Positions 1 to 64,000 of a stretch of 64,000 bases of DNA are shown one piece after another. This DNA comes from Rhodanobacter sp. GTDB taxonomy: Bacteria > Pseudomonadota > Gammaproteobacteria > Xanthomonadales > Rhodanobacteraceae. Below the pieces are notes generated by a model. It made no database searches, had not been told where the DNA came from, and was given only the letters and a program-made list of their open reading frames with translations. A program made the position numbers and the translations under genes. The stretch spans positions 1-64,000 of the forward strand of contig SCRM01000005.1 of assembly GCA_004298045.1 (NCBI GenBank), given 5' to 3'. Numbering within the stretch: the first letter of the stretch is position 1; every line of letters starts with the position of its first letter.

Positions 1-81
1 ATGGACGACGGCCTGCGCTTCGCGATCCGCGAAGGCGGCCACACCGTCGGCGCGGGCGTGGTGGCGAAGGTCATCAAGTAA
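1..81 (+). CDS. tuf: elongation factor Tu, 3' end (partial)
   Basis: The first 81 bases encode the last 26 residues of EF-Tu; the gene begins before the window. The tail FAIREGGHTVGAGVVAKVIK matches the family C-terminus of domain III closely. EF-Tu is the GTPase that brings aminoacyl-tRNA to the ribosome. A tuf gene directly before the S10 operon is the usual gammaproteobacterial str-S10 arrangement. The stop codon is followed after five bases by a GGGATTC-heptad repeat. The internal ATG at base 1 is not the real start. Confidence 0.95.
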   Translation: MDDGLRFAIREGGHTVGAGVVAKVIK

Positions 82-87
82 CAAGCG

Positions 88-177
88 GGGATTCGGGAGG
101 CGGGATTCGGGATTCGGAAGAGCGGCGGCTCGCAAGGCTGTGTCTGGACGAATCTCGAATCACGCATCCCTATTCCC
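88..177 (+). repeat. GGGATTC-heptad inverted repeat after tuf
   Basis: The left arm has GGGATTC/GGGAGGC heptads ending in GGATTCGGAAGAGCG, then about 25 bases of loop, then a right arm of CGAATCTCGAATCACGCATC and CCTATTCCC. The arms are imperfectly complementary, so a long hairpin is possible. It starts a few bases after the tuf TAA, like several other copies in the window. Its right end supplies the candidate -35 of the rpsJ promoter. No transposase is present. Confidence 0.75.
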
Positions 178-201
178 AGCGGCATGAAATGCCGCTATAC
201 T
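173..201 (+). promoter_or_regulatory. candidate sigma70 promoter of the S10 operon
   Basis: TTCCCA (4/6 to TTGACA) and TATACT (5/6 to TATAAT) are separated by 17 bases. Transcription would start near 208, giving a leader of about 290 nt before rpsJ. The alpha-operon promoter proposed here has the same design (TTCCCT-17-TAAGAT). The -35 lies in the right arm of the heptad repeat. Confidence 0.5.
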
Positions 202-352
202 TCGCAGCTCCTTTGTGAGGACAGTTAAAACCTGGCCTCCCTACCGCGAAATGAGGTGCAGGAAGCACTTCGAGTTCGCTGGCCGTGGACGGCCATCGTG
301 AAACTAATGGCGACGGGGCATGGCTCGTCATCGGAACACGAAGTCGGTTTTA

Positions 353-389
353 CGCCAGGCGAGCCCGAATGAGCTCGCTTGGCGTTTTT
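353..389 (+). terminator. S10-operon leader attenuator hairpin
   Basis: CGCCAGGCGAGC and GCTCGCTTGGCG form a 12-bp stem (one G-U) around an 8-nt loop, followed directly by TTTTT. This is a textbook intrinsic terminator about 107 nt before rpsJ, in the 82-495 gap that otherwise holds no gene. In E. coli, L4 represses its own operon by promoting termination in the S10 leader, so this is probably the equivalent attenuator. L4 dependence here is inferred. A smaller hairpin (GGCCG/CGGCC, about 280-293) lies upstream in the leader. Confidence 0.75.
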
Positions 390-495
390 GAGATTCGGAG
401 CTTGACGTTCCGTCAGTGGCAGCAACGGGCAGTGCGATGGGGCGAGAAGCCGCATCGTTGTGCATCCAGGTTCTTTCGATAACAGGACACGGTTT

Positions 496-807
496 ATGGC
501 GAACCAGAAGATTCGCATCCGCCTCAAGGCATTCGATCATCGCCTGATCGACCGCTCGGCCAGCGAGATCGTTGAGACGGCCAAGCGTACCGGTGCAACG
601 GTGCTGGGTCCGATCCCGCTTCCCACCAAGATCGAGCGCTACACCATTCTGGTTTCGCCGCACGTCGACAAGGACGCGCGCGACCAGTACGAGACACGCA
701 CCCACAAGCGCGTGCTCGACATCGTCGACCCCAACGACAAGACCGTGGACGCGCTCATGAAGCTTGACCTCGCCGCTGGCGTGGACGTCCAAATCAAGCT
801 TGGCTGA
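496..807 (+). CDS. rpsJ: 30S ribosomal protein S10
   Basis: 103 residues, the normal S10 length, beginning [20 protein letters not shown]10 is a 30S head protein and, as NusE, also part of the NusB antitermination complex. The ORF track opens 36 bases earlier, but the extra 12 residues match no S10, so the start is the ATG at 496. It is the first gene of the S10 operon, preceded by a long structured leader with an attenuator. rplC follows after 20 bases. Confidence 0.97.
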
Positions 808-827
808 GCGATAGACAGGATACGAAC

Positions 828-1469
828 ATGAGTATCGGACTGGTAGGCCGCAAATGCGGCATGAGCCGACTCTTCACTGAGGACGGGCGCTCGATCCCGG
901 TGACCTTGATCGAGGCCACCCCGAATCGCGTCACCCAGTTGAAGACGACGGACAACGATGGCTACAGCGCAGTACAGGTCACCACGGGTGCCAAGCGCGC
1001 CAACCTGCTGACCGCGCCGGCCAAGGGTCACTACGCCAAGGCGAAAGTCGAGCCGGGTCGCGGGTTGTGGGAGTTCCGCGTCAGCGACGAGGATCTCGGC
1101 AAGTACAGCGTCGGCGCCGAGATCAAGGCTGAGGACGTGTTCAAGGCCGGGCAGATCGTCGACGTTGCCGGCGTGTCCAAGGGCAAGGGTTTCCAGGGCA
1201 CGATCAAGCGCTGGCACTTCAAGATGGGCGATGCGACGCACGGCAACTCGTTGTCGCATCGTGCGCCAGGCTCCATTGGTCAACGCCAGACCCCGGGGCG
1301 CGTGTTCCCGGGCAAGAAGATGGCCGGCCAGATGGGCAATGTGAATCGCACGCAGCAGGGTCTGGAAGTGGTCAGGGTTGACGCCGAGCGCCATCTGATC
1401 GCGGTGAAGGGCGCGGTACCGGGTGCAACCGGTGGCGACGTCGTGATCCGTCCGACCACCAAGGGTTGA
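828..1469 (+). CDS. rplC: 50S ribosomal protein L3
   Basis: 213 residues, full length for L3, starting [21 protein letters not shown]3 helps start 50S assembly and reaches toward the peptidyl transferase centre. The segment with GQMGNV in the C-terminal half carries the glutamine that PrmB methylates in other gammaproteobacteria. Second gene of the operon; it ends 11 bases before rplD, whose Shine-Dalgarno (GAGGAGAG) lies in that gap. Confidence 0.97.
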
Positions 1470-1480
1470 GGAGAGACGCC

Positions 1481-2083
1481 ATGGAACTCAATGTCATTGG
1501 CGCCAAGCCGCTCGCCGTGTCCGAAAGTGTTTTCGGTGGTGAATTCAAGCAAGCCCTGGTGCATCAGGTCGTGGTCGCCTATCAGGCTGGCGCACGCGCC
1601 GGCACCAAGGCGCAGTTGACGCGCAGCGAGATTTCCGGCACCACCAAGAAGTTCAAGAAGCAGAAGGGTGGTGGTGCACGCCACGGCGACTATCGCGCGC
1701 CGATCTTTGTCGGCGGCGGCATCGCGTTTGCTGCGCGCCCACGTAGCTTCGACCAGAAGGTCAACCGCAAGGCCTACCGCGTTGCGATTCGTTCGATTCT
1801 GTCCGAGCTCAATCGCCAGGGCCGCCTCAAGGTGGTCGAAGGCTTTGGCATCGAACAGCCGAAGACCAAGGCGATGGTGGCCAAGCTCGCCGAGCTCGAG
1901 GCCAACGGCCGCGTGCTGCTGGTGTCGGAAGACTCGAACGAGGCGTTGTACCTCGCCGCGCGCAACATCCCCTACCTGCATGTCGTCGACGTGATGGCGC
2001 TGAACCCGGTCAACCTGGTCGGTTCCGACCATGTCGTGCTGACGGTCGACGCCGTGAAGAAGATCGAGGAGTGGCTGGCATGA
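1481..2083 (+). CDS. rplD: 50S ribosomal protein L4
   Basis: 200 residues from the ATG at 1481, which has a good GAGGAG Shine-Dalgarno; the ORF track's upstream start adds five residues and is rejected. The basic loop around [21 protein letters not shown] is the extended L4 arm that lines the exit tunnel. In E. coli L4 is also the autogenous repressor of this operon, which fits the leader attenuator. The stop overlaps the start of rplW (ATGA). Confidence 0.97.
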
Positions 2084-2373
2084 GCAACGAACGCATTCAC
2101 GATACGCTGCGCGCGCCGTACATCTCCGAAAAGGCTGCCCGTATCGGCGAGCACAACCAGTACGTGTTCGTGGTGGCCCCCGAGGCAACCAAGGCCGATG
2201 TCCGCGCGGCGGTGGAGCACATGTTCGAGGTGAAGGTCGAGCAGGTGAACATCGTCAACAGCAAGGGCAAGGTCAAGTCCTTCCGTTCCCGCGCTGGCAG
2301 CCGCCAGGGCAAGCGCAAGGCGTATGTGCGGCTCATCGATGGGCAGACCATCGACGTGGCAGCCAAGGCCTGA
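2080..2373 (+). CDS. rplW: 50S ribosomal protein L23
   Basis: 97 residues beginning [20 protein letters not shown]23 sits at the polypeptide exit and docks trigger factor and SRP. The start at 2080 shares ATGA with the rplD stop, implying coupled translation; the ORF-track start three codons earlier would overlap more and is less likely. The conserved C-terminal half ([20 protein letters not shown]) is present. Confidence 0.96.
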
Positions 2374-2389
2374 GCCAGGAGTTTTCGAG

Positions 2390-3211
2390 ATGGCACTAAT
2401 CAACCACAAGCCGACCTCGCCGGGTCGCCGCGACGCTGTCAGCGTCCGCACCGAAGGGTTGCACAAGGGCGCGCCGTACGCGGCGTTGACTGAGGCGCAG
2501 TCCAAGACCGGTGGCCGCAATCACTACGGCCGCATCACCACGCGTCACCGCGGTGGCGGCCATAAGCAGCATTACCGCATCATCGACTTCAAGCGTGACA
2601 AGGAAGGCATTGCCGCCAAGGTCGAGCGTATCGAATACGATCCGAACCGCACTGCCCACATCGCGTTGTTGTGCTATGCCGACGGCGAGCGCCGCTACAT
2701 CATCGCGCCCAAGGGCGTGCAGGTTGGCGACCGTCTGTTGTCCGGGCGCGACGCGCCGATCAAGGCGGGCAACTGCCTGCAGCTGCGCTCGATTCCGGTG
2801 GGTTCCACGATTCACTGCATCGAGATGAAGCCGGGCAAGGGCGCGCAAATCGCCCGCAGCGCCGGGGCTTCGGTGCAGTTGGTCGCCCGCGAGTCCGGTT
2901 ACGCCACGTTGCGTTTGCGTTCGGGCGAAATGCGCCGGGTGTCGGTGGATTGCCGCGCAACCATCGGCGAAGTGGGCAACGGCGAGCACAGCCTGAAGAA
3001 ACTCGGCAAGGCCGGCGTCAAGCGCTGGCTGGGTATTCGCCCGACCGTTCGCGGCGTGGTGATGAACCCGGTGGACCATCCGCATGGTGGTGGCGAGGGC
3101 AAGACTTCGGGTGGCCGTCATCCGGTCAGCCCGTGGGGTCAGCCGACCAAGGGTTACAAGACCCGCAACAACAAGCGCACGCAGCACTTCATTGTGCGTC
3201 GTCGCAAGTAA
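2390..3211 (+). CDS. rplB: 50S ribosomal protein L2
   Basis: 273 residues from the ATG at 2390 ([15 protein letters not shown]), preceded by AGGAG. L2 is a core 50S protein needed for subunit joining and peptidyl transfer. The motif [14 protein letters not shown] contains the conserved histidine near the active centre. The ORF track starts 22 codons too early, inside rplW. rpsS follows after 12 bases. Confidence 0.97.
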
Positions 3212-3223
3212 CAGGAAACCGAC

Positions 3224-3496
3224 ATGCCGCGTTCTCTGAAGAAAGGTCCATTCGTTGACCTTCACCTCGTCAAGAAGGTGGAAGCTGCGGTTTCCACTCA
3301 TAACAGGCGCCCGATCAAGACCTGGTCGCGCCGCTCGATGATCGTGCCCGACATGGTGGGCCTGACCATCGCCATCCACAACGGCCGTCAGCACGTGCCG
3401 GTATTGATCAACGAGAACATGGTCGGGCACAAGCTCGGCGAGTTCGCGGTGACCCGTACCTTCAAGGGCCATGTCGGCGACAAGAAGGGCAAGTGA
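3224..3496 (+). CDS. rpsS: 30S ribosomal protein S19
   Basis: 90 residues, [20 protein letters not shown], typical S19 of the 30S head. The body [20 protein letters not shown] is diagnostic. An ACAGGAAACC ribosome-binding site precedes it. The stop codon overlaps the rplV start by one base (TGATG). Confidence 0.97.
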
Positions 3497-3831
3497 TGAG
3501 CACTGAAGCCAAAGCGATCCTGCGTGGCGCCCGCATTTCGGCGCAAAAGGCGCGCCTGGTGGCCGATCTTGTCCGCGGGCTTCCCGTGGGCCGGGCCAGC
3601 GACGTGCTCGCATACACCAACAAGAAGGGTGCCCACCTTGTGCGCAAGGTGCTGCTCTCGGCCGTCGCCAACGCCGAGAACAATCTGGGTGCCGATGTCG
3701 ACGAGTTGAAAGTCGCCCGCGTGTTCGTGGACGAGGGCCCGGCGATGAAGCGTATGTATGCACGCGCCAAGGGCCGCGGTTCGCGGATCCTGAAGCGCAC
3801 CAGCCACATCACCGTGGTCGTTGGCAACTGA
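3496..3831 (+). CDS. rplV: 50S ribosomal protein L22
   Basis: 111 residues beginning [21 protein letters not shown]22 lines the exit tunnel with its beta hairpin ([19 protein letters not shown]), where macrolide-resistance changes occur in other bacteria. The ORF track includes a GTG one codon earlier; the ATG at 3496, overlapping the rpsS stop, is preferred. rpsC follows after 15 bases. Confidence 0.96.
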
Positions 3832-3846
3832 CGGGGGACACAGACG

Positions 3847-4602
3847 ATGGGTCACAAAGTTCATCCCACCGGCATCCGCCTCGGCATTGCCAAGGACTGG
3901 AATGCCAAGTGGTACGCCAACAAGGCGGATTACGCCAAGTATCTCGTTGCCGACATCAAGGTGCGCGAGATGCTCAAGACCAAGCTTGCCGCCGCGGGTA
4001 TTTCCCGCGTGTTGATCGAACGCCCGGCGAAGACCGCGCGCGTCACGATCCACACCGCCCGTCCGGGCGTGGTGATCGGCAAGAAGGGCGAGGACATCGA
4101 GAAGCTGCGCAAGGAAGTCTCGGCGCTGATGGGCGTGCCCACGCACATCAACGTCAACGAGGTGCGCAAGCCGGAGCTGGATGCCCAACTCGTCGCCGAG
4201 TCGATCGCGCAACAGCTTGAGCGCCGCATCATGTTCCGCCGCGCCATGAAGCGCTCGGTCGGCAACGCCATGCGCCTTGGCGCGCTGGGCATCAAGATCA
4301 ACGTTTCGGGCCGGTTGAATGGCGCCGAGATTGCCCGCTCCGAGTGGTCGCGCGAAGGTCGGGTGCCGCTGCACACACTGCGCGCCGACATCGACTACGG
4401 CTTTGCCGAGGCGGCCACCACGTACGGCAAGATCGGCGTCAAGGTGTGGGTCTACAAAGGCGAAGTCTTCGACGTGACGCAGATCGGCCAGGAAGCGAAA
4501 GACGACTCCCCGGCCCCGTCGCGTCGCGAGGGTGGCGAAGGTCGTCGTGACCGCGAGTCGCGTCGTGATGGCGAAGGCCGTCGCGAGCGCGCGGCGAAGT
4601 AA
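3847..4602 (+). CDS. rpsC: 30S ribosomal protein S3, with charged C-terminal tail
   Basis: 251 residues, about 18 longer than E. coli S3. The N-terminal type II KH domain carries [17 protein letters not shown], and the C-terminal domain follows to about residue 215. S3 shapes the mRNA entry tunnel and has helicase activity. The extra length is a low-complexity tail of alternating Arg/Glu-rich units ([19 protein letters not shown]). Start ATG at 3847 after GGGGGACACAG. Confidence 0.96.
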
Positions 4603-4613
4603 GGAGAGTTGCC

Positions 4614-5027
4614 ATGTTGCAACCCAAGCGAACCAAATTCCGCAAGCAGTTCAAAGGCCGCAATGACGGCTTGGCGCAGCGCGCCAATGTGGTCAGTTTC
4701 GGTGATTACGGCCTGAAGGCCATTACCCACGGGCAGCTCACGGCGCGCCAAATCGAAGCCGGCCGCCGTTGCCTGACCCGCTTCGTCAAGCGCGGCGGCA
4801 AGTTGTGGATCCGCGTGTTCCCCGACAAGCCGATCACCAAGAAGCCGATCGAAGTGCGTATGGGCGCCGGCAAGGGCGGCGTGGAGTTCTGGGTGGCCCA
4901 GATCCAGCCGGGCCGCATGCTGTACGAGATCGAAGGCGTCGATGAGGTGTCGGCACGCGAGGCGTTCCGCCTGGCTGCCGCCAAGCTGTCGGTGCAAACC
5001 CAGTTCGTGACCCGGGCGGTGATGTGA
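4614..5027 (+). CDS. rplP: 50S ribosomal protein L16
   Basis: 137 residues, [21 protein letters not shown]16 binds 23S and 5S rRNA near the A-site. The arginine in [13 protein letters not shown], hydroxylated by YcfD in other gammaproteobacteria, is present. AAGGAG precedes the ATG. Its stop overlaps the rpmC start (TGATG). Confidence 0.97.
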
Positions 5028-5212
5028 TGGCCATCAAAGATCTGACAACCAAGTCGGCTGACGAGCTCAAGCAGCACCTGCTCGACCTGCGCAAGGAGCA
5101 GTTCAACCTGCGCATGCAGAAGGGTTCCGGGCAACTCGGCCAGCCGCACCAGCTGCGCCGCGTCCGGCGCGACATCGCCCGCACGAAATTCGTGCTCGGC
5201 GGCAAGAAGTAA
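5027..5212 (+). CDS. rpmC: 50S ribosomal protein L29
   Basis: 61 residues, [20 protein letters not shown], a two-helix hairpin beside L23 at the tunnel exit. The ATG at 5027 is chosen over the upstream GTG because it matches the family start and overlaps the rplP stop by one base. The C-terminus [18 protein letters not shown] is typical. Confidence 0.96.
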
Positions 5213-5224
5213 GGGACCGCCGAC

Positions 5225-5485
5225 ATGAGTGACAAGCAAAAGCAGGTGCGCACCCTCGAAGGGCGCGTGGTCAGCAACAAGATGGACAAGACGGTTACCG
5301 TCCTGATCGAGCGCCAGGTGCAGCATGCGCTGCTCGGCAAGATCGTGCGGCGGTCGACCAAATTGCACGCACAGGATGACCTCGGTGCGAAGGAAGGTGA
5401 CTTGGTGCGGATTGCCGAGTGCCGGCCGTTGTCCAAGACCAAGCATCACCGCGTGGTCGAAATCGTCGTCCGCGCGAACGTTTGA
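5225..5485 (+). CDS. rpsQ: 30S ribosomal protein S17
   Basis: 86 residues with an OB fold; the family core [20 protein letters not shown] is intact. S17 is an early 16S rRNA-binding assembly protein. Last gene of the E. coli-type S10 operon; here rplN follows after only 13 bases with a GAGGAGG ribosome-binding site and no terminator, so S10 and spc transcription may run together. Confidence 0.96.
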
Positions 5486-5498
5486 GGAGGGTGCAGCC

Positions 5499-5867
5499 AT
5501 GATCCAGATGCAAAGCACGCTCTCGGCCGCGGACAACAGTGGCGCAAAGGAACTCACCTGCATCAAGGTGCTCGGTGGTTCCAAGCGACGCTACGCGACG
5601 ATCGGCGATGTCATCAAAGTTGCCGTGAACGACGCGATTCCGCGTGGCAAGGTGAAAAAGGGCGAGGTGTACAACGCCGTGGTGGTGCGTACCGCCAAGG
5701 GCGTGCGTCGCGCTGACGGGTCGCTGGTCCGTTTCGACGGCAATGCGGCGGTACTTCTCAACAACAAGCTCGAGCCGATCGGCACCCGCATTTTCGGGCC
5801 GGTGACGCGCGAGCTGCGCAGCGAGCGGTTCATGAAGATCGTCTCGCTGGCTCCCGAAGTGATCTGA
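5499..5867 (+). CDS. rplN: 50S ribosomal protein L14
   Basis: 122 residues from the ATG at 5499, beginning [19 protein letters not shown], after a strong GAGGAGG. L14 forms part of the subunit interface. The ORF track extends far upstream through rpsQ in another frame; that part is a shadow. First gene of the spc set. Confidence 0.97.
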
Positions 5868-5880
5868 GCGGAGGCCAGAC

Positions 5881-6195
5881 ATGAACCGTATCCGCAAGGG
5901 CGATCAGGTGATCGTGATCGCCGGCAAAAACAAGGGCCAGCGCGGCGAAGTGCTGCGGGTTGCAGGCGAGCGCGTGTTCGTCTCCAACGTCAACCTGGTC
6001 AAGCGCCACACCAAGCCGAACCCGCAGGCCCAGCAGGCTGGCGGGATCGTCGAGCGTGAGGCGTCGATCCATCTCTCCAATGTGCAGCTGTTCAACCCCG
6101 CCGCCAACAAGGGTGAACGCGTAAGCACCAAGACGCTCGAAGACGGGCGCAAGGTGCGCGTGTTCCGCTCCAGCGGCGAGGTCGTGGACGCGTAA
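5881..6195 (+). CDS. rplX: 50S ribosomal protein L24
   Basis: 104 residues with the KOW motif near the N-terminus ([20 protein letters not shown]). L24 initiates 50S assembly at the 5' end of 23S rRNA. GGAGG lies before the ATG. The C-terminal [13 protein letters not shown] is normal for Xanthomonadales-type L24. Confidence 0.96.
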
Positions 6196-6206
6196 GGACC
6201 AATGAC

Positions 6207-6746
6207 ATGACGCGCCTTGAGAAGGTTTACCAAGAACAGGTCGTGGCGAAACTCACCGAGAAGTTCGCCTACCAGAACGTGATGCAGGTTCCGCGCATCA
6301 CCAAGATCACGCTGAACATGGGCGTGGGCGAAGCGGCGGGCAACAAGAAGGTGCTGGAAAACGCCGTTGCCGACATGACCAAGATCGCCGGGCAAAAGCC
6401 GATCACGACCAAGGCACGGGTTTCCGTGGCCTCGTTCAAGATCCGCGAGGGCTGGCCGATCGGCTGCAAGGTCACGCTGCGCCGGGCGAACATGTGGGAG
6501 TTCCTTGATCGTCTGATCAATATTTCGCTGCCCCGTGTGCGCGACTTCCGTGGTGTTTCCGGCCGTGCGTTCGATGGCCGGGGCAACTTCAACTTCGGCA
6601 TCAAGGAACAGATCATCTTCCCGGAGATCGAGTTCGATGCGATTGACGCCCTGCGCGGCATGAACATCTCGATCACCACCACGGCCAAGACTGACGCCGA
6701 AGCCAAAGCGCTGCTGGAAGCTTTCAGCTTTCCGTTCCGCAACTGA
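6207..6746 (+). CDS. rplE: 50S ribosomal protein L5
   Basis: 179 residues. L5 binds 5S rRNA and contacts the P-site tRNA. The hallmark [15 protein letters not shown] and the C-terminal [20 protein letters not shown] are present. Start ATG at 6207 after AAGGACC. In E. coli, S8 represses spc translation near the start of this gene; no S8 site was worked out here. Confidence 0.96.
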
Positions 6747-6762
6747 GAGACGCGAGAATCGC

Positions 6763-7068
6763 ATGGCAAAGAAATCAATGGTCAACCGCGACCTCAAGCG
6801 GCTCAAGATCGCGAAGCGGTATGCCGCCAAGCGCTCGGAACTGAAAGCCATCGTGCTCAGCCCGAAGTCGTCCTACGACGAGAAGATGGAAGCTCAGGGC
6901 AAGCTGCAGAAGTTGCCGCGTGACGCGAGCCCGAGCCGGCAGCGCACACGTTGCGCTTTGACCGGGCGCCCGCGCGCGGTGTATGCCAAGTTCGGCTTGG
7001 CCCGCAGCAAACTGCGCGAAGCCACCATGCGCGGCGACGTGCCAGGGCTGCGCAAGGCAAGCTGGTAA
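6763..7068 (+). CDS. rpsN: 30S ribosomal protein S14 (zinc-free type)
   Basis: 101 residues, the long zinc-independent S14: there is no CxxC pair, and the C-terminus [21 protein letters not shown] is typical. The gene sits between rplE and rpsH as in E. coli, but the distance to rpsH is unusually large (198 bases). Confidence 0.96.
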
Positions 7069-7141
7069 ATCGTTGACGGCGCGGCAGCGTGCCGTGTCGC
7101 AAGGCGACGCTTGGGCGTCGTACCGCTAGTCCGCATTGATA

Positions 7142-7171
7142 TTCGCAATTGGCTGGAAAGGCTGATAGACT
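7142..7171 (+). promoter_or_regulatory. candidate internal promoter before rpsH
   Basis: In the 198-base rpsN-rpsH gap, TTCGCA (4/6) and TAGACT (4/6) are 18 bases apart; transcription would begin near 7178. A hairpin (CGACGC-TTGG-GCGTCG, 7105-7120) lies upstream and another (AGGCG/CGCCT, 7193-7209) lies in the would-be leader. The same TAGACT -10 occurs before petA. No gene is seen in the gap. Confidence 0.35.
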
Positions 7172-7266
7172 CGCCGGTCTGCGCAACGCAGAAGGCGGCT
7201 CTGTCGCCTCACAATCTGATTGATCTCCGGTTTCTCGGATATCGGTGCACTCTGAAGGAAGTTTTC

Positions 7267-7662
7267 ATGAGCATGACTGATCCCATCGCCGACATGTTTA
7301 CGCGTGTCCGCAATGCCCAAATGGTGGGCAAGCCGACGGTGCGTATGCCGTCGTCGAAGTTGAAGGTGGCGCTGGCCAACCTTCTCAAGAACGAGGGTTA
7401 CGTTCTCGACGCACAGGTTGCTCAGGAAGCGGGCAAGCCGGTGCTTGAGATCAAACTCAAGTATTTCGAAGGCCGCCCGGCCATCGAGTCGATTTCGCGG
7501 GTCAGCCGTTCCGGCCTGCGGGTCTATCGCGGCAAGGGTGAACTGCCGAAGGTGCTCGGTGGCCTCGGCATCTCGATCATCTCGACGTCGGCTGGTTTGC
7601 TGACCGATGCCCAGGCACGTGCCAAGGGCGTTGGCGGCGAAATCATCGGCCAGGTCGCCTAA
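7267..7662 (+). CDS. rpsH: 30S ribosomal protein S8
   Basis: 131 residues from the ATG at 7267 ([19 protein letters not shown]), preceded by GAAGGAAG. S8 binds the central domain of 16S rRNA and is the spc repressor in E. coli. The ORF track's upstream start lies in the intergenic gap and is rejected. The core [17 protein letters not shown] is diagnostic. Confidence 0.97.
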
Positions 7663-7672
7663 GGAGTCGACG

Positions 7673-8200
7673 ATGTCACGAGTTGCCAAAAAGACGATCC
7701 ACCTGCCGAAGGGCGTGGAACTGAAGGTCGCCGCCGACGTCATCACCGTCAAGGGCGCCAAGGGTACGTTGTCGGTGCATGCGTTGCCGGGCGTGTCGAT
7801 TGTCACCAGCGGCGATGCGGTGAATATCGAGCTGGCCGAAGGCGCCGACGACAAGTTCGGCGGCACGGCGCGCGCGCTGCTGGCGAACATGGTCAAGGGC
7901 GTTTCCGAGGGCTACGAGCGCAAGCTCGAGCTGGTCGGCGTGGGTTATCGCGTGGCGATGGCCGGCAAGTCGCTCAACCTCAGCCTGGGCTTTTCGCATC
8001 CAGTGGTGTTCGAGCCGCCGGCCGGCATCACGCTGGAGGCGCCGTCGCAAACCGAGATTCTGGTCAAGGGCGCCGACAAGCAGGCCGTGGGCCAGACCGC
8101 TGCCAAGATTCGCGGCTTCCGTCCGCCAGAGCCCTACAAGGGCAAGGGCGTGCGCTATGCAGGCGAGACGATCACGTTGAAGGAAGCCAAGAAGGCGTAA
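7673..8200 (+). CDS. rplF: 50S ribosomal protein L6
   Basis: 175 residues, [17 protein letters not shown], from the ATG at 7673 with AAGGAG upstream. L6 lies near the factor-binding site of the 50S. The C-terminal signature [19 protein letters not shown] is intact. The upstream part of the track ORF is a shadow of rpsH. Confidence 0.97.
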
Positions 8201-8228
8201 GCCGATCCGCTTTCAAGGGACAACACCG

Positions 8229-8582
8229 ATGAACAAAAACGAATCTCGTCTGCGGCGCGCCAAGTCGACTCGCTCGCACATCCGCATGTTGAATGTGGCG
8301 CGCTTGTCGGTGCATCGCACCAACCAGCATCTTTATGCCCAGGTGATCGACGCCAACGGCGAGAAGGTGCTGGCCGCAGCATCGACGGTACAGAAAGCCG
8401 TCGTCGAAGGCTTGAAGGGCAAGAAGAATCTCGCGGCGGCAGCTGCGGTTGGCAAGGCAGTCGCCGAGCGTGCGCTCAAGGCCGGTGTGGAGTCGGTTGC
8501 CTTCGACCGCTCCGGCTTCCGCTTCCACGGCCGCGTCAAGGCGCTCGCCGACGCTGCCCGCGAGGCAGGTTTGAAGTTCTGA
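8229..8582 (+). CDS. rplR: 50S ribosomal protein L18
   Basis: 117 residues, [21 protein letters not shown]18 carries 5S rRNA into the 50S subunit. The C-terminal [20 protein letters not shown] is typical. Its TGA is followed after six bases by a heptad repeat, so the next gene, rpsE, is 154 bases away instead of adjacent. Confidence 0.97.
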
Positions 8583-8586
8583 AGAG

Positions 8587-8663
8587 CCGGGATTGGGTAT
8601 TCGAGATACGGGATTCGAAAGAGCCCGCTTCTGCGAATCCCGAATTCCGTCTCTCGAATCCCC
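8587..8663 (+). repeat. GGGATTC-heptad hairpin inside the spc operon
   Basis: The left arm CCGGGATTGGGTATTCGAGA, with a following ACGGGATTCGAAAGAGC, faces a right arm of GCGAATCCCGAATTCCGTC plus TCTCGAATCCCC across a loop of about ten bases. It follows the rplR stop. Between it and rpsE lie two more small hairpins, GCGGC-TTC-GCCGC (8683-8695) and CCCGGA-TGG-TCCGGG (8706-8720). Confidence 0.8.
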
Positions 8664-8736
8664 GCGGTAAACACAACTACAAGCGGCTTCGCCGCAAGCA
8701 AAAGTCCCGGATGGTCCGGGCACACGGAATCGAGAA

Positions 8737-9246
8737 ATGGCTTCCAACGATCGCGAAAGTTCTGACGGTCTGCTCGAAAAGCTGATTGCCGTCAACCGCG
8801 TGGCCAAAACCGTCAAGGGTGGCCGCCAGATGAGTTTCACTGCCCTGACCGTGGTTGGCGACGGCGAGGGCAAGGTCGGTTTTGGTTATGGCAAGGCGCG
8901 TGAAGTGCCGGTGGCCATCTCCAAGGCCATGGATCGGGCGCGTCGTAACCTGGTCAGCGTCGAGTTGAACAACGGCACGTTGTGGTACGCGATCAAGGCG
9001 AACCACGGTGCGGCACGCGTTTACATGCAACCGGCCTCTGAAGGTACCGGCGTCATCGCGGGCGGCGCCATGCGTGCCGTGCTCGAGGTGGTCGGGGTCA
9101 AGAACGTGCTGGCCAAGGCCGTCGGTTCGCGCAATCCGATCAACCTGGTACGCGCGACCATCAAGGGTCTGCAGGCTGTAGCGTCGCCGAAACAGGTGGC
9201 CGCCAAGCGTGGCAAGTCGGTGGAGGAGGTGTTGGGCAATGGCTAA
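8737..9246 (+). CDS. rpsE: 30S ribosomal protein S5
   Basis: 169 residues with the N-terminal dsRNA-binding-like fold ([20 protein letters not shown]) and the C-terminal S5 domain. S5 influences decoding accuracy. Start ATG at 8737. Unlike its operon neighbours it has no clear Shine-Dalgarno (CGGAATCGAGAA precedes the ATG), and the upstream spacer holds the repeat hairpin and two smaller hairpins. It overlaps rpmD by 8 bases. Confidence 0.96.
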
Positions 9247-9436
9247 GAAAGCGGCAATTTCCGGTACCGTGCGCGTGCGCTTGGTAAAGGGGCTGCGCGG
9301 CGTGCAGGCGCGGCATCGTCTCAGCGTCAAGGCGTTGGGCCTCAACAAGACCAACGATGTCCGCGAACTGAAGGACAGCCCGCAGGTGCGTGGCCTGATC
9401 AACACGGTCTACTACTTGGTGCGGGTGGAGGAGTAA
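9239..9436 (+). CDS. rpmD: 50S ribosomal protein L30
   Basis: 65 residues from the ATG at 9239, beginning [18 protein letters not shown], which lies within the last codons of rpsE. The ORF track starts ten codons too early. L30 is a small peripheral 50S protein. TGGAGGAGG inside rpsE serves as its ribosome-binding site. Confidence 0.95.
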
Positions 9437-9440
9437 TCCG

Positions 9441-9872
9441 ATGCGTCTGAACAACATTCAACCCGCCGCCGGTTCGCGCAAGTCCAAACTGCGTGTGGGT
9501 CGCGGCGTCGGCTCCGGCCTCGGCAAGACGGCGGGGCGCGGCCACAAGGGCCAGCATGCGCGCACGGGCCGCTCCCACACGGTCGGTTTTGAAGGCGGTC
9601 AGATGCCGCTGCAGCGCCGGCTGCCGAAAGTGGGTTTCCGCTCGAAGCTCAAGGCACAGAGCCAGCAGGTGTTCCTGTACCAGATCGCCGCGTTGAAGGA
9701 CGACGTCATCGACGCGATCGCGTTGCACAAGGCGGGGTTGATCGACAGCAACGCACGCAAGGTCAAGGTGGTCCTGAAGGGCGAGATCAAGCGCGCGGTA
9801 AAGTTGTCCGGTCTGCTGGCGACGGCGGGTGCCAAGGCCGCGATTGAAGCGGCCGGCGGCAGCGTGGAGTAA
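9441..9872 (+). CDS. rplO: 50S ribosomal protein L15
   Basis: 143 residues, MRLNNIQPAAGSRKSKLRVG, with the glycine-rich GVGSGLGKTAGRGHKGQHAR extension that runs into the 50S core. Begins four bases after rpmD; GGAGG at the rpmD end acts as its ribosome-binding site. secY follows after five bases. Confidence 0.97.
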   Translation: MRLNNIQPAAGSRKSKLRVGRGVGSGLGKTAGRGHKGQHARTGRSHTVGFEGGQMPLQRRLPKVGFRSKLKAQSQQVFLYQIAALKDDVIDAIALHKAGLIDSNARKVKVVLKGEIKRAVKLSGLLATAGAKAAIEAAGGSVE

Positions 9873-9877
9873 TCGCG

Positions 9878-11215
9878 GTGGCTCAAGCCAAGGGCAACAA
9901 CGCACTCGGCAAACTGGGCAAGCTCACGGAGCTGCGCCAGCGCATCCTGTTTGTGGTGGGCGCGCTCGCTGTGTTTCGTCTGGGCTCCTTCATTCCGGTG
10001 CCGGGTGTCAATCCTGACGCCATGAGCAACCTGGTGAACGGCAGCGGCCTGATGGACATGTTCAACATGTTCTCGGGTGGCGCGCTGGAGCGGTTCTCGG
10101 TATTTGCCTTGGGCGTGATTCCGTACATCTCGGCATCCATTGTGGTGCAGATGATGGGGTCGGTGGTGCCCAGCTTGCAGCAGCTGCGCAAGGAAGGTGA
10201 GGCCGGCAAACGCAAGATGACGATGTATACCCGCATCGGCACCGTTGGCTTGGCACTGTTCCAATCGTTCGGCATTGCGGTGGCGCTGCAAAAGCAAGTT
10301 GCGGCGGGTGGCGCTCCAGTCGTCTACACGCCCGGTTTCGGTTTTGTGTTCGCCTCGGTGGTGGGCCTGACGGCGGGCACCATGTTCCTGATGTGGATTG
10401 GCGAGCAAATGACCGAGCGCGGCATTGGCAACGGTATCTCGCTGCTGATCTTCGCGGGCATCGTGGCGGGTTTGCCGGGTGCGGTCGTGCAGACGCTCAA
10501 CATGTCCGGCAACGGTGAGCTGTCGGTGCTGATGCTCCTGATCGTGGTGGTGGTGGTGCTTGGCGTGACCGCGTTTTGCGTGTTCATGGAACGCGCGCAA
10601 CGGCGGATAACGGTGAATTACGCACGCCGCTCGGGCGGCGCGCGCGCCTACCAGAACCAAAGCTCCAACCTGCCGCTCAAGATCAACATGTCGGGCGTCA
10701 TCCCGCCGATCTTTGCGTCAAGCCTGTTGATGTTCCCGGCGACGGCGGCGAGCTGGTTTGGCTCCGGTACCGACGCGGGCTGGTTTGGCAGCACGCTGCA
10801 GCGCCTGGGGCAGATGCTGACGCCGGGCGAGCCGGTGTACGAGATCGTCTCGGCGACATTGGTGATTGGTTTCGCATTCTTCTACACGGCGATCGTGTTC
10901 AACGCCGACGAGACGGCCGACAACCTCAAGCGTTCAGGCGCGTTGATTCCGGGCATTCGTCCGGGCAAATCGACCGCCAGCTACATTGACGCGGTGATGA
11001 CCCGCTTGACGGCGGTTGGCGCGCTGTACCTCGCGCTGGTCTGTTTCGTGCCGTCGTTCATGCAGAAATTCTGGCATGTGCCGTTCTACTTCGGCGGAAC
11101 GTCGCTGCTGATCGTGGTGGTGGTGGTGATGGATTTCACCGCGCAAGTGCAGGCACACCTCGTCAGTCACCAGTACGAAAGTCTGCTCAAGAAGGCCAAT
11201 CTCCGACGCAACTAG
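9878..11215 (+). CDS. secY: preprotein translocase subunit SecY
   Basis: 445 residues with about ten transmembrane helices; the central channel of the Sec translocon in the inner membrane. The GTG at 9878 (GGAG nine bases upstream) gives the family N-terminus. Recognisable pieces are the plug region, IPYISASIVVQMM and the cytoplasmic loop GIRPGKSTASYID. rpmJ, often found after secY, is absent; 137 bases separate secY from rpsM. Confidence 0.97.
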   Translation: MAQAKGNNALGKLGKLTELRQRILFVVGALAVFRLGSFIPVPGVNPDAMSNLVNGSGLMDMFNMFSGGALERFSVFALGVIPYISASIVVQMMGSVVPSLQQLRKEGEAGKRKMTMYTRIGTVGLALFQSFGIAVALQKQVAAGGAPVVYTPGFGFVFASVVGLTAGTMFLMWIGEQMTERGIGNGISLLIFAGIVAGLPGAVVQTLNMSGNGELSVLMLLIVVVVVLGVTAFCVFMERAQRRITVNYARRSGGARAYQNQSSNLPLKINMSGVIPPIFASSLLMFPATAASWFGSGTDAGWFGSTLQRLGQMLTPGEPVYEIVSATLVIGFAFFYTAIVFNADETADNLKRSGALIPGIRPGKSTASYIDAVMTRLTAVGALYLALVCFVPSFMQKFWHVPFYFGGTSLLIVVVVVMDFTAQVQAHLVSHQYESLLKKANLRRN

Positions 11216-11281
11216 TGGCTGCTGGGGCGCATGGGACAGGTCGTTGGATGGAATACGCGCGGGCGGTAGATGCCGCGTGGC

Positions 11282-11310
11282 TTCCCTGTCAAGCTGTTTT
11301 TGGTTAAGAT
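11282..11310 (+). promoter_or_regulatory. candidate alpha-operon promoter
   Basis: TTCCCT and TAAGAT, 17 bases apart, lie in the secY-rpsM spacer. A start near 11317 would leave a leader of about 35 nt before rpsM. This parallels the TTCCCA-17-TATACT promoter proposed for rpsJ. Confidence 0.4.
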
Positions 11311-11352
11311 TGCGCGTTTACCGCGCACGAAACGCATCGGAGAGTACGCATC

Positions 11353-11709
11353 ATGGCGCGCATCGCGGGTGTCAATTTGCCGGTCCAGAAGCATGTCTGG
11401 GTCGGCCTGCAGAGTATTTTCGGTATCGGTCGCAGCCGGGCCAAGAAGGTTTGTGCCGACGCTGGTGTGGCGCCGACCACCCAGATCAAGTCGCTCAGCG
11501 AAGGCGAGGTGGAAAAGCTCCGCCAAGAAGTCGCCAAGTATGTGGTCGAGGGTGATCTGCGACGCGAGGTGGGCATGTCGATCAAGCGCCTGATGGATCT
11601 GGGCTGCTATCGCGGCCTGCGTCATCGTCGCGGCTTGCCGGTGCGCGGTCAGCGCACGCGTACCAACGCACGTACCCGCAAGGGTCCGCGTCGCGCCATC
11701 AAAAAGTAA
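11353..11709 (+). CDS. rpsM: 30S ribosomal protein S13
   Basis: 118 residues, [20 protein letters not shown], the S13 head protein that contacts the P-site tRNA and the subunit bridge. The helix-two-turn-helix core and the basic C-terminal tail ([18 protein letters not shown]) are complete. First gene of the alpha operon, with GGAGAG upstream. Confidence 0.97.
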
Positions 11710-11721
11710 ACGGATCGAATC

Positions 11722-12108
11722 ATGGCCAAGCCAGTCAAGACCAAGAAGAAGATCAAGCGTGTCGTCACGGATGCCGTGGCCCACGTGCAGGCCTCCTTCA
11801 ACAACACCATCGTCACCATCACCGATCGCCAGGGCAATGCATTGTCGTGGGCCACGGCAGGTGGTGCGGGTTTCCGCGGTTCGCGCAAGTCGACGCCGTT
11901 TGCCGCCCAGGTCGCCGCCGAAAAGGCCGGGCGTGCCGCCGGCGATTACGGCGTGAAGACGGTCGAAGTGCGCATCAAGGGCCCCGGCCCCGGCCGCGAA
12001 TCTGCGGTGCGTTCGCTGAACGCCTTGGGCTACAAGGTGCTCAACATCATTGACGTGACGCCGATTCCGCACAACGGCTGCCGTCCCCCCAAGAAGCGTC
12101 GAGTCTGA
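11722..12108 (+). CDS. rpsK: 30S ribosomal protein S11
   Basis: 128 residues. S11 forms the platform with S6 and S18. The signature [20 protein letters not shown] and the end [10 protein letters not shown] are typical. Starts 12 bases after rpsM. Confidence 0.97.
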
Positions 12109-12120
12109 AGGAGCATACCC

Positions 12121-12747
12121 ATGGCCCGTTATCGTGGAGCTACCTGCAAGCTCGCGCGTCGCGAAGGCGCAGATCTCAGCCTGAAGAGCCCGGCCCGCGC
12201 GGTCGACTCCAAGTGCAAGCTGGAAAACAAGCCCGGCCAGCATGGCGCGAACAAGCGCATGCGCTTGTCGGACTACGCCGTGCAGTTGCGCGAAAAGCAG
12301 AAGGTCAAGCGCATCTATGGTGTGCTTGAGCGCCAGTTCGGCAACTACTACACCAAGGCCACCACCATCAAGGGCAACACGGGCGAAAACCTGTTGCGCC
12401 TGCTGGAGTGCCGCCTGGACAACGTCGTATACCGCATGGGCTTCGCGGTGACCCGCGCCCAGGCGCGCCAGTTAGTCGCCCACAAGGCGGTGCTGGTCAA
12501 CGGCAAGAAGGTCAACATTCCGTCGTTCCAGATCAAGCCGGGCGACGCGGTGGCGCTGACGGAGCGCGCGCGCAACCAGTTGCGCGTGCAGGAAGCGGCG
12601 ACCGTGTTCGACACCATGGACCTGCGTCCGGGCTGGGTCGAGGTCGACAGCAAGAAATTCGAGGGCACGTTCAAGTCAGTGCCGGATCGCGGCGATCTGC
12701 CGACCGACATCAATGAATCGTTGATCGTCGAGCTTTATTCGAAGTAA
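12121..12747 (+). CDS. rpsD: 30S ribosomal protein S4
   Basis: 208 residues, [21 protein letters not shown]4 nucleates 30S assembly; in E. coli it is also the alpha-operon repressor. The S4 RNA-binding domain is at about residues 97-160 ([20 protein letters not shown]). This is the version without the zinc cysteine cluster. AAGGAG precedes it. Confidence 0.97.
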
Positions 12748-12762
12748 TCATCGGAGCTCTGC

Positions 12763-13761
12763 ATGGCAGTTTCGTCAACTAGCGTGCTGCGTCCGCGCGG
12801 CCTTACCGTCGAACAGCTCGGAGCCAATCGTGCCAAGGTGGTGGTCGAGCCGCTGGAGCGCGGCTTCGGACACACCCTGGGCAATGCACTGCGGCGGGTG
12901 TTGTTGTCGTCCATTCCGGGCAGCGCGATCGTCGAGGTTGAAATCGATGGCGTGCTGCACGAGTACACCACGCTTGAGGGTTTGCAGGAGGACGTCATCG
13001 AAGTCCTGCTGAACCTCAAGGGCATCGCGATTCGCCAGCATACCGGTGAAGAGGTGGTGCTGACCTTGAGCAAGAAAGGCAAGGGTGTGGTTACGGCCGG
13101 GGATATCGTGCTCGATCATACGGTCGAGGTTATCAATCCCGAGCACGTGATCTGCCACTTGACCAAGGACATCACGCTCAACATGCGGCTCAAGGTGCGG
13201 CGCGGCATCGGCTATCAGCCGGCCAGCATGCGCCAGCATCCGGACGACGAGGCGCGTCCGATCGGTCGTCTGCAGCTTGACGCCTCGTTCGGTCCGATCC
13301 TCAAGGTGGCCTACGAGGTCGACGCCGCGCGCGTCGAGCAGCGCACCAACCTCGACAAGCTGGTGCTGGACATCGAGACCAACGGCACGATCGGTGCCGA
13401 GGACGCGGTGCGCAAGGCAGCCGAGATCATCAATGACCAGCTGTCGGTGTTCGGCGACTTCTCGCATCGCGAGAGCGCGACCGACAAGGCGGAAAAGAGC
13501 GGTTTCGATCCGCTGCTGCTGCGTCCGATCGACGATCTCGAGCTCACCGTGCGTTCGGCCAACTGCCTCAAGGCCGAGAGCATTTATTACATCGGTGATC
13601 TGGTGCAGAAGACCGAGGTGGAGTTGCTCAAGACGCCAAACCTCGGCAAGAAGTCGCTCACCGAAATCAAGGATGTGCTTGGCTCGCGTGGCCTCGCACT
13701 GGGCATGAAGCTCGAAAACTGGCCGCCGGCCGGCATTTCGCACGGCATGCAGTTGGGTTGA
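12763..13761 (+). CDS. rpoA: DNA-directed RNA polymerase alpha subunit
   Basis: 332 residues. The N-terminal dimerisation domain (to about 235) includes [20 protein letters not shown]; the C-terminal UP-element domain (about 250-320) includes [19 protein letters not shown]. Alpha scaffolds polymerase assembly and receives activator contacts. The TGA is followed after five bases by a heptad repeat, so rplQ is displaced by 173 bases. Confidence 0.97.
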
Positions 13762-13764
13762 CAG

Positions 13765-13857
13765 CCGGGGTTCGGGAGTAGGGATTGGGGATTCGACAAA
13801 GCATGTCCTCGCGAGTGCGTGGCTGTTTCGAATCTCGAATCCCCCACGTCGAATCCC
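13765..13857 (+). repeat. GGGATTC-heptad hairpin between rpoA and rplQ
   Basis: Left arm GCCGGGGTTCGGGAGTAGGG plus ATTGGGGATTCGACAAAGC; right arm TTTCGAATCTCGAATCCCCC plus CGTCGAATCCC. It begins just after the rpoA stop, on the coding strand, like the copies after tuf, rplR and map. The remaining spacer to rplQ (13858-13934) holds a weak AGGTCGG/CCGGCCT hairpin. Confidence 0.8.
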
Positions 13858-13934
13858 AGGTTTCATAAGCGGGCAACCGCGGGAGGTCGGACACAAGTGC
13901 CGGCCTTTCATAACAACAGACAGAGAGAATTCCC

Positions 13935-14321
13935 ATGCGCCACCTTTACTCCGGACGCAAGCTCAATCGCACTACGGCTCATCGTGAGTCGATGTTCAAG
14001 AACATGGCGTCGTCGTTGTTCAAGCACGAGCTGATCCGTACCACCTTGCCCAAGGCCAAGGAGCTGCGCCGGGTTGCCGAGCCGCTCATCACGTTGTCCA
14101 AGACCGACAGCGTCGCCAACCGTCGCCTGGCGTTTTCGCGCCTGCGCGACAAGGAAGCGGTGGGCAAGCTGTTCGTCGAGCTGGGGCCGCGTTACCGCGA
14201 GCGTGCCGGCGGTTACCTGCGGATCCTGAAGTGCGGTTTCCGTGACGGCGACAATGCGCCGATGGCCTACGTCGAACTGGTCGGTCGCCCGCAGGCACAG
14301 GCGGAAGCCGAAGCCGAGTAA
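13935..14321 (+). CDS. rplQ: 50S ribosomal protein L17
   Basis: 128 residues, [20 protein letters not shown], near the 50S exit side. The C-terminus is an alanine/glutamate-rich tail (QAQAEAEAE). Last gene of the alpha operon; the start is preceded by AGAGAGAATTCCC, a weak ribosome-binding site. A strong terminator follows after 39 bases. Confidence 0.97.
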
Positions 14322-14360
14322 GGTTGCACCATATGCGGACGTTTATACGTCCGAACGAGA

Positions 14361-14389
14361 CCCCGACCGGGCAACTGGCCGGGGTTTTT
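14361..14389 (+). terminator. intrinsic terminator of the alpha operon
   Basis: CCCCGACCGG-GCAA-CTGGCCGGGG forms a stem with one mismatch and one G-U, followed by TTTTT. A second small palindrome, CGGACG-TTTATA-CGTCCG (14336-14353), lies just upstream. Together they close the r-protein supercluster. Confidence 0.85.
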
Positions 14390-14476
14390 CGCCTTGTGCC
14401 GGCACGGCACGAGCGCGAGTGCTGACAGCATGCGGCAAAGCGGTTAACGTCGCAGTTTTCCGGTCGTGGCTTGAGC

Positions 14477-14998
14477 ATGAATCCCTTGCGTTGGTCGTTC
14501 CGCTTCAGCTTCCTGGCGGGCTTTCTCGTGTGTGCCGGGCTGATCGCGTTTGCGCTGTACGCACAATACGTGTTGCTGATGGATCCCTGCCCGCTATGTA
14601 TCCTGCAGCGCGTGGTCTTCATTGCGCTCGGCGTCGTGTTCCTGATCGGTGGCCTGCACGCGCCGCGCGGCGGTGGACGCTGGGTGTACGCGGTGCTGAC
14701 GGCGGCCGTTGCCATCATTGGTGCCGGCATTGCCGTCCGCCATCTGTGGATTCAATCACTACCGCCGGGTGCGGTGGCGAGCTGCGGCGCGCCGCTTGGT
14801 TATCTGCTGGAGACCCGTGCCAGCAACGGCGGGCTTGTTGCCGTGCTGCTGAAGGTATTGTCCGGCTCGGGCGAGTGCGCGGCGGTACAACCGATTCTGG
14901 GGTTGTCGATGCCGTGGTGGTCGTTGATCTGGTTCGTGCTGCTTGGCGCCTGGGCAATTGTTGCCGGCCGCAACCGGGCGAAGGGAGTCGGCGCATGA
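14477..14998 (+). CDS. dsbB: disulfide bond formation protein DsbB
   Basis: 173 residues, four transmembrane helices. DsbB reoxidises DsbA and passes electrons to quinone. The first periplasmic loop has C38-P-L-C41 (MDPCPLCILQR) and the second loop the pair C103/C134, so both redox pairs are present. The ATG at 14477 is chosen; a TTG two codons earlier is the track start. The stop overlaps the next gene (ATGA), a coupling with DAHP synthase that has no obvious functional reason. Confidence 0.92.
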   Translation: MNPLRWSFRFSFLAGFLVCAGLIAFALYAQYVLLMDPCPLCILQRVVFIALGVVFLIGGLHAPRGGGRWVYAVLTAAVAIIGAGIAVRHLWIQSLPPGAVASCGAPLGYLLETRASNGGLVAVLLKVLSGSGECAAVQPILGLSMPWWSLIWFVLLGAWAIVAGRNRAKGVGA

Positions 14999-16356
14999 AG
15001 GCGGGGGTGCCCGATATGCGTCCGGCCGAGTGGGCACCAAGTTCCTGGCGCAGCTGCCCGGCGCTGCAGCAACCGCATTACGAAGATGCTGACGAACTGG
15101 CCGCGGCGTTGGCGAAGCTTGCGGCGCAACCGCCACTGGTGACCTCGTGGGAAGTATTGGCGCTCAAGCAGGGGCTGGCCGAGGCGCAGGAGGGCAAGCG
15201 GTTTTTGTTGCAGGGCGGTGATTGCGCGGAAAGTTTTGCCGACTGCACCAGCCCGATCATCTCCAACCGACTCAAGGTGCTGCTGCAGATGAGTCTGGTG
15301 CTGGTGCATGGCTTGCAGAAGCCGGTGCTCCGCGTCGGGCGGTTTGCCGGGCAGTACGCCAAGCCGCGGTCGGCGGATACCGAAACGCGTGATGGCGTGA
15401 CGCTCCCCAGTTTTCGCGGTGATGTGGTGAACGGCGCGGCGTTCACCGCGCAGGCACGACGTGCTGATCCGCAGCGACTGATCCGCGCCCACGCGCACTC
15501 GGCGCTGACGATGAATTTTGTGCGCGCACTGATCGGTGGCGGCTTTGCCGACCTGCGGCACCCGGAGTACTGGGATCTGGCCTGGGTCGAGCACTCGCCG
15601 CTCGCCGCCGAGTATCGGCAGATGGTCAAGGCCATCGGCGATTCGCTGCGCTTCATGGAGACGCTGGCTGGGCCGATCGCCGGTTTCTCCAAGGTGGATT
15701 TCTACACTTCGCACGAGGCGCTGCTGCTCGATTACGAGCAGGCGCAGACGCGACTGGTGCCGCGCAACCCCGGCTGGTTCAACCTGTCCACGCACTTTCC
15801 CTGGATCGGCATGCGCACGGCAGCGCTGGATGGCGCGCATGTGGAGTATTTCCGCGGCATCCGCAATCCGATCGGGGTCAAGGTCGGGCCGGGCGTCACG
15901 CCGGAACTGTTGCTGCCGTTGATCGAGCGCCTGAACCCGGACGACGAGCCCGGGCGGCTGACGCTGATCCACCGCATGGGCAACGCCAAAATTGCGGCGG
16001 CGCTGCCCCCGCTGCTCGACGCGGTGAAGCGTTCCGGCCGGCGCGTGTTGTGGGTGGCCGACCCGATGCATGGCAACACCGAAAACACCTCGAACGGCTA
16101 CAAGACGCGACGCTTCGACAATATTCGCGGCGAGCTCGAGCAGGCGTTCGACATCCACGCCGCGGCCGGTACGCAATTGGGCGGCGTGCATCTGGAACTG
16201 ACCGGCGAGGATGTCACCGAGTGCACCGGTGGCGCGCGCGGCTTGTCCGAGGCCGATCTGGAACGGGCCTACAAGTCGATGGTCGACCCACGGCTCAACT
16301 ACGAGCAGTCGCTGGAGCTGGCGATGCTGATCGTGCGCAAGTCGGTGCGCGGGTAG
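14995..16356 (+). CDS. class II 3-deoxy-7-phosphoheptulonate synthase
   Basis: 453 residues. It condenses phosphoenolpyruvate and erythrose 4-phosphate, the first step of the shikimate pathway. Class II (plant/mycobacterial type) features are LLQGGDCAESF near the N-terminus, RVGRFAGQYAKPRS, the RNPIGVKVGP and WVADPMHGNT blocks, and HLELTGEDVTECTGG near the end. The start overlaps the dsbB stop; the very long upstream extension in the track is a shadow. How it is feedback controlled cannot be read from the sequence. Confidence 0.95.
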   Translation: MKAGVPDMRPAEWAPSSWRSCPALQQPHYEDADELAAALAKLAAQPPLVTSWEVLALKQGLAEAQEGKRFLLQGGDCAESFADCTSPIISNRLKVLLQMSLVLVHGLQKPVLRVGRFAGQYAKPRSADTETRDGVTLPSFRGDVVNGAAFTAQARRADPQRLIRAHAHSALTMNFVRALIGGGFADLRHPEYWDLAWVEHSPLAAEYRQMVKAIGDSLRFMETLAGPIAGFSKVDFYTSHEALLLDYEQAQTRLVPRNPGWFNLSTHFPWIGMRTAALDGAHVEYFRGIRNPIGVKVGPGVTPELLLPLIERLNPDDEPGRLTLIHRMGNAKIAAALPPLLDAVKRSGRRVLWVADPMHGNTENTSNGYKTRRFDNIRGELEQAFDIHAAAGTQLGGVHLELTGEDVTECTGGARGLSEADLERAYKSMVDPRLNYEQSLELAMLIVRKSVRG

Positions 16357-16377
16357 GTAATCGGCGTCACTGGCTGA

Positions 16378-16418
16378 CTTTCCGATTCCCTATTTTCCAT
16401 TCCCGATTCCAGGTCCCT
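16378..16418 (-). repeat. GGGAATC-type heptad repeat at the amidase 3' end
   Basis: On the - strand: GGACCTGGAATCGGGAATGG, then AAAATAGGGAATCGGAAAG. Only one arm is clear. The amidase stop codon (TAG) lies inside it, so the repeat encodes the last residues of that protein. This is the GGGAATC variant of the heptad. Confidence 0.6.
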
Positions 16419-17982
16419 TGAGGAATTTCGGCGGCTGCCACGCATGCGTGTGCTGTTCGAAACCGTAGGCGATCTCGATCAGCTTCGGCTCGCTCCACTT
16501 CGCGCCGAACAATACGATGCCGACGGGCAGGTCATGGGCCCAGCCGGCGGGCACGGTGATCGACGGGTAGCCGGCAACGGCGGCTGGCTGCGAAACGCCG
16601 CCGATGGTCGGGTCGCCGCTCACCACGTGGTCGCCAAGGATGAGATCGGTAGTGAACGCCGGCCCCCACGAGGGTGCCAGCAAGGCGTCGAGGTGGTGGG
16701 CCTTGAGTGCGGCGTCGATACCTTCCGGGCCAGCGAACTTTTTCGCTTTCGCCAGTGCCGTGCGATAGGCGGCGTCGGTGAGCGGCCCCTTTGCCTCGGC
16801 CTGCTCGAACAACTCCTGCCCGAACCACGGCATCTCCTGCGCGGCATGGGTCGTGTCAAAGGCAATGAGGTCCGCGAGCGCGTGCACCGGCAACCCGGTG
16901 CGCGTGGCGAGGTAGGCGTTCACGTCGTGCTTGAAGTCGTACAGCAGCACGGTCATTTCCGGTGCACTGAGATCGCGCAGGTGCGGCAGCGTCACCGGGT
17001 CGATCACGATCGCGCCTTGCGCACGCATGGCGGCAATGGCGGCATCCAGCACGCGGTCGGCGTTCGGCTCGTTGCCGGCCAGCTCGCGCACCACGCCGAT
17101 GCGCTTGCGCTTGAGTCCATTCAGGTCGAGAAACCGGGTGTAGTCGGTGGCGTGCCGGTCGGCTTCCGCTGTAGCCGGATCGCGCGGGTCGCTGCCGGCA
17201 ATCACCGTGAGCAGCGCGGCGGCATCGGCCACGCCGCGCGCCATCGGGCCGGCGGTGTCCTGGTTGGCGCTGATCGGCACGATGCCGGCGCGGCTCACCA
17301 GACCCAGCGTGGGCTTGATGCCGACCAGGCCCGTCATCGACGCCGGGCAGAGTATCGAACCGTCGGTTTCGGTCCCGATCGCCACCGTAGCGAGCCCAGC
17401 GGCCACCGCGGCCGCCGAGCCGGCGCTCGATCCGCACGGGTTGCGGTCGAGCATGTAGGGGTTGCGGGTTTGCCCACCGACACCGCTCCAGCCACTGGAG
17501 GCGTGATTGGAGCGGAAATTCGCCCACTCGCTCAGGTTGGTCTTGCCAAGGATGACTGCGCCGGCGGCGCGCAACCTGGCGGTGATCGTTGCATCGCGCG
17601 GCGCCGGTGCGGCCATCAACGCGAGCGAGCCGGCGGTGGTGTGTTCGCGGTCGCCGGTGTCGATGTTGTCCTTGAGCAGCACCGGGATGCCGTACAACGG
17701 TCCGTGTTGCGGCGTACGTTTGGCGTCAAGGCTTGCCGCGATGGAGAGCGCGTCAGGGTTGGTTTCCAGCACGGCGCGCAACGTCGGGCCATGGCGGTCG
17801 ATGTGGTCGACGCGGTCGAGAAATTCCTGGGTCAGCGTCTTGCCGGTGAGCTTGCCGGCATCCATGCGCTGCTGCAGCGTGGCGATGGAGGCGTAGGCGG
17901 TTTCCACCTTCTGCGCCGCCAGCGGCGTGCAGGCAAACAAGGTGGCGGCGAGCAAGGTGCAGGCCGGCAGATGCTTCGACAT
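16390..17982 (-). CDS. secreted amidase-signature family hydrolase
   Basis: 530 residues. A signal peptide ([20 protein letters not shown]) precedes an amidase-signature domain with the Ser-cisSer-Lys set: K104 in [10 protein letters not shown]185 in [10 protein letters not shown] and S209 in GTETDGSI. It resembles the GatA-like hydrolases exported by many Xanthomonadales; the substrate is unknown, and the periplasmic location excludes a tRNA role. The start is the ATG at 17982 with AGGGG upstream. The last residues GIGNGK come from a heptad repeat. It converges with the DAHP synthase gene. Confidence 0.88.
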
Positions 17983-18044
17983 GGCATTCCCCTGTGAGAC
18001 GTTCTCTTGGCAGCATAGCCGCGCATCCGGTGGGGCGGGATGCC

Positions 18045-18050
18045 TATACT
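18045..18050 (+). promoter_or_regulatory. -10 element six bases before the cytochrome c ATG
   Basis: TATACT ends six bases before the ATG at 18057, so transcription would start at or beside the start codon and the mRNA would be leaderless. No good -35 is seen at 17-18 bases, and no Shine-Dalgarno precedes the ATG. Weak evidence on its own. Confidence 0.3.
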
Positions 18051-18056
18051 TCAAGC

Positions 18057-18839
18057 ATGAACCCGTGCCCATCTTGCCGGCCGCGCCACGCCGCCGGCCG
18101 TATCGTGCGCCGCCTTGCGGCGTTGGTGCTTGCATGTGGCGTCGCCACCGTCTGGGCGGCAGCGCCGGACGCACCAACCCTGGCCCCGGCGCCGCCGGTA
18201 CCGAACACCTTGCAGCAGCGCATTGCGGCCTGCGTGGCCTGCCATGGCGAGCATGGCGAGGGCACGCCGGACAGCGGCTTCTTTCCGCGCCTGGCCGGCA
18301 AGCCGGCCGGCTATCTGGCGCGGCAGCTGACCGATTTCCAGCGCGGGCTGCGCAAGTACGCGCCGATGGAATACACCGTGCGCGGGCTCGACCCGGCCTA
18401 TTTGCGCGAGATTGCCGATTACTTCTCGGCGCAGCAGGTGCCATACGTGCGTTCCAAGTTGCCGATCCTGCCGCCGGCTGCGCTTACGCGCGGCGCGCAA
18501 CTGGTGAGCGAGGGTGACGCACGGCGCGGCATCCCGGCGTGCGAGCGTTGCCATGGCAAGCAGTTGACCGGCGTCGAGCCCGACATTCCCGGCCTGGTCG
18601 GCCTGCCGTACGACTACCTCAGTGCACAGCTCGGCGCGTGGCGCACGCATACCCGCGCCACGGTAGCGCCGGATTGCATGGCGCACATCGCCGGCCGCCT
18701 GGATGCCGCCGACATCAGCGCCGTGGCGGCGTGGATCGCCAGTCGCGAATTGCCGGCTGACATGCACGCGCAACCGGCTGGCAGCGTCGACCCGCCGCTG
18801 CGTTGCGGCGTGCTGGCCGGCAGCCAGACCGGCACATGA
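18057..18839 (+). CDS. di-heme cytochrome c (c4-like)
   Basis: 260 residues with an N-terminal membrane/signal segment and two CXXCH heme sites: C59VACH63, followed by GEHGEG, and CERCH near residue 160 followed by GKQLTG. Two fused class I domains make it resemble cytochrome c4 or c553 electron carriers of the periplasm. The start is the ATG at 18057; a GTG 21 codons upstream would crowd the divergent amidase start. It overlaps the next cytochrome gene by ATGA, so the two are one unit. No dehydrogenase is encoded beside them. Confidence 0.88.
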   Translation: MNPCPSCRPRHAAGRIVRRLAALVLACGVATVWAAAPDAPTLAPAPPVPNTLQQRIAACVACHGEHGEGTPDSGFFPRLAGKPAGYLARQLTDFQRGLRKYAPMEYTVRGLDPAYLREIADYFSAQQVPYVRSKLPILPPAALTRGAQLVSEGDARRGIPACERCHGKQLTGVEPDIPGLVGLPYDYLSAQLGAWRTHTRATVAPDCMAHIAGRLDAADISAVAAWIASRELPADMHAQPAGSVDPPLRCGVLAGSQTGT

Positions 18840-20113
18840 AGGCGCGTCGTGCGGTTGCTGGCGCAGTTGTAATGGCGGCGCTGGCCATGGGCGCGTGGTG
18901 GTGGTTGCGGCCACTGGGGCACGCGCCGGTCGCGCGCGCGGCAAGCACCGTAAGTGCGGCAAGCCTGCATGATCCGGCGCTCATCGCGCGTGGCACCTAT
19001 CTCGCACTGACCGCTGATTGTGCCGGCTGCCACACCGCCAAGGGTGGCACCGCGTATGCCGGCGGGCGGCGGCTACCGACCCCGTTCGGCAATGTCGCCG
19101 TGCCCAACCTCACGCCGGATGCGGCCACCGGTCTCGGCGCGTGGAGTTTCGAGGATTTCTGGCAGGCACTGCACACCGGTATCGGACGCGATCGCCAGCC
19201 GCTGTATCCGGCGTTTCCGTACACCTCGTACACGCGCATGACGCGGGACGATGCGCTGGCGATCTTCGCCTACCTGCAGTCGCTGCCGGCCGTACGCCAG
19301 GCAGCCCCGTCGAGCGAGCTGGCGTTTCCCTACGACCAGCGCCGGCTGCTGCGCCTGTGGCGTGCGCTGTATTTTCGCCCCGGTCCGGCGGCACCGGTGG
19401 CCGGTGATCGTGGAGCCTATCTGGTCGACGCCATCGGGCACTGTGCGGAGTGCCACGCGCCGCGCAACCGTTTCGGCGCCACCCGCCACCGCGCGTTGCT
19501 GACCGGGGGCGAGATCCCGGCACAGCATTGGTTTGCGCCCGACCTCGCTGCCAGCCCGCATGGCGGGTTGGCAGGTTGGCGCGAGCGGGACATCGTCGAT
19601 TTGCTGAAGATGGGGCAGGCCGCGCGCGGCGCCGCGTTTGGCCCGATGGCGGACGTGGTGCGCGGCAGTACCCAGTACCTGACCGCCGCCGACCTCAACG
19701 CCATCGCCGCCCATCTCGTTGCGTTGCCGCCGCGCCAGGTGCCGGGGCCGGGTTGGCAGTTGTTCGATGCGCGCCGGCTGGTGGCGCATGGGGAGGAGGT
19801 GTACCGCAAGCGTTGCGCGGATTGCCACGGCGACGATGGCCGCGGCGTTGCCGGTGTCTATCCGCCGCTGGCTGGCAACGCATCGGTCACCGAGCCTTCC
19901 GGCATCAACGCGATCCGCATCGTACTGCTGGGCGGCTTTGCGCCGACCACGGTCACCAACCACCGTCCGTATTCGATGCCGCCCTACCAGCAGACGCTGG
20001 ATGACGTCGATGTCGCCAGCGTCGTCAGCTATGTGCGTGCGATGTGGGGCAATCGTGCCGGTGCGGTGAGCCCGCAGGACGTGGCGCGCTACCGGCACAC
20101 GCCGGTGGAGTGA
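18836..20113 (+). CDS. tri-heme cytochrome c (alcohol/sugar dehydrogenase cytochrome-subunit type)
   Basis: 425 residues with an N-terminal anchor/signal helix and three heme motifs, CAGCH, CAECH and CADCH, each with the spacing of the AdhB/gluconate-dehydrogenase cytochrome family. Such subunits pass electrons from a periplasmic dehydrogenase to ubiquinone or the terminal oxidase. Motifs such as GNVAVPNLTPD and YSMPPYQQ support the family. The ATG at 18836 overlaps the preceding stop. The matching catalytic subunit is not in the window. Confidence 0.88.
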   Translation: MKARRAVAGAVVMAALAMGAWWWLRPLGHAPVARAASTVSAASLHDPALIARGTYLALTADCAGCHTAKGGTAYAGGRRLPTPFGNVAVPNLTPDAATGLGAWSFEDFWQALHTGIGRDRQPLYPAFPYTSYTRMTRDDALAIFAYLQSLPAVRQAAPSSELAFPYDQRRLLRLWRALYFRPGPAAPVAGDRGAYLVDAIGHCAECHAPRNRFGATRHRALLTGGEIPAQHWFAPDLAASPHGGLAGWRERDIVDLLKMGQAARGAAFGPMADVVRGSTQYLTAADLNAIAAHLVALPPRQVPGPGWQLFDARRLVAHGEEVYRKRCADCHGDDGRGVAGVYPPLAGNASVTEPSGINAIRIVLLGGFAPTTVTNHRPYSMPPYQQTLDDVDVASVVSYVRAMWGNRAGAVSPQDVARYRHTPVE

Positions 20114-20177
20114 ATTGGCGCGGAGGGCGGGCCAAGCCAGCGCAGCTACGCAACCTGGTTTCCTGCCGCCCGCGCGG

Positions 20178-21200
20178 CTAAAGCCACTTTGAGCGTTTGA
20201 GCACGACGAAAATGCCGCCCACCACGCAGGCGACGACACCGATGATGGCCGGGTAACTCCACGGCTTCGCCAGCTCCGGCATGTGCTGGAAATTCATCCC
20301 GTACCAACTGGTGATGAGCGTCGGGGCGGCGAGCATGGCGGCCCAGCCGGCGAGTTTTTTCATCACCTCGTTCTGGCCGAAGGTGACCAGCGAAAGGTTC
20401 ACCGTGATGGCGGCGGAGAGCATTTCGCGCATCGCGCCGATGGCGTCGTTCACCCGCGTCACGTGGTCGTGCACGTCGCGGAAATACGCGTGCAGTTCGT
20501 CGGGGATCAACTGCGGATGCAGCCGCATCAGCTGGCTGATGACATCCTGCAGCGGCGAGGCGGCGAGTCGCAGCGTCATCAGGTCGCGCTGCATGTCGTA
20601 CAACCGGCGCACGGTGTCGCGGTTGAATCTGGCGGCAAAGATGTCCTGCTCCAGCTCCTGCAGCTCTTCGCGGAAATCGCGCACGATCGGCAACAAATTG
20701 TCGACGATGAAATCAAGCACGCCGTACATGCCGTAGCTCGGTCCAAGCGCCAGAAGCTCGGGCGAGTGTTCGCAACTGCGGCGCGCCGGGGCATACGAGA
20801 GCGAGGCACCGTGGCGCACGGTGACGAGATAGCGCGCGCCGAGAAACAGGTGCGTTTCGCCAAAGGCAATGTGACCGCTTTCAAGCTGCGCGGTCTGCAC
20901 CACGATGAACAACGAGTTGCCATACGCCTCGATCTTGGTGCGCTGGTGCGCACTTTGCGCGTCCTCGATGGCGAGGTCGTGCAGATCGAACTCTTCCTGC
21001 AGTTTGAGCAGCAGCGCTTCGTCCGGTTCGTTCAAGCCGACCCACACGAACGTGTCCGGCTGCTGCAGCACGTCGCTGATTGCGTCGATGCTGACATCAC
21101 CGGTACGCGTGCCGTCGCGACGGTAGCCGACACAGTTCACCACCATGGCCTGTGGATCGGCGGGCGGCCGCACGGGAGCAATGCTGTTCATGCCGGGCAT
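20178..21200 (-). CDS. corA: CorA-family magnesium/cobalt transporter
   Basis: 340 residues; a large cytoplasmic domain with coiled-coil helices, then two C-terminal transmembrane helices. The selectivity motif YGMNF sits between them (SWYGMNFQHMPEL), which is diagnostic, and the C-terminus is basic (LKRSKWL). Forms pentameric Mg2+ channels in the inner membrane. The start may be the ATG at 21200 or the one three codons later; neither has a clear ribosome-binding site. It ends convergently with the cytochrome genes. Confidence 0.93.
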   Translation of the reverse strand: MPGMNSIAPVRPPADPQAMVVNCVGYRRDGTRTGDVSIDAISDVLQQPDTFVWVGLNEPDEALLLKLQEEFDLHDLAIEDAQSAHQRTKIEAYGNSLFIVVQTAQLESGHIAFGETHLFLGARYLVTVRHGASLSYAPARRSCEHSPELLALGPSYGMYGVLDFIVDNLLPIVRDFREELQELEQDIFAARFNRDTVRRLYDMQRDLMTLRLAASPLQDVISQLMRLHPQLIPDELHAYFRDVHDHVTRVNDAIGAMREMLSAAITVNLSLVTFGQNEVMKKLAGWAAMLAAPTLITSWYGMNFQHMPELAKPWSYPAIIGVVACVVGGIFVVLKRSKWL

Positions 21201-21236
21201 GATGCCGCGGCAGTGGTTGCAGCGGCAAACCCGTCG

Positions 21237-22493
21237 TCAGGTAACGGCGCGCCGCTCCTGGCGCAGGGTCCACGCTACGGCCAACCAGACGGGCAGGGCG
21301 AACAGGATCCATGGTTGGTTTTGCTGCACGGTGCCGGGCAGGGCGTGCAGGGCGATGGCGGCGAGTACGGCGAGGAGTTGCATGCTGAGCGCGGTGCCGG
21401 CGAGACGCGAGGGCGCGTGCCCGTGGCGCAGGCGCCAGGCGGCGCGGGACAGCAGGAAAGCGAGCGGACTGAACAGCAGGAGGTTGGCGTTGGCCCAGGC
21501 GGAGTGGTGGGCGGTGAGGGTCCACAGCGCGATCAGGATGACGCCGACCAGGCCGGCGGCGATGCAGAACATGCTGACGAGCAGGGCGTAACCGGTGCGC
21601 CACCAGCGTGCGGTGGCGAGCAGGATGAGTGCCAAGGCGAGGCCGGCGGCAGCGAGCGGCAGGCGCAGGTCGGGGGCGCTCGCGGGCGGGGCGACGACGC
21701 GGCTGGGCGCCAGCACGGTCTCACTTTCGACCAGCGGTTGGTTGCCGCCGGCAGCGCCGGGCACGCGAATACTGCGCAGCTGGTGTTGCAGCACTTCGGG
21801 CAGGAAGCTTTCGGTCCAGCCGTTCATGGGTTGATCGGCATACGGGCCGAGGCCGAGGTCGAGCACCAACATCAGCCACGGTTGCGCACGCATCAGGCGG
21901 ACGGTCTGCTGGCGGTAGGTCATGCTGCCGGTTTGCGTCAGGAGCTGGGTGTGGATGATGCCGCCGAGCGCCTTGTCGAACGCGTCGCGCACGCGCGTGG
22001 TGCAGTTGTCGACGTAGTAGTCGTACGGATAGCCGACGTTTTCCGGGCGCAGGTTCCACAGCAGGAAATCACGCAACGCACCGGCTTGCTGCGGTGAGAG
22101 CGCCAGGCGCTGGCGGGTGATCGAGCGCCCGGCGGCGACGTAGTCGGCTTCTTCGGGCTCGGTTGGTTCCGCATCCATCAGGTAGCGCATGCGGCCACGC
22201 GCGAAATTCAGGAAGAAGTTCTTCGCGTTGAAATCGAACATGCCGTAGTTGAAGTTGATCGCTTCACCACCGACGGCGTCGCGCAACTCGATCGCGTCAT
22301 GGCCGAAGCGCTCCCAGTACACGTCGCCGGGGCCGTAGGTGACGAGGTAGACCTCGAGGTTGGCACCGGGCGCGTTGGCGACGCTGGCGCGGACGCCAGA
22401 CGCCGGCAGCCACCACAGCAGCACGCAAGCCGCGAGGCAGCGGATCAGGCGGATCGTGGCGACAGCAAAGCCTGCCGCGGGTGCGTGGTGCAT
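21237..22493 (-). CDS. DUF4105 / Lnb_N-type membrane protein in the lnt position
   Basis: 418 residues: an N-terminal hydrophobic segment, a periplasmic DUF4105 domain (about 45-200), then several C-terminal transmembrane helices. The domain shows ERFGHDAIEL (H65), FNYGMFDF and DNCTT (C164); a Cys-His pair of this kind suggests a thiol-enzyme fold. The Pfam domain is named after Lnb, a lipoprotein N-acyltransferase described in Bacteroides. The gene follows corC, exactly where E. coli has lnt, so a role in lipoprotein acylation is a reasonable but untested inference. A REP hairpin lies between the two genes. Confidence 0.75.
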   Translation of the reverse strand: MHHAPAAGFAVATIRLIRCLAACVLLWWLPASGVRASVANAPGANLEVYLVTYGPGDVYWERFGHDAIELRDAVGGEAINFNYGMFDFNAKNFFLNFARGRMRYLMDAEPTEPEEADYVAAGRSITRQRLALSPQQAGALRDFLLWNLRPENVGYPYDYYVDNCTTRVRDAFDKALGGIIHTQLLTQTGSMTYRQQTVRLMRAQPWLMLVLDLGLGPYADQPMNGWTESFLPEVLQHQLRSIRVPGAAGGNQPLVESETVLAPSRVVAPPASAPDLRLPLAAAGLALALILLATARWWRTGYALLVSMFCIAAGLVGVILIALWTLTAHHSAWANANLLLFSPLAFLLSRAAWRLRHGHAPSRLAGTALSMQLLAVLAAIALHALPGTVQQNQPWILFALPVWLAVAWTLRQERRAVT

Positions 22494-22500
22494 GCGGAAT

Positions 22501-22525
22501 GATCGCGGCCAGGGCCGCTCCTACG
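22501..22525 (-). repeat. REP element at the corC stop codon
   Basis: On the - strand: CGTAGGAGCGGCCCTGGCCG followed by CGATC, with the palindrome GCGGCC-CT-GGCCGC. This is the GTAGGAGCGGCC type of REP known from pseudomonads and xanthomonads. Its GTAG supplies the corC stop codon. It fills the short corC to DUF4105 spacer. Confidence 0.75.
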
Positions 22526-23375
22526 AAAGCGCGGGGGCGTCGCGCGTGACCCGGAACTGCTGCACGCGGCGGTCGTCGGCGGCGGTGACATGGAAGCGGA
22601 AATCGCCAGCAGCGGCGTCTTCGCCGGCTTCCGGCAGGTGCCCGAATTGCGCGGTAAGGAGGCCGCCGATGGTGTCGAACTCTTCGTCGGAGAACGCGGC
22701 GCCGAGCTCGGTGTTGAAATCCTCGATCGGGGTGAGCGCGCTGACCAGCCATGAGCCGTCGCTCTGGGCGACGATCTGCGCGGGTTCGTCTTCGTCGTCG
22801 TGCTCGTCGTCGATGTCGCCGACGATCTGTTCGAGCACATCCTCGATGGTGACCAGACCGGCGACGCCGCCGTATTCATCCACCACCAGCGCCATGTGAT
22901 TGCGGCTGCGGCGGAATTCTTCGAGCAGCACGTTCAGGCGCATTGACTCGGGAATCAGCACCGCCGGGCGCAGGATGGTGCGGATGTCGAAGTTGTCGCC
23001 GTTGCCGAAGAACTTCAGCAGGTCTTTGGCCAGGAGGATGCCGAGGATGTCGTCCTTGTCCTCGCCGTGCACCGGAAAGCGCGAGTGGCCGGATTCGACC
23101 ACCGCGGCCAGGATCTCGGAAAGTGGGGTGTCGGCGGCGAGCATCACGATCTGCACGCGCGGCACCATCACGTCATCCACCGACAGCTCGGTGACCTTGA
23201 GCGCGCCCTCGAGCATGGGCAGGGTTTCGGCGCCGAGCAGGCCGTTGACCTGGGCGGTGCGCAGCTCGTCGATCAGTTCCGCGCGGCTGCGCGGCTCGCC
23301 GGAAAACAGGTGGCCCAGCTTGTCCCACCAGGTGCGATGGGCCGGGCCGCTGGTACTGCCGGGGTCGTCGTTCAT
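22521..23375 (-). CDS. corC: CBS-domain protein CorC/YbeX
   Basis: 284 residues: two CBS domains (about 65-190; DDVMVPRVQIVML, VVDEYGGVAGLVTIEDVLEQ) and a C-terminal CorC_HlyC domain (about 205-280). Linked in E. coli to Mg2+/Co2+ efflux and ribosome-related phenotypes. An ATG start at 23375 is preferred over a GTG five codons upstream. Part of the miaB-ybeZ-ybeY-ybeX series. The stop codon lies in a REP element. Confidence 0.93.
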   Translation of the reverse strand: MNDDPGSTSGPAHRTWWDKLGHLFSGEPRSRAELIDELRTAQVNGLLGAETLPMLEGALKVTELSVDDVMVPRVQIVMLAADTPLSEILAAVVESGHSRFPVHGEDKDDILGILLAKDLLKFFGNGDNFDIRTILRPAVLIPESMRLNVLLEEFRRSRNHMALVVDEYGGVAGLVTIEDVLEQIVGDIDDEHDDEDEPAQIVAQSDGSWLVSALTPIEDFNTELGAAFSDEEFDTIGGLLTAQFGHLPEAGEDAAAGDFRFHVTAADDRRVQQFRVTRDAPALS

Positions 23376-23413
23376 TACTCGATGTAGCACAGCCCGAGAC
23401 GGGCGGAACCGTC

Positions 23414-23419
23414 AGTCTA
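23414..23419 (-). promoter_or_regulatory. possible -10 (TAGACT) before corC
   Basis: Between the ybeY stop (23439) and the corC start (23375) the - strand reads TTTTCCGCTAGACTGACGG. TAGACT is the same -10 sequence as in the candidates before petA and rpsH. No convincing -35 was found, so an internal corC promoter is only suggested. Confidence 0.25.
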
Positions 23420-23438
23420 GCGGAAAAGGCGTGTCGAT

Positions 23439-23897
23439 TCAGGCGCGAGGCGCGTACGGGTCGGCGATGCCGAGGCCGGCGAGCACGCGGGTTTCCAGCG
23501 CTTCCATGGCTTCCGCTTCCGCGTCGATAACGTGGTCGTAGCCGAGCAGGTGCAGCGTGCCGTGGATGGTGAGGTGCGCCCAGTGCGTGCGCGCCGGCTT
23601 GCCTTGCTCGGCCGCCTCGCGCGCCACCACCGGTGCGCAGATCGCCAGGTCGCCGATCAGCGGCGAGCGCACGCCGGCAGGCAATTCGACCGGAAACGAC
23701 AGCACGTTGGTGGCGTAATGCTTGCCGCGGTACTGGTTGTTCAGCGCAAGGCCTTCCTCGACCCCGACGATGCGAATCGACACCTCCGCCGCCTGCCGCC
23801 GCCTGGCCCCGCGCAAGGCCGCTGCCACCCAATGCCGAAAACTCGCCGCCGCGGGAATGCCTGCGCGCGGCACCGCGTAACCGAGATGCACGATCAC
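23439..23897 (-). CDS. ybeY: endoribonuclease YbeY
   Basis: About 152 residues. YbeY is a zinc endoribonuclease of 16S rRNA maturation and ribosome quality control. The metal site [11 protein letters not shown] has its three histidines, and [13 protein letters not shown] is typical. The start is uncertain: a heptad repeat occupies the space where a ribosome-binding site should be, and the frame stays open through it. The GTG at 23897 gives the family-like N-terminus ([15 protein letters not shown]); GTG 23891 and an ATG at 23942 are alternatives. Confidence 0.88.
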
Positions 23898-24028
23898 GGG
23901 ATTCGAGATGCGGGATTCGGGATTCGAGCGAGCAGCGGGCATTGATGCGTATCCGTGGCGGCAAGGGTTATCAGGGTGCGGGCTTTGACTTTTCCCCAAT
24001 CCCCAATCCCGTATTGCCAATCCCGGCT
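23897..24028 (-). repeat. heptad repeat spanning the phoH/ybeY junction
   Basis: On the - strand: GCCGGGATTGGCAATACGGG with ATTGGGGATTGGGG, a middle of about 50 bases, then CGAATCCCGAATCCCGCATC and TCGAATCCCG running into the ybeY GTG. The first arm lies inside the phoH frame and encodes its last residues; the second abuts the ybeY start. Confidence 0.75.
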
Positions 24029-25011
24029 TCCGCCTCGAACGCCTCGTATGCACGCACGATCTTGGCCACCAGCGGGTGGCGCACCACGTCGTGCGAGTCG
24101 AAGAAGGTGAAGCTGATGCCGTCGACGTCCTTCAGCACGTCGATGGCATGGCGCAGGCCGGAGCGCACGTTGCGCGGCAGGTCGACCTGGCTGACGTCGC
24201 CGGTGATGACCGCGACCGCGCCGAAGCCGATGCGGGTGAGGAACATCTTCATCTGCTCGACGGTGGTGTTCTGCGCCTCGTCGAGAATGACGTACGAATC
24301 GTTCAAGGTGCGTCCGCGCATGTACGCCAGCGGCGCGATCTCGATCACGTTGCGCTCCATCAGCTTGGCCACTTTCTCGAAGCCAAGCATTTCGTACAGC
24401 GCGTCGTACAGCGGGCGCAGGTAGGGGTCGACCTTTTGCGACAGGTCGCCGGGCAGGAAACCGAGCTTTTCGCCCGCCTCGACCGCCGGACGCACCAAGA
24501 GGATGCGTTGTACGCGGTTGGCTTCCAGCGCCTCCACCGCGCTGGCGACGGCGAGGTAGGTCTTGCCGGTGCCGGCCGGGCCGATGCCGAAGTTGATGTC
24601 GTGACGCGCGATGGCGTGCAGGTAGCGCGCCTGGTTCGGGCCGCGGCCCTTGATCACGCCGCGCTTGACCTTGATAAGCACTTCCTGCGCCGTGCCGCCG
24701 GTGTCGTGCGCGAGCGCATCGAGGCCGGATTCGGCCAGCCGCAGATGGATCTTGGCGCCGTTCAAGGTTTCGTTTTCGGTGCAGGCGTAGAGCGCGCGCA
24801 GGAGCTTTTCCGTGGCGCGCGTGCCGACCTCGTCGCCGGTGGCGCGAAACAGGTTGCCGCGGTGGTCGATCTCCACGCCGAGGCGCAGCTCCACTTGGCG
24901 CAGGTGCTCGTCGAGCGGTCCGCACAGGTTGGCGAGACGGGCGTTGTCCTCGGGGTCGAGCGCAAAGTCGCGTTGCCGGCGTGCGACCGGGGCGGGGTGC
25001 AAGGCGCTCAC
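23971..25011 (-). CDS. ybeZ: PhoH-like ATPase (YbeZ)
   Basis: 346 residues. The N-terminal region is followed by a RecA-like NTPase domain with Walker [10 protein letters not shown] and Walker B VILDEAQN. PhoH/YbeZ partners YbeY in rRNA maturation. The GTG at 25011 overlaps the miaB stop (GTGA) and gives [16 protein letters not shown]; the track's 856-residue ORF is an open frame running back through miaB. The C-terminus ([19 protein letters not shown]) is encoded by a heptad repeat and looks foreign to the family, whose homology ends near RAYEAFEAE. Confidence 0.92.
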
Positions 25012-26354
25012 GCGGCGAGCTCCTCCGCCAGCGCATGCACGCGGCCGCGCAACGAGTTGGTCATCGCCTCGGTGACGACCACATCGACAAAGCGACCGAT
25101 CATGCGCGGGTCGCCGGGGAAGTTCACGTAGCGCATGTTTTCGGTGCGCCCGGCCAGTTCGCGCGGGTTCTTGGTGCTGGGCTTTTCCACCAGCACGCGC
25201 TGCACGCTGCCCACCATCGCCTCGTTTACCTTGCGGCCGTTGTCGTTGAGCTTGGCCTGCAGGCGTTCGAGCCGTGTGTGCTTCACGGCCATCGGCGTCG
25301 GGTCGGCCAGGTTCGCGGCCGGCGTGCCGGGGCGCGGCGAGAAAATGAAGCTGAAGCTCTGGTCGAAGCCGACCTTGTCGATCAGCGTCATCGTCTCCTC
25401 GAAATCGGCGTCGGTCTCGCCGGGGAAGCCAACGATGAAATCCGAGCTGACGCAGATGTCCGGGCGCACCGCGCGCAGCTGGTAGATCTTGCGGCGGTAG
25501 TCGGCCGCGGTGTAGCCGCGCTTCATCAGCCCGAGGATGCGGTCGGATCCGGACTGCACCGGCAGGTGCAGGAAGTTCGCGAGCTTGGGCACGTTCGCAT
25601 ACGCCTCCACCAGCGAGTCGGAAAACTCCAATGGATGGGAGGTGGTGAAACGGATGCGGCCGATCGATTCGATCTGCGCGATGGCGTGGATCAGCACCGC
25701 GAGGTCGGCGGTGCCGCCACCGTGCATCGGGCCACGGTAGGCGTTGACGTTCTGGCCGAGCAGGTTCACCTCGCGCACGCCTTGCTCGGCGAGCTGCGCC
25801 ACTTCCACCAGTACATCGTCGAACGGGCGGCTGATTTCGGTGCCGCGGGTGTAGGGCACCACGCAGTAGCTGCAGTATTTCGAGCAGCCTTCCATGATCG
25901 ACACGAATGCGGTCGGACCTTCGGCGCGCGGCTCCGGCAGGCAGTCGAACTTTTCGATCTCGGGGAAAGAAATGTCCACCTGCGGCTTGCCGGTGGCGCG
26001 CGTGGCGTCGAGCATCTGCGGCAGGCGGTGCAGGGTTTGCGGGCCGAACACCAGGTCGACATAGGGCGCGCGCTTGACGATGGTGTCGCCTTCCTGCGAG
26101 GCCACGCAGCCACCGACGCCGATCAGCACCGGCTTGCCGCCGTCTTTGAGCTCGCGCCAGCGGCCGAGCTGGCTGAAGACCTTTTCCTGCGCCTTTTCGC
26201 GCACCGCGCAGGTGTTGACCAGGATCACATCGGCCTCGGCCTCGTTTTCGGTCAGTTCGAGCCCGTGCGAGGCGTGTAGCACAGCGGCCATCTTGGACGA
26301 GTCGTACTCGTTCATCTGGCAGCCGTAGGTCTTGATGAAAAGCTTGCCGCTCAT
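25008..26354 (-). CDS. miaB: tRNA-2-methylthio-N6-dimethylallyladenosine synthase
   Basis: 448 residues. The N-terminal UPF0004 domain carries the auxiliary-cluster cysteines ([19 protein letters not shown]); the radical SAM core has CSKYCSYC, and a C-terminal TRAM domain follows ([16 protein letters not shown]). It adds the methylthio group to i6A37 of tRNAs. First gene of the miaB-ybeZ-ybeY-corC operon. The spacer upstream to 26608 holds no clear gene. Confidence 0.96.
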
Positions 26355-26608
26355 GGTGCGGGTACCGTGGTGGAGGCGGGGCGCACGTGCGCTGAACCGT
26401 GCAGTTTACGCGCTGACCACCGCTTGTTCCAGCAAGCGTTGCAGGATCAATGACTTGAATGTCTGGCGCGGAGTGCGCCGGTGCACGAAACCAACAGCCG
26501 GTGCTTGGCGGGCGGACCGCGGGGCGGCACACTTTCGGCATGCCTCATGCCGTGCGCCCGCAGGGGAGCGACGCCGCCGCCCGGGTCGCCGCTTCCGAGT
26601 TGTCAGCG

Positions 26609-27649
26609 ATGCTGCGTTTTGCCGCGCTCGCCGGGGTACTCCTGGCCGGTTCCCTGTGGCTGCCGCGCGCGCAGGCCGGCACGCTGTATCGCTGCCTGGG
26701 CCCCGGCGGCGAGGCGGTCTTCACCAGCAGTGCCGTCGGTTATCGCGATTGCCGCAAGCTCGGCGTCTATGGCCGCGCCCCGGCGCGTCGCGCGACCAAG
26801 GCCGCCACGCTGCAGCACGTGCAGGGCACGGTAGTGGGTACCAAGAGTGCGTTCGATGCCGCGGCCACGCTGCTTGCCGCGGTACAAGGCAGCGTGCAAA
26901 CCACGGCGAAACCGCCGGCACCGGCGTTGCCGCCCGCTTCCGTGGTGCCGGCCGCGCTGCGCGGGCATTGGACCTACCACCAGGCAGCCGGCGCCGCGGC
27001 GGTGCTGCCCGACGTGCCCGCGCCGCAGGCGCCGGGCGATCGCGTGCTGCGCGGCGCGGTGTACCGTATTGCGCGCGCCGACGGTAGCGTGGAGTACACC
27101 AACATCCGCCCGGCCGGGCGCGCCGCGCAGGCGGCAAAGATGCTGTTCAGCTACATCGCCACCTGCTTTGCCTGCGACCTGCACTCGACCATCCGCTGGG
27201 GCAGCGTGCCGCTCAACCTCACGGCGTACGCCGACACCATTCGCGCGGCGAGCACGGAGTACGGCGTGGACGAGGCGTTTTTGCGCGCCGTGATCCACGC
27301 GGAAAGCGCGTTCAATCCACGGGCGCTGTCGATCAAGGGCGCGCAGGGTTTGATGCAGCTCATGCCCGGCACCGCGAACGACATGGGCGTGCTCGATGCG
27401 TTCGACAGCGCGCAGAACATTCGCGGCGGCGCGCGCTACCTTGCCCTGCTGCTGCGCGATTTCAACGGCAACCAGCACCTCGCCGCGGCCGCCTACAACG
27501 CGGGGCCGAAGGCCGTGCAGCGCTACAACGGCGTGCCGCCGTATGCCGAGACCCAGGTCTACGTGCAGCGCGTGGATACCTTGCGCAAGCGCTACGAAAC
27601 TGCCCTGCACGAGCCGCTTGCCGCGGTGCACGGCTTGCCTGCTGGCTGA
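26609..27649 (+). CDS. secreted lytic transglycosylase with N-terminal DUF4124-like region
   Basis: 346 residues: signal peptide (MLRFAALAGVLLAGSLWLPR), a short DUF4124-like segment (GTLYRCLGPGGEAVFTS), a variable linker, and a C-terminal SLT domain with the catalytic glutamate in IHAESAFNPRAL and the typical GAQGLMQLMPGTA and AAAYNAGPKAV. It would cleave peptidoglycan in the periplasm. The ATG at 26609 is chosen because the signal peptide begins there; upstream ATGs (26459, 26540) give no leader. It ends three bases from the convergent DegS-like gene. Confidence 0.88.
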   Translation: MLRFAALAGVLLAGSLWLPRAQAGTLYRCLGPGGEAVFTSSAVGYRDCRKLGVYGRAPARRATKAATLQHVQGTVVGTKSAFDAAATLLAAVQGSVQTTAKPPAPALPPASVVPAALRGHWTYHQAAGAAAVLPDVPAPQAPGDRVLRGAVYRIARADGSVEYTNIRPAGRAAQAAKMLFSYIATCFACDLHSTIRWGSVPLNLTAYADTIRAASTEYGVDEAFLRAVIHAESAFNPRALSIKGAQGLMQLMPGTANDMGVLDAFDSAQNIRGGARYLALLLRDFNGNQHLAAAAYNAGPKAVQRYNGVPPYAETQVYVQRVDTLRKRYETALHEPLAAVHGLPAG

Positions 27650-27652
27650 TGG

Positions 27653-28816
27653 CTACGGCTCCATCCCGCCGGCCTCGGCACTGGCCGGCGGGCGTTCGGC
27701 CAGCGTGGCCTCGACGTGGAACGGCGTGCCGTTGCGCAGGCCGGAAAGGTGCACCTTGGTGCCCGGCTTGATCGCCGCTTCGCGCCGGCGCAGGTCAGCC
27801 GGGTCGCGGATGTTGGTGTCGCCGATGCGCAGCAGGATGTCGCGCGGCTGGATGCCGGCCAGCGCCGCTGGGCTGCCGGGGTAGACATCGGTCACCAGCG
27901 CGCCGCGCGCCGCCGCCGGCAGGCCGCTGTTGGCGGCCACCGGCACGAAGGTGTAATCGGCGCCCAGCCAGCCGCGCACGACGTGGCCGGTGGTGACGAT
28001 TTGGTCCAGCACCTTCTTGGCGGTGTTCACCGGGATGGCAAAACCGATGCCCTCGGCATTGGCCGCCTTGCCGATCAGGAGCGTGTTGATGCCCACCAGC
28101 CGACCTTCGGCATTGACTAGCGCACCGCCCGAATTGCCGAGGTTGATTGCCGCATCGGTCTGGATGAAGTCTTCCGCGCTCGATGTGTTGAGCTGGCGGC
28201 CGACGGCGCTGACGATGCCCATGGTCACCGTCTGGTTGAGTCCCAGCGGGTTGCCGATGGCGAGCACCACGTCGCCCGGCCGCGGCTTTTGCTCGGCAAG
28301 CTGGATCACTGGCAGGTTGCCGGCGTTGATCTTCAGCACCGCCAGATCGGTTTCCTCGTCCGAGCCGATCACCGTGGCCTTGGCGACGCGGCCATCGTAG
28401 AGCAGCACCTGGATGTCGGTAGCCTGCGAGATCACGTGGAAATTGGTCAGCACGTAGCCCTTGGAGCTCACGATCACCCCGGAGCCCAAGGTCTGCTCGC
28501 GCCGGGCGTAAGTGGTGAGCGTGCCGCCCAGGAGTTGCTGCAGGATCGGGTTGTCGTACATCTTGATCGCCCGCTCGTTGACGATCTTGTCCGCATAGAT
28601 GTTGACCACCGACGGCGCCGCGGCACCGACGGCATTGGCGTAGGACATTGGTGTCGTGCGCGCCTGCGTCGCCGCGGCCGGTGCGCCCGGCAGGCCAAGG
28701 CGATGGCGCAGCCGGTTGCCGAGGCCGGGCCAGAACAGACCGACGACAAACGCCAGCGCCAGGCCAACGACGACGCAACGGGCGAGAAAAGCGAGCGTGC
28801 CGGCGGCCGGTTTCAT
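27653..28816 (-). CDS. DegS/DegQ-like membrane-anchored serine protease
   Basis: 387 residues: one N-terminal transmembrane helix (about 10-30), a trypsin-like domain with triad H127 (TNFHVIS), D157 (ETDLAVLK) and S229 (GNSGG), and one PDZ domain (about 285-370). A single PDZ plus an anchor is the DegS layout; DegS starts sigma-E activation by cutting RseA. Whether this copy does that or general periplasmic quality control is not visible. It is divergent from petABC. Confidence 0.88.
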   Translation of the reverse strand: MKPAAGTLAFLARCVVVGLALAFVVGLFWPGLGNRLRHRLGLPGAPAAATQARTTPMSYANAVGAAAPSVVNIYADKIVNERAIKMYDNPILQQLLGGTLTTYARREQTLGSGVIVSSKGYVLTNFHVISQATDIQVLLYDGRVAKATVIGSDEETDLAVLKINAGNLPVIQLAEQKPRPGDVVLAIGNPLGLNQTVTMGIVSAVGRQLNTSSAEDFIQTDAAINLGNSGGALVNAEGRLVGINTLLIGKAANAEGIGFAIPVNTAKKVLDQIVTTGHVVRGWLGADYTFVPVAANSGLPAAARGALVTDVYPGSPAALAGIQPRDILLRIGDTNIRDPADLRRREAAIKPGTKVHLSGLRNGTPFHVEATLAERPPASAEAGGMEP

Positions 28817-28903
28817 GTCGAGCTGCAGTCCGTGACGCGAGAGCGGGCGGGTGGGATAGGCTGGCGCGCAGGCGGTCGCTGGCGGGGCGCGGCATCCGGT
28901 TTA

Positions 28904-28933
28904 TTGTAACGGCGCCGGGCGTGTCGCTAGACT
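28904..28933 (+). promoter_or_regulatory. candidate petABC promoter
   Basis: TTGTAA (4/6) and TAGACT (4/6) are 18 bases apart, with a start expected near 28940, about 70 nt before petA. The layout matches the candidate before rpsH. Confidence 0.45.
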
Positions 28934-29009
28934 AGCGCGATTTTCAAGGGTTCCGAATTCCTTCCGGGGCGCGAGCCCTTGTCTGACGTAGCCAGTACCG
29001 GAGAGCCTG

Positions 29010-29615
29010 ATGGCGAACGAAGTCGTCGATCATGGCCGCCGCCGCTTTTTGACAGCAACCACAGCCGTGGTTGGTGGCATTGGAGTCGTGTCGGCAGCTG
29101 TGCCCTTCATCAAGTCGTGGGAACCCAGTGCCCGCGCGCTGGCGGCCGGTGCGCCGGTCACGCAGTCGCTGAAGAAGATCGAGCCGGGCCAGCAGATCGT
29201 GGTGCCCTGGCGCAGCCTGCCGGTGTTCATCGTCAACCGCACGCCCGAACAGCTTGCCGCGTTGCCCAAGCAGGATGACCGCCTGGTCGACCCCAAGTCG
29301 GACGGCACCTCGTCTGGCCAGCAGCCCGAGTACGCGCAGAACGAGACCCGCTCGATCAAGCCGCAGTGGCTGGTGATGGTCGGCATCTGCACCCACCTGG
29401 GCTGCGTGCCGGATTACCACGGCGAGATGAAGCCCGAGCCGTTCGACCCGAACTGGGCCGGCGGTTACTACTGCCCGTGCCACCACTCGCGCTACGACAT
29501 TGCCGGGCGCGTATACAAGGGCGTACCTGCACCGAAAAACATGGAGATTCCCAAGTACCACTTCATTGACGACACCACGGTGCAGATCGGCGTCGGGCCG
29601 AAAGGGGAGGCGTGA
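29010..29615 (+). CDS. petA: ubiquinol-cytochrome c reductase Rieske iron-sulfur subunit
   Basis: 201 residues. A twin-arginine signal/anchor (GRRRFLTATTA) is followed by the Rieske domain with CTHLGC and CPCHHS binding the 2Fe-2S cluster. It takes electrons from ubiquinol and hands them to cytochrome c1. The stop overlaps the petB start by one base. Confidence 0.97.
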   Translation: MANEVVDHGRRRFLTATTAVVGGIGVVSAAVPFIKSWEPSARALAAGAPVTQSLKKIEPGQQIVVPWRSLPVFIVNRTPEQLAALPKQDDRLVDPKSDGTSSGQQPEYAQNETRSIKPQWLVMVGICTHLGCVPDYHGEMKPEPFDPNWAGGYYCPCHHSRYDIAGRVYKGVPAPKNMEIPKYHFIDDTTVQIGVGPKGEA

Positions 29616-30907
29616 TGTCCAAGTTTTCCGCGTGGATCGGCGAGCGGGCCCCCGGCCTTGACGCCACCTATCGCAAGCACATGACGGAGTACTACGCACC
29701 GAAGAATTTCAATCTTTGGTACTACTTCGGTTCGCTCGCATTGCTGGTGCTGATCAACCAGATCGTCACCGGCATCTTCCTCACCATGAACTACAACCCG
29801 AGCGCGGCCGGTGCCTTCGACTCGGTGCAGTACATCATGCGCGACGTGCAGTGGGGCTGGCTGATCCGCTACATGCACACCACCGGCGCCTCGTTGTTCT
29901 TCGTGGTGGTGTTCCTGCACATGTTCCGCGGCCTGCTGTACGGCTCCTACCAGAAGCCGCGCGAGCTGGTGTGGCTGCTCGGCATGCTGATTTTCCTGAC
30001 CTTGATGGCCGAAGCGTTCATGGGCTACGTGCTGCCGTGGGGCAACATGTCGTTCTGGGGCGCCAAGGTGATCGTGTCGCTGTTCGGCACGGTGCCGGTA
30101 GTGGGCAACGATCTGGTCGAGTGGATCATGGGCGATTTCCTGCCCGCCGACGCCACGCTCAACCGCTTCTTCGCGCTGCACGTGGTGGCGTTGCCGATCG
30201 TGTTGCTGCTCTTGGTGGTGCTGCACCTTGCCGCGCTGCACGAGGTGGGCTCGAACAACCCCGATGGCGTGGACGTCAAGCACGGTCCCAAGGGCAATCG
30301 CTGGAGCCCGACCGCGCCGGTCGACGGTATCCCGTTCCATCCGTACTACACGCTCAAGGATCTGGTCGGCGTCGGCGTGTTCCTGATCGTTGCCGCGTTC
30401 ATCATTTTCTTTGCACCGACTTTCGGCGGCTGGTTCCTCGAGCACGACAACTCGATCCCGGCCAACAACCTGTTGACGCCGGCGCAGATCAAGCCGGTGT
30501 GGTACTTCACCGCGTTCTACGCGATCGTGCGCATGGTGCCGTCAGCGTTCGGTACCGCGTTCTGGGGCGTGCTGGGCATGTTCGGCTCGATCGCGCTGCT
30601 GTTCGCGTTGCCGTGGATCGACGGTGGCAAGGTGCGCTCGATCCGCTACCGCGGCACTGGCTACAAGGTCGGCCTCATGGTGTTCGTCCTCTCGTTCTTC
30701 TGCCTGATGGCGCTGGGCATGGACCTGACCGACGAGTATTTCCCGCGGATCTTCGGCAGCGGCATCGACCTCACCACGTGGGACAACGTGTTCGGCCGGT
30801 TCTGGACGCTGGTGTACTTCGGGTACTTCGTGTTCTTGTGGCTGTACACGCATCTTGGCTGGGAAAAGACCAAGCCGGTTCCGGAACGGGTGACGATGCA
30901 TGACTAA
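29615..30907 (+). CDS. petB: ubiquinol-cytochrome c reductase cytochrome b
   Basis: 430 residues with eight or more transmembrane helices; the two b-heme histidine pairs lie in the second (RYMHTTGASLFFVVVFLHMF) and fourth (LHVVALPI, VLHLAALHE) helices, and the Qo-site area is represented by YVLPWGNMSFWGA. The ATG at 29615 is preferred over the GTG one codon upstream. It overlaps petC by eight bases. Confidence 0.97.
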   Translation: MSKFSAWIGERAPGLDATYRKHMTEYYAPKNFNLWYYFGSLALLVLINQIVTGIFLTMNYNPSAAGAFDSVQYIMRDVQWGWLIRYMHTTGASLFFVVVFLHMFRGLLYGSYQKPRELVWLLGMLIFLTLMAEAFMGYVLPWGNMSFWGAKVIVSLFGTVPVVGNDLVEWIMGDFLPADATLNRFFALHVVALPIVLLLLVVLHLAALHEVGSNNPDGVDVKHGPKGNRWSPTAPVDGIPFHPYYTLKDLVGVGVFLIVAAFIIFFAPTFGGWFLEHDNSIPANNLLTPAQIKPVWYFTAFYAIVRMVPSAFGTAFWGVLGMFGSIALLFALPWIDGGKVRSIRYRGTGYKVGLMVFVLSFFCLMALGMDLTDEYFPRIFGSGIDLTTWDNVFGRFWTLVYFGYFVFLWLYTHLGWEKTKPVPERVTMHD

Positions 30908-31649
30908 GCGGACGCTCTTGATGAAACGGTTTCTCCCGGCCATTGCGCTGACCTTCGGCCTGCTGCTGGGCGCCCAGCCCGCTGCCCAGGCGGAAGGGGA
31001 GGGGTTGATGTCGGCGCACGCCAGCGTGCGCGATCCGGCCTCGCTGCAGCGCGGCGCCCACTTGTTCTTCAACTACTGCGCGGGTTGCCACTCGCTCAAG
31101 TACCTGCGCTACTCGCGCATGGCCGACGATCTCGGCCTGACCGAAAAGCAGGTGATGGACAACCTCAATGTCACCGGCGCCAAGTTCCAGGAGCCGGTGG
31201 TGTCGAGCATGCCCGCGGCGGACGCCACCAAGTGGTTCGGCAAGAATCCGCCCGACCTGTCGCTGGAAGTGAGCGCGAAGGGCGCGGATTGGGTCTACAC
31301 CTACCTCAACACCTTCTATCTCGATCCGTCGACCCCGATCGGCTGGAACAACACCACCCTCAAGAATGCCGCGATGCCGTTCCCGTTGTGGGAGCTGCAG
31401 GGCGAGCAGACCGCGGTGATGAAGCCGGGCACGCACGAGGTTGAAAAACTGCAGCTCACCACGCCGGGGTCGTTGACTCCGGTCGAGTACCAGCAGGCCA
31501 CCCGTGACCTGGTGAACTTCCTCACTTACGCTTCCGAGCCGGCAGCGCTGCAGCGCCACCACTACGGCGTGTGGGTGATCCTGTTCCTTGCCTTGTTCAC
31601 CTTGCTCGCCTATTTCCTCAAGAAGGAATACTGGAAGGACGTCCACTGA
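30900..31649 (+). CDS. petC: ubiquinol-cytochrome c reductase cytochrome c1
   Basis: 249 residues: a signal sequence (MKRFLPAIALTFGLLLGAQP after seven leading residues), one heme site CAGCH followed by SLKYLRYSR, a methionine-ligand region (NAAMPFPLW) and a C-terminal anchor helix. It passes electrons from the Rieske protein to soluble cytochrome c. The ATG at 30900 overlaps petB; a second ATG at 30921 is possible. Confidence 0.96.
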   Translation: MTKRTLLMKRFLPAIALTFGLLLGAQPAAQAEGEGLMSAHASVRDPASLQRGAHLFFNYCAGCHSLKYLRYSRMADDLGLTEKQVMDNLNVTGAKFQEPVVSSMPAADATKWFGKNPPDLSLEVSAKGADWVYTYLNTFYLDPSTPIGWNNTTLKNAAMPFPLWELQGEQTAVMKPGTHEVEKLQLTTPGSLTPVEYQQATRDLVNFLTYASEPAALQRHHYGVWVILFLALFTLLAYFLKKEYWKDVH

Positions 31650-31724
31650 GTTTCAGAGGGGCGCCCACGAATGCGGCGGCGCAGGCTGCCGCGTTCGCGC
31701 AACCGCAAATGGGAAACACCGCGC

Positions 31725-32348
31725 ATGGTTCCAAGCGCTCGCTCGCGAAACGCACTTACCCTTTACACCAGCGCCGATGACATCCAGTGTCATCGGGCGC
31801 GGCTGGTGCTGGCTGCCAAGGGCGTCAGCTACGATCGCGTGATCGTGGATCCGACCAAGCCGCCCGAGGATCTGATCGACCTCAATCCCTACGCCACCAC
31901 GCCCACGCTGGTCGACCGCGACCTCACGTTGTACGACACCAACGTGGTATGTGAGTACCTGGACGAACGCTACCCCCACCCGCCGCTGATGCCGATCGAT
32001 CCGTTGTCCCGGGCACGCCTGCGGGTCGCCGCGGTGCGCATCGAGAAGGATTGGCTCGCCGAAATCGACACCATCCGCGCCGGCGGACGCGGCGCTGAGC
32101 CGGCGCGCAAGCGCTTGCGTGCGCAATTGCTGGGCGCGTTGCCGCTGTTCAAGGCCGCAAAGTTCTTTTTGAACCCCGAGATGAGCCTGCTCGATTGTCT
32201 GGTGGCGCCGGTGGTGTGGCGGTTGCCGTGGCTGGGCGTCGATCTTGGCCGCGAAGGGCACCCGGTAATGGATTACGGCGAGCGCCTGTTCCACAGCCAG
32301 GGCTTTGCGCGCAGCATGACCGAACAAGAACAGGCAATGCGACCCTGA
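31725..32348 (+). CDS. sspA: stringent starvation protein A
   Basis: 207 residues with a glutathione-transferase fold: a thioredoxin-like N-terminal half (LTLYTSADDIQCHRARLVLA) and an all-helical C-terminal half. SspA binds RNA polymerase with sigma70 and affects stationary-phase genes. The ATG at 31725 agrees with relatives; the track start adds 18 unrelated residues. It lies after petC and overlaps sspB by one base. Confidence 0.92.
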   Translation: MVPSARSRNALTLYTSADDIQCHRARLVLAAKGVSYDRVIVDPTKPPEDLIDLNPYATTPTLVDRDLTLYDTNVVCEYLDERYPHPPLMPIDPLSRARLRVAAVRIEKDWLAEIDTIRAGGRGAEPARKRLRAQLLGALPLFKAAKFFLNPEMSLLDCLVAPVVWRLPWLGVDLGREGHPVMDYGERLFHSQGFARSMTEQEQAMRP

Positions 32349-32782
32349 TGAGCGATACCCCCGCCACGATGAGTTCCAACCGCCCGTATCTGTTGCGGGC
32401 GATCTACGACTGGATCAGCGACAACGGTTTGACCCCGTATCTTTTGGTCAACGCCGGCTTCGAGGGTGTGCGCGTGCCAGCGCATGTCGTCAAGGACGGC
32501 CAGGTGGTGTTGAACATCGCCATGCGCGCGGTGGCCAACCTTGAGCTGGGCAACGACTGGGTCAACTTCTCCGCGCGGTTTTCCGGCGTGAGCCATACCG
32601 TGCATGTGCCGGTTGGCGCCGTGCTGGCGCTGTATGCGCAGGAAAACGGCCAGGGCATGATGTTTCCCGCCGAAGAGGGCGGTGAAACGCCACCACCGAC
32701 GCCACCGGCGCCCGATGACACCACCGACGGCGAAGGCGAACCGCCCAAACGCGGTGCACCGCACCTGCGTATCGTCAAATAA
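32348..32782 (+). CDS. sspB: ClpXP adaptor SspB
   Basis: 144 residues: a folded substrate-binding domain (RPYLLRAIYDWISDNGLTPY), then an acidic proline-rich linker and the basic ClpX-binding tail GAPHLRIVK. SspB delivers ssrA-tagged proteins to ClpXP. The ATG at 32348 overlaps the sspA stop; the ATG at 32369 (MSSNRPY) is an alternative. Confidence 0.94.
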   Translation: MSDTPATMSSNRPYLLRAIYDWISDNGLTPYLLVNAGFEGVRVPAHVVKDGQVVLNIAMRAVANLELGNDWVNFSARFSGVSHTVHVPVGAVLALYAQENGQGMMFPAEEGGETPPPTPPAPDDTTDGEGEPPKRGAPHLRIVK

Positions 32783-32789
32783 TCAATAC

Positions 32790-33233
32790 TCAGCGGTCGC
32801 CGGGGTCACGACGCGGGTGCAATGGGATGATGTTGTCGCGCGTCACCGGTGGCAGTGCGATGGCTGGCGGCAGGGTGATCGCCTCTCCATCGTGCCCGGC
32901 GCCAGGTTCGCCGGGGGTGGTTGCCAGCACCACGGTCGGCAGACGCAACTCGACCAGCGTGCCGGCGTGCATCCACAGCATGCCGGTGTTGCGGTCGGCG
33001 CCATCGATGCTGACTTCGAAGCCGTAGCCGCGTTCGAGGCCCAGTCGCCCATCGCGGCGACGCAACCGCCACGCATGCAGCCCCACCGTCTCGTCCAGGA
33101 GCTGCAACCCGTAGTGCTCACACTGGGAACGCGCCACGCGCGTGGCGCGCTCGCGCGCACCACTCTGCTTCAGCCAAAAGCCGACCAGCGCTGCCAACCC
33201 TAGCAGTACCAGCAGTTCGTCGAGATTGCTCAT
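32790..33233 (-). CDS. DUF3301 small membrane-anchored protein
   Basis: 147 residues: one N-terminal transmembrane helix (LDELLVLLGLAALVGFWL) followed by a soluble basic region (CEHYGLQLLDETVGLHAWRL) and a disordered tail. This matches DUF3301 of gammaproteobacteria; function unknown. The ATG at 33233 is used, as the track's extra 37 residues come from the spacer and repeat. It converges with sspB. Confidence 0.8.
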   Translation of the reverse strand: MSNLDELLVLLGLAALVGFWLKQSGARERATRVARSQCEHYGLQLLDETVGLHAWRLRRRDGRLGLERGYGFEVSIDGADRNTGMLWMHAGTLVELRLPTVVLATTPGEPGAGHDGEAITLPPAIALPPVTRDNIIPLHPRRDPGDR

Positions 33234-33282
33234 GCCAGCCAGTGTGCGGGTGGTGCAGGGTGCGTGCAAGGGTGCGTTAGAA

Positions 33283-33434
33283 GCTGGGATTGGGGATATG
33301 GGATTCGTCACAGCGCATCGCGGTGATGCATGTGTCGTGGGCATCCCCAGCGGCTACGGGTTGCTGGATTGACGCCGAGCTCGCGCGAACACGACAAGCG
33401 CCGCACGCTCTTTTTGAATCCCGAATCCCGGCTC
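33283..33434 (-). repeat. heptad repeat after nadC
   Basis: On the - strand the nadC TAA is directly followed by GAGCCGGGATTCGGGATTC and AAAAAGAGCG; about 90 bases later comes the other arm, GAATCCCATATCCCCAATCC, ending CAGC. The element occupies most of the nadC-DUF3301 spacer. Confidence 0.75.
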
Positions 33435-34292
33435 TTACCCCACCTGCAAGCGCAGCGACAGATCCACGGCGTGCACGTGTTTGGTCAGGGCGCCAACCGA
33501 GATGAAGTCGACGCCGGTGCGGGCGTATTCGGCAATGGTGGCGAGGTCGACGTTGCCGGAGACTTCCAGCGGGATACGGCCGGCGGTGAGCGCCACCGCT
33601 TCGCGCATCAGGGGTACGGTGAAGTTGTCGAGCATGATGCGTCCCGCACCGGCAGCGATGGCTTGCTGCAATTCGTCGAGATTCTCCACCTCGATTTCCA
33701 GCAGCAGTTCCGGGTGCAGGCGCCGCGCTGCGGCAATCGCCTCGGCGATGCCGCCGGCGGCGATGATGTGGTTTTCCTTGATCAGGATGGCGTCGTACAA
33801 CCCCATGCGGTGGTTGTGCCCGCCGCCGCACCGCACCGCGTATTTCTGGGCCAGGCGCAGGCCCGGCAGGGTCTTGCGGGTATCAAGCACGCGTGTGCGG
33901 GTGCCTGCCACGGCCGCGACGTAACGGCTGGTGACGGTTGCCGTGGCCGACAGCAGTTGCAGGAAATTGAGCGCGGAGCGCTCGGCGCCGACCAGTGCGC
34001 GCGCGCGGCCAGCGACATGGCAAACGATGCTGCCGGCGGCGACAGAGTCGCCGTCGTGGGCGTGCCATTCGATATGCACCGCTGGGTCGAGCCGGCGGAA
34101 GCAGGCGTCGAACCATGGTGTGCCGGCCAGCACCGCGTCGTCGCGGCAGGTGAGGGCGGCCGTTGCCGTGGCATCGATGGCCAACAAGCTCACCGTGGCG
34201 TCGCCGCTGCCGAAATCCTCGGCGAAGGCGTGTTCGACATCGGCGTTGATCGACTCGATGGCCGGCGGTGCAACAACAAGACCTGGGTTCAT
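33435..34292 (-). CDS. nadC: nicotinate-nucleotide pyrophosphorylase (carboxylating)
   Basis: 285 residues. It makes nicotinate mononucleotide from quinolinate and PRPP in de novo NAD synthesis. Diagnostic segments are LNFLQLLSATAT, LDTRKTLPGLR, CGGGHNHRMGLYDAILIKEN and EVSGNVDLATI. The ATG at 34292 overlaps the end of the DUF1631 gene (ATGA). nadA and nadB are not in the window. Confidence 0.96.
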   Translation of the reverse strand: MNPGLVVAPPAIESINADVEHAFAEDFGSGDATVSLLAIDATATAALTCRDDAVLAGTPWFDACFRRLDPAVHIEWHAHDGDSVAAGSIVCHVAGRARALVGAERSALNFLQLLSATATVTSRYVAAVAGTRTRVLDTRKTLPGLRLAQKYAVRCGGGHNHRMGLYDAILIKENHIIAAGGIAEAIAAARRLHPELLLEIEVENLDELQQAIAAGAGRIMLDNFTVPLMREAVALTAGRIPLEVSGNVDLATIAEYARTGVDFISVGALTKHVHAVDLSLRLQVG

Positions 34293-36577
34293 GCGGAAGG
34301 GGTACCCGGTGCGGCGTTTTCGTCCAGGCGCAGGCGGTTGACGATGGCACTCATTGCGCGGTCGAACAGCGCGTTGGTGGCCAGCACCTGCGCGTGCTTG
34401 CTGCCCAGCAGCACCGCCAGCTCCTGCGGTGCGTAGTCGGCAACCTTGAGGCCGCGTCGGTTGACGAACAGGTAGCGGCCGCTCATCGGGCTGATCCACG
34501 ACAGCTTGGCGCGCACCATCGGCTCGTTCGGCAGCTGGAACTCCAGCCACACGCCCGGCTGCAACGCTTCGACCTGCCGCCACTCCGGGCTGTCGGTGGC
34601 AACCGCCACCGTCTCATCGGGCAGCTCTTCGGGCGCGGGCACGGTTTCCGCGATCGGTTGGATGCTCTCCGGAATGATCGGCTGCACCGGCTTGGCCGGA
34701 TCGGCGTGGGGGGCCTCGTTGCGGATCGGTTCGCCGAGCTGCTGGCCGTACCAATCGCGCAATTGGGCGAGCAGGCGCTCGGTATCCTGCGGCTGGAAAG
34801 CGATGTTGGCGAGGCCGCCGCGCAGCGCGCGCACGATGCCGGGCAAGAGCTGCCGCAATTGGTGCCGGGCGAGTTCGTCCTTGACCGGTTGCGTGCTGGC
34901 GACGAAATCGTTGACGAAGTGCAACGCATCGCGGAACTCGGTGGAATCCTCACCCTGGCGCAAGAGCACCAGCACCAGATGGTTGGCCCATGCGCGCGTC
35001 AGCACTTCGTTGGCCAGCGGCGGCAGATGCCGGCCATCGATGCGTTCGATGATCTCGCGGGCCGCGCGGCGGCGCGCCTGATCGAGTTTTTCGCGGCCCC
35101 GCGCGGTTTCGGCGACACGCTGTTCGACGATTTCGGAGCGCCGCCGGTTGGTATCGATGAACTGCTGCCATTCGGCGAGCAGGCGGTCAAAGATGCCGAG
35201 GTCATCGTCAAAGTCGTGCAGCAGCTGATGCACGATGTGCTTGATCGTGGCGTACAGGTGGCCATCGCGATCGGAATCGTGTGACCAGCCCTTGGCCTGC
35301 TCCGCCATGGCATCCAGCAGCCGCCGTGCCGGATGCTGGCGGTGCGAGAACAGCTTGCGGTCGATGATGGCCGCCTTGAGATAGGGAATTTGCAGGCGTG
35401 CAAGCATGGCCTGCATTTCCGCCGGCAGCGTGTGGTCTTCGAGAATGAACTCGAACAGCATGCCGACCAGGTCGATGGTGTCTTCGTCGACGCTGGCCAC
35501 CTGGTTTGGGCGGCTGCCGCGCAAGGCGCCGAGCTGGGCCAGCAGTTGGTCTTTGAGCTCGGCGGCGGTGATGGTCGGGTAATCGCCCGCTTCGGCACCC
35601 GCCGGGTGCGCAACTCCGCCGGTGGCGAACTGGGTCTGCAGCAGGCTCAAGGCTCCCAGCAACTCGTTGGCGGACGGGGGCGGGCCGCTGGGTTCGGTGA
35701 CTCCCGCGGCATTTCCGCGGGCGTTGCCACGGCGAGCGACGAACAGACTGTGGAGCGTTTGCAGGATCTCGCTGGTGGCCGGGTCGATGGCTTCCTCGGC
35801 CACGGTCACCGCGGTGGCGTTGCCGGTACTCGCGCGCGTACCGGTGGCGCTTGGTTTGTGTTCGGCGTTGCCGGCATGGTGCAAATGCAGCTGCGGCAGT
35901 ACGCCGGCACGCGAAAGCTGTTCGTTGGTTTCCGCGTACAACTCTTCGAGCGCAGACAGCACGTAGCGATCGAACAACTTGTAGATCAAGAGCTTCACGC
36001 GCAGGTCGGCGTTGAGCTCCTTGAGCGCGATGCGAAACGACTGGGACAACGCCCCGGGCGCCATCGGGTTGCTGGCGTCCTCGATCTTGCGGCCTCCGCA
36101 AATGACCGACAACCGCTGGTTGACCGAGTACAGCACGCGCGCCAGACGGCTGTCGTGCTTGCTGCTCATGCTGGTGATGGCCAACGATTCCTCGAGGTCA
36201 GCATCGTCCAGCAACGACAGTTCCACCGGCAGCGAGCCGCTGCCGGCAGCGTTGGATGCGCCGTGCCCAGCCAGGTTGCCGAGCTCGCGGTTTACCCGGG
36301 CGAGGAATGCACGCTCGATGACCGGGCGCCGCTTGCGCACTTCGCGCATGCCGTCGAAGTAATGGGTTTGGGTGGCGTTGTTCTCGGCCTTTTCGGCCAG
36401 GTCGAACAACGCATCGTCGACATGCTCGAACAGGTTGGCAATGCACTGTTGCAGATGTTTGCCCGCAATGCCGCGCACGCCGTTGAGCAATTCGCCAACG
36501 CGCTCGCCGGAAGCGGCCTCGATGCGTGGCCCGAGGGGCACGATCTTGGGCTTGGAGGGTTCAAAGGCGTCGTTCAT
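34289..36577 (-). CDS. DUF1631 family protein
   Basis: 762 residues from the ATG at 36577 (MNDAFEPSKPKIVPLGPR). Most of the protein is helical, with a disordered insert about 225-300. The last 100 residues, with VWLEFQLPNEPMVRAKLSWI and RYLFVNRRGLKVA, look like a PilZ-type beta barrel. The family is common in Pseudomonas and Xanthomonas, with no firmly known role. It is translationally coupled to nadC by an ATGA overlap. Confidence 0.85.
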   Translation of the reverse strand: MNDAFEPSKPKIVPLGPRIEAASGERVGELLNGVRGIAGKHLQQCIANLFEHVDDALFDLAEKAENNATQTHYFDGMREVRKRRPVIERAFLARVNRELGNLAGHGASNAAGSGSLPVELSLLDDADLEESLAITSMSSKHDSRLARVLYSVNQRLSVICGGRKIEDASNPMAPGALSQSFRIALKELNADLRVKLLIYKLFDRYVLSALEELYAETNEQLSRAGVLPQLHLHHAGNAEHKPSATGTRASTGNATAVTVAEEAIDPATSEILQTLHSLFVARRGNARGNAAGVTEPSGPPPSANELLGALSLLQTQFATGGVAHPAGAEAGDYPTITAAELKDQLLAQLGALRGSRPNQVASVDEDTIDLVGMLFEFILEDHTLPAEMQAMLARLQIPYLKAAIIDRKLFSHRQHPARRLLDAMAEQAKGWSHDSDRDGHLYATIKHIVHQLLHDFDDDLGIFDRLLAEWQQFIDTNRRRSEIVEQRVAETARGREKLDQARRRAAREIIERIDGRHLPPLANEVLTRAWANHLVLVLLRQGEDSTEFRDALHFVNDFVASTQPVKDELARHQLRQLLPGIVRALRGGLANIAFQPQDTERLLAQLRDWYGQQLGEPIRNEAPHADPAKPVQPIIPESIQPIAETVPAPEELPDETVAVATDSPEWRQVEALQPGVWLEFQLPNEPMVRAKLSWISPMSGRYLFVNRRGLKVADYAPQELAVLLGSKHAQVLATNALFDRAMSAIVNRLRLDENAAPGTPSA

Positions 36578-36686
36578 GGCCACACCGGCAGTCTGGTTCG
36601 CAATATAGCGCAGCAAAAGTCGTGCCGCGCTTGTGGCACGAGAGCGGTACCCTCGGGTTGGCGACCGCGTACCTCGTTGGTGCGGG

Positions 36687-36959
36687 TTATGCGGCGGCTG
36701 GAAAATCGTTCAACTGTGTGGTGCCGATGCCTTCTTCGGGCAACATCACCGGAATACCGTCTTCCACCCGGTAAATTACCTTGCGATCCAGGGTGATAAG
36801 GCCTTCGTCCAGCCGCTCACGGACGGGCGTGTTGGCGGTGGTGAGCACGCCGCCAGCAGCAATGGCGGTGTTCACGGCTTCGAGCTCGGGACGCACCAGC
36901 AGGCGTACCGGCGTCTTGCTTACCGGGCAGCACAGAATATCGAGCAGGCGTTTGTCCAT
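36687..36959 (-). CDS. Trm112/YcaR-like small protein
   Basis: 90 residues beginning MDKRLLDILCCPVSKTPVRL and ending YRVEDGIPVMLPEEG, the two halves of the Trm112 (UPF0434) family. E. coli YcaR is about 60 residues; here about 25 residues are inserted between the halves. Only one adjacent cysteine pair (CC) is present, not the four-cysteine zinc site. Such proteins can act as methyltransferase partners; the role here is unknown. Divergent from purE. Confidence 0.85.
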   Translation of the reverse strand: MDKRLLDILCCPVSKTPVRLLVRPELEAVNTAIAAGGVLTTANTPVRERLDEGLITLDRKVIYRVEDGIPVMLPEEGIGTTQLNDFPAAA

Positions 36960-36991
36960 GGCGGGAAGGCGTGATCGTGCGAGAAAGCCCG

Positions 36992-36997
36992 TACAAT
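36992..36997 (+). promoter_or_regulatory. purEK -10 element
   Basis: TACAAT (5/6) lies 24-29 bases before the purE ATG in the 61-base divergent spacer. No clear -35 or PurR operator palindrome was found. Confidence 0.35.
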
Positions 36998-37020
36998 AAC
37001 GGCTTTTCGACGATGGAGCC

Positions 37021-37524
37021 ATGATGGCCGGCACCGAAACGCCACGCGTCGGCGTGGTGATGGGTTCGCGTTCGGATTGGGAAACCATGGAGCATGCGGT
37101 GGCGACCTTGAGCGCACTCGGGGTCGCCAACGAGGTGCGCGTGGTCTCGGCCCACCGTACGCCCGATCTCCTGTTTCGCTACGCGGAAGAGGCGGCGGCA
37201 CGGGGCATTCGGGTCATCCTTGCCGGCGCCGGTGGTGCCGCCCACCTGCCGGGCATGCTGGCGGCAAAGACCGCCTTGCCGGTGTTTGGCGTGCCGGTGC
37301 AGTCGAAGGCACTGAATGGCATGGATTCGCTGCTCTCCATCGTGCAAATGCCGGCGGGTGTGCCGGTGGGCACACTGGCGATCGGCCGTTCTGGTGCGAT
37401 CAACGCGGCGCTCCTGGCGGCAGCAGTGCTGGCGCTGGGCGACCCTGCGCTGGCGCAGCGCCTGCGCGACTGGCGGGCGCAGCAGACGCAAGCCGTTCTC
37501 GACCGGCCGGATCCGCGCGCATGA
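37021..37524 (+). CDS. purE: N5-carboxyaminoimidazole ribonucleotide mutase
   Basis: 167 residues (166 if the second ATG at 37024 is used; GGAG lies 4 and 7 bases before the two). Class I PurE moves the carboxyl group of N5-CAIR to give CAIR. The active-site motifs [25 protein letters not shown] and [13 protein letters not shown] are complete. It overlaps purK by ATGA. Confidence 0.96.
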
Positions 37525-38681
37525 GCGCGCATCGGCAGCCCGTGCTGGGCATTCTTGGTGGCGGCCAGCTGGCGCGCATGCTGGCGCTTGCGGCCGCGCC
37601 GCTCGGCGTCAGGACGGTGGTGGTGGATGGCTCGCCCGACGCCTGTGCGGGGCAGGTGGCGCCGCTGCGGGTGATGCCGTGGAACGACTACGCCGGGCTT
37701 GAAGCGTTTGCGCACGAAGTGGATGCCGTCACCTTCGACTTCGAGAACGTGCCGGCGGAAACCGCGGCGCATCTGGTCGAGAGGGTTGCGGTGCGGCCAA
37801 ACCCGCATGCGCTGGCGGTCGCCCAGGACCGCGTGATCGAGAAAACCACGTTCCGCGAATGCGGCATCCCCACCGCGGATTTCGCGCCAGTGGCAACGCG
37901 CGAGGAGCTTGACCGCGCGTTGGCGCAAATTGGTGCGCCGGCCATTCTCAAGACCCGTCGTTTTGGCTACGACGGCAAGGGCCAGTTCCGGCTGAAATCG
38001 TTGGCCGATGCCGATGCGGCGTGGGTGGCACTCGGCCCGCAGGCCAGCCCGAACGGCCTGATCCTCGAAGCTTTCGTGCCGTTCCAGCGTGAGCTGTCGG
38101 TGATTGCCGTGCGCGGCGCCGATGGGGAGTTCCGCACTTGGCCGCTGACGCGCAACTGGCACGTCGACGGCGTGTTGAATCTGAGCTTGGCGCCCGCGGA
38201 AGACCTCGGCAACCTGCAGGCCAAGGCGGACGCCCTGGCGTGTGTGCTGGCGGAAAAACTCGATTACGTCGGCGTGTTCGCACTCGAGCTGTTCGTGAAA
38301 GATGGCGAACTGCTGGGCAACGAGATGGCGCCGCGCGTGCACAACTCCGGGCATTGGTCGATCGAGGGCGCCTATACCAGCCAGTTCGAGAACCACGTGC
38401 GCGCGGTGATGGGCATCCCGCTGGGCGATACCGGCGTGCGTGGCCTCTCGGTGATGTTCAATTGGCTCGGTGAGCTGCCCGACCCGGCGCCGCTGCTGCG
38501 CGCCACCGATGCCCACTGGCACGACTACGGAAAAGCTGCACGGCCGGGGCGCAAGGTGGGCCACGCCACGGTGTGTGCACCGGACGCCGCGACGATGATT
38601 GCGCGGCTGGAGACCGTGAGCCGGGCGCTGGGGCGAGAGGCCCAAGTGGCGGGGGCGCTTGAGGTTTTGCACGCCGGATAG
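37521..38681 (+). CDS. purK: N5-carboxyaminoimidazole ribonucleotide synthase
   Basis: 386 residues, ATP-grasp enzyme making N5-CAIR from AIR and bicarbonate. N-terminal [19 protein letters not shown]-grasp [14 protein letters not shown] and the metal site [17 protein letters not shown] are diagnostic. The start overlaps purE. Followed by a hairpin-rich spacer with two terminators. Confidence 0.96.
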
Positions 38682-38714
38682 CGTGTGGGGTTACGAGAAG
38701 GTGCGGTACAGAGC

Positions 38715-38823
38715 TGCGCCCATGGATGGGCGCACGTTGGCCGGACCGGAGGCCCGGCCAACGGAGCATGGCTCACGGTAGCGAGCCATGCGAGCCCGAA
38801 AAAGGCAGGGGCCCTTTTCGGGC
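38715..38823 (+). repeat. run of four hairpins after purK
   Basis: Four inverted repeats follow each other with almost no gap: TGCGCCCAT-GG-ATGGGCGCA (38715-38734), GTTGGCCGG/CCGGCCAAC (38736-38762), CATGGCTC/GAGCCATG (38767-38790) and GCCCGAAAA/TTTTCGGGC (38794-38823). They take up the first part of the 383-base purK-tsf gap, which has no gene. The first two could start an untranslated RNA or be a REP-type cluster. Confidence 0.7.
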
Positions 38824-38863
38824 ATCGGTAACGGCGCTCTGGCTCTGGTGTTTCGTGATACGA

Positions 38864-38889
38864 AAAAGCCACGGTCCCCCGTGGCTTTT
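38864..38889 (+). terminator. intrinsic terminator (purEK)
   Basis: AAAAGCCACGG-TCCC-CCGTGGCTTTT, a perfect 11-bp stem with T-run, usable on both strands. A smaller hairpin TTTCGT-GAT-ACGAAA (38851-38865) overlaps its 5' edge. Confidence 0.8.
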
Positions 38890-38931
38890 CTGTGTGGCGC
38901 AGGATTAGGGCAAGAGCCAGTTTGTCCGATA

Positions 38932-38961
38932 GTCAAAAACGGGCTCCTGCCCGTTTTTGAC
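38932..38961. terminator. bidirectional terminator between purK and tsf
   Basis: GTCAAAAACGGGC-TCCT-GCCCGTTTTTGAC is a perfect 13-bp stem with A- and T-runs on either side, ending transcription from purK on one strand and from rpsB-tsf on the other. Confidence 0.9.
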
Positions 38962-38964
38962 TCA

Positions 38965-39034
38965 CCTGGCCCGCAGAGCGTGCCAGGCTCCGTGGGGCCC
39001 GTAGGCCTTACGAGCGGCACATTCATGTGCCGCT
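38965..39034. repeat. further hairpins before the tsf 3' end
   Basis: CCTGGC/GCCAGG (38965-38987), CGTA-GGCCT-TACG (about 39000-39012) and the perfect AGCGGCACAT-TC-ATGTGCCGCT (39013-39034) follow the bidirectional terminator. With those upstream they make about nine hairpins in 320 bases. Confidence 0.65.
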
Positions 39035-39064
39035 GGGCACCCCGAACTCCGGGCTTGCGGGGAA

Positions 39065-39946
39065 TCAGGCCAGCCCGGCCTGCTTCATCACCTCGGCATG
39101 GAAATCCTCTTCCACCTTCTCGATGCCTTCGCCAACCGCGAGGCGGGCAACGGCGACGATCTCGGCGCCTGCTTTCTTCAGGGCTTCGGCCACGGTGACC
39201 GTGGTGTCGATCACGTAGGTCTGGCCGACCAGCGTGGCTTCGGAAATGATCTTGTGCACCTTGCCGGTAATGATCTTTTCGAGGATCTCGGCCGGCTTGT
39301 GCTTTTCTTTCTCGGACATCGCGGCCAGCGCGATTTCCTTTTCCTTGGCGATGAAGTCGGCCGGCACGTCCTCGGCGTGGACGTAGGCCGGGTTCATGGC
39401 GGCGACGTGCATCGCGATGCCCTTGGCCAATTCCTCGTTGCCGCCCTCGAGCGCCACCAGCACGCCAATGCGGCCGCCGTGGATGTAGCTGGCCAGCACG
39501 CCGTCATGGACGACGCGCGCCAGGCGGCGCACCTCGATCTTTTCACCGATGGTGGCGATCAGCGCCTTGGCGCCATCGGCCACAGTGTTGCCGCCGGGAT
39601 AAGCGGCGGCATTCAGCGCCTCGACGTCGGCAGCGTTGGTCTTGAGCGCGAGCTCGGCAACCGTGTCGCTGAACTTGACGAAATCGGGGTTGGTGGTGAC
39701 GAAGTCGGTTTCGCAGTTGACCTCGACCAGCACCGCGGTGCTGCCGGCGTGGGCGGTGACGATGCGGCCTTCGGCGGCGACGCGGCCAGCCTTCTTGTCA
39801 GCCTTGGCCAGGCCGGACTTGCGCAGGTACTCCATGGCGGCGTCGATGTTGCCGTCGTTCGCCACCAGTGCCTTCTTGCACTCCATCATGCCGGCGCCGG
39901 AGCGTTCGCGCAGCTCCTTGACCAGTTGGGCGGTGATATTGCTCAT
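39065..39946 (-). CDS. tsf: elongation factor Ts
   Basis: 293 residues from the ATG at 39946 ([19 protein letters not shown]). EF-Ts recycles EF-Tu-GDP. The UBA-like N-terminal domain, [13 protein letters not shown] core and coiled-coil region are complete. It lies downstream of rpsB, 92 bases apart, as in nearly all bacteria. The track start 14 codons upstream is rejected. Confidence 0.97.
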
Positions 39947-40038
39947 CGGTATTCCTCGCATGCTTGAAAGCGTCGCGATGACGGGCATCGCGACGCCGGT
40001 GTGGCGGATCGGTGCGGCAGCGGGGCTGCCGGGCCGAA

Positions 40039-40875
40039 TTACTTGGCGTCGCGCGGAGCGTGTGCGCCATCGCGGCGCGGGGCGTGTTTGCGCGGTGCCG
40101 GTTTGCGTTCGGCGTGCTCGGCCTTGGCCACCGGGTTGCCTTCCTCGTCGAGTTCGACGAACTCGTCGCCGTCACCCTGCGCAGCGGCCGGTGCGGCAGC
40201 CTTGCCTTCGAGGATGGAGTCGGCGGCAAGGCGGGTATAGAGCTGTACCGCGCGGATCGCGTCGTCGTTGCCGGGGATGGCGTAATCGACCAGTTCCGGG
40301 TTGTAGTTGGTGTCGACCACTGCCACGACCGGAATGCCGAGCTTCTTGGCTTCCTGCACGGCGATGTTTTCGTGGCCGATGTCGATGATGAACAGCGCAT
40401 CGGGCAGGCGCCCCATGTCCTTGATGCCGCCCAGCGAGTTCTCGAGCTTGTCGCGCTCACGGCGCAGCGACAGCACTTCGTGCTTGACCAGCTTGTCGAA
40501 GGTGCCGTCGGTCTCGGCGGCTTCCAGCTCTTTCAGGCGGCCGACCGACTGCTTGACCGTGCGGAAGTTGGTGAGCATGCCGCCCAGCCAGCGCGCAGCG
40601 ACAAACGGCATGCCGGCGCGGCGGGCTTCATCGGCCACCGCCTCGCGCGCGGAGCGCTTGGTGCCGACGAACAGCACGGTGCCGCGCTTTTGCGCCAGGC
40701 CCGACAGAAAGTTCATCGCGTCGGTGAACAGCGGCAGGGTCTTTTCAAGGTTGATGATGTGGATCTTGCCGCGGGCACCGAAGATGTACGGCGCCATCTT
40801 GGGATTCCAGTAACGCGTCTGGTGACCGAAATGCACGCCGGCTTCGAGCATTTCGCGCATGGTGACTTGTGCCAT
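40039..40875 (-). CDS. rpsB: 30S ribosomal protein S2
   Basis: 278 residues from the ATG at 40875 ([19 protein letters not shown]), with AAGGAG upstream. The family core ends near residue 230; the remaining 45 residues are a low-complexity tail ending in basic [20 protein letters not shown]2 binds the 30S head-body joint. A 230-nt leader precedes it, which in E. coli is the S2 autoregulation site. Confidence 0.96.
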
Positions 40876-41015
40876 GGGTGACTCCTTGCAGTGGGCCTTG
40901 TAGGTGTGGCCCGGGGGTTGGGACCTCCACGCATCCCCGGCTTCGACCGCGTCGGCTGCCAGGCGGCAGCCGCGCAGCACCCCGAAGACGGTGCCGATGC
41001 GTGTGTGGCGTTGGT

Positions 41016-41045
41016 TTGGGTGTTGCACCGCGGCGCGGTTACAAT
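41016..41045 (+). promoter_or_regulatory. candidate map promoter
   Basis: TTGGGT (3/6) and TACAAT (5/6), 18 bases apart, lie on the + strand within the rpsB leader region; the map transcript would have a leader of about 150 nt. Confidence 0.35.
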
Positions 41046-41111
41046 CATCCCGTTTTCGTCTTGCAACCGTTGCCCACGTGAAGTGGCTGCAATGCGCTGC
41101 AAAACTTCGAA

Positions 41112-41141
41112 ATTGTAGCCGGTACGCCGGCGACGCGGCAA
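41112..41141 (-). promoter_or_regulatory. candidate rpsB-tsf promoter
   Basis: On the - strand TTGCCG (4/6) and TACAAT (5/6) are 18 bases apart, with transcription starting near 41105 and a leader of about 230 nt to rpsB. The rpsB and map transcripts would overlap head to head here. The 325-base gap between rpsB and map holds no gene. Confidence 0.5.
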
Positions 41142-41200
41142 GTTGCCGGCACGAGCCATGGCCCGGTGCGACGGCTTGTGCCGCCCATCAGGACTCGATC

Positions 41201-41965
41201 ATGGCCATCACGTTGAAATCCCCGCAAGACATCGAGCACATGCGCGTGGCCGGCCAGCTGGCGGCCGAAGTGCTGGCGCTGCTCAAGGAATACGTCAAGC
41301 CCGGCGTCACCACCGAAGAGCTCGACCGTCGCGCCTACGAGCACATTGTCAACGTGCAGAAGGCAATTCCGGCGAACGTCGGCTACCACGGCTTCCCCAA
41401 GACCCTGTGCACCTCGGTCAACCACGTGATCTGCCACGGCATCCCGAGCGAATCCAAGGTGCTCAAGGATGGCGACATCATCAATCTCGACATCACTGTC
41501 ATCAAGGATGGCTGGCACGGCGACACCAGCCGCATGTATTTCGTTGGCACTCCGTCGGTGCTGGCCAAGCGCCTGGTGGATACCACGTTCGAGTCGATGA
41601 TGGCCGGCATCCGCGCGGTGCGCCCCGGCGCCACGCTGGGCGACGTGGGCCACGCCGTGCAGCATTGCGCGGAGTCGGCGGGCTACTCGATCGTGCGCGA
41701 ATACTGCGGCCACGGCATCGGCAAGATCTATCACGATGACCCGCAGGTGCTGCATTACGGCAAGCCGCACACCGGGCTGGAGCTCAAGGAGGGCATGACC
41801 TTCACCGTGGAGCCGATGGTCAATGCCGGCAAGCCGAACACCAAGCAGCTGCCCGATGGCTGGACGGTGGTCACCAAGGACCACTCGCTGTCGGCGCAGT
41901 GGGAGCACACGCTGGTGGTGACCAAGGACGGGTTCGAGATCCTCACGCCGTGGCCGGATGCTTGA
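41201..41965 (+). CDS. map: methionine aminopeptidase type I
   Basis: 254 residues. It removes the N-terminal methionine from new proteins. The metal-binding residues lie in LDITVIKDGWHGDTSR, YCGHGIGKIYHDD and the FTVEPMVNAGK region. The ATG at 41201 (CAGGA upstream) gives the normal length. The TGA is followed by a heptad repeat. Confidence 0.96.
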   Translation: MAITLKSPQDIEHMRVAGQLAAEVLALLKEYVKPGVTTEELDRRAYEHIVNVQKAIPANVGYHGFPKTLCTSVNHVICHGIPSESKVLKDGDIINLDITVIKDGWHGDTSRMYFVGTPSVLAKRLVDTTFESMMAGIRAVRPGATLGDVGHAVQHCAESAGYSIVREYCGHGIGKIYHDDPQVLHYGKPHTGLELKEGMTFTVEPMVNAGKPNTKQLPDGWTVVTKDHSLSAQWEHTLVVTKDGFEILTPWPDA

Positions 41966-41967
41966 TT

Positions 41968-42089
41968 GCCGGGACTGGGGATTCGGGATTCGGGATTCGA
42001 AAAAGCGCGATTGGGCGGGCGTGATGCTCGTGGGGCGGACTGCAGTCCGACAAGCGGGGACTCTGGAATCGCGATTCGAAAGAGCCGGG
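41968..42089 (+). repeat. heptad repeat after map, with an inner REP palindrome
   Basis: Left arm GCCGGGACTGGGGATTCGGG with ATTCGGGATTCGAAAAAGCG, starting three bases after the map TGA; right part GACTCTGGAATCGCGATTCG with AAAGAGCCGGG. Between them is a second repeat type (CGGACT-GC-AGTCCG). It fills most of the map-glnD spacer. Confidence 0.75.
42036..42049. repeat. small palindrome CGGACTGCAGTCCG
   Basis: A perfect 6-bp stem with a 2-nt loop, context GGGG-palindrome-ACAAGC. A sister copy, CGGGCTGAAGCCCG followed by GTCCACAAGC, lies at 44970-44983. Both sit between arms of heptad repeats, so the two families are nested. Confidence 0.6.
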
Positions 42090-42144
42090 TGAGGCGGTAC
42101 CGCACCGGCTTGGTTTCTGCCGCCCACGCTCCTAGGCTGCGCGA

Positions 42145-44787
42145 ATGACTGCCGCCAGTGTCGAGCTGCCACCGCTGCCGCGTCTGCCGCCAACGGTGCC
42201 CCGTTCCGGGGTGTCCGGCGAGGCGCGGCACGCGTTGCGGCAATTGCTGGGGGACGTGGATCGCGCGCTGGCGACGGCGTTTCGCGATGGTGGCGACGCC
42301 GAGGCGCTGGCCCGTCGGCGTGGCGAGGCGGTGGCGCGCATCGTGGTGCATGTGTGGAATGCCTGCCTGGGCGAGGTGACTGGCGCGGCGTTGTTTGCCG
42401 TGGGCGGCTTTGGCCGCGGCCTGTTGTTTCCGCAGTCGGATGTGGATCTGCTGGTGCTGGCCGAACGCTCCGAGCCGTCGCGTTTGCGCGCGCTCGAACA
42501 GTGTTTTGCGACGTTGTGGGATGTCGGCCTCAAGGTGGGTCACGCGGTGCGCGATGCCGAGCAGTGCCGCAAGCTTGCGGCGGCGGACGCCAGCGTGTTC
42601 ACCAGCCTGCTGGACGCGCGCCGGCTTGCCGGTGACCGCGCACTGGAAGCGAGCCTGCGCGCCATCGTGAATGATCCCGCGCTGTGGCCGCCCAAGGCGT
42701 ATCTCGCCGCCCGGTTGGGCGAGCGCGACGCGCGCCATGCACGCTTCGACGACACTGCGTACAACCTCGAACCCAACCTCAAGGATGGCCCCGGCGGGCT
42801 GCGCACGCTGGATTCGTTGCGCTGGCTGGGGCAGCGGCTGGCGCATGCGAGCGGGTTTGGCGAGATGCAACTGGAAGGCCTGCTCGATCCGGCCGAGCGC
42901 GACGCGCTGTGCGCGGCGGAGCGCACCTTGCGCCGCTACCGTTTTGCGCTGCATCTCGAAGCGGGGCGACCGGAAGAGCGCTTGCTGTTCGACTACCAGC
43001 GTGCGCTGGCGACCCGCCTGGGGTTCGAGGACGAGCACGCGAAAAACCTCGGCGTCGAGCAGTTCATGCAGGGCTACTACCGCGCCGCCAGCGTGGTCGA
43101 ACGCCTTGGTGTGCAGATTTCCGAGCGCTTTGTGGAAATGCTGGAGCCGCCGCGCGACGGCGTGCCGGTCGGCGCCGACTTCATCCGCTACGGTACCCGC
43201 CTCGCGGCGCGCGATCCCGAGTTGTTTACGCGTCGGCCGCAGGCGTTGATCGAGATTTTCATCGCCCGGCTGGACCAGGCCGGGCTGGTCGGCTTCAGCG
43301 CCGACACCATGCGCCGCATCCATCAGACCACGGCGACGCTGGGCAGCAAACTCGGCGACGACCCGGCGGCGCTGGCCGCGTTTTTGCGCCTGCTCAAGCG
43401 TGGCGCACCGGCGGTGGACGCGTTGTGGCGGATGAATCGTCACGGCCTGCTGGCCGCATTGCTGCCCGCGTTCGGCAAGGTGTTCGGGCGCATGCAGTAC
43501 GACTTGTTCCACGTGTACACCGTGGATGAGCACACGCTGCGCGTGCTGCGCCAGTTGGCGCGGTTTGCCGACCCGGCCGCGCGCAGCGATTTTCCGCTGG
43601 CGTGCGATATCTGGCCGAGCCTCGACAAGCCCGAGCTGATGCTGTTGGCCGGGCTGTTTCACGACATCGCGAAAGGCCGCGGCGGCGACCATTCGGTGCT
43701 GGGCGAAGGCGAGGCGCGCGCGTTCTGCATCCGGCTCGGGTTGCCGCCGGACGACGTGGAGCTGGTGGCATGGCTGGTGCGCCAACACCTGTTGATGAGT
43801 GCCACCGCACAGCGCCAGGACATCACCGATCCGGCCGTGGTGCAGCGCTTTGCCGATGTCGTCAGCGATTGGGCGCGGCTCGATCATCTCTACCTCTTGA
43901 CCGTGGCCGACATCATCGGCACCAGCCCGCGCTTGTGGAACGCGTGGAAGGATCGCCTGCTGGCCGACCTCTACACCGCGACGCGGTATGCGCTGCGCAG
44001 TGGCGAAGAGCCCGCCCAGCGTGCGGCCTTGCGCGCGCAGGCCTGCCGCGATCGCGCGCTGGCGCTGCTCGCGGCCGACGGCATCGACGCCGCTGCGGCA
44101 CAGGCCTTGTGGGCGAGTTTTTCCGAGCCGAGCTTTTTGCGCCACCGGCCGGAGCAGATCGCGTGGCAGACGGCAGCGCTCCTGCGGCACGCCGACAGCG
44201 CACCGTTGGTGGAGGTGCATCCGCTGTCGGTGCGCGGCACCACCGAGCTTTTCATCTGCGCACCGGACCGCGACGGCTTGTTCGCCACGGCGACGGCGAT
44301 GCTCGACCGCATGCGTTTTTCGGTGTTGGAGGCGCGCATCCTCAATTCGCGCGACGGGCGCTCGCTCGACACCTTTTTGCTGCTGGAAGCCGATACCCAG
44401 CAGCCGGCAAGCGCTGCACGCTGCGCCGAACTACGGGTGCGCATGCAGCGCGCACTGGCGCAGACCGCGCCGGTGGCGCCGGCCCGGCGCAGCATGTCGC
44501 GGCATTTGAAACACTTCCAGAGCGCGCCGCGGATTGCGTTCAGCGCTGCCGGCAATCGCACCCAGCTGGCGCTGGTGGCCACCGATCGCCCCGGCCTTCT
44601 GGCGGCGGTCGCGCGCGGCATGCTCGAAGCCGGCGTACGCGTGCACGATGCGCGCATTGCCACCTTCGGCGAACGCGCCGAGGATTTTTTCCTCGTCTCC
44701 GACCGCAACGATCGGCCACTCGACGACGCGGCACAAGAGCGCCTGCGCACCGTGCTGGTCGCCCGTATCGGCGCGCCACATGGCTGA
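42145..44787 (+). CDS. glnD: [protein-PII] uridylyltransferase / uridylyl-removing enzyme
   Basis: 880 residues: nucleotidyltransferase domain with GGFGRGLLFPQSDVDLLVL (about 90-110), the GlnD PII-uridylyltransferase middle region, an HD domain (LFHDIAKGRGGDHS) for the removing activity, and two C-terminal ACT domains (about 695 and 805 on). It senses glutamine and modifies PII to steer nitrogen metabolism. ATG at 42145; no clear Shine-Dalgarno. The order map-glnD-(HD-GYP)-dapD is usual for relatives apart from the insertion. Confidence 0.95.
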   Translation: MTAASVELPPLPRLPPTVPRSGVSGEARHALRQLLGDVDRALATAFRDGGDAEALARRRGEAVARIVVHVWNACLGEVTGAALFAVGGFGRGLLFPQSDVDLLVLAERSEPSRLRALEQCFATLWDVGLKVGHAVRDAEQCRKLAAADASVFTSLLDARRLAGDRALEASLRAIVNDPALWPPKAYLAARLGERDARHARFDDTAYNLEPNLKDGPGGLRTLDSLRWLGQRLAHASGFGEMQLEGLLDPAERDALCAAERTLRRYRFALHLEAGRPEERLLFDYQRALATRLGFEDEHAKNLGVEQFMQGYYRAASVVERLGVQISERFVEMLEPPRDGVPVGADFIRYGTRLAARDPELFTRRPQALIEIFIARLDQAGLVGFSADTMRRIHQTTATLGSKLGDDPAALAAFLRLLKRGAPAVDALWRMNRHGLLAALLPAFGKVFGRMQYDLFHVYTVDEHTLRVLRQLARFADPAARSDFPLACDIWPSLDKPELMLLAGLFHDIAKGRGGDHSVLGEGEARAFCIRLGLPPDDVELVAWLVRQHLLMSATAQRQDITDPAVVQRFADVVSDWARLDHLYLLTVADIIGTSPRLWNAWKDRLLADLYTATRYALRSGEEPAQRAALRAQACRDRALALLAADGIDAAAAQALWASFSEPSFLRHRPEQIAWQTAALLRHADSAPLVEVHPLSVRGTTELFICAPDRDGLFATATAMLDRMRFSVLEARILNSRDGRSLDTFLLLEADTQQPASAARCAELRVRMQRALAQTAPVAPARRSMSRHLKHFQSAPRIAFSAAGNRTQLALVATDRPGLLAAVARGMLEAGVRVHDARIATFGERAEDFFLVSDRNDRPLDDAAQERLRTVLVARIGAPHG

Positions 44788-45106
44788 CGCGTTTTGCTGC
44801 CAAGGGGGTGTCGGGCGGAGGAGTGGGAATCGGAAATCGGAATTGCTGGCGTCTGGTATCGCGGTTTTTTTGCGCGCGTGGATCGGGTCGCTTTGCTTTC
44901 TGCTTTCGAGGGTGTTGGTCTCGCCACGCAGTGTGGGCAGCCTTGAAACGCGACCGCGTCGATACCCGTCGGGCTGAAGCCCGGTCCACAAGCACGGTGC
45001 TCGCCGAGTCGCGCTCTTTCGAATCCCGAATCTTGCATTCCGAGTCCCTGCTTGCCGGGCTGCGCTCCCCTCGAATCCTCAATCTCCAATCCCGAATCCC
45101 GGACCC
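44788..45106. repeat. composite repeat region between glnD and the HD-GYP gene
   Basis: This 319-base gap has no gene. It holds a GGGAATC-type run (44823-44845), the palindrome CGGGCT-GA-AGCCCG (44970-44983) and two heptad blocks reading GCTCTTTCGAATCCCGAATC (from 45012) and CCAATCCCGAATCCCGGACC (to 45106). On the - strand the last block begins four bases after the HD-GYP stop codon. Confidence 0.7.
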
Positions 45107-46222
45107 TCACAACGTCGCGTCGGCGCCCCACAGTGCAGCCATGCTTACCGGCATTTTCAGGGCTTCGAGATCGGCGGTGGTCTGGATCGCGTGCATCGGC
45201 GAATCGCCGTTGTGGCGCAGCGGCGTGGGCAGGCGCATGCCGACCGCGTTGGTGATCGCCGCCAGCCGCGGGCCGTGTTTGCCAGTGCCGCGCTGGGTGA
45301 CGATGGCAATGCTGCCGTTGCGCAGGCGCACACCGGTGCCTGGCGGGTGCACGCCGATCGCCTTGATGAATTGCGCCACCAGGGTTTCGTCGATCTGGCC
45401 ACCCTCATTCAAGAACAACTGGCGCAGGGCGGGCGTAGGTACCATGGCGGGGCGATAGGCGCGTGCCGAGATGCGCGCGCAGTAGATGTCGGCGAGCGTG
45501 AGCAGGCGGGTCGGCTGGGCAACGGCGCTGCCGCGCCGACCCGCCGGATAACCGCTGCCGTCGATGCGTTCGTGATGGTCACGCACGGTAGCGAGCCACA
45601 CCGGATCGTCCACGCCCAGTTCGCGCAGCATCTCGACCCCGCGCTCGCAGTGACGGCGGATGATCTCCTGCTGTTCCGGCGTCGGCGGCGCATGCGACTT
45701 GTACAGCTGCTGCTGCACTTCGAGCATGCCGATGTTCATCGTCAAGGCAGCGGCCGTGGTCGAGGCGAGCAGGTCGTCGTCCCACTCGAACGTGGCACCG
45801 ACGACCTGGCACAGCGTGGCAACGTTGACTGCGTGGCGCACCGCGTAGGGCGCGTCGCGCATCAGTACCACGGCAGCCAGCGCGAGGTCGGCGTTGGCGC
45901 GGCAGGCGCGGCGCACGAGTGCGGCGATGCGCACCAGGTCGGCCGGAAAATAGCTCGAACCCTGCTCGAACAGCGCCATCAGACGCCAGCGGGCGGCGAT
46001 GAGCATGCCCAGTGGCGTCGCCGGAATGGTGGTTTCCTGCTCCGCGCGCCCAGGGGACGGCGCCGTTGTTGCCAACGCGTTTTCCGCAATCAGGTCGCGT
46101 TGCAAGGTGTTGCGGATGATCGAGCCGTGACGCAGCAGCAATTGGCCCTTGCCGTTATACGCATCGCGCGGCAGCACCTGGCCTACGGTCAGGTCATTGG
46201 GGTCGAAATCGCGTGACTTCAT
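45107..46222 (-). CDS. HD-GYP-like protein with degenerate HD site
   Basis: 371 residues. The second half follows the HD-GYP layout: RHAVNVATL, an HD position that reads MNIGMLE instead of HDIGK, then RRHCERGVEML, DHHERIDGSGYP and LADIYCARIS. The HHE and GYP parts are kept but the HD pair is lost, so c-di-GMP hydrolysis is doubtful; it may only bind the nucleotide. The ATG at 46222 overlaps the stop of a 14-codon leader ORF (ATGA); the track's ATG at 46309 is less likely. Confidence 0.8.
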   Translation of the reverse strand: MKSRDFDPNDLTVGQVLPRDAYNGKGQLLLRHGSIIRNTLQRDLIAENALATTAPSPGRAEQETTIPATPLGMLIAARWRLMALFEQGSSYFPADLVRIAALVRRACRANADLALAAVVLMRDAPYAVRHAVNVATLCQVVGATFEWDDDLLASTTAAALTMNIGMLEVQQQLYKSHAPPTPEQQEIIRRHCERGVEMLRELGVDDPVWLATVRDHHERIDGSGYPAGRRGSAVAQPTRLLTLADIYCARISARAYRPAMVPTPALRQLFLNEGGQIDETLVAQFIKAIGVHPPGTGVRLRNGSIAIVTQRGTGKHGPRLAAITNAVGMRLPTPLRHNGDSPMHAIQTTADLEALKMPVSMAALWGADATL

Positions 46223-46263
46223 GGCCGGTACGGCCGGTCGGGAGCGGGTTGTGGTTGCGGCAT
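46219..46263 (-). CDS. 14-residue proline-rich leader peptide, coupled to the HD-GYP gene
   Basis: MPQPQPAPDRPYRP. The ATG at 46263 has a perfect AGGAGG eight bases upstream (46272-46277), the best ribosome-binding site in this area, while the HD-GYP ATG has none. The TGA overlaps the HD-GYP ATG (ATGA), as expected for translational coupling. Six of the 14 codons are proline. Too short for the ORF track as an own entry; whether it is translated is an inference. Confidence 0.55.
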   Translation of the reverse strand: MPQPQPAPDRPYRP

Positions 46264-46800
46264 GTTGGGCACCTCCTCTCGCGGACACCTCGCGAGTCGA
46301 TCGCACCATCGGTCACGGGGTGGTCGGCGCGCTGAGCGTAACTTCGCTGGGTCATCGGCGGGACGGGAGGAAAGTTGAGTGGGGCCGGGAACAGGAAGAG
46401 CGAGCCGATGCGAGGGCGGGCCTGGTGGCTTTGCTGGCGGCGGTTGCCGGGCTTGGGCCCGACCCACAAGGGCAATCACCCTGCGGGTACCCGTTGTGTC
46501 CGATTCCCGATTTCCCAGCCGGGAGATTCTGCATTCCCGGAGGGGCCTGGTCTAATCGCGCGGCCGGTCGTCATCCCTGCGGTTTCGCGTTGCGCCAGCT
46601 CATCCTCGTTGTGAATGAGGGGCCCGAATGATCGGCAGGTCAGGTCTTCGCTTGGCTTGGCGGCCGCCAGGCTCGCCAGCAGCGCGCGGGCGCTGTACCG
46701 CGGGCCGACCTTTGGCGTGAGTGTCGGGTTCCGAGCTGGCAACCCGCGCGCCGGGCCGCCACAATGCAGCAGCTCTTTCCCGTTTGGACATCCGTTTGCC
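46264..46800. other. 537-base spacer between the leader ORF and dapD
   Basis: No convincing gene is seen. It contains the Shine-Dalgarno of the leader ORF and a heptad-like block at 46499-46540 (GATTCCCGATTTCCCAGCCG, then GCATTCCCGG). TCTAAT (about 46550) could be a -10, but no good -35 accompanies it. The dapD ATG at 46801 has no strong ribosome-binding site. Confidence 0.5.
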
Positions 46801-47622
46801 ATGCAGAATCTTGAGGCCCTGATCGACGAGGCGTTTGTGCACCGTGAGCCGTTTGTCGGCGGCGAGCTTGAAACCCGCACGCGCGGCGCGGTGGAGGAGG
46901 CGCTGCATCTGCTCGAATCCGGGCAGCGGCGGGTGGCCGAGCCGGACGGGCACGGCGGCTGGGTGGTCAACCAGTGGCTGAAAAAAGCCGTGCTGCTGTA
47001 TTTCCGCCTGAGTGGCAACCGGGTGGTGGACGGTGGCGCGGCGCTCGCATTCGACAAGGTGCCGCTGCGGTTTGCGCGGGCCGCCGAGCTGGAAAACCTC
47101 GGCGCGCGCGTGGTGCCCGGCGCGCTGGTGCGGCGTGGCGCGCACGTGGCGAAAAACGCGGTGCTGATGCCGAGCTACGTCAACATCGGCGCGTTCGTCG
47201 GCGAGGGCACGATGGTTGACACCTGGGCCACGGTCGGCTCATGCGCGCAGATCGGTGCGCACGTGCACCTGTCCGGCGGCGTTGGCATTGGCGGCGTGCT
47301 CGAACCGTTGCAGGCCGGGCCGACCATCATCGAAGACGATTGCTTCATCGGCGCGCGTTCGGAAGTGGTCGAAGGCGTGGTGGTGGAGCGCGGCAGCGTG
47401 ATCGGCATGGGGGTGTTCCTCGGCCAGTCCACGCGCATCTACAACCGCCTGACCGGCGAGACGAGCTACGGCCGGGTGCCGGCCGGCAGCGTGGTGGTGG
47501 CCGGCAGCCTGCCGGCCAAGGACGGCACGCACAGCTTGTATGCCGCGATCATCGTCAAGCAGGTCGATGCCAAGACGCGCGGCAAGACCTCGATCAATGA
47601 ACTCTTGCGGGGCGAGGCATGA
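46801..47622 (+). CDS. dapD: 2,3,4,5-tetrahydropyridine-2,6-dicarboxylate N-succinyltransferase
   Basis: 273 residues with a left-handed beta-helix of hexapeptide repeats ([39 protein letters not shown]). It succinylates tetrahydrodipicolinate on the way to meso-diaminopimelate and lysine. The ATG at 46801 gives the usual length; the track start is 62 codons too early. It overlaps the next gene by ATGA. dapE lies 4.8 kb downstream. Confidence 0.96.
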
Positions 47623-47981
47623 GCGTCACGCTGTATGGCCTGTCCACCTGCGACACCTGCCGCAAGGCACGCAACTGGCTCGATCGCTTTGGCGTGGCCT
47701 ACGCCTTTGTGGATTACCGCGCGAACCCGGTGCCGGCCGGTACGCTCAAAGCGTGGGCGCAGGCGTTGGGCGGTTGGGAGCACTTGGTCAACAAGTCCTC
47801 CACCACTTGGCGCAACCTGCTGCCGCAGCGCAAGAACCCCGGCCCTGGCAGCGATCCGGAGTGGACGTTGTTGCTCAAGGAATACCCGGCGCTGATCCGC
47901 CGCCCGGTGGTGGTGCGCGAAGATGGCAGCGTGAGCGTCGGGTTCAGCGACAACGGCTTCAAGAAGCTGTTTCCGCGCTGA
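47619..47981 (+). CDS. ArsC/Spx/YffB-like thioredoxin-fold protein
   Basis: 120 residues. The N-terminal [18 protein letters not shown] is the ArsC-family CXXC site, and [20 protein letters not shown] the typical C-terminal part. Many relatives lie between dapD and dapE in gammaproteobacteria and are called arsenate reductase-like; their substrate is not established. Overlaps dapD by four bases. Confidence 0.88.
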
Positions 47982-47982
47982 T

Positions 47983-50900
47983 TTACGGGGCCGGTGCCGG
48001 TGTCCACGAGGTCAGGATCGGCAGCGGGCCGGGCGCGTTCTGGCGTGCCAGCATCGCGCGCAGCGTGCCCAGCACATCCTCGGCCAGTGGCGCGTGCATC
48101 GGCGCAATGCCAACCCACGCATTGCGGCCGCCGTGCTTGGCGGCGTACAGGCACGCATCGGCGAGGTTCACCACTTGGTCCCAGCCGAGCTGGTCGGGCG
48201 CATCGGCAAAGAACGGGTAGCAGGCAAAGCCGATCGAGCAGGTGACGTGGGTCCGGCGCCCTTCGCCCAGGTCGAACACGTGGTTGGCGACGGTGGCGCG
48301 GATACGTTCGGCCAACAGCGAACCGTCGTCGTGCGGCACGTTGCGTGCCACGATCAAAAACTCCTCGCCGCCGCGGCGCACCGGTATGTCGGTGCTGCGG
48401 ATGGCGGCCAGCAGGATGTCGCGCAGTTGCTGCAGCACGCGGTCGCCGGCCGCATGCCCCCAGGCGTCGTTGATCGCCTTGAAATGGTCGATGTCGATCA
48501 TCAGGAACAGCAGCCGCCCGGTGTCCACATGGTGCGCAGCCTGAATGTCGTGCTGGATGGATTCATCCAGGTAGCGCCGGTTTTTCATCCCGGTCAGCGG
48601 GTCGGTGACGGCCTGCTGGGTGAGCGCCTGATTGGCTTCGCGCAGCGCATCGTTGGCATGTGCGAGTTCTGCCGTGCGTAGTGCCACGACGGCTTCGAGC
48701 GCGCGGTTGCGTTGTTGCATGCGCGCCACGCGCCAACGCAGCAGCAGGTACAGCGCAGTGCCGGCCAGCAGCAGCCAGGTCAACCACGCCCACCAGGTGC
48801 CGTACCACGGCGGCAGGATGCGGAAATCGAACGTGACCGCACGCGCCTCCCGGCCGTAGGCATCGCGACCACGCACGTGAAACCGGTACACCCCCGGCGC
48901 AAGGTTCGTGTAGTCGCGATAGGCAGCGGCCGCCCACGGCGACCAGTCGCGGGCAAGACCTTGCAGCCACACCTGGTAGCGGTTGCCGGCGAGTTTGTCG
49001 AAGCTGGGCAGGGCGAACTCGAAGCGCAGCGCGTTGTGAGCGTACGGCACGGCCAGCTTATCGGTGGCCGGGCGATTGCCGAACAAGGCGATGTCGCCTT
49101 GCTCGGCAACCATGCGCAGCAGGGTGGCGGGCGTTGCTGCCGGTGTGCTGCGGTGGCTGCGTTGATAGCGAAACAAGCCGTTGTCGCTGCCGATCCACAA
49201 CGCGTCGTCGCCCTCGTCGAGGTACGTATTGGCGCCGGCGCCCTGGATGAGTTGCAGCGGCGTTTCCTTCCATTGCCAGCCGTTTGGGGTGCGGATCGCG
49301 CGTCCGGTATGCCTCAACCCCTTGGCGTCGGTGATGGTGGTCCACACCTCGCCGTGGTGGTCTTGATACAGGCTGTCCACCGGCAGGGTGCTGTGGGGTA
49401 CCAATCCGGCGGCGCCAGGGTCCGGCTCGAAACGTTGGTTTGCCGCAAAACGATAGATGCCGGCGTTGGTGATGAAGCGGATGGTGCCGTCGATACGCGC
49501 CTCTTGCACCAGCCCATCCGGCAAGCCGTCGTGGTGGCCGAAACGCTCGATGCGGACGGCGCCACGACCGCCATCGACGGTATCCGGCGCAACGCGCGCG
49601 CGCAGCAGGCCGCCCACCCACGGGCTGAGCCACAACTGGTCATCGCGGTGTTCCGTAATGCTGCGGATTTGCCCTTGCACCGCCGCGATGCGGCCCTCGT
49701 CCAACCAGCCCTTCGCGGTGCGGCGGATCGATCCGAAGCCGTCCTGATAGCCGACAAACAGGCGGTTGGGGTCGCGCTGGGAGCGCTGCAGCGCCAATGC
49801 CGCGGTGCCGCGCGTGATGCGGGTGATAACTGGCGGCTGGCCGTTGCCACGGTCGGTGTAGGCAAACACGCCGTCATCGGTGGCCACCACCAGCTCGCCG
49901 TCGGCCTCGTCGAGATCCCAGATCTGCCCCGGCAAGGGTTCCGCCCGGGTGAAATGGGCATTGGCGCCGGTCGTCATCCGAAACAGGCCTTCGGTGGTGC
50001 CGACGAACAGCGCACCGGCGTAGCGGCGGATGGTTTGTACCTCGCCGCGCAGACCATTGCGGGTATCGAACACAGTCAGCGGCGCGGCGGTCGCCACCCG
50101 CGCGATACCGTTGCCGGTGGCCAGCCACAGCCCGTTGTCGCGATCAACGAGAGTGGCCAGTATCAGGTTGCTGCGCAGCCCGGTGGCGTAGTCGAGGGTG
50201 TAGGCAAGGTGCCCCGAGGCATCCGCCACGTACACCCCGCCGCGCAAGGTGTTGATCGCGAGCTGGCCGTTGGCGAGCCAGGTGGCGCCGTAGAGGTTGT
50301 CACGGCGGATCTCGGCCGCGACGTCCAGCGCCCACGGCGTAAAGGTGCCGGCGTGGTAAAGGAACCAGCCCTGCGAACGGGTACCGATGAGCAGCTCGCC
50401 GGGCAAATGGCCAGGCCCGCGCCACGGCAGCAGCGCGTAGATCTTTTCGTTCGCAAAGCGCCCGCTGCCGGGAACGAGTTGCAGCTTGCCGGCCACCATC
50501 TGCATTAGCCCGCGGCCGACTTCGCGCACGTAGAGGGTGTCGTTGACGATGAAGCTGAAGTGGAAACTCGTGGCTGGTTTCCACACCTGCATGGTGCCGC
50601 GTTGGTAATAGAAAATGCTGGAGAGCGTGACGAAATACACGCCGTGGGCTGTGGCGTGGATGTTCCACACGTCGGCAAAGCCACGCTCAGCCTTGGGCAC
50701 GGCTGGCAGCAGCGAGGCAAACACCAGGCGCCCGGCCGCGTCGCGTTTCAAATACCCGAGGTTGCCGACGGTGCCGACATAGATGAGCCCGTCCGGGCCG
50801 AGTGCCAGCGAGCGCACGGTGGCGTGGTCGGGTACTGCGATGGTCTCCCAGCGTGCCCCGTCGAACACCAGGATGCCGCTTTCCACATTGCCCACGTAGA

Positions 50901-51135
50901 TGACGCCGTCGCGGTCTTGCGCAATCGCCCAGTTCTGCGCGCCACCGCCGTATTCCGAAGGCGAAAAATTGTGCACGAACGGCAAACCGGCGTTGCTGGC
51001 TGTCGTCGCGGACACAGCTCCGGTGGGTACGGCGGCCAGCGCACACGCCGCAAAAAGGCACAAAACGACGCAGGCGCACCACTGGCCCGGGTGTGGCCCG
51101 GTGCAATGGTGTCCGGCGATGGGCGGCTGCCCCAT
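47983..51135 (-). CDS. periplasmic-sensor diguanylate cyclase (propeller-Y_Y_Y-GGDEF)
   Basis: 1050 residues: an N-terminal secretion/anchor segment, a long beta-propeller sensor, a Y_Y_Y domain near 690-780, one transmembrane helix (WWAWLTWLLLAGTALYLLLR), a short coiled coil and a GGDEF domain. The cyclase site reads GGEEF and an RSTD I-site sits at the usual distance before it, so it should make c-di-GMP with product inhibition. The ATG at 51135 follows GAGGAT; the track's 78 extra residues are unlikely. It lies antisense between the dapD pair and dapE. Confidence 0.9.
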   Translation of the reverse strand: MGQPPIAGHHCTGPHPGQWCACVVLCLFAACALAAVPTGAVSATTASNAGLPFVHNFSPSEYGGGAQNWAIAQDRDGVIYVGNVESGILVFDGARWETIAVPDHATVRSLALGPDGLIYVGTVGNLGYLKRDAAGRLVFASLLPAVPKAERGFADVWNIHATAHGVYFVTLSSIFYYQRGTMQVWKPATSFHFSFIVNDTLYVREVGRGLMQMVAGKLQLVPGSGRFANEKIYALLPWRGPGHLPGELLIGTRSQGWFLYHAGTFTPWALDVAAEIRRDNLYGATWLANGQLAINTLRGGVYVADASGHLAYTLDYATGLRSNLILATLVDRDNGLWLATGNGIARVATAAPLTVFDTRNGLRGEVQTIRRYAGALFVGTTEGLFRMTTGANAHFTRAEPLPGQIWDLDEADGELVVATDDGVFAYTDRGNGQPPVITRITRGTAALALQRSQRDPNRLFVGYQDGFGSIRRTAKGWLDEGRIAAVQGQIRSITEHRDDQLWLSPWVGGLLRARVAPDTVDGGRGAVRIERFGHHDGLPDGLVQEARIDGTIRFITNAGIYRFAANQRFEPDPGAAGLVPHSTLPVDSLYQDHHGEVWTTITDAKGLRHTGRAIRTPNGWQWKETPLQLIQGAGANTYLDEGDDALWIGSDNGLFRYQRSHRSTPAATPATLLRMVAEQGDIALFGNRPATDKLAVPYAHNALRFEFALPSFDKLAGNRYQVWLQGLARDWSPWAAAAYRDYTNLAPGVYRFHVRGRDAYGREARAVTFDFRILPPWYGTWWAWLTWLLLAGTALYLLLRWRVARMQQRNRALEAVVALRTAELAHANDALREANQALTQQAVTDPLTGMKNRRYLDESIQHDIQAAHHVDTGRLLFLMIDIDHFKAINDAWGHAAGDRVLQQLRDILLAAIRSTDIPVRRGGEEFLIVARNVPHDDGSLLAERIRATVANHVFDLGEGRRTHVTCSIGFACYPFFADAPDQLGWDQVVNLADACLYAAKHGGRNAWVGIAPMHAPLAEDVLGTLRAMLARQNAPGPLPILTSWTPAPAP

Positions 51136-51313
51136 TACATCCTCAGTGGTAGCGGCAGGCTCGAAGCGCCTGCCTCGAAGGCTGGCAAGCAAATGGCTTG
51201 CCAGTTGCTGGCGGCGGTTGCGGCCGCGCGAACCTTGGCGCAGGTGGTTTGCGGCGGCCCATCGTAAGCTGCACGACGCGGCAGACCGCCGCGTCACCAC
51301 TGGTTGACACCCC

Positions 51314-52378
51314 ATGGGCGATCCCCGCACCCGCCGTGTCCGCAACAATCTGCGCATCGAGCGCGACAACGCCGCGCTTTACGCGCGGCTGGCGGCGCTG
51401 GCGGGCGATGCGCCGCAGGCTCAGGTCTATCGCCGCATCGCGGCGGGCGAAAAGGCCAATGCGGCGTTTTGGGAGGCGCGGCTGCGCGCGTTGGGGGCGG
51501 TGGTGCCGCCGGTGCGCATCGGAGCGCGCGTACGCGTGCTTGGCTGGTTTGCACGTCACTTCGGCACCGAATTTGTCATGCCGACCGTGGTGCGCCGGGT
51601 CCACGCCGATTACCTCGCCACGCCGGTCGACCGCAGCGGCCATCGCGACCACTTTGCGTCACCGGGTCTGCTCGCTGGGGCCGGCCACCGGCATCGTGCG
51701 CAAAGCGGCAATACCCAGCGTGCCGCGGTGCTCGGCGCCAACGACGGGCTGGTCTCCAACGTGTCGCTGGTGATGGGCATGGCCGGCGCCGCCACCGGCG
51801 ACCGCGCGGTGCTGCTGGCGGGGCTGGCCGGGCTGGTGGCCGGCGCCTGTTCGATGGCGCTGGGCGAATGGCTCAGCGTGAACAGCTCGCGCGAGTTCTA
51901 CCAAGCGCAGATCACCGAGCGCGCGGAGCGCCTGGCGGCGGTGCCGGAAGCAGGGCTGGCGAACATTGCCGATATCTATCGCGACAAGGGGCTCGACCCG
52001 GCGGCGGCCGAGCACCTCGCCGGCCATGTCACCGCCTCGCCGCGCGCCACGCTGGACATGCTGGTGCGCGAGGAGCTGGGCGTCGATCCCGCCGAGCTCG
52101 GCGGTTCGGCGTGGAGCGCGGCGATCTCGTCGTTTTTCCTGTTTGCCTGCGGTGCGTTGTTTCCGGTGGCGCCGTATTTCTTCACCGGTGGCGGTACCGC
52201 GCTCGCTGCGAGCGCGGCCACCACGGCCGTGGGGCTCAGCCTGATCGGCGTCGGCACGGCCCTGTTCACCGGACGCAACATGCTGTTTTCGATTGCGCGC
52301 CAGTTCGGCATCACGCTCGGCGCCGCGGCGGTGACTTGGGGCGTGGGCCATGTGCTGGGCGTAACGCTCACGGGCTGA
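51314..52378 (+). CDS. MbfA-like iron transporter (ferritin-like plus VIT1/CCC1)
   Basis: 354 residues: an N-terminal ferritin/rubrerythrin-like helical part (about 10-70) and a C-terminal VIT1/CCC1 membrane domain of about five helices ([36 protein letters not shown]). Related proteins export iron (MbfA) or store it (VIT1). In the ferritin-like part the second ExxH motif reads EKAN, so the di-iron site appears incomplete. Divergent from the GGDEF gene. Confidence 0.85.
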
Positions 52379-52428
52379 GCGCGGGGGCTTGCTATGCTGC
52401 GGGTTGGCGCCAACGGCGAGGTGGGTGG

Positions 52429-53562
52429 ATGTCCGCAGTGCTTGCATTGACGCGCGAGCTGATCGCTCGGCGTTCGACCACGCCGGAAGACGCCGGTTGC
52501 CAGACGCTGTTGGCCGCACGCCTCGCGCAAGCCGGTTTTCGCATCGAGCGGCAGCGTTTCGGTGCAGTCGACAACCTGTGGGCGGTGCACGGCGATGGCG
52601 GCGCCACGCTCGCATTCCTCGGCCATACCGACGTGGTGCCGAGCGGCCCGGAGGCTGCGTGGCAAAGTCCGCCGTTCACGCCGACCGTGCGCGATGGCCG
52701 TCTATACGGCCGTGGCGCGGCGGACATGAAAGGCGCGGTCGCGGCGATGACGGTGGCGCTCGAACGGTTTGTCGCGGCGTACCCCGCGCACGCCGGGCGC
52801 GTGGCGCTGCTGTTGACCAGCGACGAGGAAGGCCCGACCAACCTGGATGGCGTGCGGCGCATGGCCGAGCACTTCCGCACCACCGGCGAGCGGATCGACT
52901 GGTGCGTGGTGGGTGAACCCTCCGCCATCGAACGGCTCGGCGACCGCGTGCGCGTTGGTCGTCGCGGTTCGCTCTCCGGCACGCTCGCGGTGCACGGGGT
53001 GCAGGGTCACGTCGCCTACCCGGAGAAGGCGCTGAACCCGATCCACGCGTTTGCGCCGGCGTTGGCCGAGCTCGCCGCCGAGCGTTGGGACGATGGCAAC
53101 GCGGATTTCCCGCCTACTTCGTTCCAGGTGTCCAACGTGAATGCCGGCACCGGGGCCAACAACGTGATTCCCGGCAAGCTGGTGGCACTGATCAATTTCC
53201 GCTACGGCACGGCGAGCCGCGCCGAGGATCTGCGCGCACGCACCGAAGCCATCCTCGCCCGCCACGGGGTGCGCTTCACGCTCGACTGGAACCTCTCCGG
53301 CGCGGCGTTCCTGACGCCGCCCGGCGGGCGCCTGCGCGAGGCGGTGATCGGGGTGTGCCGCGAACTGTGCGGCATCGAGCCCGAGCAAAGCACCGGCGGC
53401 GGCACTTCCGACGGCCGTTTCATCGCGCCGCTGGGCGCCGAGGTGGTCGAGATCGGGCCGGTCAACGCCAGCATCCACAAGGTGGACGAATGCATCGACG
53501 TGGGTGAGCTGGAACGTCTGCCCGATGTGTACGAAGCCATTTGCCGGCAGTTGCTGCGCTGA
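52429..53562 (+). CDS. dapE: succinyl-diaminopimelate desuccinylase
   Basis: 377 residues, M20A metallopeptidase fold. Metal ligands and catalytic residues are in [21 protein letters not shown] and TSDEEGPT; the C-terminal [14 protein letters not shown] is DapE-specific. It cleaves N-succinyl-LL-diaminopimelate. The ATG at 52429 is 50 bases after the MbfA-like gene; the long track ORF upstream is a shadow. Confidence 0.95.
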
Positions 53563-53584
53563 CACCGACGCCACGGAGGCGCAC

Positions 53585-54961
53585 ATGCGAGTCGTATTTC
53601 ACGGAGCGGCAGGCGGCGAGGTCACCGGCTCCTGCCACTTGGTCGAAGTCGCCGGCAAACGGGTTCTGCTCGACTGCGGCATGCTGCAAGGCAGCCGCGA
53701 TGTCGAAGCGCGCAACCGCGCGTCGTTCGGGTTTGATCCGGCGTCGATCGACGCGCTGGTGCTGAGCCACGCGCATATCGACCACTGCGGGCGGATTCCG
53801 ATCCTGCTCAAGCGCGGGTTTGCCGGCGCCATCCATGCACAGACTGCCACCTGCGACCTGTTGCCGGTGATGCTGCGCGATGCGGCTTCGCTGTCCGAAC
53901 GCAGCGCCGAGCGTGAGAACCGCGAACGCCGCGCCGACCTGCCGCCGATCGAGCCGCTGTACACGCCGGTCGATGTCGCCGCCACGCAGCGGCGTTTGCG
54001 TCCGCAGGCGTACGACACGCCAGTGGAAATCCTGCCCGGCGTCATGCTGCGCCTGCACGAAGCCGGGCACATCCTCGGCTCCAGCGTGGTCGAGCTGCGT
54101 GCCGAAGGCCGCACGCTGGTGTTCAGCGGGGACCTGGGCGTGCGCGGCACGCCGATCCTGCGCGACCCCGCACCGCGCCCGGCGGCCGATCTGGTGCTGC
54201 TGGAGTCCACCTATGGCGACCGCAACCACCGCGACCGCGCCGCCACCGTGGCCGAGCTGGGCGACATTCTCGCCCACGCGCGCGCCGACGGCGGCAACGT
54301 GATCATTCCCGCGTTTGCCGTGGGCCGCAGCCAGGAACTTTTGTACTGGTTTGCCGAGTATTTCGACCGCTGGCAGCTCGCGTCGTGGACGATCTTTCTG
54401 GACAGCCCGATGGCGGCCAAGGTGATGGCGGTTTACGACCGTCACGAGGCGCTGTTCGACGCCAGGGCAGAGAAGCTGTGGCGCGGCCGGCGGCGGCCGT
54501 TCAAGCTGCCCAACCTGCGCGTGTGCGAAACCACCGTGGAAAGCCGCGCGATCAAACGCATCCACGGCGGCGCGATCATCATTGCCGGCTCCGGCATGGC
54601 CAACGGTGGGCGCGTGCGCCATCACCTTGCCAACAACCTTGCCTTTGCCCGCCACCACGTGGTGTTTGTCGGCTACCAGGCCGCCGGCACGCTGGGCCGC
54701 ACCCTGGTCAACCGCGCACCGCGCGTGCGCCTGTTCGGCGCGGAAATCCCGGTGCGCGCGGCGATCCACACCGTGGGCGGCCTCTCTGCCCACGCCGACC
54801 AGCGCGGCCTGCTCGACTGGTACGCCAGCGCCGGCGACCGGCCACCGGTGGTGCTGGTGCATGGCGAGGACGACGCGCGCCGCGCGCTGGCGGCAGAGCT
54901 GCACCGGCGCCATGGGATTGCGGTGACGCTGGCGCAGGCCGGCGCCACGCAAGCGGCGTGA
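53585..54961 (+). CDS. MBL-fold beta-CASP RNA-processing-type protein
   Basis: 458 residues: metallo-beta-lactamase part with SHAHIDHCGRIP, then a beta-CASP part (FAVGRSQELLYWFAEYF, SGMANGGRVRHH) and the C-terminal motif HTVGGLSAHADQRGLLDW. The residues match the CPSF73/YSH1-like bacterial family of RNA nucleases. The actual RNA target is unknown. The ATG at 53585 is used; it follows dapE by 22 bases. Confidence 0.9.
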   Translation: MRVVFHGAAGGEVTGSCHLVEVAGKRVLLDCGMLQGSRDVEARNRASFGFDPASIDALVLSHAHIDHCGRIPILLKRGFAGAIHAQTATCDLLPVMLRDAASLSERSAERENRERRADLPPIEPLYTPVDVAATQRRLRPQAYDTPVEILPGVMLRLHEAGHILGSSVVELRAEGRTLVFSGDLGVRGTPILRDPAPRPAADLVLLESTYGDRNHRDRAATVAELGDILAHARADGGNVIIPAFAVGRSQELLYWFAEYFDRWQLASWTIFLDSPMAAKVMAVYDRHEALFDARAEKLWRGRRRPFKLPNLRVCETTVESRAIKRIHGGAIIIAGSGMANGGRVRHHLANNLAFARHHVVFVGYQAAGTLGRTLVNRAPRVRLFGAEIPVRAAIHTVGGLSAHADQRGLLDWYASAGDRPPVVLVHGEDDARRALAAELHRRHGIAVTLAQAGATQAA

Positions 54962-54979
54962 CGCGGTGGCGCAGCGCAG

Positions 54980-55774
54980 CTACTGCGGCACCAGCACCGC
55001 AAAGATGCCGGCGTAGGGCTTGACCATGAAGCTCGGCGCGCCGGCGTAGCCTTCGCCGTCCACGTAGAGCTGGGAGATGGTGCCGTCCAGGTACAGCGCG
55101 TTGCGGCAGCCCAGCTGGTCGCGGAACAGGCGCGCGAAATCGTGGAAGTTGACCGGCACCTCGCTGGCGGCAAACACGACTTCGTTTGGCGTTTTTGCGC
55201 ACACGCCGCTGCGCCACTTGAGGCTGCCGGAATCGGCGAGAAAGTGCGGGTTGAGCGCGCCGTCGATCACCAGCATCGGCCCCGATTGCGTGGCCCAGCG
55301 CACCGGCTTGCCGGCGGCCTTGAACGCGGCGCTGGTCTCGACGCTGGCGTGCCCGTGGCGGTCGATGGCAAACACGCCGTTGGGCAGCAGCGAAAAATTG
55401 CCGGACGCCGGGTTGCCGTGCGCAAGGTTCAGCGGCACCAGTGTCTTGCCGTCTTCCACATGCAGGCCGAGCGGCGCGGCGTTGGCATCGTAGATGCCGG
55501 CGTTGGTGGCAAACAGCACACGCTGGCCGTGTGCGCCGGCCCACTCACGCAGCGCGTCGATGCTGGCGAACGGCGCGCCGGTGGCGGGGTCGCGCCAGTG
55601 CAGGCTCAGGGTTTCATGCTTGAGATCGAGCCGCACCACGCGGTAGCTCTGGCCGTCGAGGTTGACCTCGCTGCCGTGTGGCGCATGTGCGGCGGCGCCG
55701 CACCCGGCAAGCGTGAAGGCCAGCATCGGCAGCCAGCAGGTGATGCGGCGAGGGGGAAATGAGGGAACACGCAT
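54980..55774 (-). CDS. phosphodiester glycosidase (NAGPA)-domain lipoprotein
   Basis: 264 residues with a lipoprotein signal (lipobox LAGC in MLAFTLAGCGAAAHAP), then a NAGPA-type domain: LFATNAGIYDANAAPLGLHV, QSGPMLVIDGALNP and ALYLDGTISQLYV. The substrate is not known. The ATG at 55774 is preferred; the track's twelve more residues lie in the divergent spacer. Confidence 0.85.
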   Translation of the reverse strand: MRVPSFPPRRITCWLPMLAFTLAGCGAAAHAPHGSEVNLDGQSYRVVRLDLKHETLSLHWRDPATGAPFASIDALREWAGAHGQRVLFATNAGIYDANAAPLGLHVEDGKTLVPLNLAHGNPASGNFSLLPNGVFAIDRHGHASVETSAAFKAAGKPVRWATQSGPMLVIDGALNPHFLADSGSLKWRSGVCAKTPNEVVFAASEVPVNFHDFARLFRDQLGCRNALYLDGTISQLYVDGEGYAGAPSFMVKPYAGIFAVLVPQ

Positions 55775-55868
55775 GCGCGCATGGTCGCCGTGGCACCCCG
55801 TTCGTGGCAAGCGCGCCCGTGTCGTTCGCCGGCGTCGCTACAATCAATGTTTTCGCCTGCCGGTTGCC

Positions 55869-56363
55869 ATGCCCTACACGCCCATCGTCGCCTCGCTCGG
55901 CTACGTGCTGTCGCCGGATCGCACGCAGGTGCTGATGATCCACCGCGACACGCGGCCGAGCGACCAGCACTACGGCAAGTACAACGGCCTGGGCGGCAAG
56001 ATGGAACCCGGCGAGGACATTGCCGGCTGCATGCGGCGCGAGATTCGCGAGGAAGCCGGCATCGCCATCACCTCGATGCAATTGCGCGGCACGCTGAACT
56101 GGCCGGGCTTCGGCAAGCATGGCGAGGATTGGCTCGGCTTCGTTTTCTTGATCGACGGGTTCACCGGCACGCCGTTGCCCGGCAACCACGAAGGCACGCT
56201 GCGCTGGGTCGCGCGCAGCGACCTTTTGGCATTCACCCTGCCGATGTGGGACGGCGACCGCCACTTCCTGCCGCTGGTGTTCGACGCCGATCCACGCCCG
56301 TTCCACGGCGTGATGCCGTATCGCGACGGCCACATGCAGTCGTGGGCCTGCACGCGGTTGTGA
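55869..56363 (+). CDS. NUDIX hydrolase (MutT-like)
   Basis: 164 residues. The NUDIX box GGKMEPGEDIAGCMRREIRE-EAG is complete. Relatives hydrolyse oxidised or non-canonical nucleoside triphosphates (8-oxo-dGTP type), but the substrate cannot be fixed from the box. The ATG at 55869 follows a possible -10 TACAAT (55839-55844). It converges with the lipoate ligase genes. Confidence 0.88.
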   Translation: MPYTPIVASLGYVLSPDRTQVLMIHRDTRPSDQHYGKYNGLGGKMEPGEDIAGCMRREIREEAGIAITSMQLRGTLNWPGFGKHGEDWLGFVFLIDGFTGTPLPGNHEGTLRWVARSDLLAFTLPMWDGDRHFLPLVFDADPRPFHGVMPYRDGHMQSWACTRL

Positions 56364-56375
56364 GCGGCACGCGCC

Positions 56376-57152
56376 TCAGGGCACGTCGGCAACCCACTGC
56401 GAGGTGCCGAATTTTTCCTTGACCAGGGCCTCGGCGCGCGCCAGTTCGGCATCGCGCAAGGTGTCGTCGGCCAGGCCATGCAGGCGACGGAAGGTGGCCA
56501 GCATGCGTTCAACCACGGTGGCGCGCGGCAGGCCGGTCTGGCTGCGCAGCGGGTCGACGCGCTTGGCCGCGCTGGCGGTGCCTTTGTCCGAGAGTTTTTC
56601 GCGGCCGATGCGCAGCACGTCGAGCATCTTCGTGGCGTCGATGTCGTAGGCCATGGTGACGTGGTGCAGCAGCGCGCCACGGCTGCGGGTCTGCGCGGCG
56701 CCGGCGATCTTGCCGCCGGCGGAGGTGATGTCGTTGAGTGGCTGGTACCACGCCTTGATGCCCAGCTCGCCCAGCGCGGCCAGCACCCAGGAATCCATCA
56801 GCGCGTAACTCTCCTGGAAACTCATGCCTTCCACCATCGACAGCGGGGCGTAGATGGAATAGGTGATGGTGTTGCCCGGCTCGATGAACATGGCGCCGCC
56901 GCCCGAGATGCGGCGCACCACTTCGATGTCGTGCTGCCTGGCGGCTTCGGCGTCGACCTCGTTGCGCAGCGACTGGAAGCGGCCGATGACGACTGCGGAG
57001 GAGGCCCATTCCCACAGTCGCAGCGTCGGCTGGCGGCGGCCGGCGGCCACTTCGTCGAGCAGCGCCTGGTCGAGCGCCATGTGCAGCAGCGGCGCCTGCG
57101 GGGCGGTGTGGATCAACTGCCAGTCGTGGTCGCGCCACATGCTGCGGCTCAT
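56376..57152 (-). CDS. lplA: lipoate-protein ligase A, catalytic subunit
   Basis: 258 residues of the BPL/LplA catalytic fold: RRISGGGAMFIEPGNTITYS binds lipoate and ATP, and the lysine in SAGGKIAGAAQTRSRGALLHH is the catalytic one. The C-terminal accessory domain found in E. coli LplA (338 residues) is missing here and is encoded by the preceding gene, whose stop overlaps this start (ATGA). Confidence 0.88.
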   Translation of the reverse strand: MSRSMWRDHDWQLIHTAPQAPLLHMALDQALLDEVAAGRRQPTLRLWEWASSAVVIGRFQSLRNEVDAEAARQHDIEVVRRISGGGAMFIEPGNTITYSIYAPLSMVEGMSFQESYALMDSWVLAALGELGIKAWYQPLNDITSAGGKIAGAAQTRSRGALLHHVTMAYDIDATKMLDVLRIGREKLSDKGTASAAKRVDPLRSQTGLPRATVVERMLATFRRLHGLADDTLRDAELARAEALVKEKFGTSQWVADVP

Positions 57153-57439
57153 GCGGTTTCTCCAGGCGCGAGTGCGCGGCGCACGGCGGTGACGATGGCT
57201 TCCGGGGAAATGCCGTACATCGAAGTGTCCTTGGGCAGCTTGCCGAGGATGGCGGCAGCGAGCGCGGCGTCGTCGGCGTCGGCGCGCTGGCCGTTCAACG
57301 CGGCGTCGATCGCCGGCAGTGCGGCGTCGGGTTCAAGAAAAAAATCGCCGCTCAGACGCACGCCATCCAGCCGGCCATCGCGCACCGCGAGGTCGATCAC
57401 GACCAGCTTGCCGCCGGGCATTTTGTATTCACCGTGCAT
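57149..57439 (-). CDS. lipoate-protein ligase accessory (C-terminal-type) subunit
   Basis: 96 residues (MHGEYKMPGGKLVVIDLAVRDG ... DTSMYGISPEAIVTAV), matching the Lip_prot_lig_C accessory domain as a free protein. In Thermoplasma the free accessory protein (LplB) is needed with LplA for lipoyl-adenylate formation. It is upstream of and overlaps lplA by four bases, so the two make one bipartite enzyme. Confidence 0.82.
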   Translation of the reverse strand: MHGEYKMPGGKLVVIDLAVRDGRLDGVRLSGDFFLEPDAALPAIDAALNGQRADADDAALAAAILGKLPKDTSMYGISPEAIVTAVRRALAPGETA

Positions 57440-57764
57440 GGCTTGCCTCGTTGGCGTCCGCGCAGGCGGACCAGACAGGAAAGTCTAGCAAGCACGGCGC
57501 GCCGGCTCTTGATCCAGGAGCGTGCGCGGGGGAAACCGGGCAGGCGAGGCAGCGTCGTTTTGAGCCCGCTTGCGCGACGGTTTGCCGGCTCATGGCGGTT
57601 CCAAGGACCCAGAACTGGCGGGAAAGATGGCCAAAACGACGTGGCCGCTGTCGCTGGCGTTGTGGCCGCACACGCTTCCGGCACATCTACACACTACCGT
57701 GCCGCAGACGCGCGCATGCTTCGCAGCTTGGGTCGCACAGCGCTACCGTGCACCCGCATCTCAC
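57440..57764. other. spacer between the ligase operon and the MFS gene
   Basis: No gene supported. On the - strand CTAGACTTT (AGTCTA, 57482-57487) gives a TAGACT -10 about 40 bases before the accessory-subunit gene, without a clear -35. The + strand ORFs running through are the upstream extension of the MFS frame. Confidence 0.45.
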
Positions 57765-58991
57765 ATGCCCTTCGACCCTTCCATGCCTTCTTCTCAATCT
57801 GTTGCGCCAGCGGTGTCGCTGCGCGCCGAGCGCCGCATGCTGGCGCTGGTTTGTACTGCCGCCTTTCTCGTGTTTGTGCAGACCTTCATGGTCGCGCCAC
57901 TGATTCCGCGCCTGGCCGCGGTGTTTGCCAGCCCGATCGCGTGGGTGGCGCTGGCGGTGCCGGCGTACGTGATACCGCAGGGCATTTCCACGCTGGCGAG
58001 CGGGCCGTTGTCCGACCACTTCAGCCGGCGCAGCGTGATCCTCGCCTCGCTGGCGCTGTTCACCGCGATCACCGCGTTGACGGTGAGCGCGACCCACGTC
58101 GGCACCTTCATCGCCTGGCGCGTCGTTGCCGGCATCAGCGCCGCCGGCGTGGTGCCGATTTCGCTCACGCTGATCGGCGACGTGGTGCCGTTCACCCGGC
58201 GCGGCAAGGCGGTGGGCTGGTTGTTCGGCGCAATTGCCGGCGGCACCGCGGCCGGTGCCGCGATCGGCGCGCTGCTGGAACCGCTGGTCGGCTGGCGGGC
58301 GCTGTTTCTCGGCGTGGCGGCGCTGTGCGCGCTGGCGCTGGGCTATGCCGTCGCCGCCGATGCCTTGCCGCGCCTGCCGGCGTCGCGCATCGCGCATGCG
58401 TGGTCGCGCGTGTTTCGCGGTTATGGACAATTGCTGGCGCAGGGCAGGGCGCGGCGCACGTATGCCTACGTGCTGATCAACGCGGTCCTGATCTCCGGCG
58501 TGTTCACTTGGCTGGGCGTGTACCTGCACCAGCGTTTCGGTTTGGGCGAGGCCGGCATCGGCTGGGTGATGCTGGGTTACGGCATTCCCGGCCTCATCTT
58601 TGGCCCGCTGATCGGCAAGCTGGCGGATCGCTACGGCCGCTCGCGCATCGTGCCTGCCGGGGTGGCACTGACCGGCGTGTGCGCGCTGCTGCTGGCGCTG
58701 CCGTTGCCGCTGAACGGCGTGCGGGTGGCGATCGTGCTGCTCTCGCTCGGCTTCGACCTGACCCACCCGCAGCTGGCGGCGATTGCCACCGACCTCAAGG
58801 GCGACCGCGGGCAGGCGGTGGCGCTGATGGCATTCTCGCTGTTTGTCGGGTTCGGGCTGGGCAGCCTCGTGTTCCAGGCGGTACTGGTCGCCGGCTTTGC
58901 CGTCGCCCTGGGTGTGTTTGCCGCAGCCGCGTGGCTGGCAGCGGCGCTGGCGCTGCGTCTGTTCCGCAGCGAGCGTCCACGCGGCGCGTAG
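57765..58991 (+). CDS. major facilitator superfamily transporter
   Basis: About 408 residues with some twelve transmembrane helices. The loop 2-3 signature appears as GPLSDHFSRRSV and its repeat as GPLIGKLADRYGRSR. It looks like a drug-efflux type member; the substrate is unknown. Start ATG at 57765, or 57783 (MPSSQS); the 65 residues upstream in the track do not look like an MFS N-terminus. Confidence 0.85.
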   Translation: MPFDPSMPSSQSVAPAVSLRAERRMLALVCTAAFLVFVQTFMVAPLIPRLAAVFASPIAWVALAVPAYVIPQGISTLASGPLSDHFSRRSVILASLALFTAITALTVSATHVGTFIAWRVVAGISAAGVVPISLTLIGDVVPFTRRGKAVGWLFGAIAGGTAAGAAIGALLEPLVGWRALFLGVAALCALALGYAVAADALPRLPASRIAHAWSRVFRGYGQLLAQGRARRTYAYVLINAVLISGVFTWLGVYLHQRFGLGEAGIGWVMLGYGIPGLIFGPLIGKLADRYGRSRIVPAGVALTGVCALLLALPLPLNGVRVAIVLLSLGFDLTHPQLAAIATDLKGDRGQAVALMAFSLFVGFGLGSLVFQAVLVAGFAVALGVFAAAAWLAAALALRLFRSERPRGA

Positions 58992-59082
58992 GGCGGTCGG
59001 TTCGGGCTTGGGTATAGGGCGCAGGCGTCAAAGCGACGCCTTTGCCATACCCGCCGTGCAAAGCGCTACCCGCGTCATGCTT

Positions 59083-59124
59083 TTCCCGATTCCCGATTCC
59101 CGATTCCCGATTCCCGATTCCCGG
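59083..59124 (+). repeat. tandem TTCCCGA heptad array
   Basis: Five perfect TTCCCGA units and a sixth ending GG (GGGAATC on the other strand). It has only one arm and lies in the 304-base MFS-fadL gap, 90 bases after the MFS stop. The rest of the gap shows no gene. Confidence 0.85.
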
Positions 59125-59295
59125 TATGCGTGATGCAGGCCCGGCCAATGCCGCGCATGCCATATGCACGCACGGCATAAGTACATGACGGGAGGGAGTT
59201 GGGCAGGCATGGTGCGCCGCACTAACTTGGCGTTGCTGCGCATGTTGTCGTGACGACCGGCTAGCCGTTTTGCGCAGTTGGCGGCGGCACAGCGG

Positions 59296-60567
59296 ATGAA
59301 GGACAAGATGTTGGCAAGCAAGTTCTGGTGGGTGGCGATGACCGTGTTGGCGGTACCGGCCGCGCACGCCACTGACGGTTATTTTCAACACGGTTACGGC
59401 ATCGAGGCGCAGAGCATGGGCGGCGCTGCCACTGCGGTGGCCGACAACGCCATGGGCGGCGCGAACAACCCGGCATCGATGCTGTTTGCCGGAAACCGCC
59501 TGGATGCCGGGCTGGTGGCCTTCAGTCCGCGTCGACGGGCGAGTCGCGACAGCGCCTTCCCCGGGCCGGTCGGTGCGGCCGCCAGCGGGCGCAACTATTT
59601 TCCGGTGCCGTCGTTTGGCTGGAACCACGTGGTGGATGGCCGCTACGCCCTGGGCGTCACGGTCTACGGCAATGGCGGCATGAATACCGATTACCCCGGC
59701 CATGCGCTTGCGGCCAACACCTGCGGCGCCGGTGCGCCGGCGTCCAACCTCTTGTGTGGCCAAGGCCATCTCGGGGTGAATCTCCAGCAGCTCGTGGTTG
59801 CGCCCACGTTTGCGCTGCGCCTGACCGAACACCAGGCGCTGGGCTTCTCGCCGCTGTTCGCTTACCAGCGGTTCGAGGCCTATGGCCTGCAGGCGTTTGC
59901 CGGCATGTCGGTGGCGCCGGATCACCTCACCAACCGCGGCACCAGCAGTTCCACCGGCGTGGGCGTGCGCGTGGGCTGGTATGCGCAGGTGGGCAACCAC
60001 GTGACCCTGGGCGCCGCCTACTCGCCACGGCTGCACATGAGCCGGTTTGATGATTACCGCGGCCTGTTCGCCGGCCACGGCAGTTTCGATCTGCCGGAAA
60101 ACTGGAATGTCGGCGTGGCGCTGAGGCCGAACGGCCGCTGGCTGATCGCTGCCGACTACCAGCGCATCAACTATGGCGATGTGCCCAGCGTCGGCCGCAC
60201 GAGCCGCGTGCAGGCGCCGCTGGGTTCTCCGGCAGGCCCCGGCTTTGGCTGGCGCAACACCAACGTGTGGAAGCTGGGTGTGGCCTGGCGCGTGGACGAC
60301 CGCTGGACGCTGCGCGCCGGCTACAACCACAGCACCAACCCGGTGACCGCCGCCAACGTCACGTTCAACATCCTCGCGCCCGGCGTCATCCGCGATCACG
60401 CGACGCTGGGGCTGGCATATCGCACGGCCGGCGGCGAGTTGTCGCTGTCGTACCTGCACGCGTTCAGCAACCGCGTGCGCGGCGTTTCGCTGATCGATCC
60501 GATGGCGAGCGAAACCTTGCGCATGCATGAAGACTCGATCGGCATCGGCTACGGATGGCGGCTGTGA
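59296..60567 (+). CDS. FadL/OmpP1-family outer-membrane protein
   Basis: About 423 residues: a signal peptide (ASKFWWVAMTVLAVPAAHA), the N-terminal hatch signature GYGIEAQSMGGAATAVAD, NNPASMLFAG, and a beta-barrel ending in an aromatic-poor but typical GIGYGWRL. Transports long-chain fatty acids or other hydrophobic compounds through the outer membrane. The ATG at 59308, with AAGGA upstream, is an equally good start. A conserved pair of sulfur genes follows. Confidence 0.85.
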   Translation: MKDKMLASKFWWVAMTVLAVPAAHATDGYFQHGYGIEAQSMGGAATAVADNAMGGANNPASMLFAGNRLDAGLVAFSPRRRASRDSAFPGPVGAAASGRNYFPVPSFGWNHVVDGRYALGVTVYGNGGMNTDYPGHALAANTCGAGAPASNLLCGQGHLGVNLQQLVVAPTFALRLTEHQALGFSPLFAYQRFEAYGLQAFAGMSVAPDHLTNRGTSSSTGVGVRVGWYAQVGNHVTLGAAYSPRLHMSRFDDYRGLFAGHGSFDLPENWNVGVALRPNGRWLIAADYQRINYGDVPSVGRTSRVQAPLGSPAGPGFGWRNTNVWKLGVAWRVDDRWTLRAGYNHSTNPVTAANVTFNILAPGVIRDHATLGLAYRTAGGELSLSYLHAFSNRVRGVSLIDPMASETLRMHEDSIGIGYGWRL

Positions 60568-60598
60568 GCCCCCATATGAGGGGGCAGGAAAGGCAATC

Positions 60599-61048
60599 AT
60601 GAGCATCACCAGTTTCACCCCTTGGGAGGGCCTCGTCGGCGGCTTGCTGATCGGCATTGCCACCGTTGCGTGGCTGTGGTTGTACGGCCGGGTTACCGGC
60701 ATCAGCGGGATCCTCGGCGGGTTGGTATTGAAGGAGCCCGCGGGCGATCGCAGTTGGCGTGCGTGGTATCTCGCCGGGCTCATCGGCGGCGTGTTCGGCT
60801 ACGAGTGGCTGACGCGGCACGGCCTGCCGGGCACGCATTTCAGCGTCGACCTGCAGGCATCGTGGCCGGTGCTGCTGGCGGCGGGATTCCTCGTCGGCGT
60901 CGGCACCCGGCTTGGGCGCGGCTGTACGTCGGGCCACGGCGTATGCGGCATCGCGCGGCTGTCCAAGCGTTCGTTCGTCGCCACCGGCACCTTCATGCTG
61001 GCGGCGTTCGCGACGGTGTTTGTCGTGCGGCACGTGGTGGGAGGTTGA
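60599..61048 (+). CDS. YeeE/YedE family membrane protein, first half
   Basis: 149 residues, four or five helices, with GVGTRLGRGCTSGHGVCGIA, the conserved cysteine loop of YeeE/YedE thiosulfate importers. Two small genes make up one transporter, as in the pmpA/pmpB pair of other bacteria. The next gene starts one base after the stop. Confidence 0.85.
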   Translation: MSITSFTPWEGLVGGLLIGIATVAWLWLYGRVTGISGILGGLVLKEPAGDRSWRAWYLAGLIGGVFGYEWLTRHGLPGTHFSVDLQASWPVLLAAGFLVGVGTRLGRGCTSGHGVCGIARLSKRSFVATGTFMLAAFATVFVVRHVVGG

Positions 61049-61049
61049 C

Positions 61050-61529
61050 ATGAACGGTGCACGGAAATGGCGGAGCCCGATCGCGTTGGCGGCGGGTCTC
61101 GTGTTCGGTCTCGGGCTTGGCGTTTCGGGCATGCTCGATCCGGCCAAGGTGCTGAACTTCCTCGACCTTGCCGGCCGTTGGGATCCCACCCTGGCGCTGG
61201 TAATGGGCGGCGCGGTGCTGGTCTCGTTGCCCGCGTTCCAGCTCGCCATGCATGGCCGCTACCGGCCGCTGCTGGCTGCCGACTGGGATCTGCCCACGCG
61301 CACCGTGATCGACATTCGCCTCGTCGGCGGCGCGACGATCTTCGGCATCGGCTGGGGGCTCGGCGGCTTCTGCCCGGGCCCGGCCATCGCCGCCCTCGCC
61401 AGCGGCATGTGGCCCGTCGTCGGCTTCGTCGCGACCATGACCTTCGGGCACTGGCTGGCAGGGCAGTGGCCGGCGGCGCAAGTCCGCGACAGCCACGTGT
61501 CCGGCGTGCCGGCACACGCACACGGTTGA
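61050..61529 (+). CDS. YeeE/YedE family membrane protein, second half
   Basis: 159 residues, several helices and the second motif GIGWGLGGFCPGPAIAALAS. With the preceding gene it forms the two-part sulfur-compound transporter. The expected partner enzyme (sulfur dioxygenase) and a BigR-type regulator are not present here. Confidence 0.85.
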   Translation: MNGARKWRSPIALAAGLVFGLGLGVSGMLDPAKVLNFLDLAGRWDPTLALVMGGAVLVSLPAFQLAMHGRYRPLLAADWDLPTRTVIDIRLVGGATIFGIGWGLGGFCPGPAIAALASGMWPVVGFVATMTFGHWLAGQWPAAQVRDSHVSGVPAHAHG

Positions 61530-61614
61530 GTCCGAGAGATCCCCTGTCGCGGGTCGCGCTGCGCCGTAGACTTCAGGGGCAGCGCACCGGCTGCTGGCCC
61601 GAGGAGCTTTCCCG

Positions 61615-62409
61615 ATGACAAACCACGGTGCGTCGGCGATGCCGACGATCTTCTTCGGGCACGGCAATCCGTTGAACGCCCTGCATCCCAACGACTGGAC
61701 CCGCGGCTGGGCCGAGATGGGCCGGAAGCTGCCGCGGCGACCGCGCGCGGTACTGGCGGTTTCCGCGCACTGGTATCAGCCGGGCACGGCGCTGACCGCG
61801 ATGGCAAAACCGCCGACGATCCACGATTTCGGCGGCTTTCCGCGCGAGCTGTTCGAGGTGGAATATCCGGCGCCCGGCGATCTGGAGCTGGTGCGCCGCG
61901 TGCGCACGCTGCTCGATCCGACCGTGGTGCGCGCGGATCTCGACTGGGGTCTGGATCACGGCACTTGGTCGGTGCTGCGCCACGTGTTTCCAGCGGCCGA
62001 CGTGCCGGTGGTGCAGCTCTCGATCGACGCGACGCAGCCGCCCGCGTTCCACTACGAGCTTGGCCGCCGCCTGCGGCCGCTGCGCGACGAAGACGTGCTG
62101 GTCATCGGCAGCGGCAACGTGGTGCACAACCTGCGTGCCTATGCGTGGAAGAACCCGTCGACCGCGCCCTATGACTGGACGCTGCGCTTCGACGCCAAGG
62201 TGCGCGAGCTGATCGCGCAGGGCGATCATGCGGCACTGGTGAACTACGCCGCGCTGGGGCAGGACGCCGCACTCGCGATCCCGACCCCCGACCACTACCT
62301 GCCGCTGCTGTACGTGCTGGGTGCCAGCGATGCGGGAGAACCGGCGACGTTCCCGACCGGCGGCATCGACGGCGCCTCGATGTCGATGCTCAGCGTGCAG
62401 TTCGGCTGA
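61615..62409 (+). CDS. ygiD: 4,5-DOPA dioxygenase extradiol (LigB-type)
   Basis: 264 residues of the YgiD/DODA family, class III extradiol ring-cleavage enzymes: FFGHGNPLNAL, VSAHWYQPG, GLDHGTWSVLRH and VIGSGNVVHNLR hold the metal-binding and active-site histidines. The natural substrate in bacteria is unsettled. The ATG at 61615 follows GAGGAGCTTTCCCG. Confidence 0.92.
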   Translation: MTNHGASAMPTIFFGHGNPLNALHPNDWTRGWAEMGRKLPRRPRAVLAVSAHWYQPGTALTAMAKPPTIHDFGGFPRELFEVEYPAPGDLELVRRVRTLLDPTVVRADLDWGLDHGTWSVLRHVFPAADVPVVQLSIDATQPPAFHYELGRRLRPLRDEDVLVIGSGNVVHNLRAYAWKNPSTAPYDWTLRFDAKVRELIAQGDHAALVNYAALGQDAALAIPTPDHYLPLLYVLGASDAGEPATFPTGGIDGASMSMLSVQFG

Positions 62410-62412
62410 TCG

Positions 62413-63066
62413 TCAGCGCCCGCGGGTGCCGCGGCGTGCGTCGTCTGCTGGCGCGGTGGGCAGATGCCAGCCATGGCGGATCGCGCCGTAGCGCAGCGCG
62501 AAACACGCCAGCCCGCCAACGACCGTACCGGCGACCGGCGAGATGCCGAGCAGATGCGCGCCCACCACCACTGCCGCGCCGGCGAGCGCGGCCAACGCGT
62601 ACAGGTCGGCGCGCAGCACTACCGGGATCTCGCCCACCAGCACGTCGCGCAGCATGCCACCGCCAATGCCGGTCAGCATGCCGAGCAGCGCCGCCATCAA
62701 CGGATTGAGCCCGTGCACCAGCGCTTTTTCCGTACCGGCCACGGCGAAGAAGGCCAGGCCGATCGCGTCGAACCACTGCACCGGGTGGTTGAGGCGGGTG
62801 ACGATCGGATCCCAGAAGAACACGATGAAGCCGGCGAGCACGGAGACGCCGACATACGTCCAGCTGGCGATGGCGGCCGGGGGCGCCACGCCAATCAGCA
62901 GGTCGCGGGTGATGCCGCCGGCGTTGCCGGCCGCGAACGCCAGCACCATCACGCCGAAAATATCCAGCCGCTTGCGCACGGCCACCACGGCGCCGCTGAT
63001 GGCGAACACGAAGGTGCCACCCAGATCGAGCACGGCCAGCAGCAGGCGGATCAGCTCGTCATGCAT
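62413..63066 (-). CDS. TRIC/UPF0126 family cation-channel-like protein
   Basis: 217 residues, about seven transmembrane helices in two repeats, each with the GGxxRD motif (GNAGGITRDLLIGVAPP and GIGGGMLRDVLVGEIPVV). Prokaryotic TRIC proteins form trimeric monovalent-cation channels. The C-terminus is charged. It converges with ygiD. Confidence 0.9.
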   Translation of the reverse strand: MHDELIRLLLAVLDLGGTFVFAISGAVVAVRKRLDIFGVMVLAFAAGNAGGITRDLLIGVAPPAAIASWTYVGVSVLAGFIVFFWDPIVTRLNHPVQWFDAIGLAFFAVAGTEKALVHGLNPLMAALLGMLTGIGGGMLRDVLVGEIPVVLRADLYALAALAGAAVVVGAHLLGISPVAGTVVGGLACFALRYGAIRHGWHLPTAPADDARRGTRGR

Positions 63067-63108
63067 GCGCGGTGGTCCGTTCCAGCACCCACCCGCAGGC
63101 GGGCGCGA

Positions 63109-64000
63109 TCACGCCGCCAGCCATGCGCAGGCCGCCACCAGCATTGCTGCCACCCCGGCTTCCAGCGTCGGGTGCAACACCGGCAAGAAGTGTGGACTGT
63201 GGTTGCTCGGAATCTCGTTGATGCGGTTGGCGGCCTTGGCTTTCGCGTAGACCCCAGGATCGGTGCCGCCGACGAACCAGAACACCGATGGCGCGCCCCA
63301 TTCGGTGCCGAACGAGCCGAAATCCTCGCTGGCCGCAGCCGGCCCAACCGTGTGGACGCTTTCGGCAGGAAAGTGCCCACGGAAGGCCGCAGCCACGCGC
63401 TGCGTCGCGGCCTCGTCGTTGCTGACGAGCGGGTAGCGATCCAGCGGCGTGATCTCCGGGGGCTTTGGTGCACCAGAGGCGGCCGCTTCGGCGTTGACGA
63501 TGCGGGTGATCGCGGCCAGCACACGCGCACGCACGCCGGCGTCGAAGGTGCGCACGTTGAGCTTGATGATGGCCTCGTCCGGGATCACGTTTTCCTTGGT
63601 GCCGGCCTGCAGTGCGCCGACGGTAACCACCGCCGCTTCGGTCGGACCGATCTCGCGCGCCACGATGCCCTGCAGGCGCATCACCGTGGCCGCGGCCATC
63701 ACCACCGGATCGATGCTGGTCTGCGGCATCGAGCCGTGCGCGCCACGCCCGAACAGGCGGATCTGGAAGCTGTCCGCCGCCGAGGTGATGGTGCCGGTGC
63801 GTCCGCCGACGGCGCCGGCCGGCCCCACCATCACATGCTGGCCCAGCACCACGTCGGGTTTTGGAAAGCGCTTGAACAACCCGTCGTCGATCATCGCCTG
63901 CGCGCCGGCGGCGGTTTCCTCGGCCGGCTGGAACACCGCCATCAGCGTGCCTTTCCACGAGTCGCGCGTTTGCGCCAGCAGCGCGGTGGCGCCAGCCAGC
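63109..64000 (-). CDS. M20-family amidohydrolase, partial
   Basis: The frame runs off the window end; 297 residues are visible of an expected 400 or more. Motifs FQPAEETAAGAQAMI, GRGAHGSMPQTSIDP and SEDFGSFGTEWGAPSVFWFVGG are those of M20D amidohydrolases (hippuricase/indole-acetyl-amino acid hydrolase type). The visible metal-binding glutamates (EET) and histidine are intact. The C-terminus looks hydrophobic (GVAAMLVAACAWLAA). The track's ATG at 63942 is internal. Confidence 0.88.
   Translation of the reverse strand, partial: LAGATALLAQTRDSWKGTLMAVFQPAEETAAGAQAMIDDGLFKRFPKPDVVLGQHVMVGPAGAVGGRTGTITSAADSFQIRLFGRGAHGSMPQTSIDPVVMAAATVMRLQGIVAREIGPTEAAVVTVGALQAGTKENVIPDEAIIKLNVRTFDAGVRARVLAAITRIVNAEAAASGAPKPPEITPLDRYPLVSNDEAATQRVAAAFRGHFPAESVHTVGPAAASEDFGSFGTEWGAPSVFWFVGGTDPGVYAKAKAANRINEIPSNHSPHFLPVLHPTLEAGVAAMLVAACAWLAA

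Follow-up and report, generated by a model that had tools for sequence, protein, structure and literature searches.

Natural RTGA-coupled small upstream ORFs have already been described in mycobacteria (Shell et al. 2015, PMC4633059), and a recent review suggests that the use of short upstream ORFs to deliver ribosomes may be widespread (PMC12548453). For other genes, 4-nt overlaps were found to couple tightly, for which the final 15 nt of the upstream reading frame were enough (PMC10666635), and a downstream Shine–Dalgarno sequence (SD) usually aids coupling (PMC12548453). Here we analysed a stretch of 64,000 nt from Rhodanobacter sp. (contig SCRM01000005.1; the window), in which a short ORF (the mini-ORF) overlaps the start of an HD-GYP gene. 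We consider it rather probable that this mini-ORF is a ribosome-loading device, coupled to the HD-GYP gene behind a FliA-type promoter. The coordinates are collected in Table 1.

Table 1. The mini-ORF, the HD-GYP gene and its upstream region in the window, with comparable ORFs of relatives
Feature	Position	Strand	Remarks
FliA (sigma-28)-type promoter TCAACTTT-N11-GCCGATGA	46352..46378	−	13/16 match
Predicted 5' UTR, about 123 nt	46222..46345	−	start site deduced from promoter
SD of mini-ORF, GAGGAGGTG	46270..46278	−	6-nt gap to ATG
14-codon mini-ORF MPQPQPAPDRPYRP, stop TGA	46219..46263	−	from sequence; ATG 46263–46261 plus 13 more codons, TGA 46221–46219
Possible 5-bp GC hairpin GGCCG-TAC-CGGCC	46223..46235	−	directly before HD-GYP ATG
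ATGA stop/start overlap, mini-ORF and HD-GYP gene	46219..46222	−	from sequence; HD-GYP ATG 46222–46220 shares ATGA with mini-ORF TGA
Degenerate HD-GYP protein, 371 aa	45107..46222	−	HD pair replaced by MN (LTMNIGM); HHERxDGSGYP kept
Frateuria Soil773			SD AGGGGGUGA, 24 codons, stop 12 nt before ATG
Rhodanobacter UBA5168			SD GGGGGU, 23 codons, ATGA overlap
Rhodanobacter T12-5			SD AAGGGG, 19 codons, stop 1 nt before GTG
Root480			ORF with TTG start; weaker case

The duplex between the mini-ORF SD and the anti-SD had an energy of −11.6 kcal/mol with a short anti-SD and of −14.2 kcal/mol with a longer one. By anti-SD pairing energy, no SD was detectable at the HD-GYP ATG (46222) or at the in-frame GTG at −66 of the HD-GYP start, and the mini-ORF contains no second SD ahead of the HD-GYP start, the element that bicistronic designs call for. 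The anti-SD energies and the sequence thus confirmed what a sequence-only reading of this DNA had pointed out, a short ORF with a strong SD overlapping an SD-less HD-GYP ATG. Its AGGAGG site before the mini-ORF was also correct, but not the spacing of 8, which on recounting was 6–7. The mini-ORF shares two properties with RTGA-coupled upstream ORFs, a 4-nt overlap with the gene start and an efficient initiation signal. RNA folding of the leader region was no better than that of shuffles. An Rfam search of the leader gave no match up to E = 1 and therefore no known riboswitch, and a second copy of the UTR was not found elsewhere in the genome.

The start of the HD-GYP gene was examined by comparison with orthologues. 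A start codon lies at the residue aligned to 46222 in 46 of 57 orthologues, and MKSRDFDPNDLTVG aligned gap-free with orthologue N-termini, for example VPRRPIDTTELTIG and MPRRPIDPAELTVG, at their own start codons. The protein is 371 aa long, compared with 369–376 aa in the orthologues, and the coding signal sets in at 46222. By these comparisons, 46222 is the true HD-GYP start. Because orthologue starts, protein lengths and coding signal agree on this position, the ATG at 46309, raised by the sequence-only reading as an alternative, is unlikely. That the gene begins upstream at this in-frame ATG, leaving the mini-ORF irrelevant, is in our judgement highly improbable: the frame does stay open for 29 further codons, but the extension carries no coding signal, its GTG has no SD and the orthologues start elsewhere. 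We also find it very unlikely that the mini-ORF is the true N-terminus, fused to HD-GYP by a frameshift that is either programmed or a one-base assembly error. The sole strong SD nearby belongs to the mini-ORF, which starts with MP where relatives often start with MPRR. However, the gap-free alignment at the orthologues' own start codon and the similar layout in separate genomes argue against a fusion, and no slippery site was seen.

The HD-GYP protein matched PF13487 (8e-24), and its nearest solved chains are HD-domain phosphodiesterases. Among aligned orthologues HHE and DGSGYP are invariant or nearly so, whereas the HD metal-binding pair is MN in 16 of 16, as opposed to an HDIGK-type motif; the enzyme 5z7c carries HD at the place aligned to MN. 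Judged by its residues, the protein is probably not an active phosphodiesterase. Neighbours of the gene are glnD, dapD, an ArsC/Spx-like gene and a gene for a large GGDEF protein. A GGDEF protein with regulator-propeller repeats is encoded at 47983–51369 (−) of the window, with dapD and the ArsC/Spx-like gene between it and the HD-GYP gene.

Alignment of the orthologue upstream regions revealed a shared block, T[CA]AAGTTT-N11-GCCGAT, which has the form of a sigma-28 (FliA) promoter. The 13/16 score of the window element was reached by 0 of 60 shuffles; in 431 kb of the genome, just 2 sites scored at least 13, and scores of at least 11.5 were found in 19 of 32 distinct family orthologues, window included. 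FliA is encoded in the genome (276 bits), as is flagellin. Since the flagellin gene of this genome has only a partial promoter match (10/16), it is from conservation at the HD-GYP gene that we infer FliA-dependent transcription. In the genome, a looser FliA pattern was barely more frequent than in the control (13 versus 9), and a sigma-70 scan found nothing. The promoter element lies upstream of the mini-ORF, which would therefore be present in the mRNA; with a transcript start near 46345, the whole mini-ORF falls within the predicted UTR. The gene represents a conserved degenerate HD-GYP family, which probably belongs to the flagellar regulon. In same-genus orthologues, the FliA element was not found directly upstream, and the gene lies mostly some kilobases from dapD. 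These orthologues (L008, L009, L018, L020, L021, L024 and L025) form a separate clade; the window copy groups on a long branch with Rhodanobacter proper and not with that clade.

In the mechanism that we propose, the HD-GYP gene would be transcribed from the FliA-type promoter to give a 5' UTR of about 123 nt. Ribosomes would load at the strong SD (46270–46278) and translate the 14-codon ORF; on reaching its TGA, which overlaps the HD-GYP ATG, they would terminate and initiate anew at that ATG, or else they could make the start accessible to another ribosome by unfolding it. In this way the mini-ORF would substitute for the missing SD of the gene, and its peptide sequence would be largely irrelevant. 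Loading is supported by the combination of strong SD, ATG and ATGA overlap at a gene that itself has no SD, by the identity of 46222 with the homologous start and by a promoter element that would place the mini-ORF in the mRNA; the SD-led ORFs of SD-poor relatives, described below, point the same way. We infer translation of the mini-ORF, its coupling to the gene and the strength of that coupling. Against coupling stands the HD-GYP start, which lacks the downstream SD that usually aids it.

For base rates, a crude gene caller was run over 431 kb of the same genome (the window plus further stretches). In the 377 genes so called, the mini-ORF was the sole case of a short ORF with an SD of −10 or lower that overlaps a gene start. 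In Markov-shuffled UTRs, an ATG leader with such an SD, ending near the start, arose in 0.07% of trials. The arrangement is unusual but not by itself proof of function, because the case was picked from about 60 genes in the window and because an ATG behind a strong SD is no rarity away from genes: of 42 ATGs with an SD of −10 or lower in the 431 kb, 5 were at called gene starts. A good SD was missing at 248 of 367 crudely called starts and, therefore, a start without an SD may work unaided. The mini-ORF might then be a chance by-product, with HD-GYP initiating on its own without an SD and the AGGAGG–ATG being accidental or a ribosome standby site only. We regard this as possible but doubtful. 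It would fit with two thirds of called starts having no good SD, with strong SD–ATG pairs lying mostly away from gene starts and with an unconserved peptide, but it leaves aside the low chance rate of the combination at this place and the similar layout of other SD-poor orthologues. Elsewhere in the same genome, at L079 (G000 C8) 6664–6626 (−), a 13-codon ORF, MPMSRRALRRMAA, with SD GGAGG has an ATGA overlap with a called gene whose SD is weak. At 9239 (+) of the window, the crude caller missed an ORF of 65 codons whose SD is very strong (−14.2); it may encode a small protein.

The mini-ORF peptide has Pro at 6 of its 14 residues, including the last sense codon. The usual substrate of EF-P is Pro-Pro, and the peptide contains none. 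The sequence-only reading had suggested that the leader controls HD-GYP translation, for example by pausing at prolines or through EF-P supply. Control by coupling is still favoured by the ATGA layout and the conserved 46222 start; the proline and EF-P part is not supported, as the Pro-Pro is missing and the ORFs of relatives are unrelated and not proline-rich in the same way. In a variant of this idea, the ribosome would be paused by the prolines, or held on the overlap because its release at the final Pro-TGA is slow, and HD-GYP output would respond to the supply of EF-P or release factor. The many prolines and the C-terminal one invite such a reading, and in E. coli termination can be slowed by a C-terminal Pro (Hayes 2002, cited in PMC7246954). 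However, EF-P reportedly did not affect release at Pro in vitro (Pierson 2016, cited in PMC7246954), and comparable ORFs of relatives have no Pro before the stop. With the peptide also free of Pro-Pro, we give this variant very little weight; slow release at the final Pro-TGA is conceivable but lacks specific backing.

The family orthologues that we compared are 42–53% identical to the window protein, none being closer than 53%; in GTDB they are named Rhodanobacter, Frateuria, Dyella and Fulvimonas, which places the host in Rhodanobacteraceae. They were found with an alignment query, a GTDB scan with a single protein as query having returned no relative; a plasmid search gave no match. In most orthologues, Fulvimonas soli among those with an SD, the gene carries an SD of its own and no leader precedes it, which by the refuting condition of the sequence-only reading speaks against a conserved leader. 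Leaving the window aside, an SD-led ORF ending near the start was present in 4 of 5 orthologues whose SD is weak or absent (Table 1), versus 2 of 26 with an SD, and these 2 are sister sequences. The ORFs of the SD-poor relatives have 19–25 codons and end within about 20 nt of the start. Over a grid of cut-offs, again without the window, p for this contrast ranged from 0.002 to 0.5 and several stricter cut-offs lost it; the criteria were chosen after the first cases had been seen, and the sequences are not independent, with relatedness uncorrected in p. The association of SD-led ORFs with a weak or absent gene SD is thus suggestive only.

The comparable ORFs encode unrelated peptides. Between the sister species L165 and L166, the ORF stays in frame, with 11 nonsynonymous and 3 synonymous codon changes; the HD-GYP gene itself has 77 nonsynonymous and 80 synonymous changes. 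Of the 7 carriers, 6 cluster within a single ten-member group of the protein tree (support 86/92) and Frateuria Soil773 lies outside; the window protein forms a long branch of uncertain place. The window copy may have a history of transfer or hidden paralogy. Tentatively, and with considerable doubt, we suggest that, at this one conserved FliA-driven gene, ordinary SDs were repeatedly replaced in Rhodanobacteraceae by SD-led mini-ORFs that arose de novo and end at the start codon or shortly ahead of it, with no conservation of the peptide. In Nitrospirae orthologues (L105 and L108), a 3-codon ORF, ATG ACA GCA TGA, has an ATGA overlap at the start of an SD-less gene.

If ribosome loading by the mini-ORF is correct, the locus would be a clean natural case in which orthologues of one gene differ in how they are started, some species using an SD and others a coupled mini-ORF. 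The origin of translational coupling, and its replacement of direct initiation, could then be studied on a comparison set that is already at hand. In Rhodanobacteraceae, the flagellar (FliA) regulon would also gain a link to a degenerate HD-GYP protein. A repeated exchange of SD for mini-ORF, if true, would make these loci a natural, evolving series of ribosome-loading modules.

In synthetic nonsense-peptide boosters and bicistronic designs (PMC13255528), a meaningless ORF of at least 8–10 codons ahead of a gene raises its translation, and here, too, a short ORF precedes the gene; the boosters, however, depend on a strong RBS that lies within their short ORF at 4 nt from the target AUG, and the mini-ORF has none. 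Overlapping gene pairs that use termination–reinitiation (Huber et al. 2019, PMC6728339; 2023, PMC10666635) share the 4-nt ATGA, which is among the commonest coupled geometries, but their upstream cistron is a gene with its own product, whereas here it is a 14-codon ORF. In the RTGA-coupled mycobacterial ORFs (PMC4633059), as here, an RTGA tetramer links a short ORF to the gene. Initiation in the mycobacterial example shown is leaderless, whereas the mini-ORF lies, with its strong SD, within a 5' UTR downstream of a FliA-type promoter; the phylum differs as well. In the mycobacterial example the linkage is conserved and the peptide is not, and ribosome delivery is held to be independent of the peptide sequence.
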